Assembly: GCF_000020005.1 (NCBI RefSeq)
Contig: NC_010718.1
Coordinates: 687,001 to 751,000 of the forward strand
Length of the DNA stretch: 64,000 nt
Direction of reading: 5' to 3'
Source of the DNA: Natranaerobius thermophilus JW/NM-WN-LF
Lineage (GTDB): Bacteria; Bacillota; Natranaerobiia; Natranaerobiales; Natranaerobiaceae
Shown: piece by piece, positions 1 to 64,000 of the stretch
Layout: the number at the start of each line of letters is the position of its first letter
Position numbering within the stretch: position 1 is the stretch's first letter
Position numbers and translations under genes: made by a program
Notes under the pieces: generated by a model
Seen by the model: the letters and a program-made list of their open reading frames with translations, nothing else
Databases searched by the model: none
Told to the model about the DNA's origin: nothing

Positions 1-527
1 AATTCACTTGCTTGTTGAGTATAGGATTACTATTCATGTTATTAGAAGATGCAGGTAATCCCAGACACACTTTGGCCACATATTTTCCTACTATCTTTGA
101 ATATTTGGGTATTGAAAACTTTTTAACCGGTAGCACTGGGATTGAACTAGTCTACTTTGGTGTTTTAGGCTTATTTATGCTGGGTGCCGCCTGGTATTTT
201 TGGCGGCATGCCCGGCATTTATCTATGGCACGAAATTACTTGATTCTGGGTTATTTGTCTTATGGAGTCGCAACAATGGCATCAGCTACCAGAAACATAG
301 GTAATTGGTATATTAAAGTAGGATCTAGGATAAATGAAATGATTGGTGAAGGAGCCATAGCTAATAATCTTGACCCTAATTATATTAGGGGCAATTTTAC
401 GCCAACAGAGCGTGTTGGATTCTTGCTAATGGATAATTTGTTTGAAGAATCTTTAGAATTAATTGGTGCTACTGCCTTGGTAGCCGGGATACTAGCTTAC
501 ATTAAATACCAGGATTTTACAGAATAA
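1..527 (+). CDS. Membrane protein, 5'-truncated by window edge
   Basis: The reading frame is already open at the first bases, so the true start lies outside the window. About 175 residues are visible. At least four hydrophobic stretches can be seen: one at the very start, one around the segment ELVYFGVLGLFML, one around YLILGYLSYGVA, and one at the C terminus (ATALVAGILAYI). They are joined by polar loops, which indicates an integral membrane protein. I do not recognise the family. A strong terminator hairpin follows the stop codon directly, so this is the last gene of its transcript. Confidence 0.6.
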   Translation, partial: FTCLLSIGLLFMLLEDAGNPRHTLATYFPTIFEYLGIENFLTGSTGIELVYFGVLGLFMLGAAWYFWRHARHLSMARNYLILGYLSYGVATMASATRNIGNWYIKVGSRINEMIGEGAIANNLDPNYIRGNFTPTERVGFLLMDNLFEESLELIGATALVAGILAYIKYQDFTE

Positions 528-530
528 AAA

Positions 531-555
531 ACCTGCCATTAAAGGCAGGTTTTTG
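531..555 (+). terminator. Rho-independent terminator after first gene
   Basis: A 7-bp stem (ACCTGCC/GGCAGGT) with an ATTAAA loop is followed by a run of T. It lies three bases past the stop of the preceding membrane-protein gene. Confidence 0.9.
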
Positions 556-562
556 TATATTA

Positions 563-571
563 TGGTATAAT
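563..571 (+). promoter_or_regulatory. Extended -10 promoter for NamZ-like gene
   Basis: TGGTATAAT is a perfect extended -10 element located about 40 bases before the start codon of the next gene, just after the upstream terminator. No good -35 is visible, as is usual for extended -10 promoters. Inferred from consensus only. Confidence 0.5.
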
Positions 572-608
572 TAACTAAAATAATACTAGAAAGGGGATTA
601 CATATAGT

Positions 609-2198
609 ATGAGCAGTTTAGCTAGCCTGAGAAGAGAAATATTACTACTATTTGTTTTAGCAGCAACTATTGCAATTATTAGTGCATCTTTAGGAAACTT
701 TACTAATACGACTTTTGCACGTGAAAAGGAGAATATGGTTGAACTGGGTAATGAAGTGCTTTTAGATGATTACCTTCACTTGGTAGAAGATAAACGAGTA
801 GGGTTGATCACCAATCACACCGGTGTAAATAGCAATAAAGAAAGTCTAGTTGATGTTTTCATGGATGATGATGGAATAAATTTAACTGCTGTATATGCAC
901 CAGAACATGGTTTGGACGGCGAAGCTAGTGCTGGAGAATACGTAGAATCATATACTCATGAAGAACATGATATTCCCGTTTTCAGTTTATATGGACAGAC
1001 TAGAGAACCTACCAGGGAAATGTTATCCAAAGTCGATGTATTACTGTTTGATATCCAGGATATAGGTGCCAGAAGTTATACATACATATCCACACTAAAT
1101 TATTCCATGATGGCTTCTGAGAAATATGATGTCCCTGTAATTGTTTTGGATAGGCCAAATCCCCTTGGGGGCATGACAGTAGAAGGTCCAGTCATGGAAG
1201 AAGAATTTATTTCTTTCGTTGGAGTGGACAAGTTACCTAAAGCCCATGGGATGACTGTAGGGGAACTGGCTCAGTTCTTTAATCGTAAAATTGACGTGGA
1301 CCTGACAGTTATTCCTATGAAAAATTATCAAAGAAATATGATCTTTCAAGATACCGGTTTACCTTGGGTTCAGACTTCGCCTAATATCCCGGATTTGGAT
1401 TCTTGTTTTGGATATATGGCTACAGGCTTAGGTGAGGGAACTGGTGTTTATCAAGCGGATAAATTCGAATGGATTGGTGGAAAAGATCTCGATTCATATA
1501 AATTTGCAGAAGCTCTAAACCAGGCGGGACTTGAAGGGGTTTCTTTTATCCCAGAAGATAGGGGAAGTGCCGGGGGAGTAAGACTTAATATTACTGATTA
1601 CTATGCCTTTAATCCTGCTAAAACTGGAATTTACGCCTTATCCCAGGCCTTTAAAATAGGAGACTTTGAAGTACCAACTAGTGACCAGGGAAATATTGTC
1701 ATGTTCGACAAAATTATGGGTACGGACCAAATAGGTATCGGCCTTAAAAAGGAGTTATCTCCACAGGAGATTGAAGAGAAGTATGCTCCTGAGTTACGCA
1801 ACTTTAAAGCAACTAGAAAACAGTATTTGCTGGATGAATACCAACCGGGAATCCTAGTTAAAGTAAATGAATCTATTATAAGTTTTGATGTCAAACCTTA
1901 TATCGATGACAATAATCGTGTTTTAGTTCCTCTAAGAAATATATCTGAAGCTCTGGGAACCTTTGTTCAATGGGAAGGAGATCATCAGGATGTGATAATA
2001 AATAAACCCGGCGGGAAACAGATACGATTTACTATTGGCAGCCAAATAGCACAAGTAAATGGTAAAGATAAATCTATGGATACTGAACCATTGATCAAAG
2101 ATGGGAGAACTATGATCCCTGCTCGATATATAGGTGAATTTTTGGAAGCACAGGTAGACTGGGACGGTCAATGGCAAAGAGTCACAATCAAATATTAA
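609..2198 (+). CDS. namZ: NamZ-like exo-beta-N-acetylmuramidase (DUF1343) with copper-amine-oxidase-like C-terminal domain
   Basis: 529 residues. The N terminus has a hydrophobic signal/anchor segment (about residues 11-30), so the enzyme is probably exported. Residues about 50-410 match the DUF1343/NamZ family: NHTG at 69-72, PEHG at 98-101, then SLYGQTREPT, FDIQDIGARSYTYISTL and LDRPNPLGG in order. Characterised NamZ (Bacillus) removes N-acetylmuramic acid from the non-reducing end of peptidoglycan fragments. Residues about 415-529 form a copper-amine-oxidase N-domain-like repeat (VPLRNISEALG, IPARYIGEFLEA), a module common in exported clostridial proteins and probably used for wall binding. 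No MurNAc transport or recycling genes are adjacent. Family assignment is strong; the exact substrate is inferred. Confidence 0.85.
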   Translation: MSSLASLRREILLLFVLAATIAIISASLGNFTNTTFAREKENMVELGNEVLLDDYLHLVEDKRVGLITNHTGVNSNKESLVDVFMDDDGINLTAVYAPEHGLDGEASAGEYVESYTHEEHDIPVFSLYGQTREPTREMLSKVDVLLFDIQDIGARSYTYISTLNYSMMASEKYDVPVIVLDRPNPLGGMTVEGPVMEEEFISFVGVDKLPKAHGMTVGELAQFFNRKIDVDLTVIPMKNYQRNMIFQDTGLPWVQTSPNIPDLDSCFGYMATGLGEGTGVYQADKFEWIGGKDLDSYKFAEALNQAGLEGVSFIPEDRGSAGGVRLNITDYYAFNPAKTGIYALSQAFKIGDFEVPTSDQGNIVMFDKIMGTDQIGIGLKKELSPQEIEEKYAPELRNFKATRKQYLLDEYQPGILVKVNESIISFDVKPYIDDNNRVLVPLRNISEALGTFVQWEGDHQDVIINKPGGKQIRFTIGSQIAQVNGKDKSMDTEPLIKDGRTMIPARYIGEFLEAQVDWDGQWQRVTIKY

Positions 2199-2203
2199 CA
2201 TAC

Positions 2204-2232
2204 TCCCACAGCTAAAGAAGTGGGCTTTCTTC
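2204..2232 (+). terminator. Weak terminator-like hairpin
   Basis: A 5-bp stem (CCCAC/GTGGG) with a 10-base loop is followed by a pyrimidine-rich CTTTCTTCT. It lies just after the NamZ-like gene. The stem is short and the tail is not pure T, so this is only a candidate. Confidence 0.35.
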
Positions 2233-2364
2233 TGTTGTTAAAATCGTAAAGATAATCCTAAATATTTAAAGATTGATTTTTTTCCCTTAGCTAAGATATA
2301 ATTGCAACTGTTGTTATTATTAAAGAATCCATGAGGCGTTTCTGTTGGATAGGAGGGGAAAGCT

Positions 2365-3453
2365 ATGGGAAGCTTAAAAGAACGAGTTGAAATAGTTGAT
2401 GCTTTAAGGGGATTTGCTTTATTCGGAATGTTAATTGCCAATTTGGGTGTCTTTACTCATAACGAAATAGATTTTTTGGAAATGGCTTCTACAATTTATT
2501 CTCAATTTATTCTCAATAATTTTTATCCCATGTTTGCGATTTTATTTGGACTCAGTTTTTATATGTTCATGTCTCGTCCGCGTAATACAAAACTTATTTT
2601 TGTTAGACGGCTAGTCATACTATTGATACTGGGCATTATGCACATGGTATTTGTATGGCATCTTGATATACTTCATGCTTATGCTATTACGGGGATATTC
2701 TTGCTGTTTTTCTACAAAATGGATTTATCAAGTTTAAAAAAATGGTTGGTTGTTTTATTCATTTTAGATATGTTATTTGCAGCTTTTTTAAGTGATTTAC
2801 TTTCTGGACTTGTAACAACATCTGCACCTTCGATAATATCCTCATATAATGCCAGTTCATACGGTGCTAATTTATCTATAACAATAGAAAATGTTCCGGG
2901 TATACTTTACGATGCTGTTGTTGACATTCCTCACCATTTATTTTTATTTTTGATAGGCCTTTATCTAGGGAAATCTGGAGTATTCATGGAAACCAGGGAT
3001 AGATTGGAATCTGTAGTGAGAGTGTCATGGTGGAGTATGGGTCTCTTTGTATTGTTTTATTTCTCAAGAATGATAGTGAGAAATTATGGTTTGGCTGATG
3101 AATACCTGTCCCTTCCTTTATCAAATTTATTTAATTTAAGTTTAACTTTCTTTTATATTACGTTGTTTGTAGTGTTTTATCACTGGAAAAAAGATAACTA
3201 TATCTTTGATAGGTTCAGGTTAATTGGGAAGATGACCCTTACTAGTTATTTAACCCATAGTGTGATTTATTTGCTCTTATTCTACGAAATTAATTTGGGA
3301 CTTTATAATGAACTCCCGACTATGCTAACTCCCTTGTTAGCTGTAGTTATTTATCTGGCGCAATCAGAATTTGCCAGGATTTGGTTAAACAAATTTGGCC
3401 ATGGCCCTGTGGAGAAAGTTTGGCGTTTTTTTACTTACGTGGGAACAGATTAG
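2365..3453 (+). CDS. DUF418-type multi-pass membrane protein
   Basis: 362 residues with about eight to nine hydrophobic helices. The N terminus carries the family signature VDALRGFALFGMLIANL (residues about 11-27), typical of DUF418/YeiB-like proteins related to acyltransferase-3 membrane proteins. The C-terminal half contains the conserved-looking GKMTLTSYLTHS segment seen in this family. The start is supported by AGGAGG eight bases before the ATG. The family has no firmly established reaction; cell-envelope modification or transport is the usual guess. Its 3' end overlaps the convergent gene by 23 bases. Confidence 0.75.
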   Translation: MGSLKERVEIVDALRGFALFGMLIANLGVFTHNEIDFLEMASTIYSQFILNNFYPMFAILFGLSFYMFMSRPRNTKLIFVRRLVILLILGIMHMVFVWHLDILHAYAITGIFLLFFYKMDLSSLKKWLVVLFILDMLFAAFLSDLLSGLVTTSAPSIISSYNASSYGANLSITIENVPGILYDAVVDIPHHLFLFLIGLYLGKSGVFMETRDRLESVVRVSWWSMGLFVLFYFSRMIVRNYGLADEYLSLPLSNLFNLSLTFFYITLFVVFYHWKKDNYIFDRFRLIGKMTLTSYLTHSVIYLLLFYEINLGLYNELPTMLTPLLAVVIYLAQSEFARIWLNKFGHGPVEKVWRFFTYVGTD

Positions 3454-3904
3454 GATTAGCTACAGATCTTAAGATAATAGCTGATGCGGCTCCAAAAACC
3501 ATGTGAGATATCATGACTGTAAAAGCGGTCTTGGGATCTTCTTCCTGAAGTGAACTTGCTCCCATTTTAGCTAGTACGCCATAGGCGAAGGCCCAGGACA
3601 TATCCCCTAAAGCTACACCTTTTACAATGGGGTAATCTCTACCTGATAATGAAAATAGATAGCTTTTACAAATGCCGAGAATAGCTGCTACCGAGTTATC
3701 GGCAATCCATCCATTTAATTTACCTAGAGGTGTATTCACATGCCGGGCGGACATAAAAAATCCGCCCGCTTTTTGTAATCCAGTTTGATTAGTGTAACCT
3801 TTTTTATAGGCCGCATGCTCTATGGCTGTTTTTAATAAATTAGCACCGACTCCTGCCACTATACCTGCAAATACTCGATCATTTATCTTTCTAATTGTTA
3901 TCAC
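3431..3904 (-). CDS. Unrecognised membrane-associated protein
   Basis: 157 residues, glycine/alanine rich, with three moderately hydrophobic segments near residues 11-30, 70-85 and 125-148. I recognise no catalytic motif. The GTG start has only a weak AAGG ahead of it, so the start is uncertain. The gene converges on the DUF418-type gene with a 23-base tail-to-tail overlap and has no same-strand partner within 100 bases. It could be a small envelope protein; no function is assigned. Confidence 0.55.
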   Translation of the reverse strand: MITIRKINDRVFAGIVAGVGANLLKTAIEHAAYKKGYTNQTGLQKAGGFFMSARHVNTPLGKLNGWIADNSVAAILGICKSYLFSLSGRDYPIVKGVALGDMSWAFAYGVLAKMGASSLQEEDPKTAFTVMISHMVFGAASAIILRSVANPNLFPRK

Positions 3905-4055
3905 CCTTATATATTAGATTATTAGTTAATTTATAGTGTCATTTTTATTTTGATAAGAGTATAGTCTTTATATACGATATTTTGGGTGAAGTTAAAATCT
4001 GGAAAATATCCACTATCCTTATCTATCACAATTTATCACATCACTTTATTTTATG

Positions 4056-4568
4056 TTAGCATTTACTGTTAACTTCAATCCCTTGGATGGAGAATTTATC
4101 ATGGACAGCTCTAACAGCCAGAGTTACTTTGTCGCTATCAATCAGGCAGGATAATTTCATTTCCGAAGAGCTGATCATTCGGATGTTGATATCTAGTTCA
4201 TATAGAGCTTGAAACATAGCCCTGGCTATTTTGGATTTATTCACCATTCCAGCACCAACAACTGAAATTTTGGCAACCTGTCGGTGGTATTCCACCCCTT
4301 GAGCTCCTAGTTCCTCAGACCATTTTTCCATTACTTTGACCGTTTCTGTTAAGTCATCTTGACTGACTGTAAAAGAAATATCGTTGACCTGTTTTCTTTT
4401 AATACTTTGGATAATTGTATCGGCAGTTATATTATTATCTTCTAGTTTAGAAAATAATCGATAGGCAATACCTGGCAAATCAGGAACTCCGATTACAGAA
4501 ATTTCGCAGATATTAGTGTCATGAGTTATACCGCTTACTCTCAACATCTCTTCCATAAATGTCTTCAA
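4056..4568 (-). CDS. lysC: Aspartate kinase, C-terminal tandem ACT (regulatory) part
   Basis: 170 residues holding two ACT domains (about 22-95 and 100-165), the allosteric amino-acid-binding half of aspartokinase. It begins RVSGITHDTNICEISVIGV, which is where ACT homology resumes after the kinase domain. It is in the +1 frame relative to the kinase gene and overlaps its end by 50 bases. TTG at the 5' end sits right against an AAAGGAG, and ATG four codons later has a 12-base gap, so separate translation of a regulatory subunit is possible. Known alpha/beta aspartokinases (Bacillus LysC) make the small subunit from an in-frame internal start, not a shifted one. Removing one base near GACATTT would fuse the two parts smoothly, so a frameshift mutation or sequencing error is equally likely. 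Confidence 0.75.
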   Translation of the reverse strand: MKTFMEEMLRVSGITHDTNICEISVIGVPDLPGIAYRLFSKLEDNNITADTIIQSIKRKQVNDISFTVSQDDLTETVKVMEKWSEELGAQGVEYHRQVAKISVVGAGMVNKSKIARAMFQALYELDINIRMISSSEMKLSCLIDSDKVTLAVRAVHDKFSIQGIEVNSKC

Positions 4569-5295
4569 CTCCTTTCACTATTGTTCCTTGTTCTAATTTA
4601 GCACTCGAGCGAACTTCTAGGGTTATATTGTAATTACGAGCTAATTCTACTGATCTAGGATGAAGGACCTTTGCACCTAAAACGGCCATTTCCAGCATTT
4701 CATCGTAAGATATTTCAGAGAGTTTTTTAGCATTTGGTACGATTCTAGGATCTGCCGAATAAACCCCATCGGTATCTGTACATATATTGCATTTCACGGC
4801 ATCAAGGGCGGCGGCAATGGCTACTGCGGTAGTATCTGAACCGCCCCTTCCCAGTGTAGTTATTTCATTTCCTTCGGTAATCCCCTGAAAACCTGCAACT
4901 ATAACAGTTTTTCCCTTTTTTAGTTCTGAAATTATTCTGTTAGAATTGACTTCTAAAATTTTGGCTTTTTTATATGTTCCCGTGGTTTTAATGCCAACCT
5001 GTGGTCCTGTTAATGAAATGACCGAATGACCTAGGGAATCGATGGCCATGGCTAACAGAGATATAGATACTTGCTCTCCAGTGGAGACCAGCATATCCAT
5101 TTCTCGGTCCTTGGGTTGTGGTGTGATTTCATGAGCTAGTTTGATTAGATTATCCGTTGTATCGCCCATGGCAGAAACAACTATGACCTGGCCTTTATTT
5201 TGTCTGGACTGATTGACTATCCTTTGAGCCACATTTTTAATTTTATCTACAGTAGCCAGGGAACTTCCTCCGTATTTTTCCACATAGATTTCCAT
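4519..5295 (-). CDS. lysC: Aspartate kinase, catalytic (amino-acid kinase) part
   Basis: About 258 residues forming the whole amino-acid-kinase domain of aspartokinase, which phosphorylates aspartate in the first step to lysine, threonine and methionine. Visible motifs are KYGGSSLATVDKI at the N terminus, VVSAMGDTTDNL, TTLGRGGSDTTAVA and the substrate-region string TDTDGVYSADPR. The start is taken at an ATG six bases after AGGAGG. The protein leaves the aspartokinase pattern at about GTIVKGVED and ends 12 residues later, where the ACT domains continue in another frame. Third gene of asd-hom-lysC. Confidence 0.85.
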   Translation of the reverse strand: MEIYVEKYGGSSLATVDKIKNVAQRIVNQSRQNKGQVIVVSAMGDTTDNLIKLAHEITPQPKDREMDMLVSTGEQVSISLLAMAIDSLGHSVISLTGPQVGIKTTGTYKKAKILEVNSNRIISELKKGKTVIVAGFQGITEGNEITTLGRGGSDTTAVAIAAALDAVKCNICTDTDGVYSADPRIVPNAKKLSEISYDEMLEMAVLGAKVLHPRSVELARNYNITLEVRSSAKLEQGTIVKGVEDIYGRDVESKRYNS

Positions 5296-5341
5296 CATTA
5301 TCCTCCTACGCATAACTTTTTATCTTTCATCTTTCAGCTTT

Positions 5342-6667
5342 TTATCTTCCACCGTTACTGTTATCTCCTCTAATAATGTTTATAAGTTCAACTGACTTAT
5401 CCTGTAAATCAGAAATAGCGTTTTGTACATTTTGTTCTTTAGCTAATTCTGTGATTATAAATAATTCTTGTTTTCCATTTGAACTAGATTTTTTATCTAA
5501 CTGCTGTAACTCAATGCCGTGATGATTTAATAGGTTTTGGATTTCGGATTTGTTAACTTTCTGTTCTTGTTCTGTCTGAGAAGGATTTGAACTTACTAGC
5601 CTGAGATAAAATAGTGAACTGGTTTCTTCCTTATCAAGGATTTTGTAAAAATTATTTTTACTCCAACCATTGAAATTATTGGAATGCTTACCATTCCTAG
5701 CAGCTTCAATGATATCGGATAAGACAGCACTGGAGGTTGCTTCTTTACCAGCCCCTTCGCCGGTAAATGTAAGATAACCCACTGGTTCTCCCTTAATTAA
5801 TATAGAATTATAAACCCCGGAGACTGATGAAAGCGGATTGTCACAGGGTAAGAAAGTAGGTGCGACCCGACTTTCTACTTCCGTACCATTAATTTTTGTC
5901 TGTCCAAGAAGTTTAATTTTGTACCCATGATCACCTAAAAATTGGAGATCTTCCTTTGTTACACCAGAAATGCCTTCAGTGTATATATCTTCGGGTAATA
6001 CAGTAGAATTTGTTGCCATAGATGTCATTATGGCAAGTTTCCTTACAGCGTCAAAACCTTCTACATCATCAGTAGGGTCACTTTCAGCATAACCAAGCTC
6101 TTGTGCTTTTTTAAGGGCTTCATTGAACTCTGCTTCCTTTTCCTCCATTTCGGTCAAGATGTAATTAGTAGTACCGTTCAATATACCGGAAATTTCCTTA
6201 ACTGTATTTCCAGCTAGGCATGCTTTTAAGGGCCTTATTACTGGAACACCACCGGCTACACTGGCTTCGTACAAGAAATTAACACCATTATTTTTGGCTA
6301 AAGAAGTGAGATCTTCGCCGTGTTTGGCTATCACTTCTTTATTGGCAGTGACTACATGCTTACCAGCTTTGATGGCTTTTTTCATGTAACTAAGAGCTGG
6401 TTCTTCTGTTCCCATTACTTCAACTACTATCTGAATATCTTGGTTTCTCAGTATTTCTTCTGGATCATCTGTAAGCTTGTCTGATATGAAGTTCTGATTA
6501 AGTTGTGTTGTCCTAGATTTAGTTTTATTCTTTACAAGAATTTTTTCCACTTCTAGTACGGCATTAACTCGCTCAGTTAGCAAATCTTTATTTTCAGTTA
6601 AAACTTCCACAGTACCTGTCCCCACTGTACCAAAGCCTAGAAAGCCAATTTTAATAGTTGATGTCAT
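5342..6667 (-). CDS. hom: Homoserine dehydrogenase
   Basis: 441 residues, the usual length for the ACT-containing form. It reduces aspartate semialdehyde to homoserine with NAD(P)H. The Rossmann motif GFLGFGTVGTGTVEVL is at residues 8-23. The catalytic-domain signature GGVPVIRPLK and SGILNGTTNYILT follows, and the last about 80 residues form a C-terminal ACT-like regulatory domain. AAGGAGG lies ahead of the ATG. It is 19 bases after asd and 28 bases before lysC, so the three are one operon. Homoserine feeds methionine and thus the SAM-consuming betaine pathway encoded a few kilobases away (inference). Confidence 0.93.
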   Translation of the reverse strand: MTSTIKIGFLGFGTVGTGTVEVLTENKDLLTERVNAVLEVEKILVKNKTKSRTTQLNQNFISDKLTDDPEEILRNQDIQIVVEVMGTEEPALSYMKKAIKAGKHVVTANKEVIAKHGEDLTSLAKNNGVNFLYEASVAGGVPVIRPLKACLAGNTVKEISGILNGTTNYILTEMEEKEAEFNEALKKAQELGYAESDPTDDVEGFDAVRKLAIMTSMATNSTVLPEDIYTEGISGVTKEDLQFLGDHGYKIKLLGQTKINGTEVESRVAPTFLPCDNPLSSVSGVYNSILIKGEPVGYLTFTGEGAGKEATSSAVLSDIIEAARNGKHSNNFNGWSKNNFYKILDKEETSSLFYLRLVSSNPSQTEQEQKVNKSEIQNLLNHHGIELQQLDKKSSSNGKQELFIITELAKEQNVQNAISDLQDKSVELINIIRGDNSNGGR

Positions 6668-6686
6668 ATCATAATCCTCCTTGAAT

Positions 6687-7700
6687 TTAAATTATATATT
6701 TAGCTAAATATTCAGTTAATAACAAAGCATTAAAGGCAGCTCCTCGTCTCAAGTTATCAGCTACTACCCACAAATTAAGCCCATTATCAATGGAAAGATC
6801 CTCTCTTATTCTACCTACATAGACTTGGTCTTTACCGGCAATCTCAATAGGAGTGGGATATTTTGCTTCAAAAGGGTCATCAATAACTTCTACTTCCGAA
6901 AAATTTTCTAGTAATTGCCTTGCGTCACAAGCTGAAAGCTTAGACTTTGTCTCAATATTGACCGCTTCAGAATGTCCAATAAAAACTGGCACCCGTACAG
7001 TAGTAGCAGTAACTCCTATGTTTTCATCTTGAAAGATTTTTTTAGTTTCATTAACCATTTTCAATTCTTCTTTCGTATCTCCATTTTCATCAAAAGAATC
7101 CAGGTGTGGAAGCATGTTAAAGGCTATTTGATGGGGATATATCTGTTTTTCAATGGCTTCATTATTTAAATATTTTGGACTTTGTTCTGTTAATTCCTTC
7201 ATTGCTTGATAACCTGTACCAGAAACGGACTGATATGTAGATACTACAATTCTCTTGATACCGGCATGGTCTAATATTGGTTTTAATGCACAGACCATTT
7301 GAATTGTGGAGCAATTAGGATTGGCAATTATTCCCTCATGCTCATATAAAGATTCATAATTAACTCCAGCTGCCACCAGAGGTACCTTATCATCCATCCT
7401 AAAAGCACTACTGTTATCTATTACAATGGCTCCAGATTCTACAGCCTTAGGAGCCAAATTTTTACTAACAGATGAACCGGCACTAAAAATGGCAATGTCA
7501 ACATCGTGAAAAGAGGAAGAATTGGCAGCTTCTACGGTAATTTCTTTACCTCCAAAGGTGATTTTAGTACCGGCCGAATTTTCAGATGCCAAGAGCTTTA
7601 AGTTATTTAAAGAAAAATCCAAATTATTTTCTCTTAAAATATCCAGGATGGTTTGCCCGACTGCCCCGGTACTTCCTACAATTGCTAAATTTATACCCAT
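6687..7700 (-). CDS. asd: Aspartate-semialdehyde dehydrogenase
   Basis: 337 residues. It converts aspartyl phosphate to aspartate semialdehyde with NADPH. An N-terminal GSTGAVGQTILDIL nucleotide-binding loop (residues 9-22) and the catalytic cysteine in NPNCSTIQMV are both visible, with SGTGYQAMKEL further on. The length is normal. G-rich sequence (GGGGGGGTG) precedes the ATG. It is the first gene of asd-hom-lysC, behind a promoter and a terminator-like 5' hairpin that may control the operon. Confidence 0.93.
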   Translation of the reverse strand: MGINLAIVGSTGAVGQTILDILRENNLDFSLNNLKLLASENSAGTKITFGGKEITVEAANSSSFHDVDIAIFSAGSSVSKNLAPKAVESGAIVIDNSSAFRMDDKVPLVAAGVNYESLYEHEGIIANPNCSTIQMVCALKPILDHAGIKRIVVSTYQSVSGTGYQAMKELTEQSPKYLNNEAIEKQIYPHQIAFNMLPHLDSFDENGDTKEELKMVNETKKIFQDENIGVTATTVRVPVFIGHSEAVNIETKSKLSACDARQLLENFSEVEVIDDPFEAKYPTPIEIAGKDQVYVGRIREDLSIDNGLNLWVVADNLRRGAAFNALLLTEYLAKYII

Positions 7701-7744
7701 CTGTGCACCCCCCCGTTTTAACGATTTAATTTAAAAAAGACCGA

Positions 7745-7804
7745 AATAAAAAAATCGGGATATCCATACCTGGGATTTTAAACATCCAGGTTAATTGATA
7801 TCCC
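7745..7804 (-). promoter_or_regulatory. Terminator-like hairpin at the 5' end of the asd-hom-lysC transcript
   Basis: On the minus strand an 8-bp perfect outer stem (GGGATATC/GATATCCC) and a 6-bp inner stem (ACCTGG/CCAGGT) are followed at once by GATTTTTTT. The inferred transcription start falls on the first base of the outer stem, so there is no room for an upstream aptamer. It could act as an attenuator, a pausing site or a 5' stability hairpin. About 45 bases remain before the asd start. Confidence 0.6.
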
Positions 7805-7809
7805 TTCTT

Positions 7810-7838
7810 ATTATAAAACACTCTGCTAATCTTGTCGA
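7810..7838 (-). promoter_or_regulatory. SigA-type promoter for asd-hom-lysC
   Basis: Minus strand TCGACA, 17-base spacer, TATAAT. This is a perfect -10 and a 5/6 -35. Transcription would start at about 7803. The rest of the stretch 7839-8119 up to the divergent radical SAM gene is very AT-rich, and I see no riboswitch consensus in it. Confidence 0.65.
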
Positions 7839-8119
7839 TATTTTTTGCATTTAACTTGTTCCAAAATATTTTATTGGAAAACAAAATAGAGTATTAAAAA
7901 AAGGAAAATATAAGTTTTTATAGAAATATCTACCTAGAAAAAATTAGGAAATTTTCAAATTGTATAGTAGACAGTATATTTAGGGAGTTTTATGATAACG
8001 AAGTATAGTAAATGTTAATTTAGACAAAATAAATTAAAGGATTAAGTGTTTATATAACAGGGGTTACAAGAATTAGAATTAATAATATTTTTAATCAATT
8101 TTAAGTGAGGTGATGTTAT

Positions 8120-9526
8120 ATGAAGATCACCTTAATAGAACCCAAATCTCCTGGGGTACATGTTTTCAATAAGGTTAAGCTTCCCAGGCTGGGACTACCT
8201 ATAATGGCGACAATTTTAAAACAAAAAGGTTACGATGTTGAAGTTCAAGCTGAAGAAATCAGATCACTAAATTTTGACAGGATTTACAATTCTGACTTAG
8301 TGGGTCTATCAACAATTACTTCCACAGCACCTAGAGCCTACCATTTGGCAGACAAAATCAAGAACCAGGTAGATATACCAATTGTGATCGGAGGTTCTCA
8401 TGTTACTTTTTATCCAGAGGAGGCTCTTTCTCATGCAGATTTTTGCGTTATGGGCGAAGGAGAAAAGTCTTTTTTAGAACTGGTAGAATTCATTGATACT
8501 CAGAAGGATTCCGGAAAAAAACCTGAAAACATTCCAGGTTTGGCCTATTTTAATGAAAACAAAGAGTTAATTAAAAACTCATTACCAGATCCGGTAACTC
8601 ATAATGATCTGCCATTTCCCGACTTGAGTTTGATTGCTGGTAGTGAGAAAATGAATATCCTGCCTATGGAAACTTCCAGAGGATGTCCCTTTGGTTGCAA
8701 GTTTTGTTCAGTTATTAAAATGTTTGGAAAGAAATACAGGTTTAAACACATTGATAAGGTTGCCGATGAATTAGCACGTCTTTCTCCTGCCAAAATATTT
8801 TTTTACGATGATAATTTTGCGGCAGACCGGGAGCGGACCTATCAATTGATGAAAAAAATTATTTCGAGAAGAGATATTAACATTCAATGGGGTGCACAAG
8901 TAAGAGCAGACATCTATAAAGACCCAGAATTACTAGATATCATGAAAGAAGCAGGGGGAAGGATGTTACACATTGGTTTTGAAAGTGTTAATCAATCAAC
9001 CTTGGAAGAATACAATAAGAGCCTAAGTATCGATGAAACAAAGCAGGCAATCAAAACAATTAAAGATAAAGGGTTCCACATCCATGGAATGTTCGTTATT
9101 GGCAGTGATCATGATGATGTCCGAACAGCTCACGAAACCGTCAATTTTGCCTTAAAACACAAAATTGATACTATTCAACTACTTATTTTAGTTCCCATTC
9201 CTGGTTCGGAACAGTTCCATGAATTAGCCTCTCAAAATCGATTGTTGCCATCTTCTTGGGAGTATTATGATGGCCATCATGTAGTTCATAGACCTGAAAA
9301 TATTTCTCCTTATGAGCTTCAATATCAGGTAATGAAAGAGATGACCAGATTTTATTCTTTCAAAAAATGCTTAGAATTGGCTGCGAAATTTAAGTTTATC
9401 AATCTATATTTTAGATTTTACGGATTTCGTACTCTCAGACAATGGTTTAAGGACCGCAAAAATATTTCTTATCTTGAATTTCTTAAAAAGAAATACTCTC
9501 CTGATGTAACCATGAACACACAATAA
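8120..9526 (+). CDS. Cobalamin-binding-domain radical SAM protein
   Basis: 468 residues. Residues 1-140 form a B12-binding-like Rossmann domain (GLSTITSTAPRAYHLADKI, GGSHVTFYPEEAL, CVMGEGE). The radical SAM cluster motif CxxxCxxC is C189-C193-C196 in RGCPFGCKFCSV, followed by a TIM-barrel-type region (FFYDDNFAADRE, HIGFESVN). The C-terminal about 90 residues are basic and lack recognisable extra clusters. Members of this class do methylations, ring rearrangements or cyclisations on lipids, tetrapyrroles and antibiotics; the substrate here cannot be told. GAGGTGATG precedes the ATG. It is a single-gene unit, divergent from asd and convergent with the betaine-binding lipoprotein. Notable only as another SAM- and B12-dependent enzyme beside a SAM/B12 methyl-cycle locus. 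Confidence 0.85.
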   Translation: MKITLIEPKSPGVHVFNKVKLPRLGLPIMATILKQKGYDVEVQAEEIRSLNFDRIYNSDLVGLSTITSTAPRAYHLADKIKNQVDIPIVIGGSHVTFYPEEALSHADFCVMGEGEKSFLELVEFIDTQKDSGKKPENIPGLAYFNENKELIKNSLPDPVTHNDLPFPDLSLIAGSEKMNILPMETSRGCPFGCKFCSVIKMFGKKYRFKHIDKVADELARLSPAKIFFYDDNFAADRERTYQLMKKIISRRDINIQWGAQVRADIYKDPELLDIMKEAGGRMLHIGFESVNQSTLEEYNKSLSIDETKQAIKTIKDKGFHIHGMFVIGSDHDDVRTAHETVNFALKHKIDTIQLLILVPIPGSEQFHELASQNRLLPSSWEYYDGHHVVHRPENISPYELQYQVMKEMTRFYSFKKCLELAAKFKFINLYFRFYGFRTLRQWFKDRKNISYLEFLKKKYSPDVTMNTQ

Positions 9527-9542
9527 ATTAAATAATAATGTA

Positions 9543-9585
9543 AAAAACACAAACTCACCCGTTTTTGGAGCGGGTGAGTTTGTGT
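9543..9585 (-). terminator. Terminator of the betaine-binding-protein transcript
   Basis: A 15-bp stem (ACACAAACTCACCCG and its complement) with a 9-base loop. The T-run (GTTTTTT) follows on the minus strand, so it mainly terminates the minus-strand operon. It may also slow transcription leaving the radical SAM gene. Confidence 0.88.
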
Positions 9586-9624
9586 GTGGAATAAATGAGG
9601 GAAAATGGTTAGGGAGAATATTAA

Positions 9625-10578
9625 TTAGGGGGTCCAGTCTTCAACTTTGTCAGAATTGTCTTCAATCCACCTTTTGGCAGATTCCTCTTCATCTTCTGTT
9701 TCATTAATATCTGCCATTAACTCTCCTAAACCTTGTTGGGAAAGCTGAAACTCTTCTAAGAACTCTCTTACTTCCGGTAAATCTTGTTCTAAATCAGATC
9801 TTCCGATATTATAGATGTTCTCTTGTTCTCCATATACTTTTTTTGGATCTTCAAGGAATTCTAAATCCCAGGTGGCAAATTTCCAATGAGGAATCCAACC
9901 TGTAACTACTACCCATTCCTCTTCTTCAATGCTTTCTTGTAGAGCAGTTGCCATGGCAGGGTCACTACCTTCGATTAAATTAAAGTTTAGACCATATTCT
10001 TCTAAAGCGGTTTCTGTTGTTTGCATAATTCCAGCACCGGGGTCAATTCCAATTATTTCACCGTCAAATTTATCAGTCACATCATTCATGTCTTCAATAC
10101 TATCGATATCTACATAATCAGGGACTACTAGTCCAATTCTTGCACCTTCAAAGTTAGGACTAATTTTATCTACTTTATCCTGATATTCTTCCCAGTATTC
10201 TTCATGAGTAATTGGTAACCAACCACCTAGAAATACATCGTGTTCACCTTCAGCAATATCAGTATAAATTGGTCCCGGATCGGCCATTGTTAATTCGACT
10301 TCATATCCCATTTCTTCTTCTAAAATTTCCTTAGCTAAATAAGTAGTTGCAACACAATCAGCCCAGTTTACGTAAGCAATCTCAATTGTTTGAGTTGTCT
10401 GCTGTTCGTCTTCAGATTGTTCTTCTGACTTTTCATTATCTGGATTTTGTTCTTGTTCTTCAACTTTAGTGCTTTCTTCTGGGATTGCTTCATCACCACA
10501 GGCTGCCATCAGGCCACCTGTGGTGATGATTACAATCATAAATAATATTATTTTATTATTTGAAATTATTCTTAACAT
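9625..10578 (-). CDS. Glycine-betaine/quaternary-amine ABC transporter substrate-binding lipoprotein
   Basis: About 317 residues. A lipoprotein signal peptide ends in GGLMAAC, so the mature protein is anchored outside the membrane. A long, very acidic linker (Glu/Asp/Gln rich) follows, as expected in a halophile. The OpuAC/ProX-type fold is marked by YVNWADCVATTYLA, GGWLPITHEEYW and VVVTGWIPHWKFATWDLEFL. The many Trp residues are the kind that form an aromatic cage for betaine. AAAGGAGG eight bases before the ATG decides the start. It lies 26 bases after ahcY on the same strand, so it is probably co-transcribed. No permease or ATPase gene is nearby, so it must work with components encoded elsewhere or act as a sensor. 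Confidence 0.88.
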   Translation of the reverse strand: MLRIISNNKIILFMIVIITTGGLMAACGDEAIPEESTKVEEQEQNPDNEKSEEQSEDEQQTTQTIEIAYVNWADCVATTYLAKEILEEEMGYEVELTMADPGPIYTDIAEGEHDVFLGGWLPITHEEYWEEYQDKVDKISPNFEGARIGLVVPDYVDIDSIEDMNDVTDKFDGEIIGIDPGAGIMQTTETALEEYGLNFNLIEGSDPAMATALQESIEEEEWVVVTGWIPHWKFATWDLEFLEDPKKVYGEQENIYNIGRSDLEQDLPEVREFLEEFQLSQQGLGELMADINETEDEEESAKRWIEDNSDKVEDWTP

Positions 10579-10604
10579 GATATCCACCTCCTTTTGGTGG
10601 TTAA

Positions 10605-11861
10605 TTAAGTCCCAACATCCCAGGAGTTTAGATACTCTTTTTGTTCTTCCGTTAGCTGTTCAAGTTCCATTCCCATACATTTAAGTTTTAACTCGGCTAT
10701 ACCTTCGTCTAAATGTTTTGGTACAGGATATACATCGTTTTTAAGGTTCGTTTTTTCATTAGCCAGGTATTCTACTGATAAGGCCTGGTTGGAAAAGCTC
10801 ATGTCCATAACGTCTGCCGGGTGTCCTTCTCCAGCAGATAGATTAACTAGCCTTCCTTCACCAATAACATATACTTTCCGACCATCTTTCAACTGGTATT
10901 CTTCAACATCAGGACGTACTGTTCGTTTTGTTTTAGACATTTTCTCCAGTGATTCTAAATTGATTTCAACATTGAAATGACCAGAATTCGATAGGATGCA
11001 GCCGTCTTTAATGTTTTCTAAATGATGTTTATCAACTACATTTTTATTACCAGTAGTAGTTACGACAAAGTCTGCATTCTTAGCAGCTTCCTCCATACTT
11101 TTAACTTCAAAGCCATCCAGTGAAGCTTCTAAAGCTCTCACAGGATCTACTTCCACTACTGTCACTCTAGCGCCAAGCCCACTAGCATCTTTGGCAACAC
11201 CACGGCCGCACCAGCCGTAGCCAACTACAACAAAACTGGTACCTGCCATTAAATAATTGGTGGCTCTCATGATACCATCTATAGTTGACTGGCCAGTACC
11301 GTAGCGGTTGTCAAACATGTGTTTTGTCATGGCATCGTTCACTGCGATCACTGGATACTGTAGATAATTGTCTCTGGCCATAGCTTTTAAACGAGTGACA
11401 CCAGTTGTAGTTTCTTCAGTACCTCCAGAAATGTTATCAAGCAGTTCTCTTCTTTCACTGTGTAATGTGTTGATTAAGTCTGCACCATCATCAACTGTGA
11501 TGTGTGGTTTAATATCTAAGACTTCTAAAATTCGATTGTAAAAGTCTTCTTTACCTTCACCTCGTTTGGCATGAGTTGGCACTTGATATACTTCATTTAA
11601 AGCAGCAACCACATCATCTTGAGTACTAAGAGGATTAGAACCACACAGTGCTACTTCAGCACCTCCATCTTTTAGAGTGATTAACAAATTAGCGGTTTTA
11701 GGTGTTACGTGCAAGCATGCACTAACCCTAACACCTTTTAGAGGTTGGTTTTCCTTCCAGCGTTCAGAAATACTCTGTAAGACAGGCATTTTGTTTCTTG
11801 CCCAAGTTATTTTGTTTTCACCTTGTTCAACTAAATTGTTACTAGTTTTTACTGTAGCCAT
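10605..11861 (-). CDS. ahcY: Adenosylhomocysteinase (S-adenosylhomocysteine hydrolase)
   Basis: 418 residues. It splits S-adenosylhomocysteine to homocysteine and adenosine, relieving product inhibition of the SAM-dependent methyltransferases nearby. The NAD-binding stretch GYGWCGRGVAKDASGLGARV and downstream VVEVDPVRALEAS are clear. SACLHVTPKTANL and SNSGHFNVEINL are characteristic of the family. AAGGAGGAG lies ahead of the ATG. Before the IS6-like insertion, this ribosome site overlapped the end of metK (see findings); the element now separates them by 1.2 kb. Transcription of ahcY must therefore come through or from the element, or from a cryptic promoter. Confidence 0.95.
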   Translation of the reverse strand: MATVKTSNNLVEQGENKITWARNKMPVLQSISERWKENQPLKGVRVSACLHVTPKTANLLITLKDGGAEVALCGSNPLSTQDDVVAALNEVYQVPTHAKRGEGKEDFYNRILEVLDIKPHITVDDGADLINTLHSERRELLDNISGGTEETTTGVTRLKAMARDNYLQYPVIAVNDAMTKHMFDNRYGTGQSTIDGIMRATNYLMAGTSFVVVGYGWCGRGVAKDASGLGARVTVVEVDPVRALEASLDGFEVKSMEEAAKNADFVVTTTGNKNVVDKHHLENIKDGCILSNSGHFNVEINLESLEKMSKTKRTVRPDVEEYQLKDGRKVYVIGEGRLVNLSAGEGHPADVMDMSFSNQALSVEYLANEKTNLKNDVYPVPKHLDEGIAELKLKCMGMELEQLTEEQKEYLNSWDVGT

Positions 11862-11883
11862 AATACTACTTCTCCTCCTTCCA

Positions 11884-11891
11884 TTTATTTT
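11884..11891 (+). repeat. 8-bp target-site duplication, left copy
   Basis: TTTATTTT directly abuts the left end of the IS6-like element. The identical 8-mer abuts the right end at 13118-13125. Eight bases is the usual duplication for the IS6 family. Confidence 0.85.
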
Positions 11892-11915
11892 AGTTCTGTT
11901 AAGTTATATGATATT

Positions 11916-11992
11916 TGAATCAGTCTCCGTCCCGGAGTTAAGATAGTTTTAGACAGAAATCAAAACCCTCCGGGAGAAAGGAGACTGATTCA
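11916..11992 (+). promoter_or_regulatory. Long inverted repeat covering the transposase ribosome site and start
   Basis: TGAATCAGTCTCC at 11916 pairs with GGAGACTGATTCA ending at 11992, and CCCGGAG pairs with CTCCGGG inside it. The 3' arm contains the GAAAGGAGA ribosome site and the A of the transposase ATG. A transcript reading in from outside would fold and hide the start; one starting inside the element would not. This is a plausible guard against impinging transcription (inference). Confidence 0.65.
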
Positions 11993-13053
11993 TGACTAAA
12001 GTTGTATGCCCTAGATGCAATAACAACTGCTCTGACAAGTTTTATAAGTTTGGTTTTGATAATCATGGTCATCAAAAGTATCAATGTCAAGAATGTTTTA
12101 GTCAGTTTGCACCTAAGACACTTTCTAAAGGCGGGGATAAAAGAGGCCCTAATATGCCTCGCAAATATCCCTCTTGCCCTAAATGCGGGAAAGCTACATT
12201 TTTACATCACGACTATGAATTTTATTCTAATTTGAGGTGTTGTGACAAAAGCTGTAATCATTCTTTCTATGTCCCTAAACCTCAAAGTATTCCTGAACCT
12301 TCGCAACTTGATATTAACGGCAAAGTAGACTTCTCTAACATGAGACATCCTCTTCATACTATTATTCGAGCTCTTTACCTGTACTTCATTAATGGCAGCT
12401 CTACTAGAGGTGTCTCTCAATTCCTTCTTGATTGTGAAGGAATTAAAGTGTCTCATGTTACTATTGCTGACTGGACTAAAAAGTTTGCACCTCTTTTTCT
12501 TTATATCTCTAGATATCTTAAACCTATTGATCTAGACTCTTCTGATGAGTGGCATGTTGACGAAACTGTAATTAAAATTAAAGGCCAAAGATTCTACGCC
12601 TGGACTGTTATTGATGCTGAAACTAGATTTGTACTTGCATTTCATCTATCTCCTTACAGAGATAGCCAGGCTGCTTTTAAAGTGCTGAACTATGCTAAGA
12701 AACATTTTGGACGACCTCATAGTATCGTCACAGATAGATATTGGGCTTACAATGCTCCAATTAAAGTTCTGTTTCCAAACTCTAATCACATCAGAGTCAA
12801 GTCTTTTCAAGATGATATCTCTAATAACTTAATTGAATCTTTTTTTCAGATTTTCAAAAGCTGGGTTAAGCAACGCAGAGGATTTGCTTCTTTCCAGTCA
12901 GCCAACAAGTTGATTGCGGTATTTGTGTTTGCTTTTAACTTTGTTAGGACAAGCAATGTTTTGAATCAGTCTACTCCTGCTCAAGTTGCTGGGATTAATT
13001 ACTCTAATCGTAATAGGACTTTTTGGCTTTTACATAGTAATAATGCCGCTTGA
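11992..13053 (+). CDS. IS6/IS240-like DDE transposase with N-terminal zinc ribbons
   Basis: 353 residues. The first 100 residues carry two Cys4-type zinc-ribbon motifs (CPRCNNNC with CQEC, and CPKCGKA with CCDKSC). The catalytic DDE core follows: D in WHVDETVIK, D in SIVTDRYWAY and E in NNLIESFFQIF, with WVKQRRGF after the Glu. This arrangement matches IS6/IS240-like (DDE_Tnp_IS240) enzymes. The frame is intact with no stops, consistent with a recent insertion. Confidence 0.88.
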   Translation: MTKVVCPRCNNNCSDKFYKFGFDNHGHQKYQCQECFSQFAPKTLSKGGDKRGPNMPRKYPSCPKCGKATFLHHDYEFYSNLRCCDKSCNHSFYVPKPQSIPEPSQLDINGKVDFSNMRHPLHTIIRALYLYFINGSSTRGVSQFLLDCEGIKVSHVTIADWTKKFAPLFLYISRYLKPIDLDSSDEWHVDETVIKIKGQRFYAWTVIDAETRFVLAFHLSPYRDSQAAFKVLNYAKKHFGRPHSIVTDRYWAYNAPIKVLFPNSNHIRVKSFQDDISNNLIESFFQIFKSWVKQRRGFASFQSANKLIAVFVFAFNFVRTSNVLNQSTPAQVAGINYSNRNRTFWLLHSNNAA

Positions 13054-13096
13054 CTGCCAAATCTTTTGAAATCTTGCGAGCAAGTGAGCTTATTTT

Positions 13097-14302
13097 TCAT
13101 AACAACTTAACAGACTCTTTATTTTTTAAATCTTTGACCATATCCAGCTTTTCCCAAGGTAAATTTAAATCGTTTCTGCCAAAATGTCCGTATGCAGCAG
13201 TTTGTCTGTAAATAGGACGTTTTAACTCGAATCTATCTATAATGGCAGCTGGACGCCAGTCAAAGCTTTCTTGCAACCAATTGGATAGTTTTTCTTCAGA
13301 AACTTTTCCTGTTCCAAAGGTATTCACCCATAAGGATACCGGTTTGGCTACACCGATGGAATATGCAACTGATACTTCACATCTATTTGCTAATCCAGCA
13401 GCTACAACATTTTTGGCAGCATATCTAGCCGCATAAGCTGCTGAACGGTCTACCTTAGATGGATCCTTTCCGGAGAAGGCACCTCCTCCAATTCTGCCAA
13501 TACCACCATAGGTATCGACAACTATTTTCCTTCCTGTAACCCCTGCATCCCCTTGAGGGCCACCAACTACAAACCTTCCAGTAGGATTAATTAAAAACTC
13601 GGTTTCATCAGTTATTAAGTTTTCAGGGACATTTCTTTTGATAATTTTTTCAATCAAATCATTTTCGATAGTTTCATTATCAACTTCTTCTGGATGTTGA
13701 GCGGAAATTAAGATATTAGAAATTGCGCTAGGTTGATTGTTTTCATATTCCACAGTCACCTGTGTTTTTCCATCAGGACGTAGATAAGAAATCTCTCCAT
13801 TTCTTCTAGCTTCTGATAGCTTCCTAGATAGCCTGTGAGCAAGCATGATTGGCATAGGCATGAATTCTTCAGTTTCGTCAGTGGCATAACCATACATCAT
13901 GCCTTGATCACCAGCACCAACATCATTTTTATCTTCGCCATCCACACCCATTGCAATATCAGGAGATTGTTCATCAATTGAAACAGAAACTCCACATGTA
14001 TCGCAGTCGAATCCGTATTTAGCTTTGGTGTAACCTATATCTTTAAGAGTTTCTCTAACCACATTACTTATGTCCACATTAGCCTTAGTGGTGATTTCAC
14101 CGAATACATTCACTTGTCCAGTAGTGACAGCAGTCTCACAAGCAACTCTAGATTCTGGATCCTCCTCCAATAAGGCATCTAAGACTGCATCTGAAATTTG
14201 ATCACATATCTTATCTGGATGTCCCTCAGTCACCGATTCAGAAGTAATTAAATTCTTATTTTCTTCTTTGGCTTTAATTTCCGAAGTTTTTTCAACTGCC
14301 AA
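13097..14302 (-). CDS. metK: S-adenosylmethionine synthetase with IS-altered C terminus
   Basis: About 401 residues. It makes SAM from methionine and ATP. Family motifs are [19 protein letters not shown] near the N terminus, [12 protein letters not shown] and [22 protein letters not shown] at 14302 is chosen because AGGAGG lies eight bases before it; the GTG nine bases upstream sits inside that ribosome site. The last six codons (ESVKLL) and the stop come from the right end of the inserted IS6-like element. Removing the element would end the protein WKEEK instead, four bases before ahcY. The catalytic core is untouched. The promoter and a long leader lie upstream. Confidence 0.95.
13118..13125 (+). 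repeat. 8-bp target-site duplication, right copy
   Basis: TTTATTTT, identical to 11884-11891. It falls in the metK coding sequence (the last LKNK codons), and its end coincides with a codon boundary. Confidence 0.85.
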
Positions 14303-14523
14303 AAAATCCACCTCCTAGAATAAGTTTTTGTAACTGTTACTTTACAGGTGCCACTTTCAAGGTAACTACTTTCAGTAGTTAAAGTACTGCTAACCTAAAC
14401 TGATACTAATTTTTTATGAGATAGATTTAACAACGACGTTAGTCAGTAAAAATACTGAAAATAATAACGCAATAATTGAATAGTATCGACAACTTTCGCG
14501 AGGCCCCGCAACATTCAGTAGCA

Positions 14524-14551
14524 AGTATAACATAGATAGAAATCCTTTCAA
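14524..14551 (-). promoter_or_regulatory. SigA-type promoter for metK
   Basis: Minus strand TTGAAA, 16-base spacer, TATACT. The predicted start lies near 14517, giving a leader of about 215 bases before the metK start. Confidence 0.6.
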
Positions 14552-14668
14552 GAAACAAGTAGGGGTGTAAGGTCACCATGTAACCCTATGATTGTTAGAA
14601 ATATCCATATATATTAGATATCTAACAATATATACAAAATAATGCTTATATATCCGGTTTTATCAAGT

Positions 14669-14697
14669 TTGATATTTAATAATTTTAACCGTACTAT
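14669..14697 (+). promoter_or_regulatory. SigA-type promoter for the betaine-synthesis operon
   Basis: TTGATA, 17-base spacer, TACTAT. The predicted start is near 14704, about 100 bases before the first methyltransferase start, leaving two hairpins in the leader. Confidence 0.5.
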
Positions 14698-14807
14698 TAA
14701 CAAGTGCGGTGTTAAAGAAATTATATTGAAACAGTTTAGTTACTGTTTCAAAAATTCATTCTGTTAAAACCTTTTATAGCAGAATTATTTCAAAAGGAGG
14801 TAAGTTT

Positions 14808-15650
14808 ATGACTACTAACGAGTACGCGCAAATAGCCAAAGATTATTACAACAGTACAGCTCACGAAATTTATAAAGAGTGCTGGGGAGGTGAAAATCAC
14901 CACTTAGGGATCTTTGATAATACAGATGATTTCTATCAAGCTGCCCAAAAAGCTAACGAAAACCTTGTTACAAAATTGCAAGTCAAAGAAGGAGATCATG
15001 TTCTAGATATAGGCAGTGGTTTTTGTGGTCTACCGCGTTATATAGTAAAGAATACCAATTGTGAAAAAGTAACAGCTTTAAATATTTCAGAAAAAGAAAA
15101 CGAATACGCCAGGCAAAAAAATAAACAAGAAAATCTTCACCATAAAATTGATGTAGTTGATGGGGACTTTAACAATATGCCTTTTCCAGATAAGAATTTT
15201 GATATTTTAGTTAGTCAGGATTCTATGTTACACAGTCCTAACAAAAAAGAACTATTGGAAGAATGCTTCAGGGTAATTAAACCAGGTGGAATGTTTGTAT
15301 TTTCCGATATTTTAAAACTTCCGGAACTAACTGAAGATGAAGCAAAGATTGTATATAATCGTATCAATGTTCCTCATTTGGCTACCTTTGACTTTTATGA
15401 GAAGGCCTTAATAGATGCGAATTTTAACGTAATTGATATTCAAGACCTGGGTAATATGAATCTAGCAAAGTCCTATCAATCTGTTTACGATAATTTAAAT
15501 GATAAGAAAAATTTTCTTATGAAAGATAAGAACATACCTCAAGACAGAATTGATATGACATTAAAAGGCCTGAAATATTGGGTAGAAAAGGCATCTGATA
15601 ATAAGTTGGGTTGGGGATTGTTTGTGAGTCAGCGTCCTAATAACCGGTAG
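14808..15650 (+). CDS. Sarcosine/dimethylglycine N-methyltransferase (glycine betaine synthesis)
   Basis: 280 residues. Class I SAM methyltransferase with motif I HVLDIGSGFCGLPRYIV at about 64-80, a motif IV-like DILVSQDSMLHS and the post-motif RVIKPGGMFVFSDIL. This pattern (SQDSxLHxxNK, VFSDIL) is that of the SDMT enzymes of halophiles, which carry sarcosine through dimethylglycine to betaine using two SAM. AAAGGAGG seven bases before the ATG. First gene of the plus-strand operon, with GSMT next; the pair makes the three-step route from glycine. The precise split of methylation steps between the two enzymes is known from related systems, not from this sequence. Confidence 0.88.
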   Translation: MTTNEYAQIAKDYYNSTAHEIYKECWGGENHHLGIFDNTDDFYQAAQKANENLVTKLQVKEGDHVLDIGSGFCGLPRYIVKNTNCEKVTALNISEKENEYARQKNKQENLHHKIDVVDGDFNNMPFPDKNFDILVSQDSMLHSPNKKELLEECFRVIKPGGMFVFSDILKLPELTEDEAKIVYNRINVPHLATFDFYEKALIDANFNVIDIQDLGNMNLAKSYQSVYDNLNDKKNFLMKDKNIPQDRIDMTLKGLKYWVEKASDNKLGWGLFVSQRPNNR

Positions 15651-15711
15651 AGTGAAGTAGAGTAAAAAGCTCATTTTAAGAATAAAAAATATTTAAAAGG
15701 GGGAGATTCAT

Positions 15712-16464
15712 ATCTCAACTGAAAATTACAAAGAAAAGTTTAAAGAGGAATATGCCAAGGGGTTGTCGGAAAGATGGGATGAAATAATTGACTGGGAAAA
15801 AAGAAGACAAAGTGAAGATAGTTTTTTTGAAAAACTATTGCATAATCACGGGGTAGAGAATGTGTTGGATATAGCCTGTGGCACAGGATTCCATTCAATT
15901 CATCTAGCAAAAGCTGGCTTTAATGTTAAAGCTGCAGATGGATCAGAAGCTATGTTGGCAAAAACGAAAGAGAATGCCAAGCTATACAATGTGGATTTTG
16001 AAGTTGAAAAGGCAGATTGGTTAAAACTTACCAATACAATTTCTGAAAAGTATGATGCGGTCATTTGTTTGGGGAATGCATTGACACATTTGTTCTATGA
16101 AGATTATTATCGTCGCGCTTTGGAACAAATTTATCAAGTTCTCAACAAAGGCGGCATTTTGGTAGCAGATCAAAGAAATTATGATGCAATCTTGGAAACG
16201 GGTTATAGTAGCAAACATAAGTATTATTACTGTGGAGATGAGGTGGAAGTTAAACCTATAATTATCGAAGACGATTTTGTTAGATTTGCTTACAAGTTTA
16301 GTGAAAATGAAAAATATTATCTGACACTACATCCTATCAGAATTGATAATCTAAGCCAGTATATTTTGGATGCCGGTTTTGAAAAAGTGGAAACTTATGG
16401 TGACTTCAAAAAAGATTATGATAAATACGATTCTGACTTCATAATTCAAGTAGCCCAAAAGTAA
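15712..16464 (+). CDS. Glycine/sarcosine N-methyltransferase with apparent AUC start
   Basis: About 251 residues. SAM motif I is NVLDIACGTGFHSIHLAKAG. The GSMT-specific strings AVICLGNALTHLF, DQRNYDAILETGY and YYYCGDEVEV are all present, matching characterised glycine/sarcosine methyltransferases of halophiles. It methylates glycine to sarcosine and dimethylglycine. In this frame there is no ATG, GTG or TTG until TTG 15763, which would lose the first 17 residues (STENYKEKFKEEYAKG) and has no properly spaced ribosome site. AAAAGGGGGAG ends six bases before ATC 15712. I therefore place the start at AUC; TTG 15763 is the fallback. Followed 40 bases later by the nucleoside kinase. Confidence 0.85.
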   Translation: MSTENYKEKFKEEYAKGLSERWDEIIDWEKRRQSEDSFFEKLLHNHGVENVLDIACGTGFHSIHLAKAGFNVKAADGSEAMLAKTKENAKLYNVDFEVEKADWLKLTNTISEKYDAVICLGNALTHLFYEDYYRRALEQIYQVLNKGGILVADQRNYDAILETGYSSKHKYYYCGDEVEVKPIIIEDDFVRFAYKFSENEKYYLTLHPIRIDNLSQYILDAGFEKVETYGDFKKDYDKYDSDFIIQVAQK

Positions 16465-16504
16465 AAATTTAAGGGTTGAAATAAATGAAAGGGGGAGCAT
16501 TTTC

Positions 16505-17131
16505 ATGGGTCAAGTACCAATTGTAGTCGATGGTATGACGGGTTCGGGAAAAACTACCCTGGTGAATCATTTGGCAAATGAGTTAAATTTGGAAGTTATG
16601 CCGGAAGAATTTCGTGATCCCTATAATCTCTTGTACAGATTTGCCGATGATGTTAAATGGTGTTATCCCATGCAGTTAAACTTTTTGATGACCAGGTATA
16701 TACAGTATACGGTGGCATCTGAACATGAAAATTATATTCTGGATAGAAGTATTTATAGTGATCCGGTTTATGCAAAACTTTATTACAATATGGGTTATTT
16801 AAGTGAAAAACAGTACGACAATTACTTAAACTTTTATGATAGCCTGGAAGAAGATATCAAGGAACCAAAATGCATGATAATTTTAAATTGTTCCTTTGAT
16901 GAGATTATGCGTCGGATAGTTGATAGAGGCAGATCTGACGAGTTGAAATTATCCAAAGAAGGTTACTGGTGGCCATTATACCAAGCATATCAAGAACATG
17001 TTGATAAACTATTAACACAACAAGATCATATGTCAACAAAAGTGATTAGAATAGACACGGAAGATATTGACTTGGCCAAAAGAGATGAACAATTATTTGA
17101 TATTTTAAATCTAGCAGAAACGGCTATTTAA
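16505..17131 (+). CDS. Deoxynucleoside-kinase-family enzyme, candidate adenosine-salvage kinase
   Basis: 208 residues. P-loop GMTGSGKTTL at 10-19, the DRSIYSD substrate/Mg motif and a basic lid RIVDRGRSDEL place it in the deoxyadenosine/deoxyguanosine kinase family. It uses ATP to phosphorylate a nucleoside. Its place between the betaine methyltransferases and the methionine-cycle genes is unusual. Each methylation yields S-adenosylhomocysteine, which AhcY splits to homocysteine and adenosine. A kinase returning adenosine to AMP would complete the cycle and pull AhcY forward. That role is inference; the family usually prefers deoxynucleosides. GGGGGAG precedes the ATG. Confidence 0.82.
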   Translation: MGQVPIVVDGMTGSGKTTLVNHLANELNLEVMPEEFRDPYNLLYRFADDVKWCYPMQLNFLMTRYIQYTVASEHENYILDRSIYSDPVYAKLYYNMGYLSEKQYDNYLNFYDSLEEDIKEPKCMIILNCSFDEIMRRIVDRGRSDELKLSKEGYWWPLYQAYQEHVDKLLTQQDHMSTKVIRIDTEDIDLAKRDEQLFDILNLAETAI

Positions 17132-17182
17132 GGATTCTTTCATCCCAAAAAAAGATGAGAATGTTATAAGGAGGCCAAAAAA

Positions 17183-18352
17183 GTGAGTTTACCGGAATAT
17201 GTAGGACCATGTGCATTCGGAATCAAGATGGGAGTTGTCTTACCGGGCTCGGATTTAAAGAGTATGATTAAAAGTGAAATTATGAAGATTAACAAAGATG
17301 GGCTATTAGAAGACAATGATGCTCTGTGTGTGACAGAATCAATAGTTGCTAGGGCCCAAGAGAATTATATTACTACTGAGGAAATAGCTGAAGAAGTCAC
17401 CGATAAATTAAATCTAAAGCCTAATGATACTTTGGGAGTGTTATTTCCAATTTTGAGTCGTAACAGATTTTCGCTAATTCTTGAAGGACTTGCCAAAGCA
17501 GTTCCCCGGGGAAAAATTATTGTTCAGCTTTCTCATCCTGACGATGAAGTAGGAAATCAATTAATCCCTCCAGAAAAGTCTCAAGCACTTATAGATAAAG
17601 GATACAATGTAATCAAAGCAGAAGAATTGGAAGAAGATTGTATACATCCTATTACGAATGTTAACTATCTTAAGTTATACCGAGATATTATCACAGAGCA
17701 GGGAGCAGAAGCAGAGTTATTTGTTTCTAATGATTACCGTGTGATATTGGATTACCATCCTCAAGGTGTGTTATGTGCTGATATCCACACCAGGGAAGAA
17801 CATAGGAGTAAACTAGAATCCAAGGTAATTACTTGTACTCTTCAAGATTTGTTTAATGATAGCAGCAAGGAATCTTGGTCAGAATGGGGATTATTAGGCA
17901 GCAATATGTCTTCGGATAACAAATTAAAACTTGCACCTTACAATGCAGATGAATTTGCCTGTGAACTACAAAAAGAAATTTTAGATGCAACCGGCAAAAA
18001 AATCGAAGTAATTATTGGAGGAGATGGTGCATACAAAGATCCTAGTAGTGGTATTTACGAGCTGGCCGATCCTAAACCGGCATTTGGAACTACTCCTGGA
18101 TTAAGACAACATATGAGAGAAGGAGTAAAATATAAATATCTCATCGACATGTATCATAATCAAGGGAAATCAGAAAAAGAGATCCAAGAAATTATTGCTA
18201 AAGAATCTGAAAAGAAAAAAGGTAAAAATCACGAGATAGAAACTGAAGGGACAACACCCAGGAAAATAGAAGACATCCTAGCAAGCCTGGCCGATTTGGT
18301 CAGTGGTTCAGCAGATGCCGGAACACCTGTTATTCTAATCAAAAGTATTTAA
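17183..18352 (+). CDS. CofE-like (coenzyme F420-0 gamma-glutamyl ligase family) protein
   Basis: 389 residues. The N-terminal two thirds resemble the CofE/F420-0:L-glutamate ligase superfamily (ALCVTESIVARAQ, LSRNRFSLILEGLAKA, IIGGDGAYKDPSSGIYEL). In that superfamily a carboxylate is activated with GTP and joined to glutamate. The C-terminal 70 residues are charged and lysine/glutamate rich. No other F420 genes (cofC, cofD, cofGH) are visible. Here it sits in a one-carbon/methyl-cycle operon, so glutamylation of another molecule, for example a folate, is imaginable but unproven. GTG start with AAGGAGG. A strong terminator follows, so it ends the first transcript of the island. Confidence 0.7.
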   Translation: MSLPEYVGPCAFGIKMGVVLPGSDLKSMIKSEIMKINKDGLLEDNDALCVTESIVARAQENYITTEEIAEEVTDKLNLKPNDTLGVLFPILSRNRFSLILEGLAKAVPRGKIIVQLSHPDDEVGNQLIPPEKSQALIDKGYNVIKAEELEEDCIHPITNVNYLKLYRDIITEQGAEAELFVSNDYRVILDYHPQGVLCADIHTREEHRSKLESKVITCTLQDLFNDSSKESWSEWGLLGSNMSSDNKLKLAPYNADEFACELQKEILDATGKKIEVIIGGDGAYKDPSSGIYELADPKPAFGTTPGLRQHMREGVKYKYLIDMYHNQGKSEKEIQEIIAKESEKKKGKNHEIETEGTTPRKIEDILASLADLVSGSADAGTPVILIKSI

Positions 18353-18353
18353 A

Positions 18354-18383
18354 AACCTCCGGCCGGCTTGGCCGGAGGTTTTT
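18354..18383 (+). terminator. Strong rho-independent terminator
   Basis: An 11-bp GC-rich stem (AACCTCCGGCC/GGCCGGAGGTT), 5-base loop and T-run directly after the CofE-like gene. It separates the betaine methyltransferase half of the island from the metF/metH half. A TATAAT at 18398-18403 downstream may belong to a new promoter, but no good -35 is seen. Confidence 0.92.
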
Positions 18384-18441
18384 ACAAATGGTGTTACTAT
18401 AATTTCGAGATTAAACAAATAATAAAAAGGAGCTGTCCCAA

Positions 18442-19086
18442 TTGATTCAGATTAGCGATAAAGCTAAAATAGTTCCATTATATTCTGCAGTAATTAGGAG
18501 ATTTAAAGCCTTATCTCATAAGTATGATGTCAGTTCTGAAATGGATATTTTTTATCAACAAAAGTTTCTAGATGAATTTTTTTCCTGGCAAAAAGAATGT
18601 TTAAATTACGCAGATCCAAGTCTAGAGCTAAGAATCTTTGAAGCTGATAAACTGCCTAAAATCATTACCAGTAATTACGGGTATAATAAATTTGTTGTTT
18701 TTGCTACAACATTGGGGTTGCAAGCAGATCAACTTATTAATAAGAGTGCACAAACCGGTGAAGTATTTAAAAGTTATTTTATTGACTCCTGGTATTCGGA
18801 GAGTGTGGAAATCATTAACAGGCATGTGGAGAAATTAGTAAATACTCACTTAGATAAATGTGGTCGGAGGTTTTCTCCAGGCTTTAAGGATATTGACATT
18901 ACTGTTAATTATCAGCTGGGAAAAATGGCAAATTTCACTAATATAACCGTTAATGAAAATAATGGCATTTTAAAGCCAAGAAAAAGTACTATTTGTCTAG
19001 TCGGTTTTAATGATATAGCAGTCAAGAATACCAAAAAGGGAAGGTGGTTTTTGTATGAAGATATCCGAAATTTTTTCGCAAAGTAA
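18442..19086 (+). CDS. Stand-alone methionine synthase reactivation (B12-dependent MetH activation) domain
   Basis: 214 residues. The sequence CGRRFSPGFKDIDITVNYQLGK followed by TVNENNGILKPRKSTICLVGF (split here by 10 residues) matches the C-terminal activation domain of cobalamin-dependent methionine synthase, which binds SAM and remethylates oxidised cob(II)alamin. The MetH encoded 900 bases later lacks exactly this domain, so the enzyme is split into two polypeptides, as in Thermotoga. TTG start with AAGGAG eight bases ahead. Its 3' end overlaps the start of metF by 32 bases, so translation is probably coupled. Confidence 0.82.
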   Translation: MIQISDKAKIVPLYSAVIRRFKALSHKYDVSSEMDIFYQQKFLDEFFSWQKECLNYADPSLELRIFEADKLPKIITSNYGYNKFVVFATTLGLQADQLINKSAQTGEVFKSYFIDSWYSESVEIINRHVEKLVNTHLDKCGRRFSPGFKDIDITVNYQLGKMANFTNITVNENNGILKPRKSTICLVGFNDIAVKNTKKGRWFLYEDIRNFFAK

Positions 19087-19972
19087 CGGACCTGTTGTCT
19101 CCTTTGAGATATTTCCGCCCAAAAGGAAAAAAAATCAATCAAAAGAGGATTTTGATTCTTTATTAAAAACAATTGATAATTTAGCTCGGTTAAAACCTGA
19201 TTTTATAAGTGTGACTTACGGAGCTGGCGGTACCAATAGTGATGGTAGCTTAGAAATTTCCGAATACGTTAAAAACAAAGGGATTACGTCTTTACCTCAC
19301 TTTACATCCATCGGTTATCCCGTTGAAGAGATTAATTCGTATTTAGGTACAATTTACAACAAGGGTTTTGAAAATATTTTGGCTTTAAGAGGAGATCTGC
19401 CGAAAAGTCCTTCAAAAGCAGACTTGGTTTGGAGAGATTTTTTACATGCAACTGATTTGATCAAGGTTATCTCAAGGGATTTTCCGAATTTCTGCATAGG
19501 GGGAGCCGCTTACCCCGAAGGTCATCAAGAATCTAGTTATGCAGGGCAGGATATCGAGATTATGAAAATCAAAGAAAAAATGGGTGTAAAGTTTTTCTTA
19601 ACCCAACTGTTTTTCAATAACGATAATTTCTTTAAATTTATGGAAAATGTCAGGAATAATGGGGTGGAATCTCCAGTTTCTGCAGGTGTCATGCCTTTGA
19701 TTAGTCCTAAATACGTGGACAAAATCATTGAATTATCAGGTGTAAAATTACCAAAAGAATTAGAAAATGCTTTGGAAAATTACAGGGATGATGAAGTAGA
19801 ATTTAGAAAAAGATCCTTAGATTATTGTGTTAGACAGGTGAACGATTTATTTGAAAGAGGTGTGGATGGAGTGCATCTCTATACGATGAATCGCCATGAA
19901 GCTGTTGAAGAAATTCTTGACCAAGTTGATTCAAATGTAAACAGGGAGGTGGAACTATCAAAACAGACTTGA
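19055..19972 (+). CDS. metF: Methylenetetrahydrofolate reductase
   Basis: 305 residues. Reduces 5,10-methylene-tetrahydrofolate to 5-methyl-tetrahydrofolate, the methyl donor for MetH. Family motifs are VVSFEIFPPKRKKNQ, FISVTYGAGGTNSDGSLEIS, LALRGDLP and KFFLTQLFFNNDNFFKF, with the C-terminal GVHLYTMNR. The length is normal for a flavin-containing bacterial MetF. The ATG start overlaps the reactivation-domain gene, and its stop overlaps the start of metH. Confidence 0.94.
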   Translation: MKISEIFSQSNGPVVSFEIFPPKRKKNQSKEDFDSLLKTIDNLARLKPDFISVTYGAGGTNSDGSLEISEYVKNKGITSLPHFTSIGYPVEEINSYLGTIYNKGFENILALRGDLPKSPSKADLVWRDFLHATDLIKVISRDFPNFCIGGAAYPEGHQESSYAGQDIEIMKIKEKMGVKFFLTQLFFNNDNFFKFMENVRNNGVESPVSAGVMPLISPKYVDKIIELSGVKLPKELENALENYRDDEVEFRKRSLDYCVRQVNDLFERGVDGVHLYTMNRHEAVEEILDQVDSNVNREVELSKQT

Positions 19973-22350
19973 AACTAAAAGATCAACTAGTTAATAAAAC
20001 TTTGGAGAAGTTACTCTTTCTCGATGGCTCCTATGGTACAGAACTACAAAGAAGAGGTTTTGAAGGCAATGCGGAAATTTTAAATTTACAAGATCAGGAT
20101 TTGGTAAAAAATGTGCATTATGATTATGCCTCAGCTGGTGCTGATTTAATTTTAACAAACACTTTTGGTGGTAATAGATTAAAATTGAAAGATGCCGGAT
20201 ATGAGGATAAAGTTGCAGAAATTAATAGCAGAGGTGTTGAGCTGGCCAAGGAGTCAGCTGAAAATATTGATAGAGATGTTTTGGTAGTAGGTGATATATC
20301 ATCTACCGGTCGATTTATCGAGCCCGTAGGTGATTTGTCCTTTACAAAAGCTCAACAAGTATTCCAGGAACAAGGTCGTTATTTGATAGAAAGTGGAGTT
20401 GATCTAATAAAAATTGAAACAATGACGGATATTAAAGAGCTAAAAGCTGCTATATTAGGGATACGTTCAATAGATGAGGATTTACCCCTGATAGTTAGTA
20501 TGAGTTTTGAACAAGATGGTAAAACAATTACTGGTACATCTGTACCATCTTACGTCACTTTAATGAATGATCTACCTGTGGATATTATTGGTTTGAACTG
20601 TGGAGTCAAATCGAAAGATATGTTGGATCTTGTCAAACAGGCTTCTTACTATTCACTCAAACCACTTAGCATTTCTCCTAATGCAGGAGATCCGGACTTA
20701 GATCTGAGTTATAGTGAAGATCCTCAAGAATTTTCATTTTATCTTGATGCCATTTCTGATTTAGATATGGTAGCTATTGTAGGAGGGTGTTGTGGTACCA
20801 CACCCGAATATGTTGACAATTATTGTTCTAAATTAAAAGGCAAGGAAAAGTCCCGCAAGTTATTGCAACAATCTCAAATCCACAAAGATATACCAACTTT
20901 GATATCATCAAGAACTTATCAACTTGATTTAGACAATAATTTTGTCAAAATTGGTGAACGAATTAATCCAGCCTCCAAGAAAAACTTTCAAGAAGAAATT
21001 AATAATAAAGATTTTTCAAGGATTTATGATGAAGCCTTTAGCCAGATGAATGAAGGTAGTGATGTGATTGATCTCAATTTAGGTGTGGAAGAGGACGTGG
21101 AACTAGAAGATGTGGAGACAATTGTCAACGGCTTGGATTCCCTTGGATGTAAACCATTATCTTTGGATATTCAGTCATCAGTACTCTTGGAAAAGGCACT
21201 ACAGGTTTATCCGGGTAGGCCGATAATTAATTCGTCATCCTGTGACAAAGAAGACTTGGATAATGCCATTGACTTAATGAAAAAATACGGCGGAGTTTTA
21301 GTCTTGCTTGCTATGTCAGGTACTCCTAAAAAAACAATTCAAAAGCGATTGGATGAATTGAAATATGGCCTAGAATATTTAGAATCAAAAGGTATTGATG
21401 AAAGCAGGATTATGGTAGATCCCTTGGTTTTACCGGTGGGTACTGAACATGACCCAAAAACTACTTTGGAGCTGATCAAAATTATTTCCCAGGAAATGGA
21501 GTGCAAGACAACTCTAGGCTTATCAAATTTAAGTCATGGATTGCCCGATAGACCCCAACTGAACTCTGCCTTTGTTTCCATGGCAATTTATAATGGATTA
21601 GACAGCGCTATTATGGATACTTCAGATCAACTGGTAACCCAGACTGTGGAAAAATCACTGATGTTAATGGGTAAAGAAACAATTTGGGAAGATGTAGCAA
21701 TCGATACTGAAGATCAGATGGTAAAAGACATTTTGACAGGCAATTCCGACAAAGTATTAACACAGGTGAAATCTTATTTAAAGGATATGACTCCTTTGGA
21801 AGTGAGTCAGCAACTGCTGGGAAAAGCTATGAAAGAGATTGGTGATTTATACAACGATAAAAGTATCTACTTACCCCAGTTGTTATTGTCAGCAGAAACA
21901 GTGCAACCTTCCTTTGACTACTTAAATAAACTTGTAGGGGAGCACCAAGAAGATAGTAAAGGAAAAATTATGTTAGCTACCGTGGAAGGTGATGTACATG
22001 ACATAGGCAAAAAAATTGTAGGAACTATATTGAAAAGCGGAGGATTTGAGATATATGACTTAGGTGTTGATCTTCCAGCTAATGAAATTGTAGCAGAAGT
22101 CAAAGATATCAAACCAGATATCCTGGGTTTATCGGCCATGATGACTAGCACAATTAAAAAAATTGCAGAAGTCACAGAACAGCTTCAAGCTGAAGGAATT
22201 GATGTAAAGGTGATCGGAGGAGGCGCTTCTCTAAATCCTGAACTAGCCCAAAAGTTTGGTTGTCATGCTTATGCCAAGGATGCACATGAAGCGTTAACCA
22301 AATGTGAACAATTAATGACTGGTGAAAAAGCTTTGTCTAATGAGAGGTGA
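19957..22350 (+). CDS. metH: Cobalamin-dependent methionine synthase lacking the reactivation domain; apparent AUC start
   Basis: About 797 residues. Domain 1 (1-300) is the zinc homocysteine-binding barrel: FLDGSYGTELQRRG, GLNCGVKS and VGGCCGTTPEY give the three Cys ligands. Domain 2 (about 310-580) is the methyltetrahydrofolate barrel (KIGERINPASKKNF, DLNLGVEED). Domain 3 (about 600-790) is the B12 cap and Rossmann domain with EGDVHDIGKKIVG, whose His is the cobalt ligand motif DxHxxG. The activation domain is encoded separately upstream. GGGAGG at 19944-19949 points to ATC 19957 (7-base spacing); the only usual codon, TTG 19969, is 19 bases away. It overlaps metF and has the island's second apparent AUC start. 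Confidence 0.92.
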   Translation: MKTDLKLKDQLVNKTLEKLLFLDGSYGTELQRRGFEGNAEILNLQDQDLVKNVHYDYASAGADLILTNTFGGNRLKLKDAGYEDKVAEINSRGVELAKESAENIDRDVLVVGDISSTGRFIEPVGDLSFTKAQQVFQEQGRYLIESGVDLIKIETMTDIKELKAAILGIRSIDEDLPLIVSMSFEQDGKTITGTSVPSYVTLMNDLPVDIIGLNCGVKSKDMLDLVKQASYYSLKPLSISPNAGDPDLDLSYSEDPQEFSFYLDAISDLDMVAIVGGCCGTTPEYVDNYCSKLKGKEKSRKLLQQSQIHKDIPTLISSRTYQLDLDNNFVKIGERINPASKKNFQEEINNKDFSRIYDEAFSQMNEGSDVIDLNLGVEEDVELEDVETIVNGLDSLGCKPLSLDIQSSVLLEKALQVYPGRPIINSSSCDKEDLDNAIDLMKKYGGVLVLLAMSGTPKKTIQKRLDELKYGLEYLESKGIDESRIMVDPLVLPVGTEHDPKTTLELIKIISQEMECKTTLGLSNLSHGLPDRPQLNSAFVSMAIYNGLDSAIMDTSDQLVTQTVEKSLMLMGKETIWEDVAIDTEDQMVKDILTGNSDKVLTQVKSYLKDMTPLEVSQQLLGKAMKEIGDLYNDKSIYLPQLLLSAETVQPSFDYLNKLVGEHQEDSKGKIMLATVEGDVHDIGKKIVGTILKSGGFEIYDLGVDLPANEIVAEVKDIKPDILGLSAMMTSTIKKIAEVTEQLQAEGIDVKVIGGGASLNPELAQKFGCHAYAKDAHEALTKCEQLMTGEKALSNER

Positions 22351-22359
22351 GGTGAAGAG

Positions 22360-22938
22360 ATGGCTAATTTAACCTCACGTGATAGAGATGTATTGAAAGA
22401 TTTACATCACTTTCGGGGATTGTTCTCAGAAGCTGTCAAAAAAAGACATTTTAAAAACAAAAATTACGCCTTTGAAAGATTAAGCGATTTATATAACGCC
22501 AGGTATTTAAACAAAGAAAGATATTATATAGCAACTGAGACCAGTGCTCGCAAGATGGGGACCCTTTATTATTTAACAGAAAAAGGTGCCGATGCAATTG
22601 ATGCTAGCTTTTATCGAGTTTCAGCAAATAAAGGTTATTTAAAAAAACAATATATATTAAGTAAGATCTATGAAAAGTATGATATTCAAAAGCTAGATTC
22701 GCCTGTGACCAGTTTTATATATCAAGATAAGCAGTTTTACATAGTAGCTAATCTAGAAGGGGCTGCCTCTTTGCAAGAGCTTATTAAAAAAATGCAGAAA
22801 AACACTCAAAGAAAACATTTTATAATTACAAAAAGACTGCCTGAATCTATGCCGGATCTTGAAGCTGATGTGCAAGTGATAATATGGAATGATAATGAAG
22901 AACTGATAGCAAAGATAGACTATATCTTGGACAGTTAA
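22360..22938 (+). CDS. Replication-relaxation-like winged-helix protein
   Basis: 192 residues. The N-terminal about 85 residues look like a winged-helix DNA-binding fold (TSRDRDVLKDLHHFRGLFSE, then FERLSDLYNARYLNKERYYI and a LYYLTEKGADAI wing-like end). This layout is typical of proteins annotated as replication-relaxation family. The C-terminal half is charged and unassigned. It begins nine bases after metH with GAGGTGAGGTG as ribosome site, so it is co-transcribed and could regulate the operon; that is a guess. Followed by a bidirectional terminator. Confidence 0.6.
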   Translation: MANLTSRDRDVLKDLHHFRGLFSEAVKKRHFKNKNYAFERLSDLYNARYLNKERYYIATETSARKMGTLYYLTEKGADAIDASFYRVSANKGYLKKQYILSKIYEKYDIQKLDSPVTSFIYQDKQFYIVANLEGAASLQELIKKMQKNTQRKHFIITKRLPESMPDLEADVQVIIWNDNEELIAKIDYILDS

Positions 22939-22942
22939 TTAT

Positions 22943-22986
22943 AAATTCCCGGGTGACATTTTTGAACTTAACCCGGGAATTTTTTA
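22943..22986. terminator. Bidirectional terminator between the metH operon and plsY
   Basis: A 12-bp stem AAATTCCCGGGT/ACCCGGGAATTT with T-rich sequence on both sides. One arm contains the last codons and stop of plsY. Confidence 0.9.
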
Positions 22987-23528
22987 ATATCCGGAAAATA
23001 TTTAATAAATAATACCATGGCCCAAACTAATGAAACCAGTAGAATAGAAGAGCTTTCAAATAAAACTGTGGTACTAATGGGAAGAATCCAGACTCCAAAA
23101 GCTACAGCTTTGCTAGCGTTTTTGTTAAATAAAAACAGAAAAATTATTATTACACAGAGTAATATAAATAAAGCCGACAAGGATATAGCAACTAAAGACC
23201 CAACAGTTGATGCAAATCCTTTACCTCCCTTGAATTTCATAAAAATTGGCCAATTGTGTCCAATAGCGGCCAAAATACCAAATACAAATAAATACTCGTA
23301 TGGTAACCCCAAAATTAAAGGGGGAAGTACTGCTAAAAAGCCTTTTAACATATCAGAAATTAGTGTTAAAATACCAGGTATAGTTCCTGCATTCCTTAGG
23401 GTATTTAAAGCCCCAGGGTTTTTACTACCAAGACGGGTTATATCTTCTCCAATACTTATTTTAGTCCAAAGTTGTGCCGAGGGAAATGCACCTATGAGAT
23501 AAGCAACAATTCCCCAAAGTATAGACAT
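22968..23528 (-). CDS. plsY: Acyl-phosphate glycerol-3-phosphate acyltransferase
   Basis: About 186 residues with five or more membrane helices. PlsY transfers an acyl group from acyl phosphate to glycerol-3-phosphate in the first step of phospholipid synthesis. Family motifs are visible: YLIGAFPSAQLWTKI (usual GSIPxG-type loop), SKNPGALNTLRNAG and GHNWPIFMKFKGGKGFAST. The start is taken at the ATG ten bases after GGAGG rather than 13 codons upstream. Single gene, convergent with the metH operon. Confidence 0.9.
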   Translation of the reverse strand: MSILWGIVAYLIGAFPSAQLWTKISIGEDITRLGSKNPGALNTLRNAGTIPGILTLISDMLKGFLAVLPPLILGLPYEYLFVFGILAAIGHNWPIFMKFKGGKGFASTVGSLVAISLSALFILLCVIIIFLFLFNKNASKAVAFGVWILPISTTVLFESSSILLVSLVWAMVLFIKYFPDIKKFPG

Positions 23529-23662
23529 GAATGACAAACCTCCACAAAAATAATATAATTTATACAATGGATATTAGCTTTTGATTAATTATAACACTGA
23601 ATGAGTTTTTAAGAAAAAGGGAATTGTATGAAAAAACAAGTATATTGGCTAGGAGGAGAAAA

Positions 23663-24226
23663 ATGGATGCTTTAGAGTTAATGACAACAGAACACAAATC
23701 TATAAAAGAACTGTTAAAATTACTAAGACAGAGCTGTCTTGAAATAATTAACGAGACAGGTAAGATAAATACTGACTTTTTTAAGAGGTCTTTAAACTTT
23801 ATTCGCAATTTTGCCGACAAACATCATCATGGAAAAGAGGAAGATATGTTATTTGAAATCATGAAAGAAGAAGGGGGAGATCTTGAGCATAATTTAATTA
23901 GTGGAATGGAAGCGGAACATAATCTAGGTAGACTATATGTGTCACAGTTAGAAGATGCTATTGCAGACTATGAACAGGGGCAATCTGAAGCGAAACTGGA
24001 TATTGTAGGTAATGTTATGGCCTATGTTTATTTACTAGAACGTCATATTGATAAAGAAGATGACACTTTATTTCAGTATGCTAAAAGAGCTTTATCTCAA
24101 GATAAGCTGAACCAGCTAACAGAACTTGTTCAGGAATATGAACAACAATCTGAAAACAAAGCCAGGCGTGATGAATTACTTTCTGAATTAGAAGGCCTAA
24201 AAACAAGTCCTGTTATACATAAGTAA
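23663..24226 (+). CDS. Hemerythrin-like (HHE) protein
   Basis: About 187 residues. His/Glu ligands of a four-helix hemerythrin bundle appear in order: TTEHKSIKEL, KHHHGKEEDMLF, EAEHNLGRLY and ERHIDKEDDTLF. Such non-haem diiron proteins bind oxygen or sense or repair NO damage; in anaerobes they often protect against oxygen. AGGAGGAG five bases before the ATG decides the start, 39 bases after an earlier in-frame candidate. Followed after 36 bases by an MFS transporter, possibly co-transcribed. Confidence 0.85.
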   Translation: MDALELMTTEHKSIKELLKLLRQSCLEIINETGKINTDFFKRSLNFIRNFADKHHHGKEEDMLFEIMKEEGGDLEHNLISGMEAEHNLGRLYVSQLEDAIADYEQGQSEAKLDIVGNVMAYVYLLERHIDKEDDTLFQYAKRALSQDKLNQLTELVQEYEQQSENKARRDELLSELEGLKTSPVIHK

Positions 24227-24262
24227 TGTTATCAGTAATTGTCAGAAAATAGAGGTGATTGA

Positions 24263-25498
24263 ATGCGCACTCTTCAAGGGAATATACCAGGTTATATGAT
24301 TGTCATGATTCTTTCTATGGGAGCCTTTGGTGTCATGGGAGGCGCTTTAGTAGCCCCCGCTCTTCCAACCATTGGTAGAGCTTTTGAGGTACCAGAAGGA
24401 CAGCAAGGCTTTATACTAAGTGTTTATACTTTAGCAGCAGCCTTAAGTCTACCTTTCATTGGATATTTAATAGATGTAATTGGTAGACGAAGAGTGGCTT
24501 TGGCTTGTTTGCTAATTGATGGAGCTGCCGGAGTTTCTATTATATTTGCCCCTAGTTTTGGGGTAGTGTTAATTTTAAGATTTATCCAGGGGATTGGTAT
24601 AGCTGGATTAATTCCAGTTGCCATGACTATTATTGGAGATTTGTTCTCAGGAGAAAAAAGACTACAAATTATGGGTTATTTAACAGGGATAATTTCCCTC
24701 GGAGCAGCAGTTATACCTACACTGGGTGGAGCTTTGGCGTCCTTTGATTGGCGCTTTGTGTTTGCCGTTTATGGTCTCGGATTTGTGTTTGCCTTGTTTT
24801 TCTTGTTTACTTTGCCTGAAACCTCTCCGTTTCACTTTAATGCAGGTTCTAGTAGTGATAATAACAATAATCAAGGTGATAAGACTAATCAAAATACTGC
24901 TCACAAATCTCCTATAGAATATATTAATTCATTATTTACAGTTTTCAAAAATAAAAGTATTCGTAATATTATGTTTCAACCGTTAATGAACTACTTTTTT
25001 TTATATGCTTTGGTAACCTTTTTCCCGATATTTTTAGTGACAGTCCACGGTTTCGCAGAAATATTTAATGGACTAGCCCTGTCAATGCAAGGACTGTTTT
25101 CAGCCATAATTGCTTCTCGAGCGGATTTAGCAGCTCGTTTTATGACCTGGTGGCAAAGAATTTCGATAGGATTTATTTTGAAAGGTATTGCCTTTTTATT
25201 AATGCCTTTATGGCCTACAGGGAGTTTTTTACTTAGCATAAGTATTATCATATATGGAGTAGGGTTTGGGATTGTTTCGCCTACTATATACAACAGGGCC
25301 ACCAAGTTACCACCTCAAGACCTGATTGGCTCGGTAGTTGCAATTTTTAATACCATGAGATTTTTAGGAATGACTTTGTCTCCATTTTTATTGGGAATCA
25401 TTCTTGGCTTTACTACATTAAATGTGGTATTTTTAATTGTTGGTGTAGTTTCAATCATGTGGGGGACTTTTTCCATGTCACAAAAAATGATTGCTTAA
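24263..25498 (+). CDS. Major facilitator superfamily transporter
   Basis: 411 residues with 12 predicted membrane helices. The loop between helices 2 and 3 has DVIGRRRVALA, the MFS motif A form, and RFIQGIGIAGLIPVA resembles motif B/C regions of drug:proton antiporters. A hydrophilic Asn-rich central loop (around residues 195-215) joins the halves. It resembles Bcr/EmrB-like multidrug exporters; the substrate is unknown. GAGGTGATTGA lies ahead of the ATG. A terminator follows. Confidence 0.85.
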   Translation: MRTLQGNIPGYMIVMILSMGAFGVMGGALVAPALPTIGRAFEVPEGQQGFILSVYTLAAALSLPFIGYLIDVIGRRRVALACLLIDGAAGVSIIFAPSFGVVLILRFIQGIGIAGLIPVAMTIIGDLFSGEKRLQIMGYLTGIISLGAAVIPTLGGALASFDWRFVFAVYGLGFVFALFFLFTLPETSPFHFNAGSSSDNNNNQGDKTNQNTAHKSPIEYINSLFTVFKNKSIRNIMFQPLMNYFFLYALVTFFPIFLVTVHGFAEIFNGLALSMQGLFSAIIASRADLAARFMTWWQRISIGFILKGIAFLLMPLWPTGSFLLSISIIIYGVGFGIVSPTIYNRATKLPPQDLIGSVVAIFNTMRFLGMTLSPFLLGIILGFTTLNVVFLIVGVVSIMWGTFSMSQKMIA

Positions 25499-25533
25499 TA
25501 TACTAAAACTGAAACTTCTTGATAGCTGACTTT

Positions 25534-25559
25534 GCCTGCCTTAATGGCAGGCTTTTTTT
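25534..25559 (+). terminator. Rho-independent terminator after MFS gene
   Basis: Stem GCCTGCC/GGCAGGC, loop TTAAT, then seven T. Nearly the same stem as the terminator at 531-555. Confidence 0.92.
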
Positions 25560-25712
25560 ATGAAATTGATTTTTACATTTATCAACATTCTACTTTAATA
25601 TAGCTTAATCTTATTAAAGGAATTTTAATTTCCCAGAAAATGCTCTCATAAAGCGCACAAGTTTATATATTGGCATATGATGGACTAAACCTTGGAAATG
25701 GAGGGAATTAAT

Positions 25713-25988
25713 TTGACAGCTTGGGAACGCTCAGGAGACGAAAGACCAGAAAGGGAGCATCGACGTAAACCAGACAAGGAATGTCCTAGAGAGCCTGGAA
25801 CAATCATAAGAATCTTTATTCCTGCAGGAGCTGCTATTGAGATTGGCCCATTAAGAATTACTTCACCTGACGGAATTTGCCTGGTGATTAGTCTGCAGGA
25901 TTTAGAGAACTTAGATCAGCTTATTGACTTAATTCAACAAGCAGGTGGAAGTGTTACGATTGGAAATACCGAACAAACACAAGAGTAA
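25713..25988 (+). CDS. Small unrecognised protein
   Basis: About 91 residues. The first 25 are charged (Arg/Glu rich). The rest alternates hydrophobic strands (GTIIRIFIPAGAAIEIGPLRI) with a helix of acidic and Leu residues and ends in a short glycine-containing strand. This suggests a small beta-rich domain. TTG 25713 is preferred because GGAGG lies eight bases before it. Flanked by terminators, so it is a single-gene unit. No family recognised. Confidence 0.6.
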   Translation: MTAWERSGDERPEREHRRKPDKECPREPGTIIRIFIPAGAAIEIGPLRITSPDGICLVISLQDLENLDQLIDLIQQAGGSVTIGNTEQTQE

Positions 25989-26040
25989 AACTTAAAGTAA
26001 ACTTAAAATGAACTAGTTTAGAGCGGACTATAAACATTCT

Positions 26041-26090
26041 AAACCAGTAGCTGGGATCAATTAAATCCCCGGCTACTGGTTTGTTTTAAT
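26041..26090 (+). terminator. Rho-independent terminator after the small protein
   Basis: A long stem AAACCAGTAGC/GCTACTGGTTT with an inner GGG/CCC pairing, followed by TGTTTTAATT. Confidence 0.85.
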
Positions 26091-26178
26091 TAGAACAAAT
26101 TAGCAAATAATAAATAATGAGATCTCAAAACAGTAATTAATTTATGAGTCACATTGAAGTACAATTGGGGGTTCAAAA

Positions 26179-27273
26179 ATGAAAATAGCCATATTAGGCG
26201 GTGGACTTGCTGGCTTATCGGCGGCTAACGTATTAGAAAAATATGGTGTAATCCCAACAGTTTTTGAAACTAAGCAATCTTTGACGGATTATAGTCCCAG
26301 GGCCCAAACTTTAATTTCAGTATTTGTCAGACCAATACAAGATAGTATCTCCCATTTGTCCGAAGAACATGGTTTATACATAAATCCTAAAACTAACATA
26401 ACGGAACTAGTATTTCATTCTAAACGAGAAACAGCCGTAGTCAGAGGCCACTTAGGGTATATAACAATTAGGGGAGATCATCCTAGTTCTTTGGAAAGCC
26501 AACTAGGTTACAATCTTTTAGATACTGAAATTGTAAATAATTCTTCTTTTACTATGGCTGATCTTGAACATGAATTTGATAAGGTGATTATAGCCACGGG
26601 AGATCCTAATCAGGTTGATCAAATAAAAATTCCCGGAAATTATAAAGAAATATACTATAAAGATGCTTTAATATCAGGTGAATTCAATAAAAATCGTATC
26701 CATATTTTTCAAAATCATAATATAGCTCCTAAATCTTTTGGTTATCTTGTACCACTGAATGACTCGCTTGCCAATTTAAAAATTTCTTTTCCTATTGGCT
26801 ATTTAAATAAGTATTTAGCTAAGGGTACGATAAGTACAGGCTGGCAATATTTTCTTCAATTATTATATAACAAGTTTCCGGGAATTTCTTTAGTGGAAGT
26901 CAAGGAATTCTCTAGAATAGTAAACTATGCTTCTACTGGAGCTAAAGGTCGCATAGGAAACTATCTGTTAACAGGAAATTGCTTAGGGTCAGTCATGCCT
27001 ATGCTCGGTTATGATCAATTTTTTGCAATTTCAAGTGGAGTACATGCTGCGAAAAGTGTAATAAATCAGAAGAATTATGATTCTTTAATTTCTCCTTTGA
27101 TGAGACAATTAACAAAATTACAAACCATATATCAAGGTATGAGTGCATTAGATAATAGGGATTTTGATAATATGGTGAAAACACTTAATACAAGGGCAGG
27201 TGGAATTTTCTTTAACTCAAAGTACGACATTTTAAAAGTTTTAGAGGGACTTCTTTACCCTATGATTAAATAA
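26179..27273 (+). CDS. FAD-dependent oxidoreductase (geranylgeranyl-reductase-like)
   Basis: 364 residues. The N terminus is a dinucleotide-binding GGGLAGLSAANVLEKYG followed by the FE acid of the Rossmann fold (VFETK). The second FAD segment appears as KVIIATGDP, and the C-terminal GNYLLTGNCLGSVMPMLGYD is the usual GD-motif region with an unusual Asn in place of Asp. This is the layout of the p-hydroxybenzoate hydroxylase/geranylgeranyl reductase superfamily, which reduces or hydroxylates lipids and quinones. The substrate is unknown. Single gene with a weak ribosome site (TTGGGGG). Confidence 0.75.
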   Translation: MKIAILGGGLAGLSAANVLEKYGVIPTVFETKQSLTDYSPRAQTLISVFVRPIQDSISHLSEEHGLYINPKTNITELVFHSKRETAVVRGHLGYITIRGDHPSSLESQLGYNLLDTEIVNNSSFTMADLEHEFDKVIIATGDPNQVDQIKIPGNYKEIYYKDALISGEFNKNRIHIFQNHNIAPKSFGYLVPLNDSLANLKISFPIGYLNKYLAKGTISTGWQYFLQLLYNKFPGISLVEVKEFSRIVNYASTGAKGRIGNYLLTGNCLGSVMPMLGYDQFFAISSGVHAAKSVINQKNYDSLISPLMRQLTKLQTIYQGMSALDNRDFDNMVKTLNTRAGGIFFNSKYDILKVLEGLLYPMIK

Positions 27274-27368
27274 CAAAATTTGTTTTATCAGAGAAATTTA
27301 GTCCAATATCACATATTGTAATATTATACATACAGATATCTAATGAAACCGGGGGAAGGGGGGATTAG

Positions 27369-27929
27369 ATGTCCCGCAAACCATATCGTTGTCCTCGTAA
27401 TTCCTTGCGATATACTGTCCAAGAGACGGATACAATTTATGATATAGCCAAGCATTATGATATTTCTTTACATGAACTTAAAAAAGCCAATCGACATATT
27501 GAAGATTTAGAAGTTATCTGTCCTGGTGATGTATTGTGCATACCAAGGGAAATTGAGCCCAGAAGAGCAAAAGTCATCATTGCCTTGAATATTGGTACAA
27601 ATAAATTTGGCTATACTGGAAAATGGGAAGCGGCTCTTTATAAAGGTGCCATACCTGCCGAAGAAACAGAAGGACGGTTCACGGAATGGAAACAAGCCGA
27701 CAAAAATATCGTGACTTTTGAGTTACCCGAGGAAGTCCGTAAAAGTTTTGAAGTACCTTTTAGCATACCTGAAGACACTTATGTCAGGATCAGAACTCTT
27801 GGAAATGATGTTTTTCCTGTGTTTGACCTGGTTACAGAGCCGTTTACTCTTGTTAGAAATAAAAAAATAATTGTTCCTATAAATTTTATTTCCAAAGCTA
27901 CTATTTTGCCATTAGCTAATAAAAATTAA
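27369..27929 (+). CDS. LysM-domain protein
   Basis: 186 residues. One LysM module at about 13-60 (YTVQETDTIYDIAKHYDIS ... DLEVICPGDVLCIP) that binds peptidoglycan or spore cortex sugars. The remaining 125 residues form a beta-rich domain without a recognised name. There is no signal peptide, so as in spore-associated LysM proteins it may act in the mother cell or be released by lysis. A purine-rich GGGGGAAGGGGGG stretch precedes the ATG. Confidence 0.75.
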   Translation: MSRKPYRCPRNSLRYTVQETDTIYDIAKHYDISLHELKKANRHIEDLEVICPGDVLCIPREIEPRRAKVIIALNIGTNKFGYTGKWEAALYKGAIPAEETEGRFTEWKQADKNIVTFELPEEVRKSFEVPFSIPEDTYVRIRTLGNDVFPVFDLVTEPFTLVRNKKIIVPINFISKATILPLANKN

Positions 27930-28021
27930 TTGAAGAGTACTGTCTACCCAGGATAATTTAATAATTAATTTAAAATTTTTTCAGTTATCAACACTAAAAT
28001 AATATAAGCGCACTAAGAAAT

Positions 28022-28070
28022 AAAGCCTACCCTCTCCCTTAACTAGCTAATAGGGAGTAGGGTAGGCTTT
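28022..28070. terminator. Bidirectional terminator
   Basis: A stem of about 18 bp (AAAGCCTACCCT and CTCCC with their complements), with T-rich flanks on both strands, between two convergent genes. Confidence 0.9.
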
Positions 28071-28096
28071 ATTATTACAACTTAAAATTGACTAAT

Positions 28097-29187
28097 TTAG
28101 AATCGACCAATGATAACGTCGTCTTCATCTAGGATACCTGCTTCTACCAGAGCTCTCTGAAAGGAAGTACTTTCCCTTGACATACGAACTGTAGCACCGG
28201 AAATTCCATCTACGGAATCTTGAGCTGTACCGGTAGCTCCAGATTCTACGTCGACTCCAAACTCGTTATCTTCATTAATAGCGCCAGCTAATCTGTCTTG
28301 CTCCCAGTCTACTAGAGAATTTAATTCATTGACATCTTTTCCAATTAGATAATCTTCGATGGCTTCATAATTACCTTCCCAGCCACCTAAACCGAAATAT
28401 CCGTAATCTACTGATTTTTCCTGAGCCAGGTTATTTCAAACTCAATTTCAAAGGCTTCTAAAAATTCGCGTACACTAGAATCTTCGTCTATACCTTCTAA
28501 TTCACCAGTATCGTTTACAACATGAGACCACATATCGTGCATATTGAAGATGGTCTTATCTGCAAAATCTTCCCAGTCTTCTACTTGTTCAACACCGCCT
28601 CCAGAAGTTCTTACAGTTGGTACAAAATAATCACTGTCAACAGTTATCTCACTCATGGGTGTGTCATAATCAAAATCTGCTGGGAAATTATAATCAAACT
28701 GATACCTAGTAACAGGATCTACCATAGTAACGGCAACTTCACCAGTTTCATCCACGGCTGTTGCATAAAAATTCATCATATTCGCAGTGTTAACGGTGAA
28801 CATGGATTGTCCTTCTTGGTAATCATCACCGGGAGTGGCTTCTTTAGGTTCTACAGAAAAATCAACGTCCACATAAGCATTCCCACTTTGACGAGTAGTC
28901 CAATAACCATCAATTTCTTGGAAATATCTCATGGTAGCATCTTCAATAATTCCATCCTCGTCTAACTCCAAAATGGTTTCAATATACCTACCGGCTTCAT
29001 CGAAACTTTGACCATCAGCTTCTCCTTCCCAAGAATAACCTACGTATCGACCTTCTAAAGATTGTTCCTGTTCATCTTCCCCATTGCTTTCTTCCGTTGC
29101 AGGCTCATCTGTATCTGCACAACCCGCTACAATAACTAGTGCAGACAGAGCCAAGACAAAAACTAGACTGAATTTAAGTTTTTTCAT
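28097..29187 (-). pseudogene. FMN-binding-domain lipoprotein, single frameshift
   Basis: The first frame encodes 259 residues with a lipoprotein signal ending in VIVAGC and a very acidic mature region of two related domains. It stops at 28408. The neighbouring frame then runs from about 28438 to 28097 and encodes about 110 more residues (NNLAQEKSVDYGYFGLGG to ILDEDDVIIGRF), including DGISGATVR. That string is the covalent-FMN attachment signature (SGAT) of the FMN-binding family found in RnfG/NqrC and extracellular electron-transfer lipoproteins. One missing base near GAGTTTGA (about 28438) joins them. Either a recent mutation or a sequence error. If intact, the protein would be an exported flavin electron carrier of about 360 residues. 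Confidence 0.82.
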
Positions 29188-29399
29188 AATTTTTCGCTCC
29201 TTTCTAAATAGAGTTTTGTAGTGCTTTGGGAGTTAGTGTTTAAGTACTCAAAAGCTTACTTAAAATGAATTGAATAAGATACCTAGTAATTAAAAGAAAT
29301 TAAAAGCGTCACGCTCCCCCTTGTTCAAAGCTTCTCAAAACTAATTCCATTTTACCTATTTCATTAAAACTAATATAGGTGTATTCATCCGTCTTAGAT

Positions 29400-29415
29400 A
29401 GGGACATTTGTCCCT
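29400..29415. repeat. Short inverted repeat
   Basis: AGGGACA-TT-TGTCCCT lies in the gap between the flavin lipoprotein and the response-regulator terminator. It could be an operator; no regulator can be assigned. The rest of 29188-29426 holds no gene I can see. Confidence 0.3.
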
Positions 29416-29426
29416 GATTCTAAAGT

Positions 29427-29460
29427 TAAAAAAACCGACCTTTGTTACTCAAGGTCGGCT
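29427..29460 (-). terminator. Terminator of the two-component operon
   Basis: Minus strand CCGACCTT/AAGGTCGG stem followed by seven T, just after the response-regulator stop. Confidence 0.9.
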
Positions 29461-29470
29461 TACCAAGTTG

Positions 29471-30112
29471 TTAACTATCTTCTTTTATTTGTGATACATA
29501 ATAAGCTGCTGCTTGAGTCCGATTATTTAAATCCAGTTTGTTAAGAATTCTACTCAGCTGGTTTCTGACAGTTTTTTCACTTAAGTGTAACTCTTCACCA
29601 ATTTCACTATTAGTTTTGCCTTTAGCGACTAAGTCCAGAATATCCATTTCTCGATTTGTTAATATATCAGTAGGATTTTCCCGATTAGGATTTTTATTTC
29701 TCATATATTCAAGAACTTTTTCCGTAGTTTTTGCATCCATTATTTGTTCACCTTCTGCAGCTTTGATCACAGATTCAACCAAGGATTTAATTCGTACTTC
29801 TTTCATTAAATAACCTGAAGCACCGGCTAAAATTGATTCAATCAGGGCATCATCATCGTCAAATGCCGTTAACATTATAACTTTACTGTCAGGGCTATAT
29901 TCTAAGACTTCTTGACATCCTTGCACTCCGCTTTCACTTTTGAGTCTTACATCCATTATAATTACGTGAAAATATTGTTCTTGTACTTGTTTTAAAGCTT
30001 CTGATATATTTTCGGCATCACTTACATGGGAAATTTTCTCACCTTTTAATAAATGTTCTTTCAGGCCCAAGCGGATCATTTCATGGTCATCCACAATTAA
30101 CACTTGGTACAT
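29471..30112 (-). CDS. NarL/FixJ-family response regulator
   Basis: 213 residues. Receiver domain 1-120 with acidic pair DDHEMIRLG, phospho-acceptor Asp in IIMDVRLKSESG and VIMLTAFDDDD. The LuxR-type helix-turn-helix is at about 148-205 (LTNREMDILDLVAKGKTN, SEKTVRNQLSRILNKL). It binds DNA when phosphorylated by its partner kinase, which is encoded five bases upstream. GGGAGGG in the 3' end of the kinase gene serves as its ribosome site. Resembles DegU/LiaR-type regulators; targets unknown. Confidence 0.92.
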   Translation of the reverse strand: MYQVLIVDDHEMIRLGLKEHLLKGEKISHVSDAENISEALKQVQEQYFHVIIMDVRLKSESGVQGCQEVLEYSPDSKVIMLTAFDDDDALIESILAGASGYLMKEVRIKSLVESVIKAAEGEQIMDAKTTEKVLEYMRNKNPNRENPTDILTNREMDILDLVAKGKTNSEIGEELHLSEKTVRNQLSRILNKLDLNNRTQAAAYYVSQIKEDS

Positions 30113-30117
30113 TTGGT

Positions 30118-31542
30118 TTACCCTCCCTTCTTTGGCAATTCTAAATAAAACTTAGTTCCTTTACTTTTTTCGGTTTGGAAATTGAATTCACCGCCCAGGG
30201 TATGAATTCGTTCTTTAACATGAACCAGACCGAGTTTTTCTCTCTGGCTTTGTTTTCTCTGCAACTCTTTCAAATCTACTCCCACGCCATTATCTTCTAA
30301 TGTGATTAAAATGTTATTAGCTTGGCCAGCTTTTATAGTAATAGTGATTTTATCGGCTTGTGAATGCTTTACTGCATTTATTAGTAGTTCTCCTAAGGTA
30401 TTGTGTATGGCAGCTTTAATTTCCGGTTTAACATCTATAAAAGATTTTAAGTCATTTTTAAATTCAATGTTTAAATGTCGTTTAAATCTCTGGACTATTC
30501 GGCTAATTATCTCACTAATGGTTAATGAAGCCAGTTCAGCAGATTTGAGATCTTGAATGTACAATCGCATATCTGAAAGAATATTATCTAGTTGTTTCGC
30601 AGACTTGTCCAATCTTTCTCGTACTTCCTCTGTATCTCCCGAGTCCAATTCATACTTACAACTTTCAAGGGCTAGTCCGACAGAATAGATTGATTGCATG
30701 ATATCATCGTGCAGATCTTTTTTTATTCGTTCCCGTTCCTGTAAAATAGCATTTTCGCTTACAGTTCGTCCAATTAACGAAATGTTTTCTAATTGGAACT
30801 TTCTTAAGATTAAAAGAATACTAAGAGTAATTAATATACTAAAAAAAGTTCTAAATAAAGGAACAGGCAATTTTGTAAGCTTGAAAAAAGTTTCTGTATT
30901 TATTACGTCTGCTGGAAAAAAGTCGGCACTTGGAACTAGAAAACCTGCAAATATACCATATCCCATGAAAGCTATCATTAGTAAGTTATAAACGTACCCT
31001 GTATACTTGTTAGTAGTTTGCAATTGTTTTTTGTGTTGATATACGGCGTAGCAAGCAATTAATCCAGCAGGTAAAGCAAAGAAATATCGGCTAATTATTT
31101 CAGCCAGATTAAACCAGTAATCTGGGTTATCACCTATAAATATTAACTGATAGAAGACAAAATAAACTAACCATGAAATTAAACTACCAATAGAAATGTA
31201 GAAGAGATATTTTACCAAAGCATGTTTATGAATATCATATAAAAACTGTAATGCAAAAAATAATAAAAATCCAAAAGAAATTCCAACTAAATTTAAATCA
31301 ATTACTTCTAGAATAAACAAGGATGAAGAAGTAAAATCACTCTCCCTATAAGGGAGGTAAAAATAAGTCCATTCTGATAATCCGTGCAAGTAACCGAAAA
31401 CAGCCAGCAGCCATAGATTATTAGAAAAAGTTTTATTAGTATACTCTTTAACCTGAAGAGTAATTGCAATACCCATAATAATGAAAGATAAACCGTATAT
31501 GAAATAAACTTCATAGAAGTATTCAAGGAAAAAAGCTTTCAT
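30118..31542 (-). CDS. Membrane sensor histidine kinase (HisKA_3/NarL partner)
   Basis: 474 residues. Residues 1-240 contain about seven membrane helices forming a sensor region without a large extracellular domain. The H-box is ERIKKDLHDDIMQSIYSVGL with the phospho-accepting His. The ATPase domain has GELLINAVKHSQ (N-box), LEDNGVGVD (G1) and KLGLVHVKERIHTLGG. This is the DegS/LiaS/NarX class. Signal unknown. AAAGGGG before the ATG. Divergent from the flavodiiron gene. Confidence 0.9.
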   Translation of the reverse strand: MKAFFLEYFYEVYFIYGLSFIIMGIAITLQVKEYTNKTFSNNLWLLAVFGYLHGLSEWTYFYLPYRESDFTSSSLFILEVIDLNLVGISFGFLLFFALQFLYDIHKHALVKYLFYISIGSLISWLVYFVFYQLIFIGDNPDYWFNLAEIISRYFFALPAGLIACYAVYQHKKQLQTTNKYTGYVYNLLMIAFMGYGIFAGFLVPSADFFPADVINTETFFKLTKLPVPLFRTFFSILITLSILLILRKFQLENISLIGRTVSENAILQERERIKKDLHDDIMQSIYSVGLALESCKYELDSGDTEEVRERLDKSAKQLDNILSDMRLYIQDLKSAELASLTISEIISRIVQRFKRHLNIEFKNDLKSFIDVKPEIKAAIHNTLGELLINAVKHSQADKITITIKAGQANNILITLEDNGVGVDLKELQRKQSQREKLGLVHVKERIHTLGGEFNFQTEKSKGTKFYLELPKKGG

Positions 31543-31761
31543 AGAGAGCCCCTTTCTAATAAGTATAATTTCACCTTTAAATTCTCATGATAAATTATAC
31601 TATAATGTATCTTTAAAAGTAACTATTTTGATTAGAAAGTTCAGGATTTCTTGATATTTTTTACTATTATTGATAACCTATCAGTAAAAGGATTAACTAT
31701 CAATATAAATCTGATTAAGTTAATCTATAATAATAAATAAAAAGGGAGGTTATTTATTAAA

Positions 31762-32952
31762 ATGAATAACACTGTGGCTATTACTGATAAGATTAGTTGG
31801 ATAGGAGTAAATGACCGAGTTAGTGAACTTTTTGAGGCTATTTGGCCTTTGCCTGACGGTGTTTCTTATAATTCATATTTGATTAATGACGAACAAGTAG
31901 CCCTTGTAGATACGGTAAAGGATAGCGAAATCAATACATATTTGCAAAATATTAAAAACGTAATTGGAAATCGTTCAGTTGATTACCTAATAATAAATCA
32001 TATGGAACCAGATCATTCAGGGGCTATAGAGGCTTTAAGAAGAGAATATCCAAATATAACCCTTGTAGGTAATCAAAAAACATTAACTTTTTTAGAACAA
32101 TTTTACGGAATTGTGGAAAATATCAAAATCGTTGATGATGGAGATCAACTGCAACTAGGCCAACACACCTTAAATTTTTATTTAACTCCTATGGTGCATT
32201 GGCCTGAAACAATGATGACATATGAACAGAAGGAAAAAATATTATTTTCTGGAGACGCCTTTGGAGGCTTTGGAACTCTAGAGGGTGGCATATTTGATGA
32301 TGAAGTAAACTTGGATTTTTATCAAGAAGAAATTCGCCGTTATTTTACTAATATTGTTGCTAAATATGGACCTATGGTAGAAAAAGCTATTTCTAAATTA
32401 GCAGATTTAGATGTGAAGATTATTGCTGCTACCCATGGCCCTGTTTGGAGAGAAAAGCCAGAACAGATTATTGCAGATTACTCACGTTGGAGCCGACAAG
32501 AAACAGAGCCGGGCGTGGTTGTAGTTTATGGTTCAATGTATGGAAATACTGAAACCATGGTGGACACTATCTGTAGAAGACTGGCTGAGAAAGGAATCAA
32601 GAACATAAAGGTGTACAATATTTCTAAGACTCATGTATCTTATATTATTAACGATATCTGGCGATATCAAGGTTTGATTTTAGGAAGTTGCGCCTATAAC
32701 TCAAGAATTTTTCCACCAATGGATTATTTATTGTGCTTTTTAGAAAATAAAAACATAAAGAATCGACTATTGGGGCTGTTTGGCTCGTACACTTGGAGTG
32801 GTGGTGCCATGAAGAGACTTCAAGAATTCCAAAAAAATACTAAGCTTGAATTAATTGAGCCATCAGTAGAAGTGAAATCTGCTCCCAAGAAAAAAGACCA
32901 TGAAGATTGTATAAAAATGGCTGAAAATATGGCGGCGAAACTGAAAGAATAA
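31762..32952 (+). CDS. Flavodiiron protein (oxygen or NO reductase)
   Basis: 396 residues, the usual size of the core flavodiiron proteins. The N-terminal metallo-beta-lactamase-like diiron domain has the ligand motif HMEPDH, then PMVHWPETM, FSGDAFGGFG and ATHGPVW. Residues about 255-396 are flavodoxin-like with FMN loop YGSMYGNTETMVD and GLFGSYTWSGGA. It reduces O2 to water or NO to N2O using electrons from rubredoxin, protecting an anaerobe. AAAGGGAGG lies ahead of the ATG. Single gene ending at a bidirectional-looking terminator. Confidence 0.93.
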   Translation: MNNTVAITDKISWIGVNDRVSELFEAIWPLPDGVSYNSYLINDEQVALVDTVKDSEINTYLQNIKNVIGNRSVDYLIINHMEPDHSGAIEALRREYPNITLVGNQKTLTFLEQFYGIVENIKIVDDGDQLQLGQHTLNFYLTPMVHWPETMMTYEQKEKILFSGDAFGGFGTLEGGIFDDEVNLDFYQEEIRRYFTNIVAKYGPMVEKAISKLADLDVKIIAATHGPVWREKPEQIIADYSRWSRQETEPGVVVVYGSMYGNTETMVDTICRRLAEKGIKNIKVYNISKTHVSYIINDIWRYQGLILGSCAYNSRIFPPMDYLLCFLENKNIKNRLLGLFGSYTWSGGAMKRLQEFQKNTKLELIEPSVEVKSAPKKKDHEDCIKMAENMAAKLKE

Positions 32953-33001
32953 GAGTTGTTGGTAAATAAGTAGAGTACATTGATTCCATTCCCAGAGATG
33001 A

Positions 33002-33030
33002 GAGACGACTTTTTAGTCGTCTCTTTTTTT
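33002..33030 (+). terminator. Rho-independent terminator after flavodiiron gene
   Basis: GAGACGAC/GTCGTCTC stem with T-rich loop and seven T. It touches the stop codon of the convergent YheC/D-like gene. Confidence 0.92.
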
Positions 33031-34201
33031 ATGCATCATCTAAACATTGATTTCCATTATTTATTGATATACTAGCATATTGGAGTAGCTCTTTATAGAA
33101 ATCTATAAGTGTCTGCTCACCATACGCCCTTAACAAAGAGGCTTTAGTAGGTTTAGAATTACACTCGATCAAATAAAGTTGCAAATTTTTATCCACCGCT
33201 ATGTCGATGCCCATTTCTCCACATTTTCCGTGAAGAGCTTCTATCGATTCATATACATTGGTTATCAGAGTAATTAAAGAGCTATATAGATCAGCTAGGT
33301 CTTTATCAGGGAGTTTCCAGATTGAAGTAAAAAATTCAGTAAACTTGTAGCTATCAACATGTTGAGTAATAGGTGAATTGCTTTTCCCCAATCTAACTGG
33401 AATCGCTGTAATTTTTAATTTTCCTGTGCCATTTCTTTGGACTTCGGCCCTTAGATCTATTAATTTGGCATCAATTGAGAGTAGATCTATGGTTTCTTGG
33501 ATAATATAGCTATTTTTACTGCGTACAAAATCAAAAACATGATCAATTAATTCACAGAAATTATTAACAGGAATTGAATTTGGGTTTTTATGATAAGTTA
33601 AAATTTTATATCTGTTATAATTTTGATCAATTCTCAGTATTCGTTTTCCCTTTCTTCCTCCAATGGGCTTTAAATAAACTGATTGATACTTTCCTAACAT
33701 AGTTTTTAAATCTTCTTGATCATTTAATACTGTGGTACTTGGGAGATAGGAAGCAATTTTTGGATACTTTTGTAAATGTTTGTACGTAGTCCATTTATCA
33801 AAGCTTTGAAGTGGATTTATAAATCTAGCACCAAATTGTTTCATTTCTTCTTGAAATCTTTTAAATAGGTTTTTTTCTTTTTTTAGCCCACTTCCTATTT
33901 GATAAATGATTTCCGGATAAGGAAAATTTTCTTTTTCCCAGTGTTGACCTTCTTGATTGTAATAATGTCCGAATATCCTTTTATTATCAAAATCAATATC
34001 AATTAATGAAAAAAAGACTAATTTATTATTTAAATCTTCATTGGCATCAACTAATAAACGAATTTTTTTATTAGATATATTATCTAACAGAGCTAGAGAG
34101 TCAAATCTATTAATGAATATCCCAATTAATGGCTTTGATTGCAGAGAAGGATGACTCACTTCTTCATGGCAAGTTAAATAATCTAAATAATCATGGCTCA
34201 A
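33029..34201 (-). CDS. YheC/YheD-like ATP-grasp protein (spore-coat associated family)
   Basis: About 390 residues. The C-terminal ATP-grasp half is marked by SVYLKPIGGRKGKRILRI, then DLRAEVQRN and GEMGIDIAVDKNLQLYLIECN, the last being the metal/ATP ligand strand. Bacillus YheC/YheD proteins are coat-associated; their chemistry is unknown, but the fold implies carboxylate-amine ligation. TTG at 34201 is preferred since GAGGTG lies six bases before it, while the ATG eight codons upstream has no ribosome site. Divergent from the acidic 195-residue protein, which may be functionally linked. Confidence 0.8.
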   Translation of the reverse strand: MSHDYLDYLTCHEEVSHPSLQSKPLIGIFINRFDSLALLDNISNKKIRLLVDANEDLNNKLVFFSLIDIDFDNKRIFGHYYNQEGQHWEKENFPYPEIIYQIGSGLKKEKNLFKRFQEEMKQFGARFINPLQSFDKWTTYKHLQKYPKIASYLPSTTVLNDQEDLKTMLGKYQSVYLKPIGGRKGKRILRIDQNYNRYKILTYHKNPNSIPVNNFCELIDHVFDFVRSKNSYIIQETIDLLSIDAKLIDLRAEVQRNGTGKLKITAIPVRLGKSNSPITQHVDSYKFTEFFTSIWKLPDKDLADLYSSLITLITNVYESIEALHGKCGEMGIDIAVDKNLQLYLIECNSKPTKASLLRAYGEQTLIDFYKELLQYASISINNGNQCLDDA

Positions 34202-34396
34202 GGGTGTCACCTCAAAAGTTAACATTGATTATTTAATAATTACTTTTATGTGAATTTATTTAAGAAGTGATTATTTGATAACTTTTTAAGATATTAGTTA
34301 TTTCAAGTCATCACTATAAGGTTTACGATTATCACACATGGGCTCCATCAACATAAGCTAAACTACAAAGATGTTGACAAGGAGGTAGATTTAAAG

Positions 34397-34984
34397 TTGT
34401 CTGAAGAAGAAAGAAGGCAAGTATACCCAGGCCCAATTAAGGACCCTGGTAAATTTCCACCCCCAGAGGCCATAGACTGTATAAAAGTTGATAAGGTTTA
34501 TGAAGAATGTAAACAAGTTGATGTTAACGAAATCAGAGTTGATATCCCAGATGACATTGAAGATACTAATCTAATAAATAATATTGGAGAAGTTGAGTGT
34601 ATTGATGTTGAGTTATTGAAAAAAGAGTGTGAAATAGTAGCTGATACAAAAGTTAGACTGTGGATCAAATATGAAATCACATACAGTCTTAATGATGAAG
34701 TATTCACGGAAATACAAACTTTTGAAAAAATTGTTGTATTAGGGCGTGCCGGTGAAGAAGGTTTAGAACCGCAATGTGAAGTCTTTTTAGAATGTTTAGA
34801 TGCTTTTATTGTCGACGATGAAATTGTTCTCTGCATAGGTAAGTTGTTAATATTTAAGTTAATAGCTCATGTTCAGTTATTAGTACCAGTATATGGATTT
34901 TGTCCTCAACCGGAAATTTGCCAGGTAGCAGCAGAATGTCCTGATTATGACCCAGAGTGGCCACCTTATCCACCCCAAGAATAA
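34397..34984 (+). CDS. Unrecognised acidic, cysteine-containing protein
   Basis: 195 residues, strongly acidic, with Pro-rich ends (YPGPIKDPGKFPPP and DYDPEWPPYPPQE). About nine Cys are spread evenly, several in a repeated pattern CIKVDKVYEECK / CIDVELLKKECE at about 27-38 and 72-82, suggesting two related units. No signal peptide. It starts at TTG with AAGGAGG ahead. It stands divergent to a spore-associated YheC/D-like gene, so a spore-coat role is an attractive guess. I cannot name the family. Confidence 0.6.
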   Translation: MSEEERRQVYPGPIKDPGKFPPPEAIDCIKVDKVYEECKQVDVNEIRVDIPDDIEDTNLINNIGEVECIDVELLKKECEIVADTKVRLWIKYEITYSLNDEVFTEIQTFEKIVVLGRAGEEGLEPQCEVFLECLDAFIVDDEIVLCIGKLLIFKLIAHVQLLVPVYGFCPQPEICQVAAECPDYDPEWPPYPPQE

Positions 34985-35017
34985 TTCTTAAATCACAGTA
35001 TCAAAATAGCTCGTCTA

Positions 35018-35056
35018 AGAGCAGCGTATCTTTTAAAAGAGATGCGCTGCTCTTTT
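35018..35056 (+). terminator. Terminator hairpin used as the intron landing site
   Basis: A long stem AAGAGCAGCG...CGCTGCTCTT with an extended TATCTTTT/AAAAGAGA pairing, followed by TTTT. It terminates the acidic-protein gene. The group II intron begins directly in its T-run. Confidence 0.88.
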
Positions 35057-35792
35057 GTTTGCCCGGCATGCCTGTCGCGCCGATGGGTTGAAAGAAACCC
35101 TGTCACCTAACCAGCAGGAAGACAACCATAAGGCAAGGGCGTCACCGGTGACGGTGGAGTCTGAAGGAAGCTGAAGGGGGAATTTGGAACATAGTGAGAA
35201 CAAACCGAGGATGGCCTTTTAGGTGGGTAACCTTGCAAATTATGGGAAAGCCCGAAAGCTGGATAACCTAAAAGGTTAGGACGGATGCGTTCAAATTCAG
35301 GCAAGCAGACTTAACCGGGGAGATACCTGTATTGTCTTGTGACGACAAGTAAAGTTAAGACAAGTGGAAACATGAGTTTTAACTAAAGCAGTGCAGGAGG
35401 CAGATGAACCCGTAGTAGTGAAGAACTTTCGGCCAAAGAAAGCTGGTAACAGTCTGGAGGATAAAACCGAAAGGACACTACACCTGGTTGTAGTGGTGCA
35501 TAATGACCGAAAGGGAATTATGTAGTGTGAAGGGGTGAAAGTAGACCAAAGAGTGTAGCAAGAACTCGAGTAGACACTTTAGGTAGGAAGAAAACTGAAG
35601 CTGAAATGCTAAAGGGAACGGAAAGTCAGGTGGTGACGAGCTTACTTGCTTTACCGTCCGCCTAGTGGAAGTAGAGCGTACCCTGATAGGTAAGATTGCC
35701 AAAGAGCTAGAGACACCGTTAAGCACGTTCAAAGAAACCACAACTAAAAGTGTAGAAAGAGGGAAGGCACACAGCGAAAGAAGGTGCAATTG

Positions 35793-37061
35793 ATGAAGAA
35801 ATGGTACAGTTTAATAGACAAGATTTATTCCAAAAAGAATCTAGAAGACGCCTACCGCAGGGTCAGAGCTAACAAAGGTAAACCCGGCATAGACCAGGTA
35901 ACCGTGGAGGCTTATGGCTCCAACCTAGAAGAAAATCTGGAAACCCTTCATCATGACCTTAAAATTGGCGCATACAAACCACAACCTGTGAGGCGAGTTA
36001 AGATACCCAAACCAGATGGAAGTACTCGCCCATTAGGGATTCCAACCGTAAAAGACAGGGTAGTCCAACAAGCAACGTTAAATATACTTCAACCGATTTT
36101 TGATCCAGACTTCCACCCGTCAAGCTACGGATACAGGCCTAATCGCTCATGTCACAAAGCAATAGCTAAATCAGAACAGTTCATTAATAAATACAATCTA
36201 AGACATGTAGTAGATATGGACCTATCTAAATGCTTTGATAAATTAAACCATGAGTTGATTATCGAAGAAGTAGCCAAGAAAGTTAGTGATGGAAGTGTTC
36301 TCAAATTAATAAAGAAATTTTTGAAGTCCGGAGTAATGGAAGATGGAGCCATAGAAGACACAGAAATAGGGAGCCCTCAAGGTGGAGTGATATCACCACT
36401 ACTAACCAACATTTACCTAGACAGATTTGATAAAGAAATGAAGAGTCGCAATATCCGAATAGTAAGATATGCCGATGATATTTTAATATTCGCCTACACA
36501 CCAAGACAAGCGAAAAGATATAAAGATATAGCTACTGAAATATTAGAAGACGAATTAAAACTAACAGTTAATAAAGAGAAAACTCACATAACAAATGACC
36601 GCAAAGGTGTTCCCTACCTAGGAGTTATCATAAGGAGTCAAAACATATCCATCCAGCCTGAAAAGATACAGAAATTCAAAGAAAAAGTCAGAACTCTTAC
36701 ACCAAGAAATCATGGTAGAAATCTATCCGAAATCATAAAAGAGCTAAATCCAGTATTAAGAGGATGGGCAAATTACTTCCGAATAGCCAATTGTAAGAAA
36801 CAATTTGAGAACTTAATGAAATGGATTAGAAGAAGACTTAGGATGAAGAAAATGCGAGAATGGAAAAGTTGGAAACAACTACACAAAACTCTTCGCAGAA
36901 AAGGCTACAAAGGGGAATTTGAGAAAATCTCCATGAATAAATGGAGAAACTCATCAAGTCCTCTCATAAGTTTAGCACTACCCAATAAGTGGTTTGACGA
37001 GATAGGTCTAATTAATATTAGTACCTATCAAGTTGGTATTTTGCATCACTTTAGAGAGTGA
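35793..37061 (+). CDS. ltrA: Group II intron reverse transcriptase/maturase
   Basis: About 422 residues. Reverse transcriptase blocks are clear: KIPKPDGSTRPLGIPTVKDR, VVDMDLSKCFDKLNHELI, GSPQGGVISPLLTNIYLD and the catalytic RYADDILIF. A maturase X domain follows (LNPVLRGWANYFRIAN). There is no HNH endonuclease at the C terminus, as in class C introns, which do not cut the second DNA strand. AAGGTG lies just before the ATG; an earlier GTG overlaps it. The protein helps the RNA fold, splice and reverse-transcribe into new sites. The frame is intact, so the element may be mobile. Confidence 0.93.
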   Translation: MKKWYSLIDKIYSKKNLEDAYRRVRANKGKPGIDQVTVEAYGSNLEENLETLHHDLKIGAYKPQPVRRVKIPKPDGSTRPLGIPTVKDRVVQQATLNILQPIFDPDFHPSSYGYRPNRSCHKAIAKSEQFINKYNLRHVVDMDLSKCFDKLNHELIIEEVAKKVSDGSVLKLIKKFLKSGVMEDGAIEDTEIGSPQGGVISPLLTNIYLDRFDKEMKSRNIRIVRYADDILIFAYTPRQAKRYKDIATEILEDELKLTVNKEKTHITNDRKGVPYLGVIIRSQNISIQPEKIQKFKEKVRTLTPRNHGRNLSEIIKELNPVLRGWANYFRIANCKKQFENLMKWIRRRLRMKKMREWKSWKQLHKTLRRKGYKGEFEKISMNKWRNSSSPLISLALPNKWFDEIGLINISTYQVGILHHFRE

Positions 37062-37075
37062 TCGAGGTCTACTAG

Positions 37076-37106
37076 GAGCCGTGTACGTGGCCCGTAAGCA
37101 CGGTTC
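37076..37106 (+). ncRNA. Group II intron domain V
   Basis: GAGCCGTG pairs with CACGGTTC around an inner TACG/CGTA helix and a short loop. The catalytic AGC triad is present at the second to fourth bases. Domain VI (GAAGCCACAG/CTGTGGCTTC) follows at 37119-37145. Confidence 0.85.
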
Positions 37107-37425
37107 TGTGAGAGGAACGAAGCCACAGCTAATTACTGTGGCTTCTACCTACTCGATTTTATGGGGTTTTCAATTATAGTTAGAATTGGTATACTTTTAT
37201 AAAAAAGTAAGGAACAGGAAGGATTAATTCTAACAGATCCAGAAATATAAAATTAAGAAATTATAAATTTTTAAAAAATTAGCAATTGATAAAAAACATA
37301 GCTCTAACATTTGTGAAATTTTAATGGAATGATGAAAGTTTTTAGATTAAGGTTAATTAATCTCTGGTTATTAGGCTTAAACCAGGGATTGATTGAATAA
37401 TAATAACTTAAAAAGGAGGTTTTTC

Positions 37426-38772
37426 ATGCCTGATCAACGTGAACAATGGAAGTCGAAATTAGGTTTCGTACTTGCGGCGGCAGGCTCAGCTGTAGGCTTA
37501 GGTAATGTCTGGAGATTTCCCTTTGTAACAGGGGAAGAAGGTGGAGCTGCCTTTTTAATTATTTACATTATCGCAATAATAATTATAGGCTATCCCCTTA
37601 TGGTAACTGAAATTTCTTTGGGTAGACATACTCAAAGAAATCCGGTTGGTGCTTTTAAATCAATTGCTCCTAATACTCCTTGGTGGCTTGTTGGTGCTTT
37701 ATCTGTGCTAACAGGGTTTGTCATCCTAAGTTATTATTCTGTTATTGCTGGTTGGTCTCTATCTTACATTGTTAAATCTTTAGCAGGTTTTCCAATAGGA
37801 ATAGAAGCCACAGAGCAGCTATTTGGTGAACACACTACAAGTCTTTTTGAACCAATTTTTTATCACTTTTTATTCATGGCGATTGTAGTCGGTGTTATAT
37901 CAGCTGGAGTTGTGAAAGGTATTCAAAGAGTGGTCACTTTTCTCATGCCAGTGTTGGTAGTACTATTACTGGCTGTTGTTATTAGGGCTGTCACTTTACC
38001 CGGAGCTGGAGAGGGTTTAGCATTCCTATTTAGGCCGGATTTCAGTGCGGTTAGTTGGGATACTATTCTCGCTGCCATAGGTCAGTCATTCTTCACTTTA
38101 AGTCTTGGTATGGGTGCTATTTTAACTTATGGAAGTTATCTTTCTAAGAATGATGAAATACCTAACAGTTCAGTTCAGGTAATTGGTGCCGATGCTCTGA
38201 TTGCAATTATTTCAGGTATGGCTATTTTCCCTGCTGTTTTTGCTTTAGGATTTGACCCTGGTGAAGGTCCTGGATTGGTATTCGTCACTTTACCGGCTGT
38301 TTTTGCAGAAATGCCTGTTGGTGGACTTTTTGGATTCTTATTCTTTGTCTTATTATCCATTGCGGCATTAACCTCTGCCATTTCATTGCTAGAGGTAGTT
38401 GTAGCTTATTTCGTAGACGAAAAACAATGGCCTAGAAAAAAAGCTTCTGCTACTATAGGTTTGGTTGCTTTTATCGTAGGGCTTTTCCCAGTTTTAGGTT
38501 ATAGCGCCCTAGATCATGTTACCTTTATGGGCATGGATATCTTAGACACTTATGATTTTATAGCAGATAGTATTATGTTACCACTAGGTGGGGCTATGAT
38601 TGCTTTCTTTGCCGGTCATGTTTGGGGTACTAGAAATGTTATGGAAGAAGCAAATAAATCTGCCACCGGTATTAGGATTGGCGATTGGGCAGCACCATTA
38701 TTAAAGTATATAATCCCTATTGGCGTTATCATAGTAATGATTGTAGGAATTATAGAGACTATTGGTGGTTAA
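37426..38772 (+). CDS. Neurotransmitter:sodium symporter (SNF) family transporter
   Basis: About 448 residues with 11-12 membrane helices, like bacterial LeuT/Tyt1 homologues. Signature SAVGLGNVWRFPFVTGEEGG near the N terminus forms the Na+/substrate site in unwound helix 1, and FSLG-type sequence (FFTLSLGMGAILTYGSYL) is helix 6. It takes up an amino acid or related amine with Na+, a sensible coupling ion for a haloalkaliphile. AAAAGGAGG lies six bases before this ATG. The 268 bases before it, after the intron, are AT-rich with no gene seen. Confidence 0.92.
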   Translation: MPDQREQWKSKLGFVLAAAGSAVGLGNVWRFPFVTGEEGGAAFLIIYIIAIIIIGYPLMVTEISLGRHTQRNPVGAFKSIAPNTPWWLVGALSVLTGFVILSYYSVIAGWSLSYIVKSLAGFPIGIEATEQLFGEHTTSLFEPIFYHFLFMAIVVGVISAGVVKGIQRVVTFLMPVLVVLLLAVVIRAVTLPGAGEGLAFLFRPDFSAVSWDTILAAIGQSFFTLSLGMGAILTYGSYLSKNDEIPNSSVQVIGADALIAIISGMAIFPAVFALGFDPGEGPGLVFVTLPAVFAEMPVGGLFGFLFFVLLSIAALTSAISLLEVVVAYFVDEKQWPRKKASATIGLVAFIVGLFPVLGYSALDHVTFMGMDILDTYDFIADSIMLPLGGAMIAFFAGHVWGTRNVMEEANKSATGIRIGDWAAPLLKYIIPIGVIIVMIVGIIETIGG

Positions 38773-38795
38773 AAATTAGATCTCTAATAATATTT

Positions 38796-38826
38796 AAGGG
38801 CATCCAGACTTAATGGGTGCCCTTTT
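38796..38826 (+). terminator. Rho-independent terminator after SNF symporter
   Basis: Stem AAGGGCATCC/GGGTGCCCTT followed by TTATTA. Confidence 0.85.
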
Positions 38827-38906
38827 ATTATGTTAAAATTCAGTTATGCTTATTAACCAAATCTTTTTAACCACATTAAACGTCTAATGATTTGAGGAGG
38901 TTAACT

Positions 38907-39215
38907 ATGGAATTAATTGTTCAATGGACTAGCTCGGAATTCATATACTTATTATTAACTTTACTAAATATTTATGCTTTTGTTCTTATGGGACTTGATA
39001 AACATTTTGCAATAAAAGGGAAAAGCAGGATTTCAGAAAAGCATTTATTGGGATCTGGAGTTGTAGGAGGGGTGTTTGGACTCTATGTTGGGATGAAAGT
39101 TTTTAGACATAAGACTCAACATTTAATATTTAAACTTGGAATTCCACTACTTTTATTTTTATATGTTGTGGTATTTTATTTTACGATAAACATTCCAGAA
39201 AGCCCACTGCTTTAG
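38907..39215 (+). CDS. DUF1294 family small membrane protein
   Basis: About 102 residues, three hydrophobic helices. The DUF1294 signature appears as LMGLDKHFAIKGKSRISEKHLL followed by GGVFGLYVGMKVFRHKTQH (the usual Gly-rich block with R-H-K-T). Function unknown. GAGGAGG before the ATG fixes the start. Confidence 0.82.
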   Translation: MELIVQWTSSEFIYLLLTLLNIYAFVLMGLDKHFAIKGKSRISEKHLLGSGVVGGVFGLYVGMKVFRHKTQHLIFKLGIPLLLFLYVVVFYFTINIPESPLL

Positions 39216-39304
39216 GTGTAGGAGTATTTTAATTCAAAAGGGGTGACCATCTTGATGAATGTATAGTGATTAATAGAATTACTTAGCGGAGAGGAGTGTA
39301 TTTA

Positions 39305-40303
39305 ATGGCTATTAAGCAGGCATTATTGAGTTTTAAGGAGAATTATAAGATTGCCTTAGTGCCTATAATTATGGATGTGTTAGCTTTGTTACTAGCCGTA
39401 GTACTAGTTTTTGGTGTATTTCCCGAGATTGGTGAAATTAAAATGAGTCAAGATAGGTTTCATATAGAAGTGGGTTTTCCCAGTATTCCACCATCCGTTA
39501 CCGATGTTTTAGAGGGGGACTGGGTCCTACCGGGATTAAATGAGGTTATGATCGAGGATTACTTAACTGATCAACTAGCCGTTTCCGGAGAGTTAATTTC
39601 TTATATATTAATCATGATTGGCTTCACATTATTATTTTTATTAGTAAAAGTCTTTTTAGAGTCTGGATTTTTAGGATGTATTAAAGATGGTTATCGCTAT
39701 CAACAGTTATTTTCACCTGGGAAATTTTTAATAAATTCTAAAAAATATTTTTGGAATATGCTGAAATATCGTTTGATTATGCTGGGGATACTTTTAGGAC
39801 TATTGTTAATTCTATTAATTATTATGTACGGAGTTTTTAGGTCCGTAAATCCCTTCGCTCCCATGAATATAATGCCATTACTTGCCATTATATTTATTAT
39901 CTTCATATTAGCAATACTCTTAGTAATGCTATTTTTATTATTTGCACCTTACGCTATAGTAGAGGAAAATCTATTACCGTTAGAAGCCATGTCCGTATCT
40001 TATAGCACAGTGAAAGGAAACTTTGGCAAAACAATTTTACATTTACTGGCTTTAGTGGGAATTTTCTTTGTAGTAAGTGTCGTGATTAATGGAGTCGCCA
40101 TAGTTTCTATACTTCTTTCAATAATACTTTATGCTCCAGCAGGTTGTGTGGGCATTTATATAATTTATATTTTATTTAGCCAATTGAGAAAGGAATATCA
40201 TGAAAAACAAGCAGAAGTAGATGAACTTTTAAAAGATGATGATTCAAGCATTAATGATTCAAGTACTAACCTTAGTCAAGAAAATATACAGAGAGAGGAC
40301 TAG
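39305..40303 (+). CDS. Multi-pass membrane protein of unknown function
   Basis: About 332 residues. Six or so membrane helices (for example near 15-40, 97-120, 150-175, 185-215, 240-270), a substantial extracytoplasmic loop after helix 1, and an acidic hydrophilic C-terminal tail of 40 residues (KDDDSSINDSSTN). It looks like the DUF4013/YciC-type glycerophosphoryl-diester membrane domain, but I cannot confirm that. The lipoprotein gene begins 12 bases after it, so the two are an operon and may work together. Confidence 0.6.
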   Translation: MAIKQALLSFKENYKIALVPIIMDVLALLLAVVLVFGVFPEIGEIKMSQDRFHIEVGFPSIPPSVTDVLEGDWVLPGLNEVMIEDYLTDQLAVSGELISYILIMIGFTLLFLLVKVFLESGFLGCIKDGYRYQQLFSPGKFLINSKKYFWNMLKYRLIMLGILLGLLLILLIIMYGVFRSVNPFAPMNIMPLLAIIFIIFILAILLVMLFLLFAPYAIVEENLLPLEAMSVSYSTVKGNFGKTILHLLALVGIFFVVSVVINGVAIVSILLSIILYAPAGCVGIYIIYILFSQLRKEYHEKQAEVDELLKDDDSSINDSSTNLSQENIQRED

Positions 40304-40314
40304 GAGGGATAGCT

Positions 40315-41769
40315 TTGAATAAGAATAATCAGATCTTAATTACATTAGTGAGTGTTGTAATGATTACGGTTTTTATGACAGCTTGTGTTTCAGAACCCGA
40401 ACTTAATGAAGGAGCAGATACTAACGGAGCAGATCCTAACTCTGATAATGAGTCAGAAGTGGGTATTGATATCGATAAAAACCGAGATAAACTTGAGGAA
40501 ATAGCTAAAGAAGCTTTTACTATTTATTATAGTTATGTTGATCTAGACTTGTTTGCTGATAATGCTCGTAAGGACCTGGAAGCAGGTCATTTAAATGTAG
40601 ATTATCCTGGAATAAGCACTGAAGAATATATTGAAGCAGTCAATATTGATATTGAAGAAATGACTGAAACAGAAAGTGGCAATATTCAAATGTTAGCTTC
40701 AGTTAGTTATCCTCATATAAATGAAGAGCAAATAGAATCCATTACAGCAGAACTTGAGGAAAGAATTCTGTCAGAAGCCGAATCTCAAGACAGGGCTATT
40801 GACCTTCAGAATATATTTAACGAAACTCTACAAGCCAAGGAATTAGACCAGGAAAGGACAAATAAAACTTTAACATTAACAGCTGAAGGGGATAATTCGG
40901 CTAAAAATGGTACTTCAAAAGATGATACAGATGAGACAAATAAGGATAATACTGACATAAATTTTAAAGTTGTAGAGATGGATCGGCCTGATGATTTATT
41001 TCAATCCTTTGATAAAGCTTTTCAGAGGGCAATTGCCGATGGAATTCAGGATGTAGTGATAGATTTGCGACCCCATGGGCTTTTTTTAGGCTGGGAAGAT
41101 ACTGTTAAGGCGAAGTTTCAGGGTGAAAAAATTGTAATGGAAAGTGATTTTTTAGGAAAATACTTGCGCGATGAACTAAAACTCATCTTGACCGAAGAAA
41201 ATGAAATACTGTTGACAGAGATTTGGGATCAACTGTCGGAACTGGCAGGATATAATCCTCATTTGCAATTTGGTCCTGAAAACTATCTTAACCAAGTAAT
41301 AGTCGGTAAAACTACTAAAGATAATGTAGTATCTATTTCTTTTACCAGACCATATGCAGTCGCAACCAAAGACAGTGTCATCGGTTATATTGATTTAGAA
41401 CAGGATGAAATCAATTTGTTTGATAAAGTTTCAGGCCCGGGACAACAAGTGAGTGATTTCTTTTGGTCACAAGGCGGCGATTATTTGGCCTATTACTATA
41501 CAGAAAGTGGCTCAGGTTTTAACTATCTCAATGTTTACGATATTGCTAGTGATGAACTAATTAAAATCAATGAAATCGAAACATTTAAGGAAAACCATGG
41601 AAATGGAAATCAAGGACTTACAGGTGAGTTTAATAAACTTCGCTGGTTAGCAGATGAAGATATTTTGTCATTTAAGGTCACTTCTTTCCAGGAAAAGGAA
41701 GATGGAAAAGGAAATGCATACAGATACAAATTAGATGTTGTAACAGAGGAGCTGAGAAAAAATAACTAG
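40315..41769 (+). CDS. Large acidic lipoprotein of unknown function
   Basis: 484 residues. Signal peptide with lipobox FMTAC, then a flexible Asn/Asp/Glu-rich linker. The middle (about 45-170) is helical and acidic, and a second low-complexity Asp/Asn/Thr stretch lies near 195-220. The C-terminal 260 residues include WD-repeat-like strands (VIGYIDLEQDEINLFDKVSG, DYLAYYYTESGSGFNYLNVYD). This suggests a beta-propeller-like end. TTG start with AGGAGGG. Translationally close to the membrane gene before it. No family recognised. Confidence 0.6.
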   Translation: MNKNNQILITLVSVVMITVFMTACVSEPELNEGADTNGADPNSDNESEVGIDIDKNRDKLEEIAKEAFTIYYSYVDLDLFADNARKDLEAGHLNVDYPGISTEEYIEAVNIDIEEMTETESGNIQMLASVSYPHINEEQIESITAELEERILSEAESQDRAIDLQNIFNETLQAKELDQERTNKTLTLTAEGDNSAKNGTSKDDTDETNKDNTDINFKVVEMDRPDDLFQSFDKAFQRAIADGIQDVVIDLRPHGLFLGWEDTVKAKFQGEKIVMESDFLGKYLRDELKLILTEENEILLTEIWDQLSELAGYNPHLQFGPENYLNQVIVGKTTKDNVVSISFTRPYAVATKDSVIGYIDLEQDEINLFDKVSGPGQQVSDFFWSQGGDYLAYYYTESGSGFNYLNVYDIASDELIKINEIETFKENHGNGNQGLTGEFNKLRWLADEDILSFKVTSFQEKEDGKGNAYRYKLDVVTEELRKNN

Positions 41770-41827
41770 CTTAATGAAATAAAAGACTGGTTTAATCATA
41801 AAAGTTAACAATACTATAATCCTCTAT

Positions 41828-41868
41828 AACCCATCGATTGGTTTTACAATCAGTCGATGGGTTATTTT
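41828..41868 (+). terminator. Rho-independent terminator after lipoprotein
   Basis: Stem AACCCATCGA/TCGATGGGTT with inner TTG/CAA pairing, then ATTTTTTA. Confidence 0.9.
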
Positions 41869-41951
41869 TTACCAAAATTAAACAAGTCTAAAATCTATTC
41901 TAACACAAATACTAAACAGTAAAAGTTTCATGGTTTAGTGGAGGTGTATAT

Positions 41952-42512
41952 TTGAGTCAAAGTCAGGATACTAAACAAGATACAGCCAAGAGAATTGATA
42001 CACAAGTGAGACGAGAAGAGCTACCTAAAGAAGAGTTGCGAGAACTCATTAGAAAACACCGGAAAGATTCAGGAGGTTTAATTCCTCTTTTGCAAACAGT
42101 TCAGGAAAGAGAAGGTTATTTATCCCGTAAAAGGTTGGAATCCATTGCCCGAGAGATGAACCTTTCCCTGGCCAAAATAATGGGAGTAGTTTCTTTTTAT
42201 TCACAGTTTCATATCCAGCCTAAAGGCAAAAATATCATACGCGTATGTATGGGAACGGCCTGTCATGTTAAAGGAGCAGGCCAAGTAATGGAAAAATTCC
42301 AAAGAGAACTTTCCATAGAAACAGGTCAAACGACTGAAGATAGGGAGTTTAGTCTTGAGGCGGTTTCATGTATTGGGGCCTGTGGTCTTGCTCCAGTCTT
42401 AACTATTAATCACAATACACACGGAAAAGTTACTACTTCTGATGTAAACCATTTGATTAATAGATATGTTAATGGTTCAAATAACGGAAATGAAGGTGGG
42501 GAACAAGGATGA
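41952..42512 (+). CDS. NuoE-like [2Fe-2S] subunit of NAD-linked formate dehydrogenase
   Basis: 186 residues. The thioredoxin-like [2Fe-2S] fold has ligands in CMGTACHVKG and SCIGACGLAPV, and the helical N-terminal part (LIPLLQTVQEREGYLS, IMGVVSFYSQFHI) is typical of NuoE/HydC/HoxE proteins. It passes electrons between NADH-oxidising flavin subunit and the formate-oxidising subunit. TTG start with GGAGG. Its stop overlaps the next start (ATGA), so translation is coupled. Followed by NuoF-like and FdhA genes. Confidence 0.92.
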   Translation: MSQSQDTKQDTAKRIDTQVRREELPKEELRELIRKHRKDSGGLIPLLQTVQEREGYLSRKRLESIAREMNLSLAKIMGVVSFYSQFHIQPKGKNIIRVCMGTACHVKGAGQVMEKFQRELSIETGQTTEDREFSLEAVSCIGACGLAPVLTINHNTHGKVTTSDVNHLINRYVNGSNNGNEGGEQG

Positions 42513-44275
42513 GAGTTTTGGTTTGTGGTGGTACTGGATGTGTAACATCCGGCTCCCAAGAAGTTAAAGATGTTTTAGAAACAGAATTGGAAAAAGAGAA
42601 TATACAAGACTACAAGGTGATTTTCACTGGCTGTCAAGGGTTTTGTGAGCAAGGGCCGTTAATAAGAGTCGAACAAGATGAGACCTTCTACTGTAATGTT
42701 GATGCAGAAGGTGCTAAGAAAATAGTTCACCATCATTTAAAAAACGGCCAGCTGGTTTCCGAACTCTTGTATGAAAATCATGATGGTCACAAAGTGCAAA
42801 AGCGTGAGGAGATAGATTTTTATCAAAAGCAAGAAAGGGTGGTTATTAACCGGTCGGGATTTATAGATCCAGAAAACATTGATGAATATTTAAATTCAGG
42901 AGGTTATCAGGCTCTGCAATTAGGTCTTACCATGGAGCCTGAAGATATCATAACAGAAATACAAGCTGCTAATCTTAGGGGAAGAGGTGGGGGAGGCTTT
43001 CCTACGGGTTTGAAGTGGGAATATGCAAAAAAAGGCGATGAAAAAACTGAAAAATACGTTGTCTGTAATGCCGATGAGGGAGACCCTGGAGCATTCATGG
43101 ATAGAAGCATTCTAGAAGGTGACCCTCATGTTGTTATCGAGGGTATGGCCATTGCAGGGTTAGCTATTGGAGCAAATCGAGGAATTATATATGTTAGAGC
43201 TGAATATCCTTTGGCTGTTAAAAGGCTTGAGAAAGCTATTAGTCAGGCAAAGGAATACGGGTATCTGGGAGAAAGAGTTTTAGGTTCAAACTTTTCTTTT
43301 GATATTGAGATCAAACAGGGAGCTGGAGCCTTTGTTTGCGGAGAGGAAACCGCCTTAATTGAAAGTGTTCATGGGAACAGGGGAATGCCAAGACCTAGAC
43401 CGCCTTTCCCAGCCGAAAAAGGCCTCTATGATTCCCCAACTATTCTTAATAACGTAGAAACACTAGCAAATATACCTGTTATTTTGAATTGGGGTGCCCA
43501 AAAGTACAATGAACTTGGTACTAAAGATAGTAAAGGAACAAAAGTTTTTGCCATAACGGGAAAAGTGAGAAATACCGGACTATGTGAAGTTCCCATGGGC
43601 ATTAAATTGAAAGATTTAATTTTTGATATCGGTGGAGGTATTAAGGATGACAAAGAGTTTAAGGCAGTCCAGATAGGTGGACCTTCAGGTGGGTGCTTGC
43701 CTCAAGAATCCCTAGACTTTCCCATCGAATATGATTCTCTCATAGATGCAGGAGCTATGATGGGTTCAGGGGGACTTGTAGTCATGGATACGAGTACTTG
43801 TATGGTAGACTTATCCCGGTTCTTTCTAAATTTTACCCAGAGTGAATCCTGTGGTAAATGTAACCCATGTCGTGAAGGAACAAAAAGGCTGTTAGAAATA
43901 TTAAATCGGATTATTGACGGTTATGGAGAAAATGAAGATCTCAAAATCCTCAATCGATTAGGAAATAATATCATTAATACTTCTCTTTGTGGTTTGGGAC
44001 AATCAGCACCTAATCCGGTACTAAGTACTATCAGGTACTTCGAGAATGAATACCTAGAACATATCAATAATAAGTACTGTCGAGCCGGGGTATGTAAGAA
44101 TCTTACCACAATAGAAGTAGATCCAGAAAAATGTAGTGGGTGTGAAATTTGCAAGCAGATATGCCCCGTTGATGCAATAAAAGGTGAAAAGTCAGAGGTT
44201 CACAATATAGATTCGAAAGTGTGTATTAAGTGTAAAGAATGCATAGATAAATGTCCTCTTGAAGCAATTGAATAA
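42509..44275 (+). CDS. NuoF-like NADH-binding flavoprotein subunit
   Basis: 588 residues. Residues 1-95 are a thioredoxin-like ferredoxin (CGGTGC, TGCQGFCEQG). The core has the FMN loop RGRGGGGFPTGLKWE, the NADH-site string GAGAFVCGEETALI and ESCGKCNPCREGTKRL for the N3-type [4Fe-4S] cluster. The C-terminal 60 residues are a 2[4Fe-4S] ferredoxin (CSGCEICKQICPVD and CIKCKECIDKCPLEA). Same arrangement as HydB/HndC of NAD-dependent and bifurcating hydrogenases or formate dehydrogenases. Whether it bifurcates electrons to ferredoxin cannot be decided from the sequence. Confidence 0.93.
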   Translation: MRVLVCGGTGCVTSGSQEVKDVLETELEKENIQDYKVIFTGCQGFCEQGPLIRVEQDETFYCNVDAEGAKKIVHHHLKNGQLVSELLYENHDGHKVQKREEIDFYQKQERVVINRSGFIDPENIDEYLNSGGYQALQLGLTMEPEDIITEIQAANLRGRGGGGFPTGLKWEYAKKGDEKTEKYVVCNADEGDPGAFMDRSILEGDPHVVIEGMAIAGLAIGANRGIIYVRAEYPLAVKRLEKAISQAKEYGYLGERVLGSNFSFDIEIKQGAGAFVCGEETALIESVHGNRGMPRPRPPFPAEKGLYDSPTILNNVETLANIPVILNWGAQKYNELGTKDSKGTKVFAITGKVRNTGLCEVPMGIKLKDLIFDIGGGIKDDKEFKAVQIGGPSGGCLPQESLDFPIEYDSLIDAGAMMGSGGLVVMDTSTCMVDLSRFFLNFTQSESCGKCNPCREGTKRLLEILNRIIDGYGENEDLKILNRLGNNIINTSLCGLGQSAPNPVLSTIRYFENEYLEHINNKYCRAGVCKNLTTIEVDPEKCSGCEICKQICPVDAIKGEKSEVHNIDSKVCIKCKECIDKCPLEAIE

Positions 44276-44307
44276 TAACATAACAACAAGTTGGAGGTAG
44301 TATTCAA

Positions 44308-47010
44308 GTGATGACTGACAGTCAAAACCAAAACACAATTACAATCATGGCAGATGGTAATTCATATCAAACAGAACCAGGAGAAAGTATTCTCAATGCC
44401 TTGGAAAGGCACGGATTTCACATTCCTACTCTTTGTTACGAAGAGGGACTGCCAATTATTGGCGCCTGCAGGTTATGTGTGGTAGAAATTTCGGGTGCCA
44501 GAAAACTACACCCAGCATGTAGTACACCGGTGGCAGATGGTATGAATATTTTTACTGAATCAGAACAGGTTGTTGAGGCCAGAAGAGAGATTTTAAAGCT
44601 ACTGCTTGCAAACCATGATTTGAGATGTCTTACATGTGAGAGAAATGCCGATTGTAGGCTGCAGGATTACTGTTACCGCTATAAAGTGGAAGATACCCCT
44701 TATGTGGGAGATACTAAAAACTATCCTATAGATAGGTCAAACCCATTTTTCTTTCGAGATTACGGAAAATGTATCATGTGCGGAAAATGTGTTAGTATCT
44801 GCGCAGAAATAAATGGGGCCTATGTCTACGATTTTATGGATAGGGGCTTTGATTCGAAGGTTACCAGTGCTTTTGACGATGAATTACAGAATACTACTTG
44901 TACTTTTTGTGGTATGTGTGTCAACGTTTGCCCCGTAGGAGCTTTGGTAGAGCGTTCTGTCGAGTGGCGTTCTAGACCCTGGGAGGTAGATAAAGTACTG
45001 ACTACCTGTCCTTACTGCGGAGTGGGCTGTCAAATGTATTTAAAAGTCCAGGACGGAGAAATAGTGGGTGTATCAAGAAAAAAAGATTCATTTACTAAAG
45101 GGCATCTATGTGGAAAGGGTCAATTCGGTTGGGATTTCGTTCATTCAAAAGATAGATTGACTAAGCCCATGATTAGAAAAGATGGCCAGTTAACCGAGGT
45201 TAGTTGGGATGTTGCCATGGAGTACATAAGTGAGAATTTATCAAGACTTTATAATGAAAGTGGCAGTGATGCCATAGCAGGACTTAGTTCGGCCAAGGTG
45301 ACTAATGAAGAAAATTATCTGTTTCAAAAATTATTGAGAACAGCTTTCAAGACTAATCATATTGACCACTGTGCCAGGCTATGTCACAGCTCCACTGTTT
45401 GGGGGCTTGCCACTAGCTTCGGAAGCGGTGCTATGACTAATTCAATCAATGAGCTTTTGGAGACAGATTGTATTGTAGTGATAGGTTCAAATACTACTGA
45501 AGCTCATCCCGTTACAGGTTACAGAATAAAGCAGGCCAATAAAATGGGAAAAAATTTGATAGTGATTGATCCCAGAAAAATAGAATTAACTAATTATGCC
45601 GATGAATGGCTTAAACTGAGACCCGCTACTAATGTAGCTCTACTGAATGGTATTGCCAGAGTAATATATAAAGAAGGCTTATGGGACCAAGAATTTGTAG
45701 AAGCTAGAAGCGAAGGATTTCAGGATTGGATAGAATCTATTGAAGGATATACACCTGAAAGAGTCCAAGAAATAACGGGTGTTCCAAAGGATAAACTGAT
45801 TAGAACCGCACGACTAATAGGTAATAGCAATAAAGTGACTTTTGTTTATGCTATGGGAGTTACCCAGTATACTCAGGGAACTCAGAACGTTTTATCTATA
45901 GCTAACTTGGCAATTTTAACAGGTAATGTAGGACGAAGAGGTACAGGTGTAAATCCCTTGAGGGGACAAAACAATGTTCAGGGTGCCTGTGATATGGGAG
46001 CTTTACCAAACTACTTCCCTTCATATCAACCTATCGAGGATCCAGTGGCTCGGGATAAATTTAAAAAAGTTTGGGGTACTGTTCCAGAACCCAAACCCGG
46101 GTTGACAGTAACGGAAATTATTGAAAAAGCAGGTACCGGTGATATTAGAGGACTATATATTATGGGGGAGAATCCGGCAGTTAGTGATCCCGATGCTGAT
46201 GAGGTTGAAAGATCATTAGAGGAAACAGAATTATTGATTGTTCAAGATATTTTCATGACTGAAACGGCAAAACTTGCCGATGTAGTTCTACCTGCCACTT
46301 CCTTTGCTGAAACGGAAGGTACTTTTACCAATACTGAGAGAAGAGTACAGCGCGTTAGAAAGGCAGTTGAACCTCCGGGTCAAGCTAAAACAGACCGGGA
46401 AATTTTAACTCTGTTGGCTAATAGACTAGAACTTAACTGGAATTACAATAATGATGAAGAAGTGATGGATGAAATTAATAAATTGGCACCCTTTTATGGC
46501 GGGATCACTTTTGCTAGGTTAGAAAACGAGGGCTTACAGTGGCCTTGCTACCACACCTCACATCCTGGGACTGAATTTTTACACAAAGATCAGTTTTCAA
46601 GGGGAAAAGGTAAATTTCATCCTGTAAAATACATTCCCCCTTCGGAGGAGCCTTCAAAAAAGTATCCTTTAATCTTAAATACAGGGAGATGGCTTTATCA
46701 CTTCCATACTGGCACCATGTCTCTAAGATCTCAGAGGCTTAAATGGCTTCGTGATGAAGAACTAGCTATGGTTAATCCCCAGGTTGCCAACGAATTGGAT
46801 ATAGAAGACGGGGATATAGTTAAGATTGCTTCCAGGCGCGGTAAAGTGAAATCAAAAGTTCAGGTTACAGATCATGTGCCCCAAGATATGGTGTTTATGA
46901 CATTTCATTTCCCAGAAACCTTGACAAATCGTTTAACTACTAAGGCTAAAGATCCTATCTGTAAAATTCCTGAACTAAAAAGTAGTGCAGTTAGAATCGA
47001 GAAAGAATAG
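44308..47010 (+). CDS. fdhA: Molybdopterin formate dehydrogenase alpha subunit, cysteine form
   Basis: 900 residues. Residues 1-80 are a plant-type [2Fe-2S] ferredoxin (CRLCVVE), then a NuoG-like His/Cys cluster region (CERNADCRLQDYC) and two [4Fe-4S] motifs (CIMCGKCVSIC, CTFCGMCVNVCPVG). The catalytic part begins with CPYCGVGCQMYLKVQDG ([4Fe-4S]) and binds the molybdo/tungsto-bis-MGD cofactor. The metal ligand is Cys359 in DHCARLCHSS, where many homologues have selenocysteine, and the codon is TGT. It oxidises formate to CO2, or the reverse, with NAD(H) through the two subunits upstream. GTG start with GGAGG; an ATG follows immediately. No cofactor-maturation genes nearby. Confidence 0.93.
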   Translation: MMTDSQNQNTITIMADGNSYQTEPGESILNALERHGFHIPTLCYEEGLPIIGACRLCVVEISGARKLHPACSTPVADGMNIFTESEQVVEARREILKLLLANHDLRCLTCERNADCRLQDYCYRYKVEDTPYVGDTKNYPIDRSNPFFFRDYGKCIMCGKCVSICAEINGAYVYDFMDRGFDSKVTSAFDDELQNTTCTFCGMCVNVCPVGALVERSVEWRSRPWEVDKVLTTCPYCGVGCQMYLKVQDGEIVGVSRKKDSFTKGHLCGKGQFGWDFVHSKDRLTKPMIRKDGQLTEVSWDVAMEYISENLSRLYNESGSDAIAGLSSAKVTNEENYLFQKLLRTAFKTNHIDHCARLCHSSTVWGLATSFGSGAMTNSINELLETDCIVVIGSNTTEAHPVTGYRIKQANKMGKNLIVIDPRKIELTNYADEWLKLRPATNVALLNGIARVIYKEGLWDQEFVEARSEGFQDWIESIEGYTPERVQEITGVPKDKLIRTARLIGNSNKVTFVYAMGVTQYTQGTQNVLSIANLAILTGNVGRRGTGVNPLRGQNNVQGACDMGALPNYFPSYQPIEDPVARDKFKKVWGTVPEPKPGLTVTEIIEKAGTGDIRGLYIMGENPAVSDPDADEVERSLEETELLIVQDIFMTETAKLADVVLPATSFAETEGTFTNTERRVQRVRKAVEPPGQAKTDREILTLLANRLELNWNYNNDEEVMDEINKLAPFYGGITFARLENEGLQWPCYHTSHPGTEFLHKDQFSRGKGKFHPVKYIPPSEEPSKKYPLILNTGRWLYHFHTGTMSLRSQRLKWLRDEELAMVNPQVANELDIEDGDIVKIASRRGKVKSKVQVTDHVPQDMVFMTFHFPETLTNRLTTKAKDPICKIPELKSSAVRIEKE

Positions 47011-47389
47011 TCTTATAACCTATGAAAGCTAAACAGGAAAGAGCAGCTATAGTTCCCAGCTTACCTCCTATTCCTTGAAAAGCTGGAATCGTCACTAAAT
47101 ACAGGGAGCCTGCGAGAAAGCTCAGGGCTCCCATTTCTTTTATTGATGGCACATGCTTAACAGATACCATAGAGGCATAACCTGAAGTGGTAGCAGCACC
47201 TGCTAGCAGTGTACCAAAATCCCCAAAGAGTACAGGAAATACACCACTTAACAAGGTTACTACACCAGAGCCAATCACTGGACCATATTTTAGAATTATA
47301 TTTATGTAATAGGCAGTAATCCCACCGAGAATAGAAGTGAGAATAATAATTAATGAACTAGAATCAAAAAACTCAAAGATAATAAACAA
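46991..47389 (-). CDS. Small membrane protein, paralogue A
   Basis: 132 residues with four hydrophobic helices. It shares with the next gene the pattern GP...(S/N)G(V/I)V.L.SG..FP, an Ala/Gly/Ser-rich helix and a C-terminal FxGxGGKxGT.AA.S.L motif. TTG start with GGGAGG ahead. Its 3' end overlaps the fdhA 3' end by 20 bases, convergent. I recognise no family; the shared GGK motif in a membrane setting is distinctive. Confidence 0.65.
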   Translation of the reverse strand: MFIIFEFFDSSSLIIILTSILGGITAYYINIILKYGPVIGSGVVTLLSGVFPVLFGDFGTLLAGAATTSGYASMVSVKHVPSIKEMGALSFLAGSLYLVTIPAFQGIGGKLGTIAALSCLAFIGYKTILSRF

Positions 47390-47482
47390 TTGGATACCTC
47401 CCTGTAATCTAAAAATCTAAAGTTTTTTAAATAGTTATTGCTATTAGAGTATATAAATCGGTGATTATAGTATTATAATTTT

Positions 47483-47833
47483 CTAGCTACCTATAAGAAG
47501 TAAAAGAATCCTATACAATAGCACAGAAGTAGCTGCCGTGATTCCTCCTTTGCCTCCCAAGCCATCAAAAACAGGACTTGTATTTGCGAATACAAGTCCT
47601 ACTATTATTCCGGCCCAGAAAGCACTGCCTAAAGTTGGTATTATTTCAGTAGATGACATCCCTACAAAAGACGCAATATATATTCCTCCGGCCCATTTAG
47701 GAAAAAGAAGGGCACCACTTAAGCCAACAATGCCATTAGCAAAAAAAGGTCCTAAAGCCAAATGATGATTTAATAAATAAGTTACTATTACAGAGACAAT
47801 AGATGTGATTAGGGTAATCAATTGTTTTTTCAT
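47483..47833 (-). CDS. Small membrane protein, paralogue B
   Basis: 116 residues with three to four hydrophobic helices, related to the gene 90 bases downstream (GPFFANGIVGLSGALLFP, YIASFVGMSS, FDGLGGKGGITAATSVL). GGAGAGAG before the ATG. The two paralogues and the tiny gene before them run in the same direction and probably form one operon. Function unknown. Confidence 0.65.
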   Translation of the reverse strand: MKKQLITLITSIVSVIVTYLLNHHLALGPFFANGIVGLSGALLFPKWAGGIYIASFVGMSSTEIIPTLGSAFWAGIIVGLVFANTSPVFDGLGGKGGITAATSVLLYRILLLLIGS

Positions 47834-47904
47834 AAAACTCTCTCCTAATATTATGCTGTAAACTAAACAAAATTGGACAAAACTGTAAATCTAATATACT
47901 AATA

Positions 47905-48072
47905 TTATTCTCTGAGTCTACGATAATGTCTGGCCAATCCTGCGATGAAACCGAAGCCAATTATTAAAATCACCAGGCTTTCAAATATCCCCTGCCTGAC
48001 AAAGGAATTATATAAAAGATAACTTCCTGTTATGAAAAAAGTTATTAACCCGAGAACTTTTTTAGGAGACAT
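47905..48072 (-). CDS. Tiny membrane protein
   Basis: 55 residues: two hydrophobic helices (VLGLITFFITGSYLLY and ESLVILIIGFGFIAGLA) joined by a short polar turn, ending in a basic tail HYRRLRE. ATG with AAGGTG ten bases before. It sits 71 bases upstream of the paralogous membrane pair on the same strand. Codon use is like its neighbours, so it is probably real. Confidence 0.55.
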   Translation of the reverse strand: MSPKKVLGLITFFITGSYLLYNSFVRQGIFESLVILIIGFGFIAGLARHYRRLRE

Positions 48073-48125
48073 ATACAATTCACACCTTGTTATATCTGTA
48101 TTACGGTCTATTGATTAACTAATGA

Positions 48126-48147
48126 GATGACAAGTTGATGACAAGTT
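48126..48147. repeat. 11-bp tandem duplication
   Basis: GATGACAAGTT occurs twice head to tail in the gap 48073-48350 between divergent genes. No other structure is seen there. Confidence 0.6.
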
Positions 48148-48350
48148 GCTTATTAATTTATTCTCTATCTTTAATTGGACAATTATTAGTGGTATTCTCC
48201 ATTTTTTATAGTTTTTAAAGCTATAAGATTCGACAATATTCATGCAGGGAAAAAAGATATATAGTAGAAGTTAGAGGTATAATATATAGAAATAGACAGG
48301 AAAGGAAGTTAGAAGAATTATATTTGACAAACTGTAAAGGAGTGTAAACA

Positions 48351-48713
48351 TTGAGAATAGCTTTAATTGCTCACGATAATAAAAAAGATGAATTGTTGCA
48401 CTTTATTAAACGCTACGAACATGTGTTGGCAACACATACTTTATGTGCAACAAATAGCACCGGAAGATTAATCGCAGAAAACACAAACTTGATGGTACAT
48501 CGCTATCAATCAGGTCCCTTAGGTGGAGATCAGCAGATAGGAAGTGAAATTGCAACCGGAAACGTGGATTTTGTATTTTTTCTTCGAGACCCGTTAACTG
48601 CTCAACCTCATGAGCCGGATATCACGGCACTACTGCGTATCTGTGATGTCCATAATATTCCGGTAGCCACCAATTTTGCAACAGCTGAAATTTTAGTGGA
48701 ATCTGTGCTTTGA
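48351..48713 (+). CDS. mgsA: Methylglyoxal synthase
   Basis: 120 residues. Converts dihydroxyacetone phosphate to methylglyoxal and phosphate, a glycolytic overflow route. Family motifs are [16 protein letters not shown] at the N terminus (with the catalytic-region His/Asp), [23 protein letters not shown] and [16 protein letters not shown]. Slightly shorter than the Bacillus enzyme. TTG start with AAAGGAG ahead. Confidence 0.93.
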
Positions 48714-48810
48714 GTATAAATAGTGATTTACAAGGAGTGGTTATAAATTTAATCTTTTCTTTTGTCATGTCATAATGTAGTACAAAAAATATTGAGTGAG
48801 GTGATTAGTA

Positions 48811-48972
48811 ATGCCACCTGGTTTTGATTATTTAGTTGTATTTACAATTCAATTTATAATAATTTCCATACCATCTATAATAGTCTATAAAATACTACAA
48901 AAACGAATCAATGAACTTGAAAAAGATATTGAAATATTAAGGGAGGCATTAAGCGGTGATTATCAGGCTTAA
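48811..48972 (+). CDS. Tiny membrane protein with coiled-coil tail
   Basis: 53 residues: one hydrophobic helix (about 8-26, with IIISIPSIIVY) followed by a charged helix NELEKDIEILREAL. ATG with GAGTGAGGTGA ahead. It ends 12 bases before the next gene, whose ribosome site (AAGGAGG) overlaps its stop codon, so the two are translated together. Pattern like small phage-shock or LapA-like proteins; function unknown. Confidence 0.6.
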   Translation: MPPGFDYLVVFTIQFIIISIPSIIVYKILQKRINELEKDIEILREALSGDYQA

Positions 48973-48984
48973 GGAGGACAAAGC

Positions 48985-49260
48985 TTGGAAATTATTATAA
49001 TTATTGCAGTAGTTATCTTAATTACTCTTGGTATATACCTAATTATCACTAAAGATAGGGGTTGGGTTGAAGTATATGGCGGCAGTCAAATAAATCTGGC
49101 TGAAGTCCAGGAAAAGTACTCTCAATTAAAGCAGCAGGGGATTAACTGCAAATTATTGGTGAGAGGAGGTCCTGGTCGCTCTTCTAGGGCAACAACTGCT
49201 GTGATTTTGGTGAAGGAAGAAGAAGTTAAAAATGCCTATGAGATAATCGAAAGGCATTAG
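48985..49260 (+). CDS. Small membrane-anchored protein
   Basis: 91 residues. A hydrophobic N-terminal helix (2-21), then a soluble part of beta-alpha character: WVEVYGGSQINLAEVQEKY, GINCKLLVRGGPGRSS and a final KEEEVKNAYEIIERH helix. The soluble half looks like a small ferredoxin-like alpha-beta fold of the DUF2007 type, but I cannot confirm it. TTG start with AAGGAGG. Sits between the tiny membrane protein and the DNA glycosylase in one run of genes. Confidence 0.6.
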   Translation: MEIIIIIAVVILITLGIYLIITKDRGWVEVYGGSQINLAEVQEKYSQLKQQGINCKLLVRGGPGRSSRATTAVILVKEEEVKNAYEIIERH

Positions 49261-49292
49261 CAATTAGCAAATGCTAGTTGGGAGTGAGGATA

Positions 49293-49889
49293 GTGAAATT
49301 AGATTATGAATTTTTTCAAAGAGACGCCGTATCAGTAGCAAAGGATTTAATAGGGAAGTTACTTGTTAGAAATCTCAATGGGGAAGAATTGATTTGCAGG
49401 ATAGTAGATACAGAAGCCTATTGTGGACCAGAAGATAAAGGCTGCCATGCTTATCAAAACAAGCGGACAAATCGTACTGAAGTTATGTACAAATCCGGCG
49501 GTTATGTCTATGTTTATCTTATTTATGGTTTACATTATTGTTTCAATGTAGTAGTCAGTAAACAAGACAGGCCAGAGGCGGTGTTTATTAGGGCTGGTGA
49601 GCCTATTTCAGGCCTTAAAACCATGAGAGATAATAGAAATATCAAATCCAATAAAAAAACTGAACTGACAAATGGCCCCGGGAAACTGTCCCAGGCTATG
49701 GCAATAGATAAATCCTTGAATGGCCAAGATCTAGTTGCCAGTAAGGAAATCTATCTTAGACATGCTTGTGATTCACAGAGCTATCAAATTATTCCTGCTA
49801 AAAGAGTGAATATCGATTATGCCGAAGAATATACAGACAAACTCTGGAGGTTTTATATCCGAGATAATCCTTTTGTTTCAATAAATTAA
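49293..49889 (+). CDS. 3-methyladenine DNA glycosylase (AAG/MPG family)
   Basis: About 198 residues. Removes alkylated purines from DNA. Characteristic strings are DLIGKLLVR, IVDTEAYCGPEDKGCHAY (catalytic Glu in the TEAY element), YVYLIYGLHYCFNVV and LTNGPGKLSQAM. GGGAGTGAGG points to the GTG at 49293 rather than TTG 15 bases upstream. Last gene of the run starting near 48811. Confidence 0.92.
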   Translation: MKLDYEFFQRDAVSVAKDLIGKLLVRNLNGEELICRIVDTEAYCGPEDKGCHAYQNKRTNRTEVMYKSGGYVYVYLIYGLHYCFNVVVSKQDRPEAVFIRAGEPISGLKTMRDNRNIKSNKKTELTNGPGKLSQAMAIDKSLNGQDLVASKEIYLRHACDSQSYQIIPAKRVNIDYAEEYTDKLWRFYIRDNPFVSIN

Positions 49890-49926
49890 TCCCATTTTAG
49901 TTATTATTCATTCCCTAGTTGTCAGA

Positions 49927-50673
49927 TCATCCCAGATTGTTATCCGGGTTTTTTCCTTGTATTTTATCTTTTCCTTCTCCAATAAAGAAGGATCTTATAG
50001 GTTCAATATCTGGTTGTTCCGATATATATAAACTTCCGTCAGTATCGATTAACGCCAATAACACATAATCGGGATCAGTAATACCTCGATCCGAAAGTTT
50101 GTTTTTTAGCCATTTTATATCTAATCCGATCTCTTCCAAATTTTTTAATATAATTTGACCATCTAAAATCAGAGGTGTGGGGATTCCCTCATATATTGTA
50201 TTGAGAGATAAATCATTAGGATTAATCGGTCTGTATTGAGATTTTGGGATGACTGACATCTGGCCATTGGCTTCTAACACGGCAAATTCAATATCATGAA
50301 TTCTTCTATATCCTTGATTCCTTAAAGCTGCTAATAACTGATCCAAATTTACTTGGTTTTTGATAAGGTTTTCTTTCACAATTCGTCCATTCCTGATTAG
50401 AATATCAGGACGACCCCCAATGTAATATTTTAATTTGTTACTGAGAGTAGCAGTACTTATGATGGTATGCAATATTCCTAATGCCGCTAATGCCACTAAA
50501 GAATTGATTATAGGCACATCTCTATTGACTATTAGTGCTGCCGCAGATGAACCTATCAACATCATAACCATAAAGTCATAAGGTTTTTGTTGAAAGGTGA
50601 TTCCTTTACCCATGAACCTGAAAATTATCACAGTCCATGGATAAATGATTAACGCCCTGATTACTACTTCCAT
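49927..50673 (-). CDS. DUF421/YetF-like membrane protein
   Basis: About 248 residues. Three N-terminal membrane helices (VVIRALIIYPWTVIIFRFMG, PYDFMVMMLIGSSAAALI, INSLVALAALGILHTII) and two cytoplasmic alpha-beta domains with GGRPDILIRNGRI, LRNQGYRRIHDIEFAVLEANG and related repeats, as in the YetF/YrbG DUF421 family. In Bacillus such proteins include spore proteins. Start chosen at the second ATG, seven bases after GGAG. Function unknown. Confidence 0.85.
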   Translation of the reverse strand: MEVVIRALIIYPWTVIIFRFMGKGITFQQKPYDFMVMMLIGSSAAALIVNRDVPIINSLVALAALGILHTIISTATLSNKLKYYIGGRPDILIRNGRIVKENLIKNQVNLDQLLAALRNQGYRRIHDIEFAVLEANGQMSVIPKSQYRPINPNDLSLNTIYEGIPTPLILDGQIILKNLEEIGLDIKWLKNKLSDRGITDPDYVLLALIDTDGSLYISEQPDIEPIRSFFIGEGKDKIQGKNPDNNLG

Positions 50674-50831
50674 AACCATGCTCCTTTGTTAAATTATGTG
50701 ATTTTAGTATTGGTTTTTTAAATTTTTCTTATTAATTATGCTCTGGTATATTTAGTTGTTGTACTGTAAAATTTACAATTGAACTGATTATGCGGTTTGA
50801 CAGTACATCCATTAAAGTTAGGGGGATTTAA

Positions 50832-51695
50832 ATGACTGATAGCCGGTTTAAATTACTATTAACATTATTGATTATATCTCTGGCAATTAATGTATACGGA
50901 TTTTTGCGAGTAGTGCAATTAGAGGATGAAATAACACAAGTTTCTCATAAGGTTAACAATGAAAACCAACGAATGTATAGAAGCATAAACTCTATTCAAG
51001 AGAACCTTTATAATCTGGAAAAAGAACAACAATGGATACTATCAGAGGAGTTTTCCGTTGACCAAGAAAAATCATCTCCTGAAGAAATTATTATGGAGCT
51101 ATCTTGGAGCTTTCGAGAAATAGAAGAAGATGCTGATGTTTACCTTGAGTACTCTAAAGATGACCAAGATGAAGAAGCTTGGGAGCGGCTGACTGTTGTT
51201 CAAATAGATGACTTAACTTATTCTGCTTCTCTAGAATTAGATCCGAAAGAAGATTATAACTATCGTTATATAGCAAAAGGTGATCATACCAGAGTGAGTG
51301 AGGATACTACTTTATCTGCCAGACATTATCGACCCCAGCCCGCCCTCCCAATATCGTTTTCTAGTGGTGAAGATCCCCAGGGTAACATAAAGGGCTTTGA
51401 CATGGAATTAAGTAATACTGCATTGGATGGCCCCGAGCTTGATTTTTTTAATATAGAAGAAGCTTTTCTGGACGTGAAATACGATACAGGTCAGGAAAAT
51501 AGTTATGAATTTGAACCCGGTACTCGAAAAGAGCGAGATGAAGAGATACCAATATTTGAAATTGCCAAAACCTTTGATGAAGAAGTTGAAAGAATTAATC
51601 TTAGAGTGATTTATAATGACGGCACTGTCCATCAAGGGGAGATGTGGCCACAAGAGGAGTATATAGAAAAACATCCCGAGATGTGGCTAAACTAG
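50832..51695 (+). CDS. Membrane-anchored acidic protein with coiled coil
   Basis: 287 residues. One N-terminal membrane helix (about 7-24), then a coiled-coil-like stretch (30-75, QLEDEITQVSHKVNNENQRM onwards). The rest is a very acidic beta-rich region that would lie outside the membrane. Repeated short strands (DADVYLEYSKDDQDEEAWER, TYSASLELDPKEDYNYRY) suggest an Ig-like fold. No family recognised. It converges on the TNGD-repeat lipoprotein gene with a 22-base gap; both are exported and may act together. Confidence 0.6.
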   Translation: MTDSRFKLLLTLLIISLAINVYGFLRVVQLEDEITQVSHKVNNENQRMYRSINSIQENLYNLEKEQQWILSEEFSVDQEKSSPEEIIMELSWSFREIEEDADVYLEYSKDDQDEEAWERLTVVQIDDLTYSASLELDPKEDYNYRYIAKGDHTRVSEDTTLSARHYRPQPALPISFSSGEDPQGNIKGFDMELSNTALDGPELDFFNIEEAFLDVKYDTGQENSYEFEPGTRKERDEEIPIFEIAKTFDEEVERINLRVIYNDGTVHQGEMWPQEEYIEKHPEMWLN

Positions 51696-51717
51696 ATATA
51701 CGCTCAGAAAGTCTTCC

Positions 51718-52491
51718 TTATTCTATTTGGACATCCCCATTAGTAGTGTGGTATTCCAAATCACCAGTCAAAGTACTGACAGTAATGTCTCCGTTAACTG
51801 TCTCTATATTCGCATCACCCGTTATATCTGTCAGGATTACATCACCATTAGTAGACGTAATATCTGAATTTCCCTGTAAATTGCTGATATAAATCTTTCC
51901 ATTGGTTGTGTCTATTGTTAAATCGCTGTTTATATCTTGATTTTCAATATCACCGTTAGTTGTTGTGATATCAATGTACTTACCACTTATATCAGTTAAG
52001 CTTATTTCTCCGTTAGTAGAATCAATATCGAGTTCTCCTGACATTTTTTCTATAGTAATATCACCATTTGTACTATTAAACTTACCATTAAATTCTTCGG
52101 GGATTTTAACATGATAATTTATAGATATACTTTCAGTAGATCCCATATCGGCTTTTTGCACATCTGCTATTAAATCGTTGCCATCTCTGTTAAACTTTAT
52201 TTCAGTTTCTTCTGCAATTTCTTCGGCCCTTTCTTGTGATGTGGTATACATAACTTTTTTAAATTCAAACTTGATATGATCTTCGTTCCAGTTGTCTATT
52301 ACAATATCACCATTAGTAGTTTCAATATCCAACTTCATATCTTTATGATAAGCTTCTGTGGTAGCTGTTTCCACTGTGTAATTATCTTTGTCTTCAATTG
52401 TCTCTGACAATAATATTTCAAATTTTGTACAGCCGGTAAATGTCATTAACAATAAAGTGCTCATAGCCAGTAAAATAATCTTTTGTTTCAT
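51718..52491 (-). CDS. DUF4097-type beta-helix lipoprotein with TNGD repeats
   Basis: About 257 residues. Lipoprotein signal with LMTFTGC. From residue 50 on, about eight repeats of roughly 20 residues each contain (S/T)(T/V)NG(D/E/K) followed by a short beta strand (STNGDITIEKM, STNGEISLTDI, TTNGKIYISNL, TVNGDITVSTL, TTNGDVQIE). This is the head-to-tail pattern of DUF4097/DUF2807 toast-rack proteins, predicted to form a right-handed beta-helix on the cell surface. One longer unit in the middle (KFEFKKVMYTTSQERAEEIA) interrupts the helix. AAGGAGG before the ATG. Confidence 0.85.
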   Translation of the reverse strand: MKQKIILLAMSTLLLMTFTGCTKFEILLSETIEDKDNYTVETATTEAYHKDMKLDIETTNGDIVIDNWNEDHIKFEFKKVMYTTSQERAEEIAEETEIKFNRDGNDLIADVQKADMGSTESISINYHVKIPEEFNGKFNSTNGDITIEKMSGELDIDSTNGEISLTDISGKYIDITTTNGDIENQDINSDLTIDTTNGKIYISNLQGNSDITSTNGDVILTDITGDANIETVNGDITVSTLTGDLEYHTTNGDVQIE

Positions 52492-52563
52492 TAGCATCCT
52501 CCTTATTAAGCATTAAGCATTTTCATTTTAAATTTTATTACTAAATTTTACCATAAAAAAACA

Positions 52564-52567
52564 CTTT
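52564..52567 (+). repeat. 4-bp target duplication, left copy (CTTT)
   Basis: CTTT abuts the left end of the IS3-family element and recurs directly after its right end at 53826-53829. IS3 elements duplicate three or four bases. Confidence 0.6.
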
Positions 52568-52643
52568 TGGTGTTAGTATAAATTCTTGGACACATCATGG
52601 TTAAGTCACTTACAATATTAATAACGAAAGGATGTGTCCAGTA

Positions 52644-52910
52644 ATGAGTAATAAGAGATATAATGAAGACTTCAAAAGAACAATTGTAGATTTATATAAT
52701 TCAGGTAGTTCTGTGAAGGATTTGTCTAGCGAATATGGTGTGACAGAGGTTACTATTTATAAATGGATCAAAGATTTCTCTCCAAACCAACAATCTGGCA
52801 GTGAGGGAGCCACTTCAAAAGATGTGGAAGAAATGCAAAAAGAAATGGCTCGCTTGAAAGAGGAGAATGAAATCTTAAAAAAGGCTATGACCATATTCGC
52901 CAAAAAGTAG
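52644..52910 (+). CDS. IS3-family transposase OrfA
   Basis: 88 residues. An N-terminal helix-turn-helix (YNEDFKRTIVDLYNSGSS, YGVTEVTIYKWIKDF) that binds the element ends, then a leucine-zipper-like coil (MQKEMARLKEENEILKKAM). AAAGGATG precedes the ATG. Near its end the zero-frame A AAA AAG at 52877-52883 is a classic -1 frameshift site that makes the OrfAB fusion, the active transposase. Confidence 0.9.
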   Translation: MSNKRYNEDFKRTIVDLYNSGSSVKDLSSEYGVTEVTIYKWIKDFSPNQQSGSEGATSKDVEEMQKEMARLKEENEILKKAMTIFAKK

Positions 52911-53785
52911 ACAATACAGAGCTTACTGAATTTATAAAAGAACAAAAGGACGAGCATACTATCAAAGCTATTTGTGATGCTCTAGACTTTCCGAGAAGTA
53001 CTTATTACGAAACAATAAATCGAGTTGAATCTAATCGTGACAAAGAAAACAGAGAACTATTAGATCAAATAACTCAAATTCATAAAAACAGTAAAAAGCG
53101 ATATGGTGCACCAAAGATCCACGCTGTGCTAATCAATAAAGGATACAAAGTCAGCTTAAAAAGAGTCCAACGATTAATGAGAAAAGAGGGTATCAAATCA
53201 ATTGTCAGGAAAAAATATCGGCCTTATCCTAGTAGAGAAAAAGTAGTCGAACGAGAGAATCTCCTAAAACAAGACTTTTCAACTACATTTGTCAATCAAA
53301 AGTGGGTTACTGATATTACATACATTGATACTGTTAAAGACGGCTGGTGCTACTTAGCCTCTGTAATGGATTTACACACCCATAAAATTGTTGGATACTC
53401 TTTTAGCAAGACCATGACAACAGATTTAGTTATTAAAGCTGTTAAAAATGCTTATGATACACAGAAACCTGGCAATGGACTTATTCTACATAGTGATCTA
53501 GGTACCCAGTACACTAGCGATGACTTTAAGCGTTTTTTAAGGTACAAAGGGATCAAGCAATCATTTAGCAGAAAAGGCTGCCCTTATGACAATGCACATA
53601 TCGAATCATTTCATGCTACTTTGAAAAAGGAAGAAGTTAACCATGTTAAGTACTTAGACTTCAAATCGGCTGAAATTGCTCTATTTAGGTTCATTGAGAG
53701 CTGGTACAACAGAACAAGAATCCATGGAAGTTTGGAGTTTTTAACTCCTCAACATGTTGAGGATCTAGCAAAGCAATCTGCTTAA
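52884..53785 (+). CDS. IS3-family transposase OrfB (rve integrase core), made by -1 frameshift
   Basis: About 300 residues in the -1 frame relative to OrfA, open from before the slippery site. An N-terminal HTH_21-like part (KKRYGAPKIHAVLINKGY) is followed by the DDE integrase core: D in WVTDITYID, D in LHSDLGTQYTS and E in AHIESFHATLKKEE. RIHGSLEFLTPQ is the normal C-terminal motif. The frame has no stops. The nearest internal start (GTG 53126) lies within conserved sequence, which supports expression by frameshift only. Confidence 0.9.
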
Positions 53786-53825
53786 TACTTAACTTTTTGG
53801 TGTCCAAAATTTTGACCTAAGTCCA

Positions 53826-53829
53826 CTTT
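53826..53829 (+). repeat. 4-bp target duplication, right copy (CTTT)
   Basis: Matches 52564-52567. Short, in a T-rich region, so chance identity is possible, but the position fits exactly. Confidence 0.6.
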
Positions 53830-53988
53830 TTTAAATTTAATGTTTTCTTTAATTGATTTCATAAACTCGTTTTATAATTTGTTTTATAATTTTTATCCTA
53901 ACTGACACTACTATTTTATCCATAAAACGTCTTGAAATAATAAACATAAATTAATAGATAATGAGATTTAGAGGGGGATAAAACTTTA

Positions 53989-55244
53989 ATGAATAGAAAG
54001 GCTGGTATAGTTTTACTCGCTGTTTTGGTCCTTGGGGGCGGTATTTTAACCTTAGGGATCAGGACCTGGGATAGTTATGTGGACCAACAACAAAAAGAGC
54101 AAAGAGACGAGGCGTATGAAGACTTAGATTTGGATTATTTGGAGCACAGAAAGAATTTTCTCTTGACCTGTTTCAAAATGTAGTAGACTCGGATCCTGAA
54201 GAAAATATTATGATCTCTCCCATAAGTGTGAACTACGCTTTGTATATGACTTACAGTGGAGCGGATGGGGAAACCAAGGAAGAAATGGAAACAGCTTTAA
54301 AATTAAATGGACTCGATTCAGAAGAGCTTAATGAGCAAATGCATCATTTGGCCAACTATTTGGAATACGGCGGTGTTGACTTACAAATTGCCAATTCCAT
54401 TTGGGGACGAAAAAACAGGGTTGAATTTCTAGATACATTTCAGGATGATATGAAAGATTACTACAATGCCCGTATGGAGGAACTTGATTTTAATGATCCA
54501 GAAGCCTCAGACACTATTAACAATTGGGTGGCAGAGAATACAGAAGATAAAATAGAAGAAATGGTTCCCGATAATATTCCAAATGGAGTGCTTGTATATC
54601 TAATCAATGCAATTTATTTTAATGGAAATTGGGATATTCCATTTCCGGAAGAGAATACCAGGGAAGACACTTTTATCACAGAAAAAGGTGAAGAACGTAC
54701 TGTTGATATGATGTCTATTTCTGAAGAAGAATTTTCATATTTAGAAAATAACTTGTTTCAAGCTGTAGCTCTACCCTATGAAGATGAAAGCTATCAAATG
54801 ACATTATATTTACCACAGGAAGAAAACTCTTTGGAAGACTTCTACAATGAAATGAACTCACAGAACTGGAAAAAGTGGCAGAAAGAATTTATGGATTTAG
54901 AAGGTGAAGTTAAACTTCCAAAATTTAAAATGGAATACGAAATTGAACTGAACGATGTCTTAAAGGATATGGGGATGGAAACCCCTTTTGAAGATGCTGA
55001 TTTAAGTAAAATGTTCCATCAGTCCCAGGGAATTTATATCAGTGAAGTACTTCATAAATCCTTTATTGAAGTAGATGAAAAGGGTACGGAAGCAGCAGCT
55101 GCCACTTCCGTGGCAGTTGAGGAGGCGGCATCTATGCACGAATTCCAAATTGAATTCAACCGTCCATTCTTCTATGCTATTGAAAACACTGAAGTTGATA
55201 CTATCCTGTTTATGGGGGTTGTCCACGATCCTACTCTTGATTAA
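53989..55244 (+). pseudogene. Serpin (serine protease inhibitor), single frameshift near the N terminus
   Basis: The first frame gives an N-terminal membrane/signal helix (about 5-24) and stops after 64 residues. The next frame, open from about 54150, reads FSLDLFQNVVDSDPEENIMI and continues through a full serpin fold: SPISVNYALYMTYSGADGET, ANSIWG, NNWVAENTEDKIEEM, LINAIYFNGNWDIPF and the C-terminal FNRPFFYAIENTE with FMGVVHDP. The reactive-loop hinge EKGTEAAAATSVAVEE is intact. By the usual 17-residue count the scissile bond falls at about Ala-Ala, before Ser-Met-His, suggesting an elastase/subtilisin-like target. One missing base near 54145-54155 breaks the gene; it could be a sequence error. 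If intact, it would be an anchored or exported inhibitor. Confidence 0.85.
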
Positions 55245-55325
55245 TTGATAATTGATTCGCATTTGTTTGGGTATAGCAAAATTTTCAAATTTCTCTTAAT
55301 TAATTATATTAAAGGTGTTGAAATA

Positions 55326-55334
55326 TGGTATAAT
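55326..55334 (+). promoter_or_regulatory. Extended -10 promoter
   Basis: TGGTATAAT, 38 bases before the start of the next membrane-protein gene. Same element as at 563-571. Confidence 0.5.
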
Positions 55335-55372
55335 ATTTTTAATAGTAGCTTTACTTTTTTGGAGGTGTTTTT

Positions 55373-55750
55373 ATGTTAAAATCTTTCTTTATGCCTCCCT
55401 TTACTTCAAGATTATTAGGAGATCCCACTAGTGAGAAGTTTGCCAAGCGTTTAAGAAAGACTGGAGTTGTATTTATGGTGCAAGGATTGATATTTTTAGC
55501 CCTACTTTTTATAACAGATCTGATAATGTCATATATTTTTGCTAATGGAATTTTCACCTATATAAATATAGGGATTATTATAATCTTAGCTTTTTATTCT
55601 CTTAAAATATTTTCAGGACTTAATTTTTTCATTAAAAGTTATTTCGTAAAGGAAAACAAAACCCTTCAAAATAGCAGAGAATACAGAGAAAAAACTATGG
55701 AAAAATATCATAAAGAAATTGATTACGCAGGGGGGCGTAATCATTATTGA
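55373..55750 (+). CDS. Small membrane protein
   Basis: 125 residues. A basic N-terminal region followed by two to three hydrophobic helices (VVFMVQGLIFLALLFITDLI, YINIGIIIILAFYSLKIFSG) and a charged tail of about 40 residues (YREKTMEKYHKEIDYAGG). TGGAGGTG lies ahead of the ATG. No family recognised. Single gene after its own promoter. Confidence 0.6.
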   Translation: MLKSFFMPPFTSRLLGDPTSEKFAKRLRKTGVVFMVQGLIFLALLFITDLIMSYIFANGIFTYINIGIIIILAFYSLKIFSGLNFFIKSYFVKENKTLQNSREYREKTMEKYHKEIDYAGGRNHY

Positions 55751-55790
55751 TTAAAAAACCAAATAAAGTCTTTAACGAAATACCAATACT

Positions 55791-56537
55791 TTAGTGGTGG
55801 TCCCAACACATTTTAGTTATTTTAGCCCCTAATTGTTTAGCTTCAGGGATAATAGTCCTTGATTTATCTTGAATTCTTTTATTATTATCTTTTTTACAAT
55901 TTTTATCACTTTGAGTTTTCCATTCCTTATTAAATGTCGTTTCTGGATGTTGGTTATTGGCTGAAGGTTTCAAATCATCGGTGATTTCAGTTCCTAATGG
56001 ATACAATTCTGCAAAACCTCCAACAGAACAGAAGCTTCCATATCCACAAGTGAAGCAGGCATATTCTCCCTGTGCAGTTACACTTCCTGTGTACTTAATC
56101 CTGGCATCTTGGTAATATTCCTTAAGATCTCTGATCACATAGTTATCAGTTCCTTTACCGTCAATTGCCACAATTCCCCCTGGTTTGTCTTTTAATAAAA
56201 AAACAGCGTTGTGCCGACTTAAAAAACAAGCTCTTTCCCAAAAGGCTTGTCCTTTAGCATTCATATGGTTCCAATAAGTAGGAGCTCCGAAAACAATAGC
56301 ATCTGCTTCGATCATTTTATCCATAATCCATGGAAAATCATCTTTAAGGATACACTTATTTGTATTCACACAACCATTACAGGCCTCACATGGCCTAATT
56401 AATTTACCCGATAGAGAAATTAATTCATAATCAATATCGGCTGATGAATATTCTTTAGCTCCTGTTAAGACTGCTTCAACCACTGATTCTGTAACTTTAT
56501 TTTTTCTTCCGGCACTAATACCCAAAATTGTTTTCAA
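55791..56537 (-). CDS. Flavodoxin-fold NAD(P)H/FMN reductase with cysteine clusters
   Basis: About 248 residues. Flavodoxin-like FMN_red/iron-sulfur-flavoprotein fold: TILGISAGRKNKVTESVVEA at the N terminus, IRPCEACNGCVNTNKC (compact Cys motif of the Isf family), DAIVFGAPTYWNHMN and a second Cys group YACFTCGYGSFCSVGG. The C-terminal 60 residues are Lys/Asn-rich. It likely moves electrons between ferredoxin or NAD(P)H and a small acceptor. TTG 56537 is preferred because GGAGG lies eight bases before it; an ATG upstream is inside that site. Confidence 0.8.
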   Translation of the reverse strand: MKTILGISAGRKNKVTESVVEAVLTGAKEYSSADIDYELISLSGKLIRPCEACNGCVNTNKCILKDDFPWIMDKMIEADAIVFGAPTYWNHMNAKGQAFWERACFLSRHNAVFLLKDKPGGIVAIDGKGTDNYVIRDLKEYYQDARIKYTGSVTAQGEYACFTCGYGSFCSVGGFAELYPLGTEITDDLKPSANNQHPETTFNKEWKTQSDKNCKKDNNKRIQDKSRTIIPEAKQLGAKITKMCWDHH

Positions 56538-56632
56538 TTTTATTACCTCCATTTTTATAATTCCTAAAGTAATGGAACTATGTTACCAAACATCATTTAT
56601 ATTATTATATCATTTTGAAATATAATCACAAT

Positions 56633-56664
56633 TAGGAAGGTATTGTTTTAGGAAGGTATTGTTC
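56633..56664 (+). repeat. 16-bp tandem duplication upstream of the Trp T-box promoter
   Basis: TAGGAAGGTATTGTTT is followed directly by TAGGAAGGTATTGTTC. A looser repeat CTCGTTATGTTG/CTCGTTATTATGTTG follows at 56663-56695. Upstream of the -35, so possibly a regulator site or simple slippage. Confidence 0.7.
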
Positions 56665-56692
56665 TCGTTATGTTGCTATACTCGTTATTATG

Positions 56693-56721
56693 TTGACAAA
56701 GTACAAATTTACTGGTAAACT
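56693..56721 (+). promoter_or_regulatory. SigA-type promoter of the T-box transcript
   Basis: Perfect -35 TTGACA, 17-base spacer, TAAACT. The predicted start is near 56728, just before the T-box stem I. Confidence 0.7.
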
Positions 56722-56740
56722 ATTATTTAAAATTTTACCA

Positions 56741-56956
56741 CAGTAAAGCGACGATGGGACAGAGTAGATCCAAAGGCCTCTCTAGAGAGCCGGGAAAAGG
56801 TGGGAGCCCGGTGAGGACCCAGGATTGAATGGACCCCTGAGCGATTATTGACGAGAGGGTAGGGTTTAATTTGACCTACCAAGTTTGGGTGGTACCGCGG
56901 AAGCTAGATAAGCTTTCGTCCTTAACTGTTATTAGTTGAGGATGAAAGCTTTTTTA
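56741..56956 (+). ncRNA. T-box leader, tryptophan-specific (UGG specifier)
   Basis: The T-box sequence TGGGTGGTACCGCGG is at 56886-56900. Stem I begins near AAAGCGACGATGGGACAGAGTAG and its 3' side has GAATGGACC, giving the specifier UGG (Trp) at 56830-56832. A terminator stem AAGCTTTCGTCCT/AGGATGAAAGCTT with six T closes it at about 56909-56955. Uncharged tRNA-Trp would pair and let transcription proceed into trpB. The specifier agrees with the downstream gene, which supports the reading. Confidence 0.92.
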
Positions 56957-56979
56957 TTTGGTGAAAGGGGTTGATAATC

Positions 56980-57030
56980 ATGAGAAAACCAAATATATCT
57001 GAACAAGTGGTTTTTCGCTGGCGCCTTTAA
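56980..57030 (+). CDS. Candidate 16-codon leader peptide with one Trp codon
   Basis: MRKPNISEQVVFRWRL, starting nine bases after GAAAGGGG, between the T-box terminator and trpB. It could be a leader peptide or the remnant N terminus of a lost trp gene. Length and position are the only evidence. Confidence 0.3.
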   Translation: MRKPNISEQVVFRWRL

Positions 57031-57122
57031 TCTATTTTAAGAAACCAATTATTGAATCAAACAATCTAACTAAATTTTTAAAACTACTTAGTTGAAATAA
57101 AAAATTATGTGGAGGTATGAAT

Positions 57123-58298
57123 ATGACTAAAATAGGTTTTTACGGAGAATTTGGCGGTCAGCATGTTGATGAAGCCCTGAAGCCTTCTTTAGAGGAACTA
57201 ACAGAGTTTTATTATAAATACAAAGACGACTCTGATTTCTATAAGGAGTTTGAATACCACTTGCACACCTTTGGTGGACGTCCTACTCCTTTATATTATG
57301 CTAAGAATTTAACGGAAAAGCTTGGAGGAGGGAAGATCTTTTTAAAACGTGAAGATCTAAACCACTTAGGTGCTCATAAATTAAACAATACAATTGGACA
57401 AATTCTTCTCGCCCAAAAAATGGGGAAACAGGAAATAGTAGCAGAAACAGGAGCGGGTCAGCATGGAGTGGCCACAGCAGCAGTCTCTGCTAAATTTGGG
57501 TTTAATTGTACTATTTTTATGGGAGCATTAGATGCCAAAAAACAGCCATTAAATGTATTTCGAATGGAACTTTTGGGAGCTAAAGTCATAAAAGTAGAAT
57601 CGGGAAATCAAACTTTAAATGACGCCGTTAATGAAGCCCTTTCATACTGGGTTGAAAACCTTGAAAATACCCATTATCTCTTGGGTTCATGTGTTGGGCC
57701 ACATCCATACCCTACAATAGTCAGGGATTATCAATCTGTGATTGGCCGGGAAGCTAAAGTCCAGATTAATGAACTTGAAGGTAAGAATCCCGACCACATT
57801 GTAGCTTGTGTCGGAGGCGGTAGTAATGCCATCGGTTTATTCTCTGCTTTTATTGATAATTCGGAAGTGAAAATACATGGCGTAGAAGCTGGAGGTAAAA
57901 GTTTAACAAAGGGCGATCATGCAGCTACTTTGACACAAGGTGAACCGGGAATGCTTCATGGAGCTTACACCTATTATCTAAAAGGGGAAGGAGATGCTCC
58001 CCATGATACACATTCCATATCATCGGGTTTGGATTATCCCGGGGTAGGTCCCGAACATTCACATCTTAAAGCTTCAGGTAGGGCCTCCTACGTAGCCGTT
58101 ACTGATCAGGAAGCCCTAGAAGCTTACAGGGATCTGGCTTTCTGTGAAGGCATTGTACCAGCTTTGGAAAGTAGTCATGCACTAGCGTATTTAAATAAAC
58201 TTGCACCTAATACTGACAAAGATGAACTGATAATAGTTAATTTATCGGGTCGCGGTGACAAGGACGTGGAAGCCGTAGCCAAGCACACAGGTCTATAA
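57123..58298 (+). CDS. trpB: Tryptophan synthase beta chain, orphan
   Basis: About 391 residues. PLP enzyme joining indole and serine to give tryptophan. The PLP lysine lies in [16 protein letters not shown] (Leu where most have Thr), with the phosphate loop [12 protein letters not shown] and the catalytic Glu in [14 protein letters not shown]. The N terminus [11 protein letters not shown] is that of TrpB1. GGAGG is seven bases before this ATG; the ATG six bases earlier is too close. No trpA or other trp gene is adjacent, so it may salvage indole or pair with a TrpA encoded elsewhere. Controlled by the Trp T-box. Confidence 0.93.
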
Positions 58299-59854
58299 TC
58301 GTCTTAAAATCTTAAGTAATTGTTTTGGGACCCCGATAAACTTATGTAGTAAAGATGCATCGGCAAAATATAGAGATAAGAACTTTTCAATATCATGATA
58401 CATTTCTTTGCCAAAGGGGAACCAATTAATTTCTCTGGCACGACGGTTTTTATTCAGCATAACTGATTTGGTGTGGGAGAAATTAATTAACCCTTCTTTT
58501 CCATGGTAACTACCTATACCGCTGTTTTTTATTCCACCAAAGGGTAGATAAGGATTGCTAACATTTCTGAATATATCATTTATCATGCAATTTCCTGTTT
58601 CCAGCTGTCTAGCGATGGTCTTGGCTCGCCTGTAGTTTGTACTCCAAACACTGGCATTTAAGCCATAGTAGCTGTCGTTGGCCAGCTGGATTGCTTCTTC
58701 ATCGGTGGAAAAAAGTTGTCATAGGGAGGACTGGACCAAAGGTTTCCTCCTGCATTATATCCATAGAATGGTCTACTCCCGTTAAAATAATAGGTGCTAG
58801 ACAATTATCCTTTTCTGTTCTTTCTAATTCGTCTTTACCTTTTACAAGATGTGCCCCTTTATTGATAGCATCATTGATTTGAGAGATCACATGTTCTTTT
58901 TGGCCCGGATGAGTAAAGGGGCCAATATCTCCTCAATCCCCCTGATTACTTTTTGTTCTTTCTGTTTTTTCTTTAATAATTTCTAGGAATTTATTAGCTA
59001 TAGTTTCTTGAACGTAAAGTCTCTCAGTGCTTACACAGAGTTGTCCCGTATTGGCAAACCCTCCGTAAACTGCACCTTCAGCAGCTCTTTCCAAATTAGC
59101 GTCTTCTAAGACTATCATGGGATCTTTTCCTCCCAATTCCAATTCTACTGGTATAAGTTGTTCTGAAGCCGCAGCTTTGACTTTCTTACCTGTATTAACA
59201 CTTCCTGTGAAGAAAATCATATCGGGTTTAGCTGATACTATCTTTTGGCCTACAATACCTGGTCCCTGAACTACTTGTACCAGGTCCGAGGGTAGGCCCT
59301 GAATATCGGAAAGCATTTCTTGAATTTTTCTCCAACAAAGGGGGTTAACTCAGAAGGCTTTAAAATGACTGCATTGCCAGCGGCTATGGCAGTAATGACA
59401 GGTATCATTGCCAGCTGTAATGGATAATTCCAGGGTGATATTATGCCGATAACCCCCTTGGGAAAGTACTCTATCCAAGAAACATTGCCGATAGCAGCTA
59501 AGGGAGTTTTTCTTTTTTCTGGTTTTAAAATTTTTGTTAAGTTTTTTTCATAATATTTAATCACTTCAAGGGTGGGATAAATATCTGCCATTAAAGGTCT
59601 TGTCGCACTTTTCCTGTATCTTGGCAGATGATTTTTACTAGCTCTGACATATCCGATACAATTTGTTGGCGGATTTTGGTTAATACTCGGCTTCGTTCTT
59701 TAAGAGACACTTGTTTCCATGATTGCCATTCCTGCCTGGCTAAATTTATGGCTGTTTGAATTTCGTCCTCTTCAGCAATTTTATACTCCCCGATCACATC
59801 ACCTGAAACAGGGTTATAATTTTTAAAATAACCTTTTTTTCCTACTTTAGCCAT
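58293..59854 (-). pseudogene. Aldehyde dehydrogenase pseudogene, about four frameshifts
   Basis: All parts of an NAD(P)-aldehyde dehydrogenase are present in order but in shifting frames: NYNPVSGDVIGEYKIAEEDE (N terminus), then GVIGIISPWNYPLQLAMIP, then FFTGSVNTGKKVKAAA with ELGGKDPMIV and the catalytic Cys in ANTGQLCVST, then EETFGPVLPM, then PFGGIKNSGIG. Breaks lie near 59594, 59300-59330, 58930 and 58700. The fragments total the normal length, so decay is recent, by small indels. The C terminus ([14 protein letters not shown]) resembles fatty-aldehyde/succinate-semialdehyde type enzymes. Its end overlaps the trpB stop by six bases. Confidence 0.88.
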
Positions 59855-59894
59855 GGTTAACCCTCCAATATGAAGATAACCTTTCGAACTGACT

Positions 59895-59914
59895 ACTCAT
59901 ACTTAAGTATGAGT
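59895..59914. promoter_or_regulatory. Perfect 20-bp palindrome upstream of the aldehyde dehydrogenase pseudogene
   Basis: ACTCATACTTAAGTATGAGT is fully self-complementary and lies 41 bases upstream of the pseudogene start. This is the size and place of a TetR- or MarR-type operator. No such regulator gene is adjacent. Confidence 0.55.
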
Positions 59915-60042
59915 TAAGTTGGTACTTTTAAGGGAGTAGAAATCAGTCCCGCTATCCTTTGTGCACTCAAATTTACCTGATAAACTTTGATTAACAGTTA
60001 ACAGTTAATTGATGACTTGATTAAATTAAGGAGGAAGAAGTT

Positions 60043-60222
60043 ATGAGTATTTGTTTCAATTTTCCTTTTTGCGGTAGAGTGAAAATCAATATTAATGTTG
60101 AACAAGAATATTTGGATAGTCTAGAAATACCCCGGCAATTAAGGCAAGAAAAGAGAGCATACCTATTAGAAAAAGAATATGATAGATGGTATTCCTCATT
60201 TTACCAAAAAGGACCTCTATAA
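60043..60222 (+). CDS. Small unrecognised protein
   Basis: 59 residues. A hydrophobic start with two Cys (SICFNFPFCGRVKININ), then an acidic/basic helix (NVEQEYLDSLEIPRQLRQEK) and an aromatic end (YDRWYSSFYQKGPL). AAGGAGGAAG lies five bases before the ATG, a strong ribosome site. A terminator follows 14 bases after the stop. It is a self-contained unit not linked to the pseudogene. No homologue recognised. Confidence 0.6.
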   Translation: MSICFNFPFCGRVKININVEQEYLDSLEIPRQLRQEKRAYLLEKEYDRWYSSFYQKGPL

Positions 60223-60235
60223 TGAAATTACGGCA

Positions 60236-60274
60236 TTAAAAAAGCTGGAGATTAATGTTCTCCAGCTTTTTTAA
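60236..60274. terminator. Bidirectional terminator
   Basis: AAAAAAGCTGGAGA/TCTCCAGCTTTTTT with a short loop, between the small gene and the convergent beta-lactamase-fold gene. It includes that gene's stop codon. Confidence 0.93.
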
Positions 60275-61787
60275 TGGAATCATAGAGAGAATCATATACT
60301 GTTTTTGCAATTTCTTCTTCAATTTCATAAAAAGTATCACTAGAACCGGGAATTTCTGTATTGGCTCCATTGATCAGATATACGATGCCGAAATTATTTT
60401 CCCGTCTCGATTGCTCCGTCTGCTCTGTATGATCTGTGAAATAAACACCACTTAATAATCCATAAGCAATTCCCGGATGGCCATAAAGTGTTATTCCATC
60501 TTCTAACAACTCATCGGTGATATGAAGACCTAACCCCTGCTTCTTAAAAAGACCATCAAAATCTGTCCAATCTTGGGCACAGGAGCTGACACTGACTTGT
60601 TTCATCAATTCAATGGTTTCTTGTTCTAAAATTCTATTTCCTTGATATTCTCCTCCATTTATCATAGCCGATGCAAACTTAGCCAGGTCCGTGGCGGTAG
60701 TAAATAACCCCCCCTGGGGTGAATACAGTGAACCGTTTCTACCAGGCCTATAATTGGAAAACTCCGGCAGGTCACCAAAATTTGTTCCTCTAAAATGAAC
60801 TTGTCTTTGCCTGTTATGTTGCTGATCTTTATTCTCTAGTGTTTTTTCATTATCTTTGATTGTGCTTTTTTTGGATTCAACGGATTCTTCCTGATCTATA
60901 TATTCTACTGTCCTTCGATATAGAGGAGCTATCCTATCTCGATCTCGGCCTCTTCTAGAATTTCTCAGGTCATTAATATTAAAACTTGAAGAATTCATCC
61001 CCAAAGGATTGAAAATATTTTCATTAGTATACTCATCAAAATTCATTCCTGACACATTTTCAACAATTGCTCCTAAGACTATATAACCTAAATTAGTATA
61101 TATAAATTTCTCCCCCGGTTTATATTCTGACCAGATGGAATTTGAATAAAATTCACCTTCTTCATCAAAAACTTCTGAAAGGGAAGGGGGCGTTTTTTGG
61201 CGATTGCCGCGATTTATAGAATTCGATGCAAAACTAACGTAAGTACCGTTAGTCATGCCAGAACTGTGGTTTAGTAACATTCTGGGAGTTATATTAGTGT
61301 CAGGATATTCAGGGTGTTTGATATCAACTTCCAGTTCAAGATAGTCATTTATATCAGCATCCAAATCAATTTGTTGCTGTTCAACAAGCTGCATAGTGGC
61401 AACTGCCGTAAAAGCTTTTGAAACAGAAGCACTCCTCAAGATAGTATTATCGTCAATCTCTGTTTTATCTTCCAGGCTATGTTTTCCTGCATTGCCGGAG
61501 ACGATAGTGCCTTTCTCATTGACGGCGGCAACTTGCACACCAGCTAATTCATACTCTTCAACTATATCTTCAAGCTGTTTTTGTAAAACTGCATTCATTT
61601 CTTGTTCACCACCTACTGAATAATTCACTTCCTTGTTCTGGTCAACGATTTTTGTTTTTATTTCATGAGCTTTTTGATTCCATTGTACATCAAAACCCAG
61701 GGCTTTGGAAATATTCTCTTCATGATACCCAATAAATGAAATAATAAGAGCAAATGCCAGAGTTAGTGGCAACAATTTGTTTTTCAA
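60252..61787 (-). CDS. Serine beta-lactamase-fold hydrolase (class C/PBP-like)
   Basis: About 511 residues. A hydrophobic N-terminal segment anchors or exports it. The catalytic SxxK is SVSK in LRSASVSKAFTAVATM, the Tyr motif is YTNLGYIVLGAIVE, and the third motif appears as YGHPGIAYG. ARxHG-like strings RMLLNHSSGMTNG and PLGMNSSSFN are typical of the beta-lactamase/EstB/PBP4* family. An inserted low-complexity region (about 300-345, Lys/Glu/Gln rich) is unusual. TTG 61787 is chosen since AGGAGG lies nine bases before it. Substrate unknown: D-amino peptides or esters. Confidence 0.85.
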   Translation of the reverse strand: MKNKLLPLTLAFALIISFIGYHEENISKALGFDVQWNQKAHEIKTKIVDQNKEVNYSVGGEQEMNAVLQKQLEDIVEEYELAGVQVAAVNEKGTIVSGNAGKHSLEDKTEIDDNTILRSASVSKAFTAVATMQLVEQQQIDLDADINDYLELEVDIKHPEYPDTNITPRMLLNHSSGMTNGTYVSFASNSINRGNRQKTPPSLSEVFDEEGEFYSNSIWSEYKPGEKFIYTNLGYIVLGAIVENVSGMNFDEYTNENIFNPLGMNSSSFNINDLRNSRRGRDRDRIAPLYRRTVEYIDQEESVESKKSTIKDNEKTLENKDQQHNRQRQVHFRGTNFGDLPEFSNYRPGRNGSLYSPQGGLFTTATDLAKFASAMINGGEYQGNRILEQETIELMKQVSVSSCAQDWTDFDGLFKKQGLGLHITDELLEDGITLYGHPGIAYGLLSGVYFTDHTEQTEQSRRENNFGIVYLINGANTEIPGSSDTFYEIEEEIAKTVYDSLYDSIKKAGEH

Positions 61788-62019
61788 TGGAAACTTCCTC
61801 CTCATAACACCATAGTGTAATCTATTAAATCAATTTAAGTTTACATAATACCGTGGGGTTTTGCAAGATGCTTTTCAAGGTGATAGATGGAATTATTATT
61901 ACTTTTTCAATATAAAAGAGTTAAGTTTTTATGTGTATATTAATACAAGTTTAGCAGACTATAAATACGGGAAATTATGTTATTTGATTAAGACTTTTTA
62001 AAAAGGGGCCTACTTAGTC

Positions 62020-62505
62020 ATGAATGAGTACATTAGAAATAACAACAGTTCTTTCCCCCCAGACTCTGTCATTAGAGATACTATAATTTTTGGAGTACTT
62101 GTTGGAGTAATCAGTAATATCCCTAAGGAATTATTAAAATTTATTTTAACTCAACTGGGGGTACATGAATTCACTTTTTCTCAACTGGCTGCTGGATTGT
62201 TTGTTGATGTCGAGCTTTTAACAGATCCCATAATAATAATTACTGGTGCCATTACTGATCTTACAGTAGCTGGTTTACTAGGAGTTGCTACTGTGTATCT
62301 TGTCAGATGTACTGACAGGACATTTCCTATATGGAAAAGTTTGTTTGTAGGTTTACTTGCTTTTGTTTTTTTGTATGGAGGTGCACTGAGACTAGAAATA
62401 ACCAGTGTTGATATAAATAATTCTTTGGAAAATTTTTTGAGTTTACTACAGCATATTCTATTCGGAATTATCATGGGAATTTTGATTAAAAGATATGATA
62501 CATGA
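62020..62505 (+). CDS. Small multi-pass membrane protein
   Basis: 161 residues with four hydrophobic helices (DTIIFGVLVGVISNIP, PIIIITGAITDLTVAGLLGVA, WKSLFVGLLAFVFLYGGALR, LLQHILFGIIMGILI). The first helix ends with NIPKELLKF, a pattern seen in small membrane proteins annotated YqhR in Firmicutes, but that match is weak. AAAGGGG ahead of the ATG with a long 11-base gap. Upstream 61806-62019 is AT-rich and holds no gene I can see. Confidence 0.6.
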   Translation: MNEYIRNNNSSFPPDSVIRDTIIFGVLVGVISNIPKELLKFILTQLGVHEFTFSQLAAGLFVDVELLTDPIIIITGAITDLTVAGLLGVATVYLVRCTDRTFPIWKSLFVGLLAFVFLYGGALRLEITSVDINNSLENFLSLLQHILFGIIMGILIKRYDT

Positions 62506-62564
62506 CAAACGATATATATGGAAACTGACAATATGTTAAAAAATCTATACGAGAGGTGATTATT

Positions 62565-63344
62565 ATGATTAATGAGTTATTTGATTTGACTGGTAAAACT
62601 GCCATAGTGACTGGAGCTTCAAGTGGTTTAGGATGGCGGTTTTCCAAGGTACTGGCCCAGGCTGGTGCTAATCTTAGTATTGTTGCCCGGAGAAAGGAAA
62701 AGTTGGAACAGTTACGAGAAGATATAAAAAATACAGTAAATTCGGAAAAAGAAAGTTTGGCACTGCAATGTGATGTTCAGAAGGAAGCTGAAGTGAAGGA
62801 TGTCGTGGAGAAAACTGAACAAGAATTTGGCAAGATAGATATACTTATAAATAATGCTGGAATTTCAGCCCTTGCTCCCGTTGAGGATTTGGAACAGGAA
62901 GATTGGGATAAGGTGATGGATACAAATTTAACAGGGGTGTTTTTCTTTGCTAAACATGCGGCTAGGAAAATGAAAGCAAATAAATCAGGGAAAATTGTCA
63001 ATATTGCTTCTATGTTTGGAAAAGTCGGAAATACATTTTTTCCAGCTACACCTTATCATGCATCGAAAGGTGGGGTAATAACCTTAACCCAGGCTTTGGC
63101 CGGGGAGCTAGCCCAGCACGGGATACAAGTAAATGCCATCGGACCAGGTTTTTTTGAATCAGAGATGACCCAGGATGCTTTTGGTGACGAAAGTTTTCAC
63201 GAATACGTTAGATCCAGGTGTCCATCTCAGAGACCAGGCAGAGAAGGAGAACTAGATGGAGCTCTAATTTTCTTAGCTTCTGAAAGTTCAAGTTATGTCA
63301 ATGGTCAAACAATTTTTGTTGATGGTGGATGGACAGCTGTTTAA
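62565..63344 (+). CDS. Short-chain dehydrogenase/reductase
   Basis: About 259 residues. NAD(P)-binding TGASSGLG at 16-23, structural NNAG, catalytic Ser region IVNIASM and the Tyr/Lys motif YHASK, followed by AIGPGFFESEMT and the C-terminal SSYVNGQTIFVDGGW. This is a classical SDR close to gluconate 5-dehydrogenase and FabG types. Substrate unknown. GAGAGGTGATT places the start at this ATG; the GTG nine bases upstream lies within the ribosome site. Confidence 0.88.
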   Translation: MINELFDLTGKTAIVTGASSGLGWRFSKVLAQAGANLSIVARRKEKLEQLREDIKNTVNSEKESLALQCDVQKEAEVKDVVEKTEQEFGKIDILINNAGISALAPVEDLEQEDWDKVMDTNLTGVFFFAKHAARKMKANKSGKIVNIASMFGKVGNTFFPATPYHASKGGVITLTQALAGELAQHGIQVNAIGPGFFESEMTQDAFGDESFHEYVRSRCPSQRPGREGELDGALIFLASESSSYVNGQTIFVDGGWTAV

Positions 63345-63389
63345 TTCTATCCTGAATATGGATGATTGTATTAAAGTTGTTTTAAACCC

Positions 63390-64000
63390 TTAGTCCTGTG
63401 GAGGGAACAGTGAATGAATGTGTTCGGGTGTAAAAGAATCATCAGTTGTCAATATCTTATTGGTATTTTCTAATGATTGTTGTGCTCTGTTAACGCTTTC
63501 TTCTGTATGTAAGTTGTAAATTTTTTCATGTTCTAAGGCATCGGGAAGAGGTACAATCTCGTAGTTCCTCTCTTCATTTTCACGGTATTTATGTACCCAT
63601 GTAGGCGTATAAGCTGTTTCAGTTATTTCAATGTCTGCATGGGCGTCTTTTTCAATAGTGACATGCATAATCACACCGTCTTCGGTATAAGGCCGGTCCA
63701 GATATTCCCTTCTTTGATTTGAAAGAAAATTTCCCATGGAATAAATCACAATTCCTTCTTCTCCTGAAGGTGTTTTAATTTCCTCGACTGGCTGAACTAC
63801 ATGGGGATGACTCCCAAAGATTATATCTACTCCACTGTCCACCAGTTCTTCTGCTATTTTTTCTTGATATTCATTGGGCTGTCTTTCGTACTCCGTTCCC
63901 CAGTGCATGAAAAAAGCTATGACATCTGCTCCCTGATCTTGTAAATGTTCAGCCCTTTCTGTCAAATCTTCCATATCTTGATTTAATTCATCATAATTGA
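63390..64000 (-). CDS. CapA-like (poly-gamma-glutamate synthesis/metallophosphatase) protein, 5' end outside window
   Basis: About 203 residues visible; the frame stays open to the window end, so the N terminus is missing. CapA-family motifs are FFMHWGTEYERQPNEYQ, IFGSHPHVVQPVEE and VIYSMGNFLSNQR, the metal ligands of a calcineurin-like phosphoesterase fold. Such proteins take part in poly-gamma-glutamate capsule or unknown surface chemistry. Convergent with the SDR gene. Confidence 0.85.
   Translation of the reverse strand, partial: NYDELNQDMEDLTERAEHLQDQGADVIAFFMHWGTEYERQPNEYQEKIAEELVDSGVDIIFGSHPHVVQPVEEIKTPSGEEGIVIYSMGNFLSNQRREYLDRPYTEDGVIMHVTIEKDAHADIEITETAYTPTWVHKYRENEERNYEIVPLPDALEHEKIYNLHTEESVNRAQQSLENTNKILTTDDSFTPEHIHSLFPPQD

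Follow-up and report, generated by a model that had tools for sequence, protein, structure and literature searches.

The window analysed here is a 64,000-nucleotide stretch of Natranaerobius thermophilus DNA (positions 687001-751000 of a 3,165,557-base replicon), and the genes of interest lie in a plus-strand island that includes an SDMT-like methyltransferase, the glycine/sarcosine N-methyltransferase GSMT, metF and metH (Table 1); SAM synthetase, SAH hydrolase and an OpuAC-type betaine-binding protein are encoded nearby on the minus strand. Between 9625 and 22350, betaine synthesis by GSMT and the SDMT-like enzyme is combined with metF, metH, metK, SAH hydrolase and the OpuAC protein, which together make up a full set for methyl supply. 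Between SAH hydrolase and metK lies an IS240-type transposase (11992-13053). On a Roseinatronobacter plasmid, metF lies directly 3' of the GSMT gene. The metH product is a cobalamin-dependent methionine synthase (Pfam S-methyl_trans, Pterin_bind, B12-binding_2 and B12-binding) that has no reactivation domain. The 214-aa protein is similar to PDB 1j6r (E=1e-9), an entry deposited under the name "methionine synthase", and its gene is syntenic in the sister genus as well; it is probably the reactivation domain absent from MetH here, in free-standing form. In the CofE-like F420 ligase, the match to Pfam F420_ligase, a 218-position model, is spread over a much longer stretch; the protein would be an unusual member of the family, with insertions.

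Table 1. Genes, ribosome-binding sites and start codons discussed in the text (positions counted from the first base of the window; SD, Shine-Dalgarno; energies are those of SD pairing).
Feature	Position	Strand	Remarks
ORF of third window gene	3431..3895	-	154 aa, no Pfam family
Candidate ATT start codon of third window gene	3893..3895	-	SD -13.2 kcal/mol, spacing 8; no SD-supported standard start
SDMT-like methyltransferase	14808	+	island gene
GSMT SD site	15695..15705	+	AAAAGGGGGAG; -13.2 kcal/mol, aligned spacing 8
GSMT (glycine/sarcosine N-methyltransferase)	frame 15697-16464; 15712..16464 from ATC	+	250 aa from ATC
GSMT probable ATC start codon	15712..15714	+	T at -1, T at +4; in frame with 15697-16464
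dNK-type kinase	16505	+	island gene
CofE-like ligase	17183-18352	+	island gene, 389 aa
214-aa protein, TTG start	18442-19086	+	adjoins metF-metH
metF	19055	+	island gene
metH	frame from 19930; 19957..22350 from ATC	+	797 aa from ATC
metH SD site	19944..19952	+	GGGAGGTGG; -19.5 kcal/mol, spacing 7
metH probable ATC start codon	19957..19959	+	T at -1, A at +4; inside last metF codons
ATT AAA ATG, apparent ATT start	31756..31764	+	excluded from clean counts

GSMT and metH had drawn attention because each seemed to begin with AUC. The initial annotation held that the GSMT frame, between its upstream stop and the conserved sequence, offers no ATG, GTG or TTG spaced from a ribosome-binding site; the strong SD in front of ATC 15712 stands, but the statement has to be softened for TTG 15763 (residue 23 of the frame), which is preceded, at a spacing of 11 that is on the long side, by an SD-like stretch of weak pairing (-9.0 kcal/mol). 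The identity of the protein is given by NF051855 (E=2e-89, under the curated cut-off) and by PDB 5gwx (E=6e-71). In the alignment with the solved Methanohalophilus GSMT, the match begins at residue 13 of the frame, and with mammalian GNMT at residue 14; both positions precede TTG 15763. In 398 genomes of the phylum, no GSMT passes the family cut-off, the N. thermophilus copy scoring far above all others, and acquisition of the gene from an outside source is probable. As GSMT is thus left without a close relative, its AUC start rests on the placement of the SD, on the N-terminal homology and on the genome-wide rate described below.

For metH, the layout first described is borne out: GGGAGG (19944-19949) is separated by 7 nt from ATC 19957, whereas TTG 19969 lies 19 nt from the SD with a calculated pairing of only -2.4 kcal/mol. 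One further genome of the family was sampled (G001); it belongs to another genus and encodes a MetH ortholog that is 70% identical, the gene of which reads TTAAGGAGGGGATTTACTATTAAC, with ATT in the same register and the setting ACT-AT(C/T)-AA in both genera. We searched this ortholog for ATG, GTG or TTG upstream of the conserved FLDGSYGTE and found none. Several metH genes from beyond the family begin at an ATG or GTG with SD support.

In order to place these two codons in a wider frame, we surveyed 1.264 Mb of the 3.17 Mb N. thermophilus genome (1003 genes), in which genes were predicted by codon usage and every in-frame candidate start was scored for SD pairing to the 16S tail. Standard starts gave a tight SD spacing peak at 7-8 nt. 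We then took the genes with a strong SD and no SD-supported ATG, GTG or TTG, and compared the codons found at a spacing of 6-9 in frame with those in the two other frames. ATT or ATC made up 23 of 82 in-frame codons (ATT 19, ATC 4) vs. 3 of 182 out of frame (ATT 2, ATC 1; Fisher p=2e-10); the same test in the sister genus returned 10 in-frame ATT/ATC codons out of 23. After dropping those in which an ATG follows within two codons, we were left with "clean" AUU/AUC starts in 20 of the 1003 genes (about 2%), a few of which may be start-site errors, and in 8 of 320 genes of the sister genus. The genes concerned have unrelated functions (infC, birA, cobA, a ROK kinase, a BFN nuclease, a TetR regulator, a PBP, a pilin), and the sister genus adds murE, hslU and fliJ. 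ATT 31756 in the window was rejected, being probably a mere codon before the true ATG 31762, with which the ATG of the sister-genus ortholog aligns.

We also looked outside the family. A genome of the same order (G002) gave 5 of 305 genes, and the habit seems to exist there too, at a lower level. Four GC-rich relatives from the phylum (292 genes) gave no convincing case and one doubtful one, with an ATG two codons later, and two other low-GC Firmicutes had no AUU/AUC start in 225 genes. The N. thermophilus rate differs from the latter (20/1003 vs. 0/225, p=0.036) and from all controls pooled (vs. 0/517, the doubtful case being counted as none, p=4e-4), but these controls are modest in size (six Firmicute sets, 517 genes), so the extent to which the family is special is uncertain. 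A Cytobacillus stretch (L287) was excluded from the control set.

Comparison of orthologs was consistent with the positions retained in the survey: for metH and about ten other genes, the start lies at the corresponding codon in the orthologs. The ATT or ATC falls exactly at the ATG of the orthologs in the TetR, YaiI, ROK and YedE-like genes, in one gene of the same-order genome and in the third window gene (3895, minus strand), itself a clean case, whose same-order ortholog has ATG at the ATT position; in cobA, it falls within one codon of the ortholog's ATG. In infC, metH, birA, the BFN nuclease gene, hslU and murE, the non-AUG start is common to the orthologs: birA reads ATT, ATT and ATC in three genera, and murE has ATC in N. 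thermophilus (L260, G000:C2:1370842) and ATT in the sister genus (L178, G001:C7:4329), with no usable ATG, GTG or TTG near the N-terminus in the region examined of the N. thermophilus gene. As a positive control, the same script recovered ATT, ATC or ATA for infC in 30 of 30 relatives. Across infC loci (L099:16713 on the minus strand, L184:6227, L142 and 29 further), the SD layout is nearly fixed, with GGAGGTGA at 8-10 nt. Between N. thermophilus and the sister genus, AUU/AUC starts were retained in 6 of 11 pairs vs. 6 of 20 for GUG and UUG taken as one class (p=0.26), a retention that cannot be told from that of GUG/UUG; AUU/AUC thus behave like other alternative starts and are exchanged for AUG between genera with about equal ease. 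A first comparison, in which GUG and UUG were counted separately, had suggested special conservation (5/8 vs. 2/24, p=0.005); this was lost with the pooled class and more pairs.

The bases flanking these codons are not random either. U occupies position -1 at 71% of AUU/AUC starts vs. 38% of standard starts (p=6e-4), A occupies position +4 at 75% vs. 49% (p=0.007), and both occur together at 15 of 28 (54%) vs. 181 of 958 (19%; p=6e-5); among background ATT/ATC codons near gene starts, the combination is found at 15% or 13% (p=3e-6 and 4e-7). SD pairing is also slightly stronger at AUU/AUC starts (median -14.4 vs. -13.6, p=0.0035). This bias fits extra pairing with the anticodon loop of the initiator tRNA: UAUUA could pair with A37-U36-A35 and U33, the third codon position alone being mismatched. 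The initiator tRNA itself is canonical (C1-A72, three G-C pairs, CAU). According to the literature, IF3 discriminates against codons of the AUU/AUC/AUA type, to which the AUC of GSMT and metH belongs. The factor is of the canonical type on the whole; the C-terminal EGR/KNM motif shows an Arg-to-Lys change that is present in two relatives too, and the alignment gave no convincing lineage-specific change.

We, thus, consider it highly probable that ATC 15712 and ATC 19957 are the real start codons of GSMT and metH, and that they belong to a family-wide class in which AUU, and less often AUC, serves as a regular fourth-rank start in about 2% of the genes of N. thermophilus and its sister genus. 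Strong SDs, the lack of a well-placed standard start and the 23/82 vs. 3/182 enrichment all agree with the reading of the two AUCs as starts that the initial annotation had proposed. With somewhat less assurance, we think it likely that AUU/AUC have been promoted in this family to a standing fourth start class, normally essential genes included, which a strong SD and a UAUUA-type context would render usable, perhaps with relaxed IF3 discrimination. A strong SD 7-9 nt upstream would position AUU or AUC in the P site, where the ordinary initiator fMet-tRNA (CAU) would pair with its A-U; further pairs, of U at -1 with A37 and of A at +4 with U33 in the anticodon loop, would offset the third-position mismatch. 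Initiation at these codons would remain weak and probably IF3-sensitive. From the sequence data, we infer that initiation does take place there, with fMet as the first residue and at low efficiency; sensitivity to IF3 is plausible, as it follows from known biochemistry.

What these starts mean for the pathway is another matter. Two AUC starts in one pathway had been taken as a sign of deliberate control, with non-AUG starts holding the betaine and methyl-cycle enzymes low or tied to IF3 levels. Such an idea has precedents, as AUU and AUA starts (infC AUA, cvfC1 AUU and ccpN AUA, all with extended SDs) retain roughly 10-30% of AUG activity in Staphylococcus aureus reporters (PMC13009471), and as the GTC start of sigR in Streptomyces is repressed by IF3 (PMC5472188); the non-AUG start of metH is, moreover, kept across two genera. 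However, the same feature is found in about 2% of genes with no common function, its retention between genera is indistinguishable from that of GUG/UUG, and metF, SDMT and other neighbours use ATG, GTG or TTG. Deliberate regulation specific to this pathway is therefore not supported, and we regard it as unlikely. The window sampled a family-wide habit; the earlier reading was right on the codons and too narrow on their meaning.

A still less probable reading is that the AUCs are coincidental and that translation really starts at TTG 15763 and TTG 19969, both of which are in frame, the former with its weak SD-like stretch. TTG 19969, though, has no SD, the sister-genus metH lacks any standard codon before its conserved core, a start at TTG 15763 would remove residues aligned with the solved GSMT and GNMT structures, and the genome-wide in-frame enrichment would be left unexplained. 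Sequencing errors that turned ATG into ATC deserve hardly any credence: single-base errors do occur, and GSMT has no relative for comparison, but, where the initial annotation took ATG in relatives as the sign of such errors, the independent assembly of another genus reads ATT, not ATG, in metH, which together with the missing ATG/GTG/TTG before the core excludes an error in that gene, while the cases in which such a start is shared, or exchanged for ATG, are drawn from three assemblies, and infC reads as expected.

Starts at AUU or AUC are regarded as near-forbidden exceptions in bacteria, limited to infC and a handful of other genes, and the non-AUG start of infC is known as that of one self-regulating gene per genome. 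The AUU, AUC and AUA starts of infC share with those described here a strong extended SD, in infC 8-9 nt before the codon; infC is a single gene per genome, whereas in N. thermophilus the layout extends over about 2% of genes, of unrelated function. The S. aureus cases are similar in that an AUU or AUA start is offset by an extended SD, but they concern few genes, while dozens would be expected in N. thermophilus, including birA and murE, with the U-1/A+4 bias in addition. In Listeria monocytogenes, 6 of 2265 conserved genes have fixed non-canonical starts, of which infC ATT and rnhC ATC were confirmed (PMC13068326); here, too, ATT/ATC are fixed starts of conserved genes, at less than 0.3% compared with about 2% in N. 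thermophilus, the methods being different. The sigR gene is likewise a chromosomal non-AUG start outside infC, but with GTC and demonstrated IF3 repression, whereas N. thermophilus has AUU/AUC and IF3 control is putative. Our literature search, of partial coverage and hence weak as evidence, found no report of AUU/AUC starts in Natranaerobius or at the 2% level.

If this class of starts is real, gene callers limited to ATG, GTG and TTG would overlook genes of this lineage, metH, murE and birA among them, or give them wrong starts, and the family would offer a natural system for the joint role of SD strength, codon context and IF3 in start-codon fidelity; the U-1/A+4 bias makes extended pairing between codon and anticodon loop testable from natural sequences. 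A further candidate came from a Cytobacillus prophage, where the portal-protein gene (L226:15403) has an ATA eight nt past a very strong SD (-21 kcal/mol), 6 nt downstream of the annotated start, a possible AUA start.

Follow-up and report, generated by a model that had tools for sequence, protein, structure and literature searches.

When glycine is methylated to betaine, three SAH are formed for each molecule, and AhcY converts SAH to homocysteine and adenosine in a reaction whose equilibrium favours SAH, so that removal of the products is needed. Elsewhere, the adenosine of the methyl cycle is phosphorylated by an unrelated kinase. The PfkB-family adenosine kinase has its reaction and its place in the methyl cycle in common with what we propose here for a deoxynucleoside kinase (dNK), although the PfkB fold is unrelated. 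In Methanohalophilus, a SAMS-SAHH-GSMT-SDMT cluster encodes the betaine methyltransferases together with MetK and AhcY (PMC3176816); the locus described below resembles it in these genes, and an adenosine kinase is not mentioned in the text of that paper. Characterised dNKs favour deoxynucleosides about 100-fold, and an ordinary dAK acts on adenosine with a KM of 27 μM and a kcat/KM of 4.6e4 (PMC11662666). In the Giardia dAK structure, Gln84 and Asp114 touch adenine, and the poor use of adenosine was put down, by modelling, to a possible clash of the 2′-OH with Tyr73 (PMC11662666). AbmG, a kinase of the biosynthesis of the antibiotic albomycin (PMC9032320), was solved with cytidine (8j5f) and provides a precedent for a ribonucleoside in the dNK fold, although its ligand is a pyrimidine. 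The literature searched yielded neither a paper on the gene studied here nor a description of a dNK as the adenosine kinase of the methyl cycle; the initial annotation's suggestion that such a role would be new holds to that extent, whereas ribonucleoside binding by the fold itself has a precedent in AbmG.

The window analysed is a stretch of 64,000 nucleotides from Natranaerobius thermophilus, and the candidate AhcY-coupled adenosine kinase, predicted from its profile score, fold match and genomic linkage, lies at 16505–17131 on the + strand. The reading frame is intact and stop-free (208 aa), unlike the reverse frame, which is interrupted by many stops, and is the sole PF01712 match in the 3.19-Mb genome, scoring 126 bits against the Pfam cut-off of 27, and there is no match to the PfkB profile. 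The P-loop G10-MTGSGKT17 (16532–16555), E34 (16604–16606), which by alignment corresponds to the catalytic Glu in dNKs, the D80-R81-S82 motif with D86 in the base-contact region (16742–16762) and the lid R141-G-R143 with E146 (16925–16942) are all present and conserved among relatives, E34 and the lid being invariant in 15 dNKs. An AF2 model built from 16 sequences (pLDDT 86, pTM 0.83) matches the M. mycoides dAK 2jaq (Z 22.1, rmsd 2.1 over 186 residues), AbmG with cytidine (Z 22.0) and the Giardia dAK 8puu (Z 21.5), at identities of about 28% to the two dAKs and about 20% to AbmG. The protein is thus a member of the dNK family by Pfam score, motifs and predicted fold, which bears out an assignment originally made from the P-loop, DRS and lid motifs alone.

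With the M. mycoides and Giardia dAKs the protein has in common the fold, P-loop, DRS-type motif and lid as well as the Gln/Arg/Asp contacts to the base. Q57 (16673–16675), R81 and D86 form the same set as in the eight Dck-type rows of the alignment, while the Dgk-type rows carry Glu/Tyr/Asn; we take these rows, from knowledge of paired Bacillus genes, to be deoxyadenosine/deoxycytidine and deoxyguanosine kinases, respectively. In the pairwise alignment, Giardia Gln84 and Asp114 map to Q57 and D86. The base-contact residues are therefore, by alignment, of the adenine/cytosine (Dck, amino-base) type, and in view of the Q/R/D signature we discounted a guanine-type specificity.

Unlike the two dAKs, the protein has no Tyr at the gate, the site of the ribonucleoside-hindering Tyr in other dNKs, which corresponds to F46-A47 (16640–16645; gate role from PMC11662666). 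The segment following the helix is one residue shorter in this protein and its closest relatives (the clade described below) than in sister dNKs, and the register there is ambiguous, with the pLDDT of the model falling to about 65. Profile alignments place mostly Ala or Ser of the clade in the Tyr column, with F/Y46 as a neighbouring aromatic, whereas it is F46 that falls in this column in ungapped pairwise or viral-set alignments; in both registers (A47 or F46) the protein studied here lacks a Tyr facing the sugar 2′ position. The relative at locus L035 has a Tyr at the gate, but solely in the ungapped register; Phe is found at this site in several sister dNKs. Loss of the gate Tyr is predicted to open the kinase to ribonucleosides. 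Family, fold and base signature would equally fit an ordinary deoxyadenosine/deoxycytidine salvage kinase that is in the operon by chance and uses adenosine as a side activity, and all dNK-type salvage in this genome rests on this one protein; the altered gate position speaks against such a kinase, as does the genomic linkage described below, and we consider it rather unlikely.

The kinase gene is the third of four in a unit with the order SDMT-GSMT-dNK-CofE-like, in which the listed reading frames are separated by 112, 40 and 51 bp, so that the dNK starts 40 bp after GSMT and ends 51 bp before the CofE-like gene; its ATG is preceded by a GGGGGAG ribosome-binding site. No strong terminator lies between SDMT and the CofE-like gene, and the unit is closed by a strong, bidirectional terminator-like hairpin of 15 pairs (18350–18384). 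These features support the operon claimed earlier, which the gene shares with two putative betaine methyltransferases. The SDMT-like methyltransferase (14808–15650, +) and GSMT (15763–16464, +) have SDMT (NF041675) and GSMT (NF051855) as their best NCBIfam matches, with 192 and 288 bits, which are below the curated cut-offs of 550 and 350. Upstream of 15763 the GSMT frame is open to I-H-I-S-T-E-N-Y, after a GGGGGAG motif (window 15700–15763); the true start is probably at about 15706–15712 and may be ATC or ATT instead of the TTG at 15763. The last gene (17183–18352, +) encodes a CofE-like (F420_ligase) protein with a PF01996 score of 152 bits, NCBIfam scores below their cut-offs and no solved relative found by phmmer.

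Upstream, on the − strand, are AhcY (10605–11861; TIGR00936, 617 bits, above cut-off), the source of adenosine, 4.6 kb from the dNK, and MetK (13097–14311; TIGR01034, 593 bits, above cut-off), which would consume ATP rebuilt from AMP. Lying on the opposite strand, both are cluster neighbours of the kinase rather than members of its operon. An OpuAC-type binding protein is also encoded on the − strand, and a transposase-like frame (identified by eye) lies between AhcY and MetK at window 11992–13053. Downstream, on the + strand, a MetF-like protein (19055–19972; PF02219, 244 bits) would supply methyl groups, and a MetH-like methionine synthase of 793 aa (19969–22350; TIGR02082, 439 bits, under cut-off) would be the homocysteine sink. 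The 214-aa frame preceding them (window 18442–19086) matches nothing in Pfam or NCBIfam and is possibly a split-off MetH reactivation domain. No Rfam RNA was found at 8–26 kb of the window. A second AhcY copy, 82% identical, is encoded outside the betaine cluster (G000:C2:1160857–1162104, L086); in the AhcY tree, rows L061 and L075 were disregarded owing to wrong reading frames.

Relatives were sought in two overlapping sets of genomes, one comprising 299 from the phylum and the other 397; the closest dNKs in them were those of G052 (67% identity) and G046 (55%), the next being at most 44% identical; a scan of genome contigs added L045, a MAG labelled Syntrophomonadaceae whose dNK is 72–73% identical. 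Together with the window dNK these form one clade (support 100/99), for which only four members were found, two of them from one order. No relative belonging to the clade was found in viral contigs. AhcY and/or SDMT/GSMT stand beside the dNK in all four. L045 has SDMT-GSMT-dNK followed by a TRAP-type binding protein; in G052 (locus L035), which lacks GSMT, the unit SDMT-dNK-amidohydrolase-CofE-like faces MetK-AhcY; and in G046 (locus L036) the dNK is divergent from an adjoining AhcY, with no such methyltransferases beside it. Eleven genomes match both AhcY and a more distant dNK (at most 44% identity) strongly; among the places listed for them, none brings the two genes close together, each pair being far apart or split between contigs. 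AhcY is missing from the eight 12–20 kb neighbourhoods of more distant dNKs that were examined (L037–L044). For the whole-genome clade members the contrast is 3/3 against 0/11 (Fisher, 1/364), a value that ignores shared ancestry and includes two clade members of one order, which are hence not independent. The conserved linkage argues against an ordinary salvage kinase, as does G005, a genome of the same family in which AhcY is present and dNK and GSMT are missing together.

One check suggested at the outset was whether homologues co-occur with GSMT and SDMT. Both are present in L045, SDMT alone in G052 and neither beside the G046 dNK; betaine co-occurrence as the sole rule is ruled out by G046, which has AhcY and no betaine genes there, and by G052. 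Since the G046 dNK adjoins AhcY without betaine genes, the link is to the AhcY methyl cycle rather than to betaine as such, and the role in betaine synthesis originally proposed is better stated as a partnership with AhcY. By eye, the more distant dNKs of L040–L042 follow PrkA-, YhbH- and SpoVR-like sporulation genes. Also by eye, a GIGSLPF motif was seen close to the N terminus of two short proteins, each of about 358 aa, that are encoded near dNK and AhcY in L035 (15625–16704) and L036 (12354–13430); only the L035 protein has a weak methionine-synthase match. The CofE-like gene is kept in the dNK unit of both the window and G052, as would be expected if the kinase served another nucleoside in an unrecognised pathway, for example one making a glutamylated nucleotide. 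We regard such a pathway as very improbable: no CofE-like gene adjoins the G046 dNK, whose partner is AhcY, and the downstream flank in L045 holds the TRAP-type binding protein instead.

A separate adenosine kinase or nucleosidase might have done the job. No adenosine kinase is found among the genome's PfkB proteins, which comprise ThiD, a ribokinase and a pyridoxamine kinase; ADA is absent from the genome; and as the only PNP_UDP_1 protein is the inosine/guanosine-specific PunA, MtnN and DeoD were not found. These gaps argue for the dNK as the adenosine kinase. However, the genome encodes a 5′-deoxyadenosine deaminase (NF005557, 713 bits against a cut-off of 522), a second amidohydrolase, for which an MTA/SAH deaminase is the best-matching protein of solved structure, and a LACC1/YlmD protein; these make deamination a live rival route, and the kinase may share the removal of adenosine with them. 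Adenosine or SAH could thus be deaminated by MtaD/DadD-type amidohydrolases to inosine, the substrate of PunA, with the kinase a backup or an inosine-phosphorylating enzyme, and an amidohydrolase of the MTA/SAH/5′-deoxyadenosine deaminase type indeed sits in the G052 dNK operon. In the window genome, however, both deaminases are far from the betaine cluster, the base signature is of the Dck and not the Dgk (6-oxopurine) type, and rebuilding ATP after deamination takes extra steps. We consider this route unlikely.

Together, these observations lead us to favour, as somewhat likelier to hold than to fail, a dNK-fold kinase recruited as an AhcY-coupled adenosine kinase. The neighbouring AhcY and methyltransferase genes in the clade, the Dck-type signature, the lost gate Tyr, the use of adenosine by dAKs and the AbmG precedent all count toward it; the deoxynucleoside preference of characterised dNKs, the encoded deaminases, the ambiguous gate register and the small clade count against it. 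We infer that the kinase would act mainly on adenosine and would outcompete deamination. MetH would take away homocysteine and the dNK would take away adenosine as AMP, pulling AhcY forward, and the AMP would be returned to ATP to feed MetK. As G046 couples the kinase with AhcY alone, betaine synthesis would be the high-flux case of this role. A stronger proposal, which we put forward tentatively and which may well claim too much, is that the clade comprises true ribonucleoside-preferring adenosine kinases that arose via loss of the gate Tyr and replace the PfkB enzyme in the AhcY cycle of certain Bacillota that are anaerobic and at least partly haloalkaliphilic. If the AhcY-coupled role is correct, it would represent a non-orthologous replacement of adenosine kinase within a central cycle, would explain the forward pull on a very high flux of betaine methylation in an extreme halophile, and would offer a simple natural test of what makes the dNK fold accept ribose.
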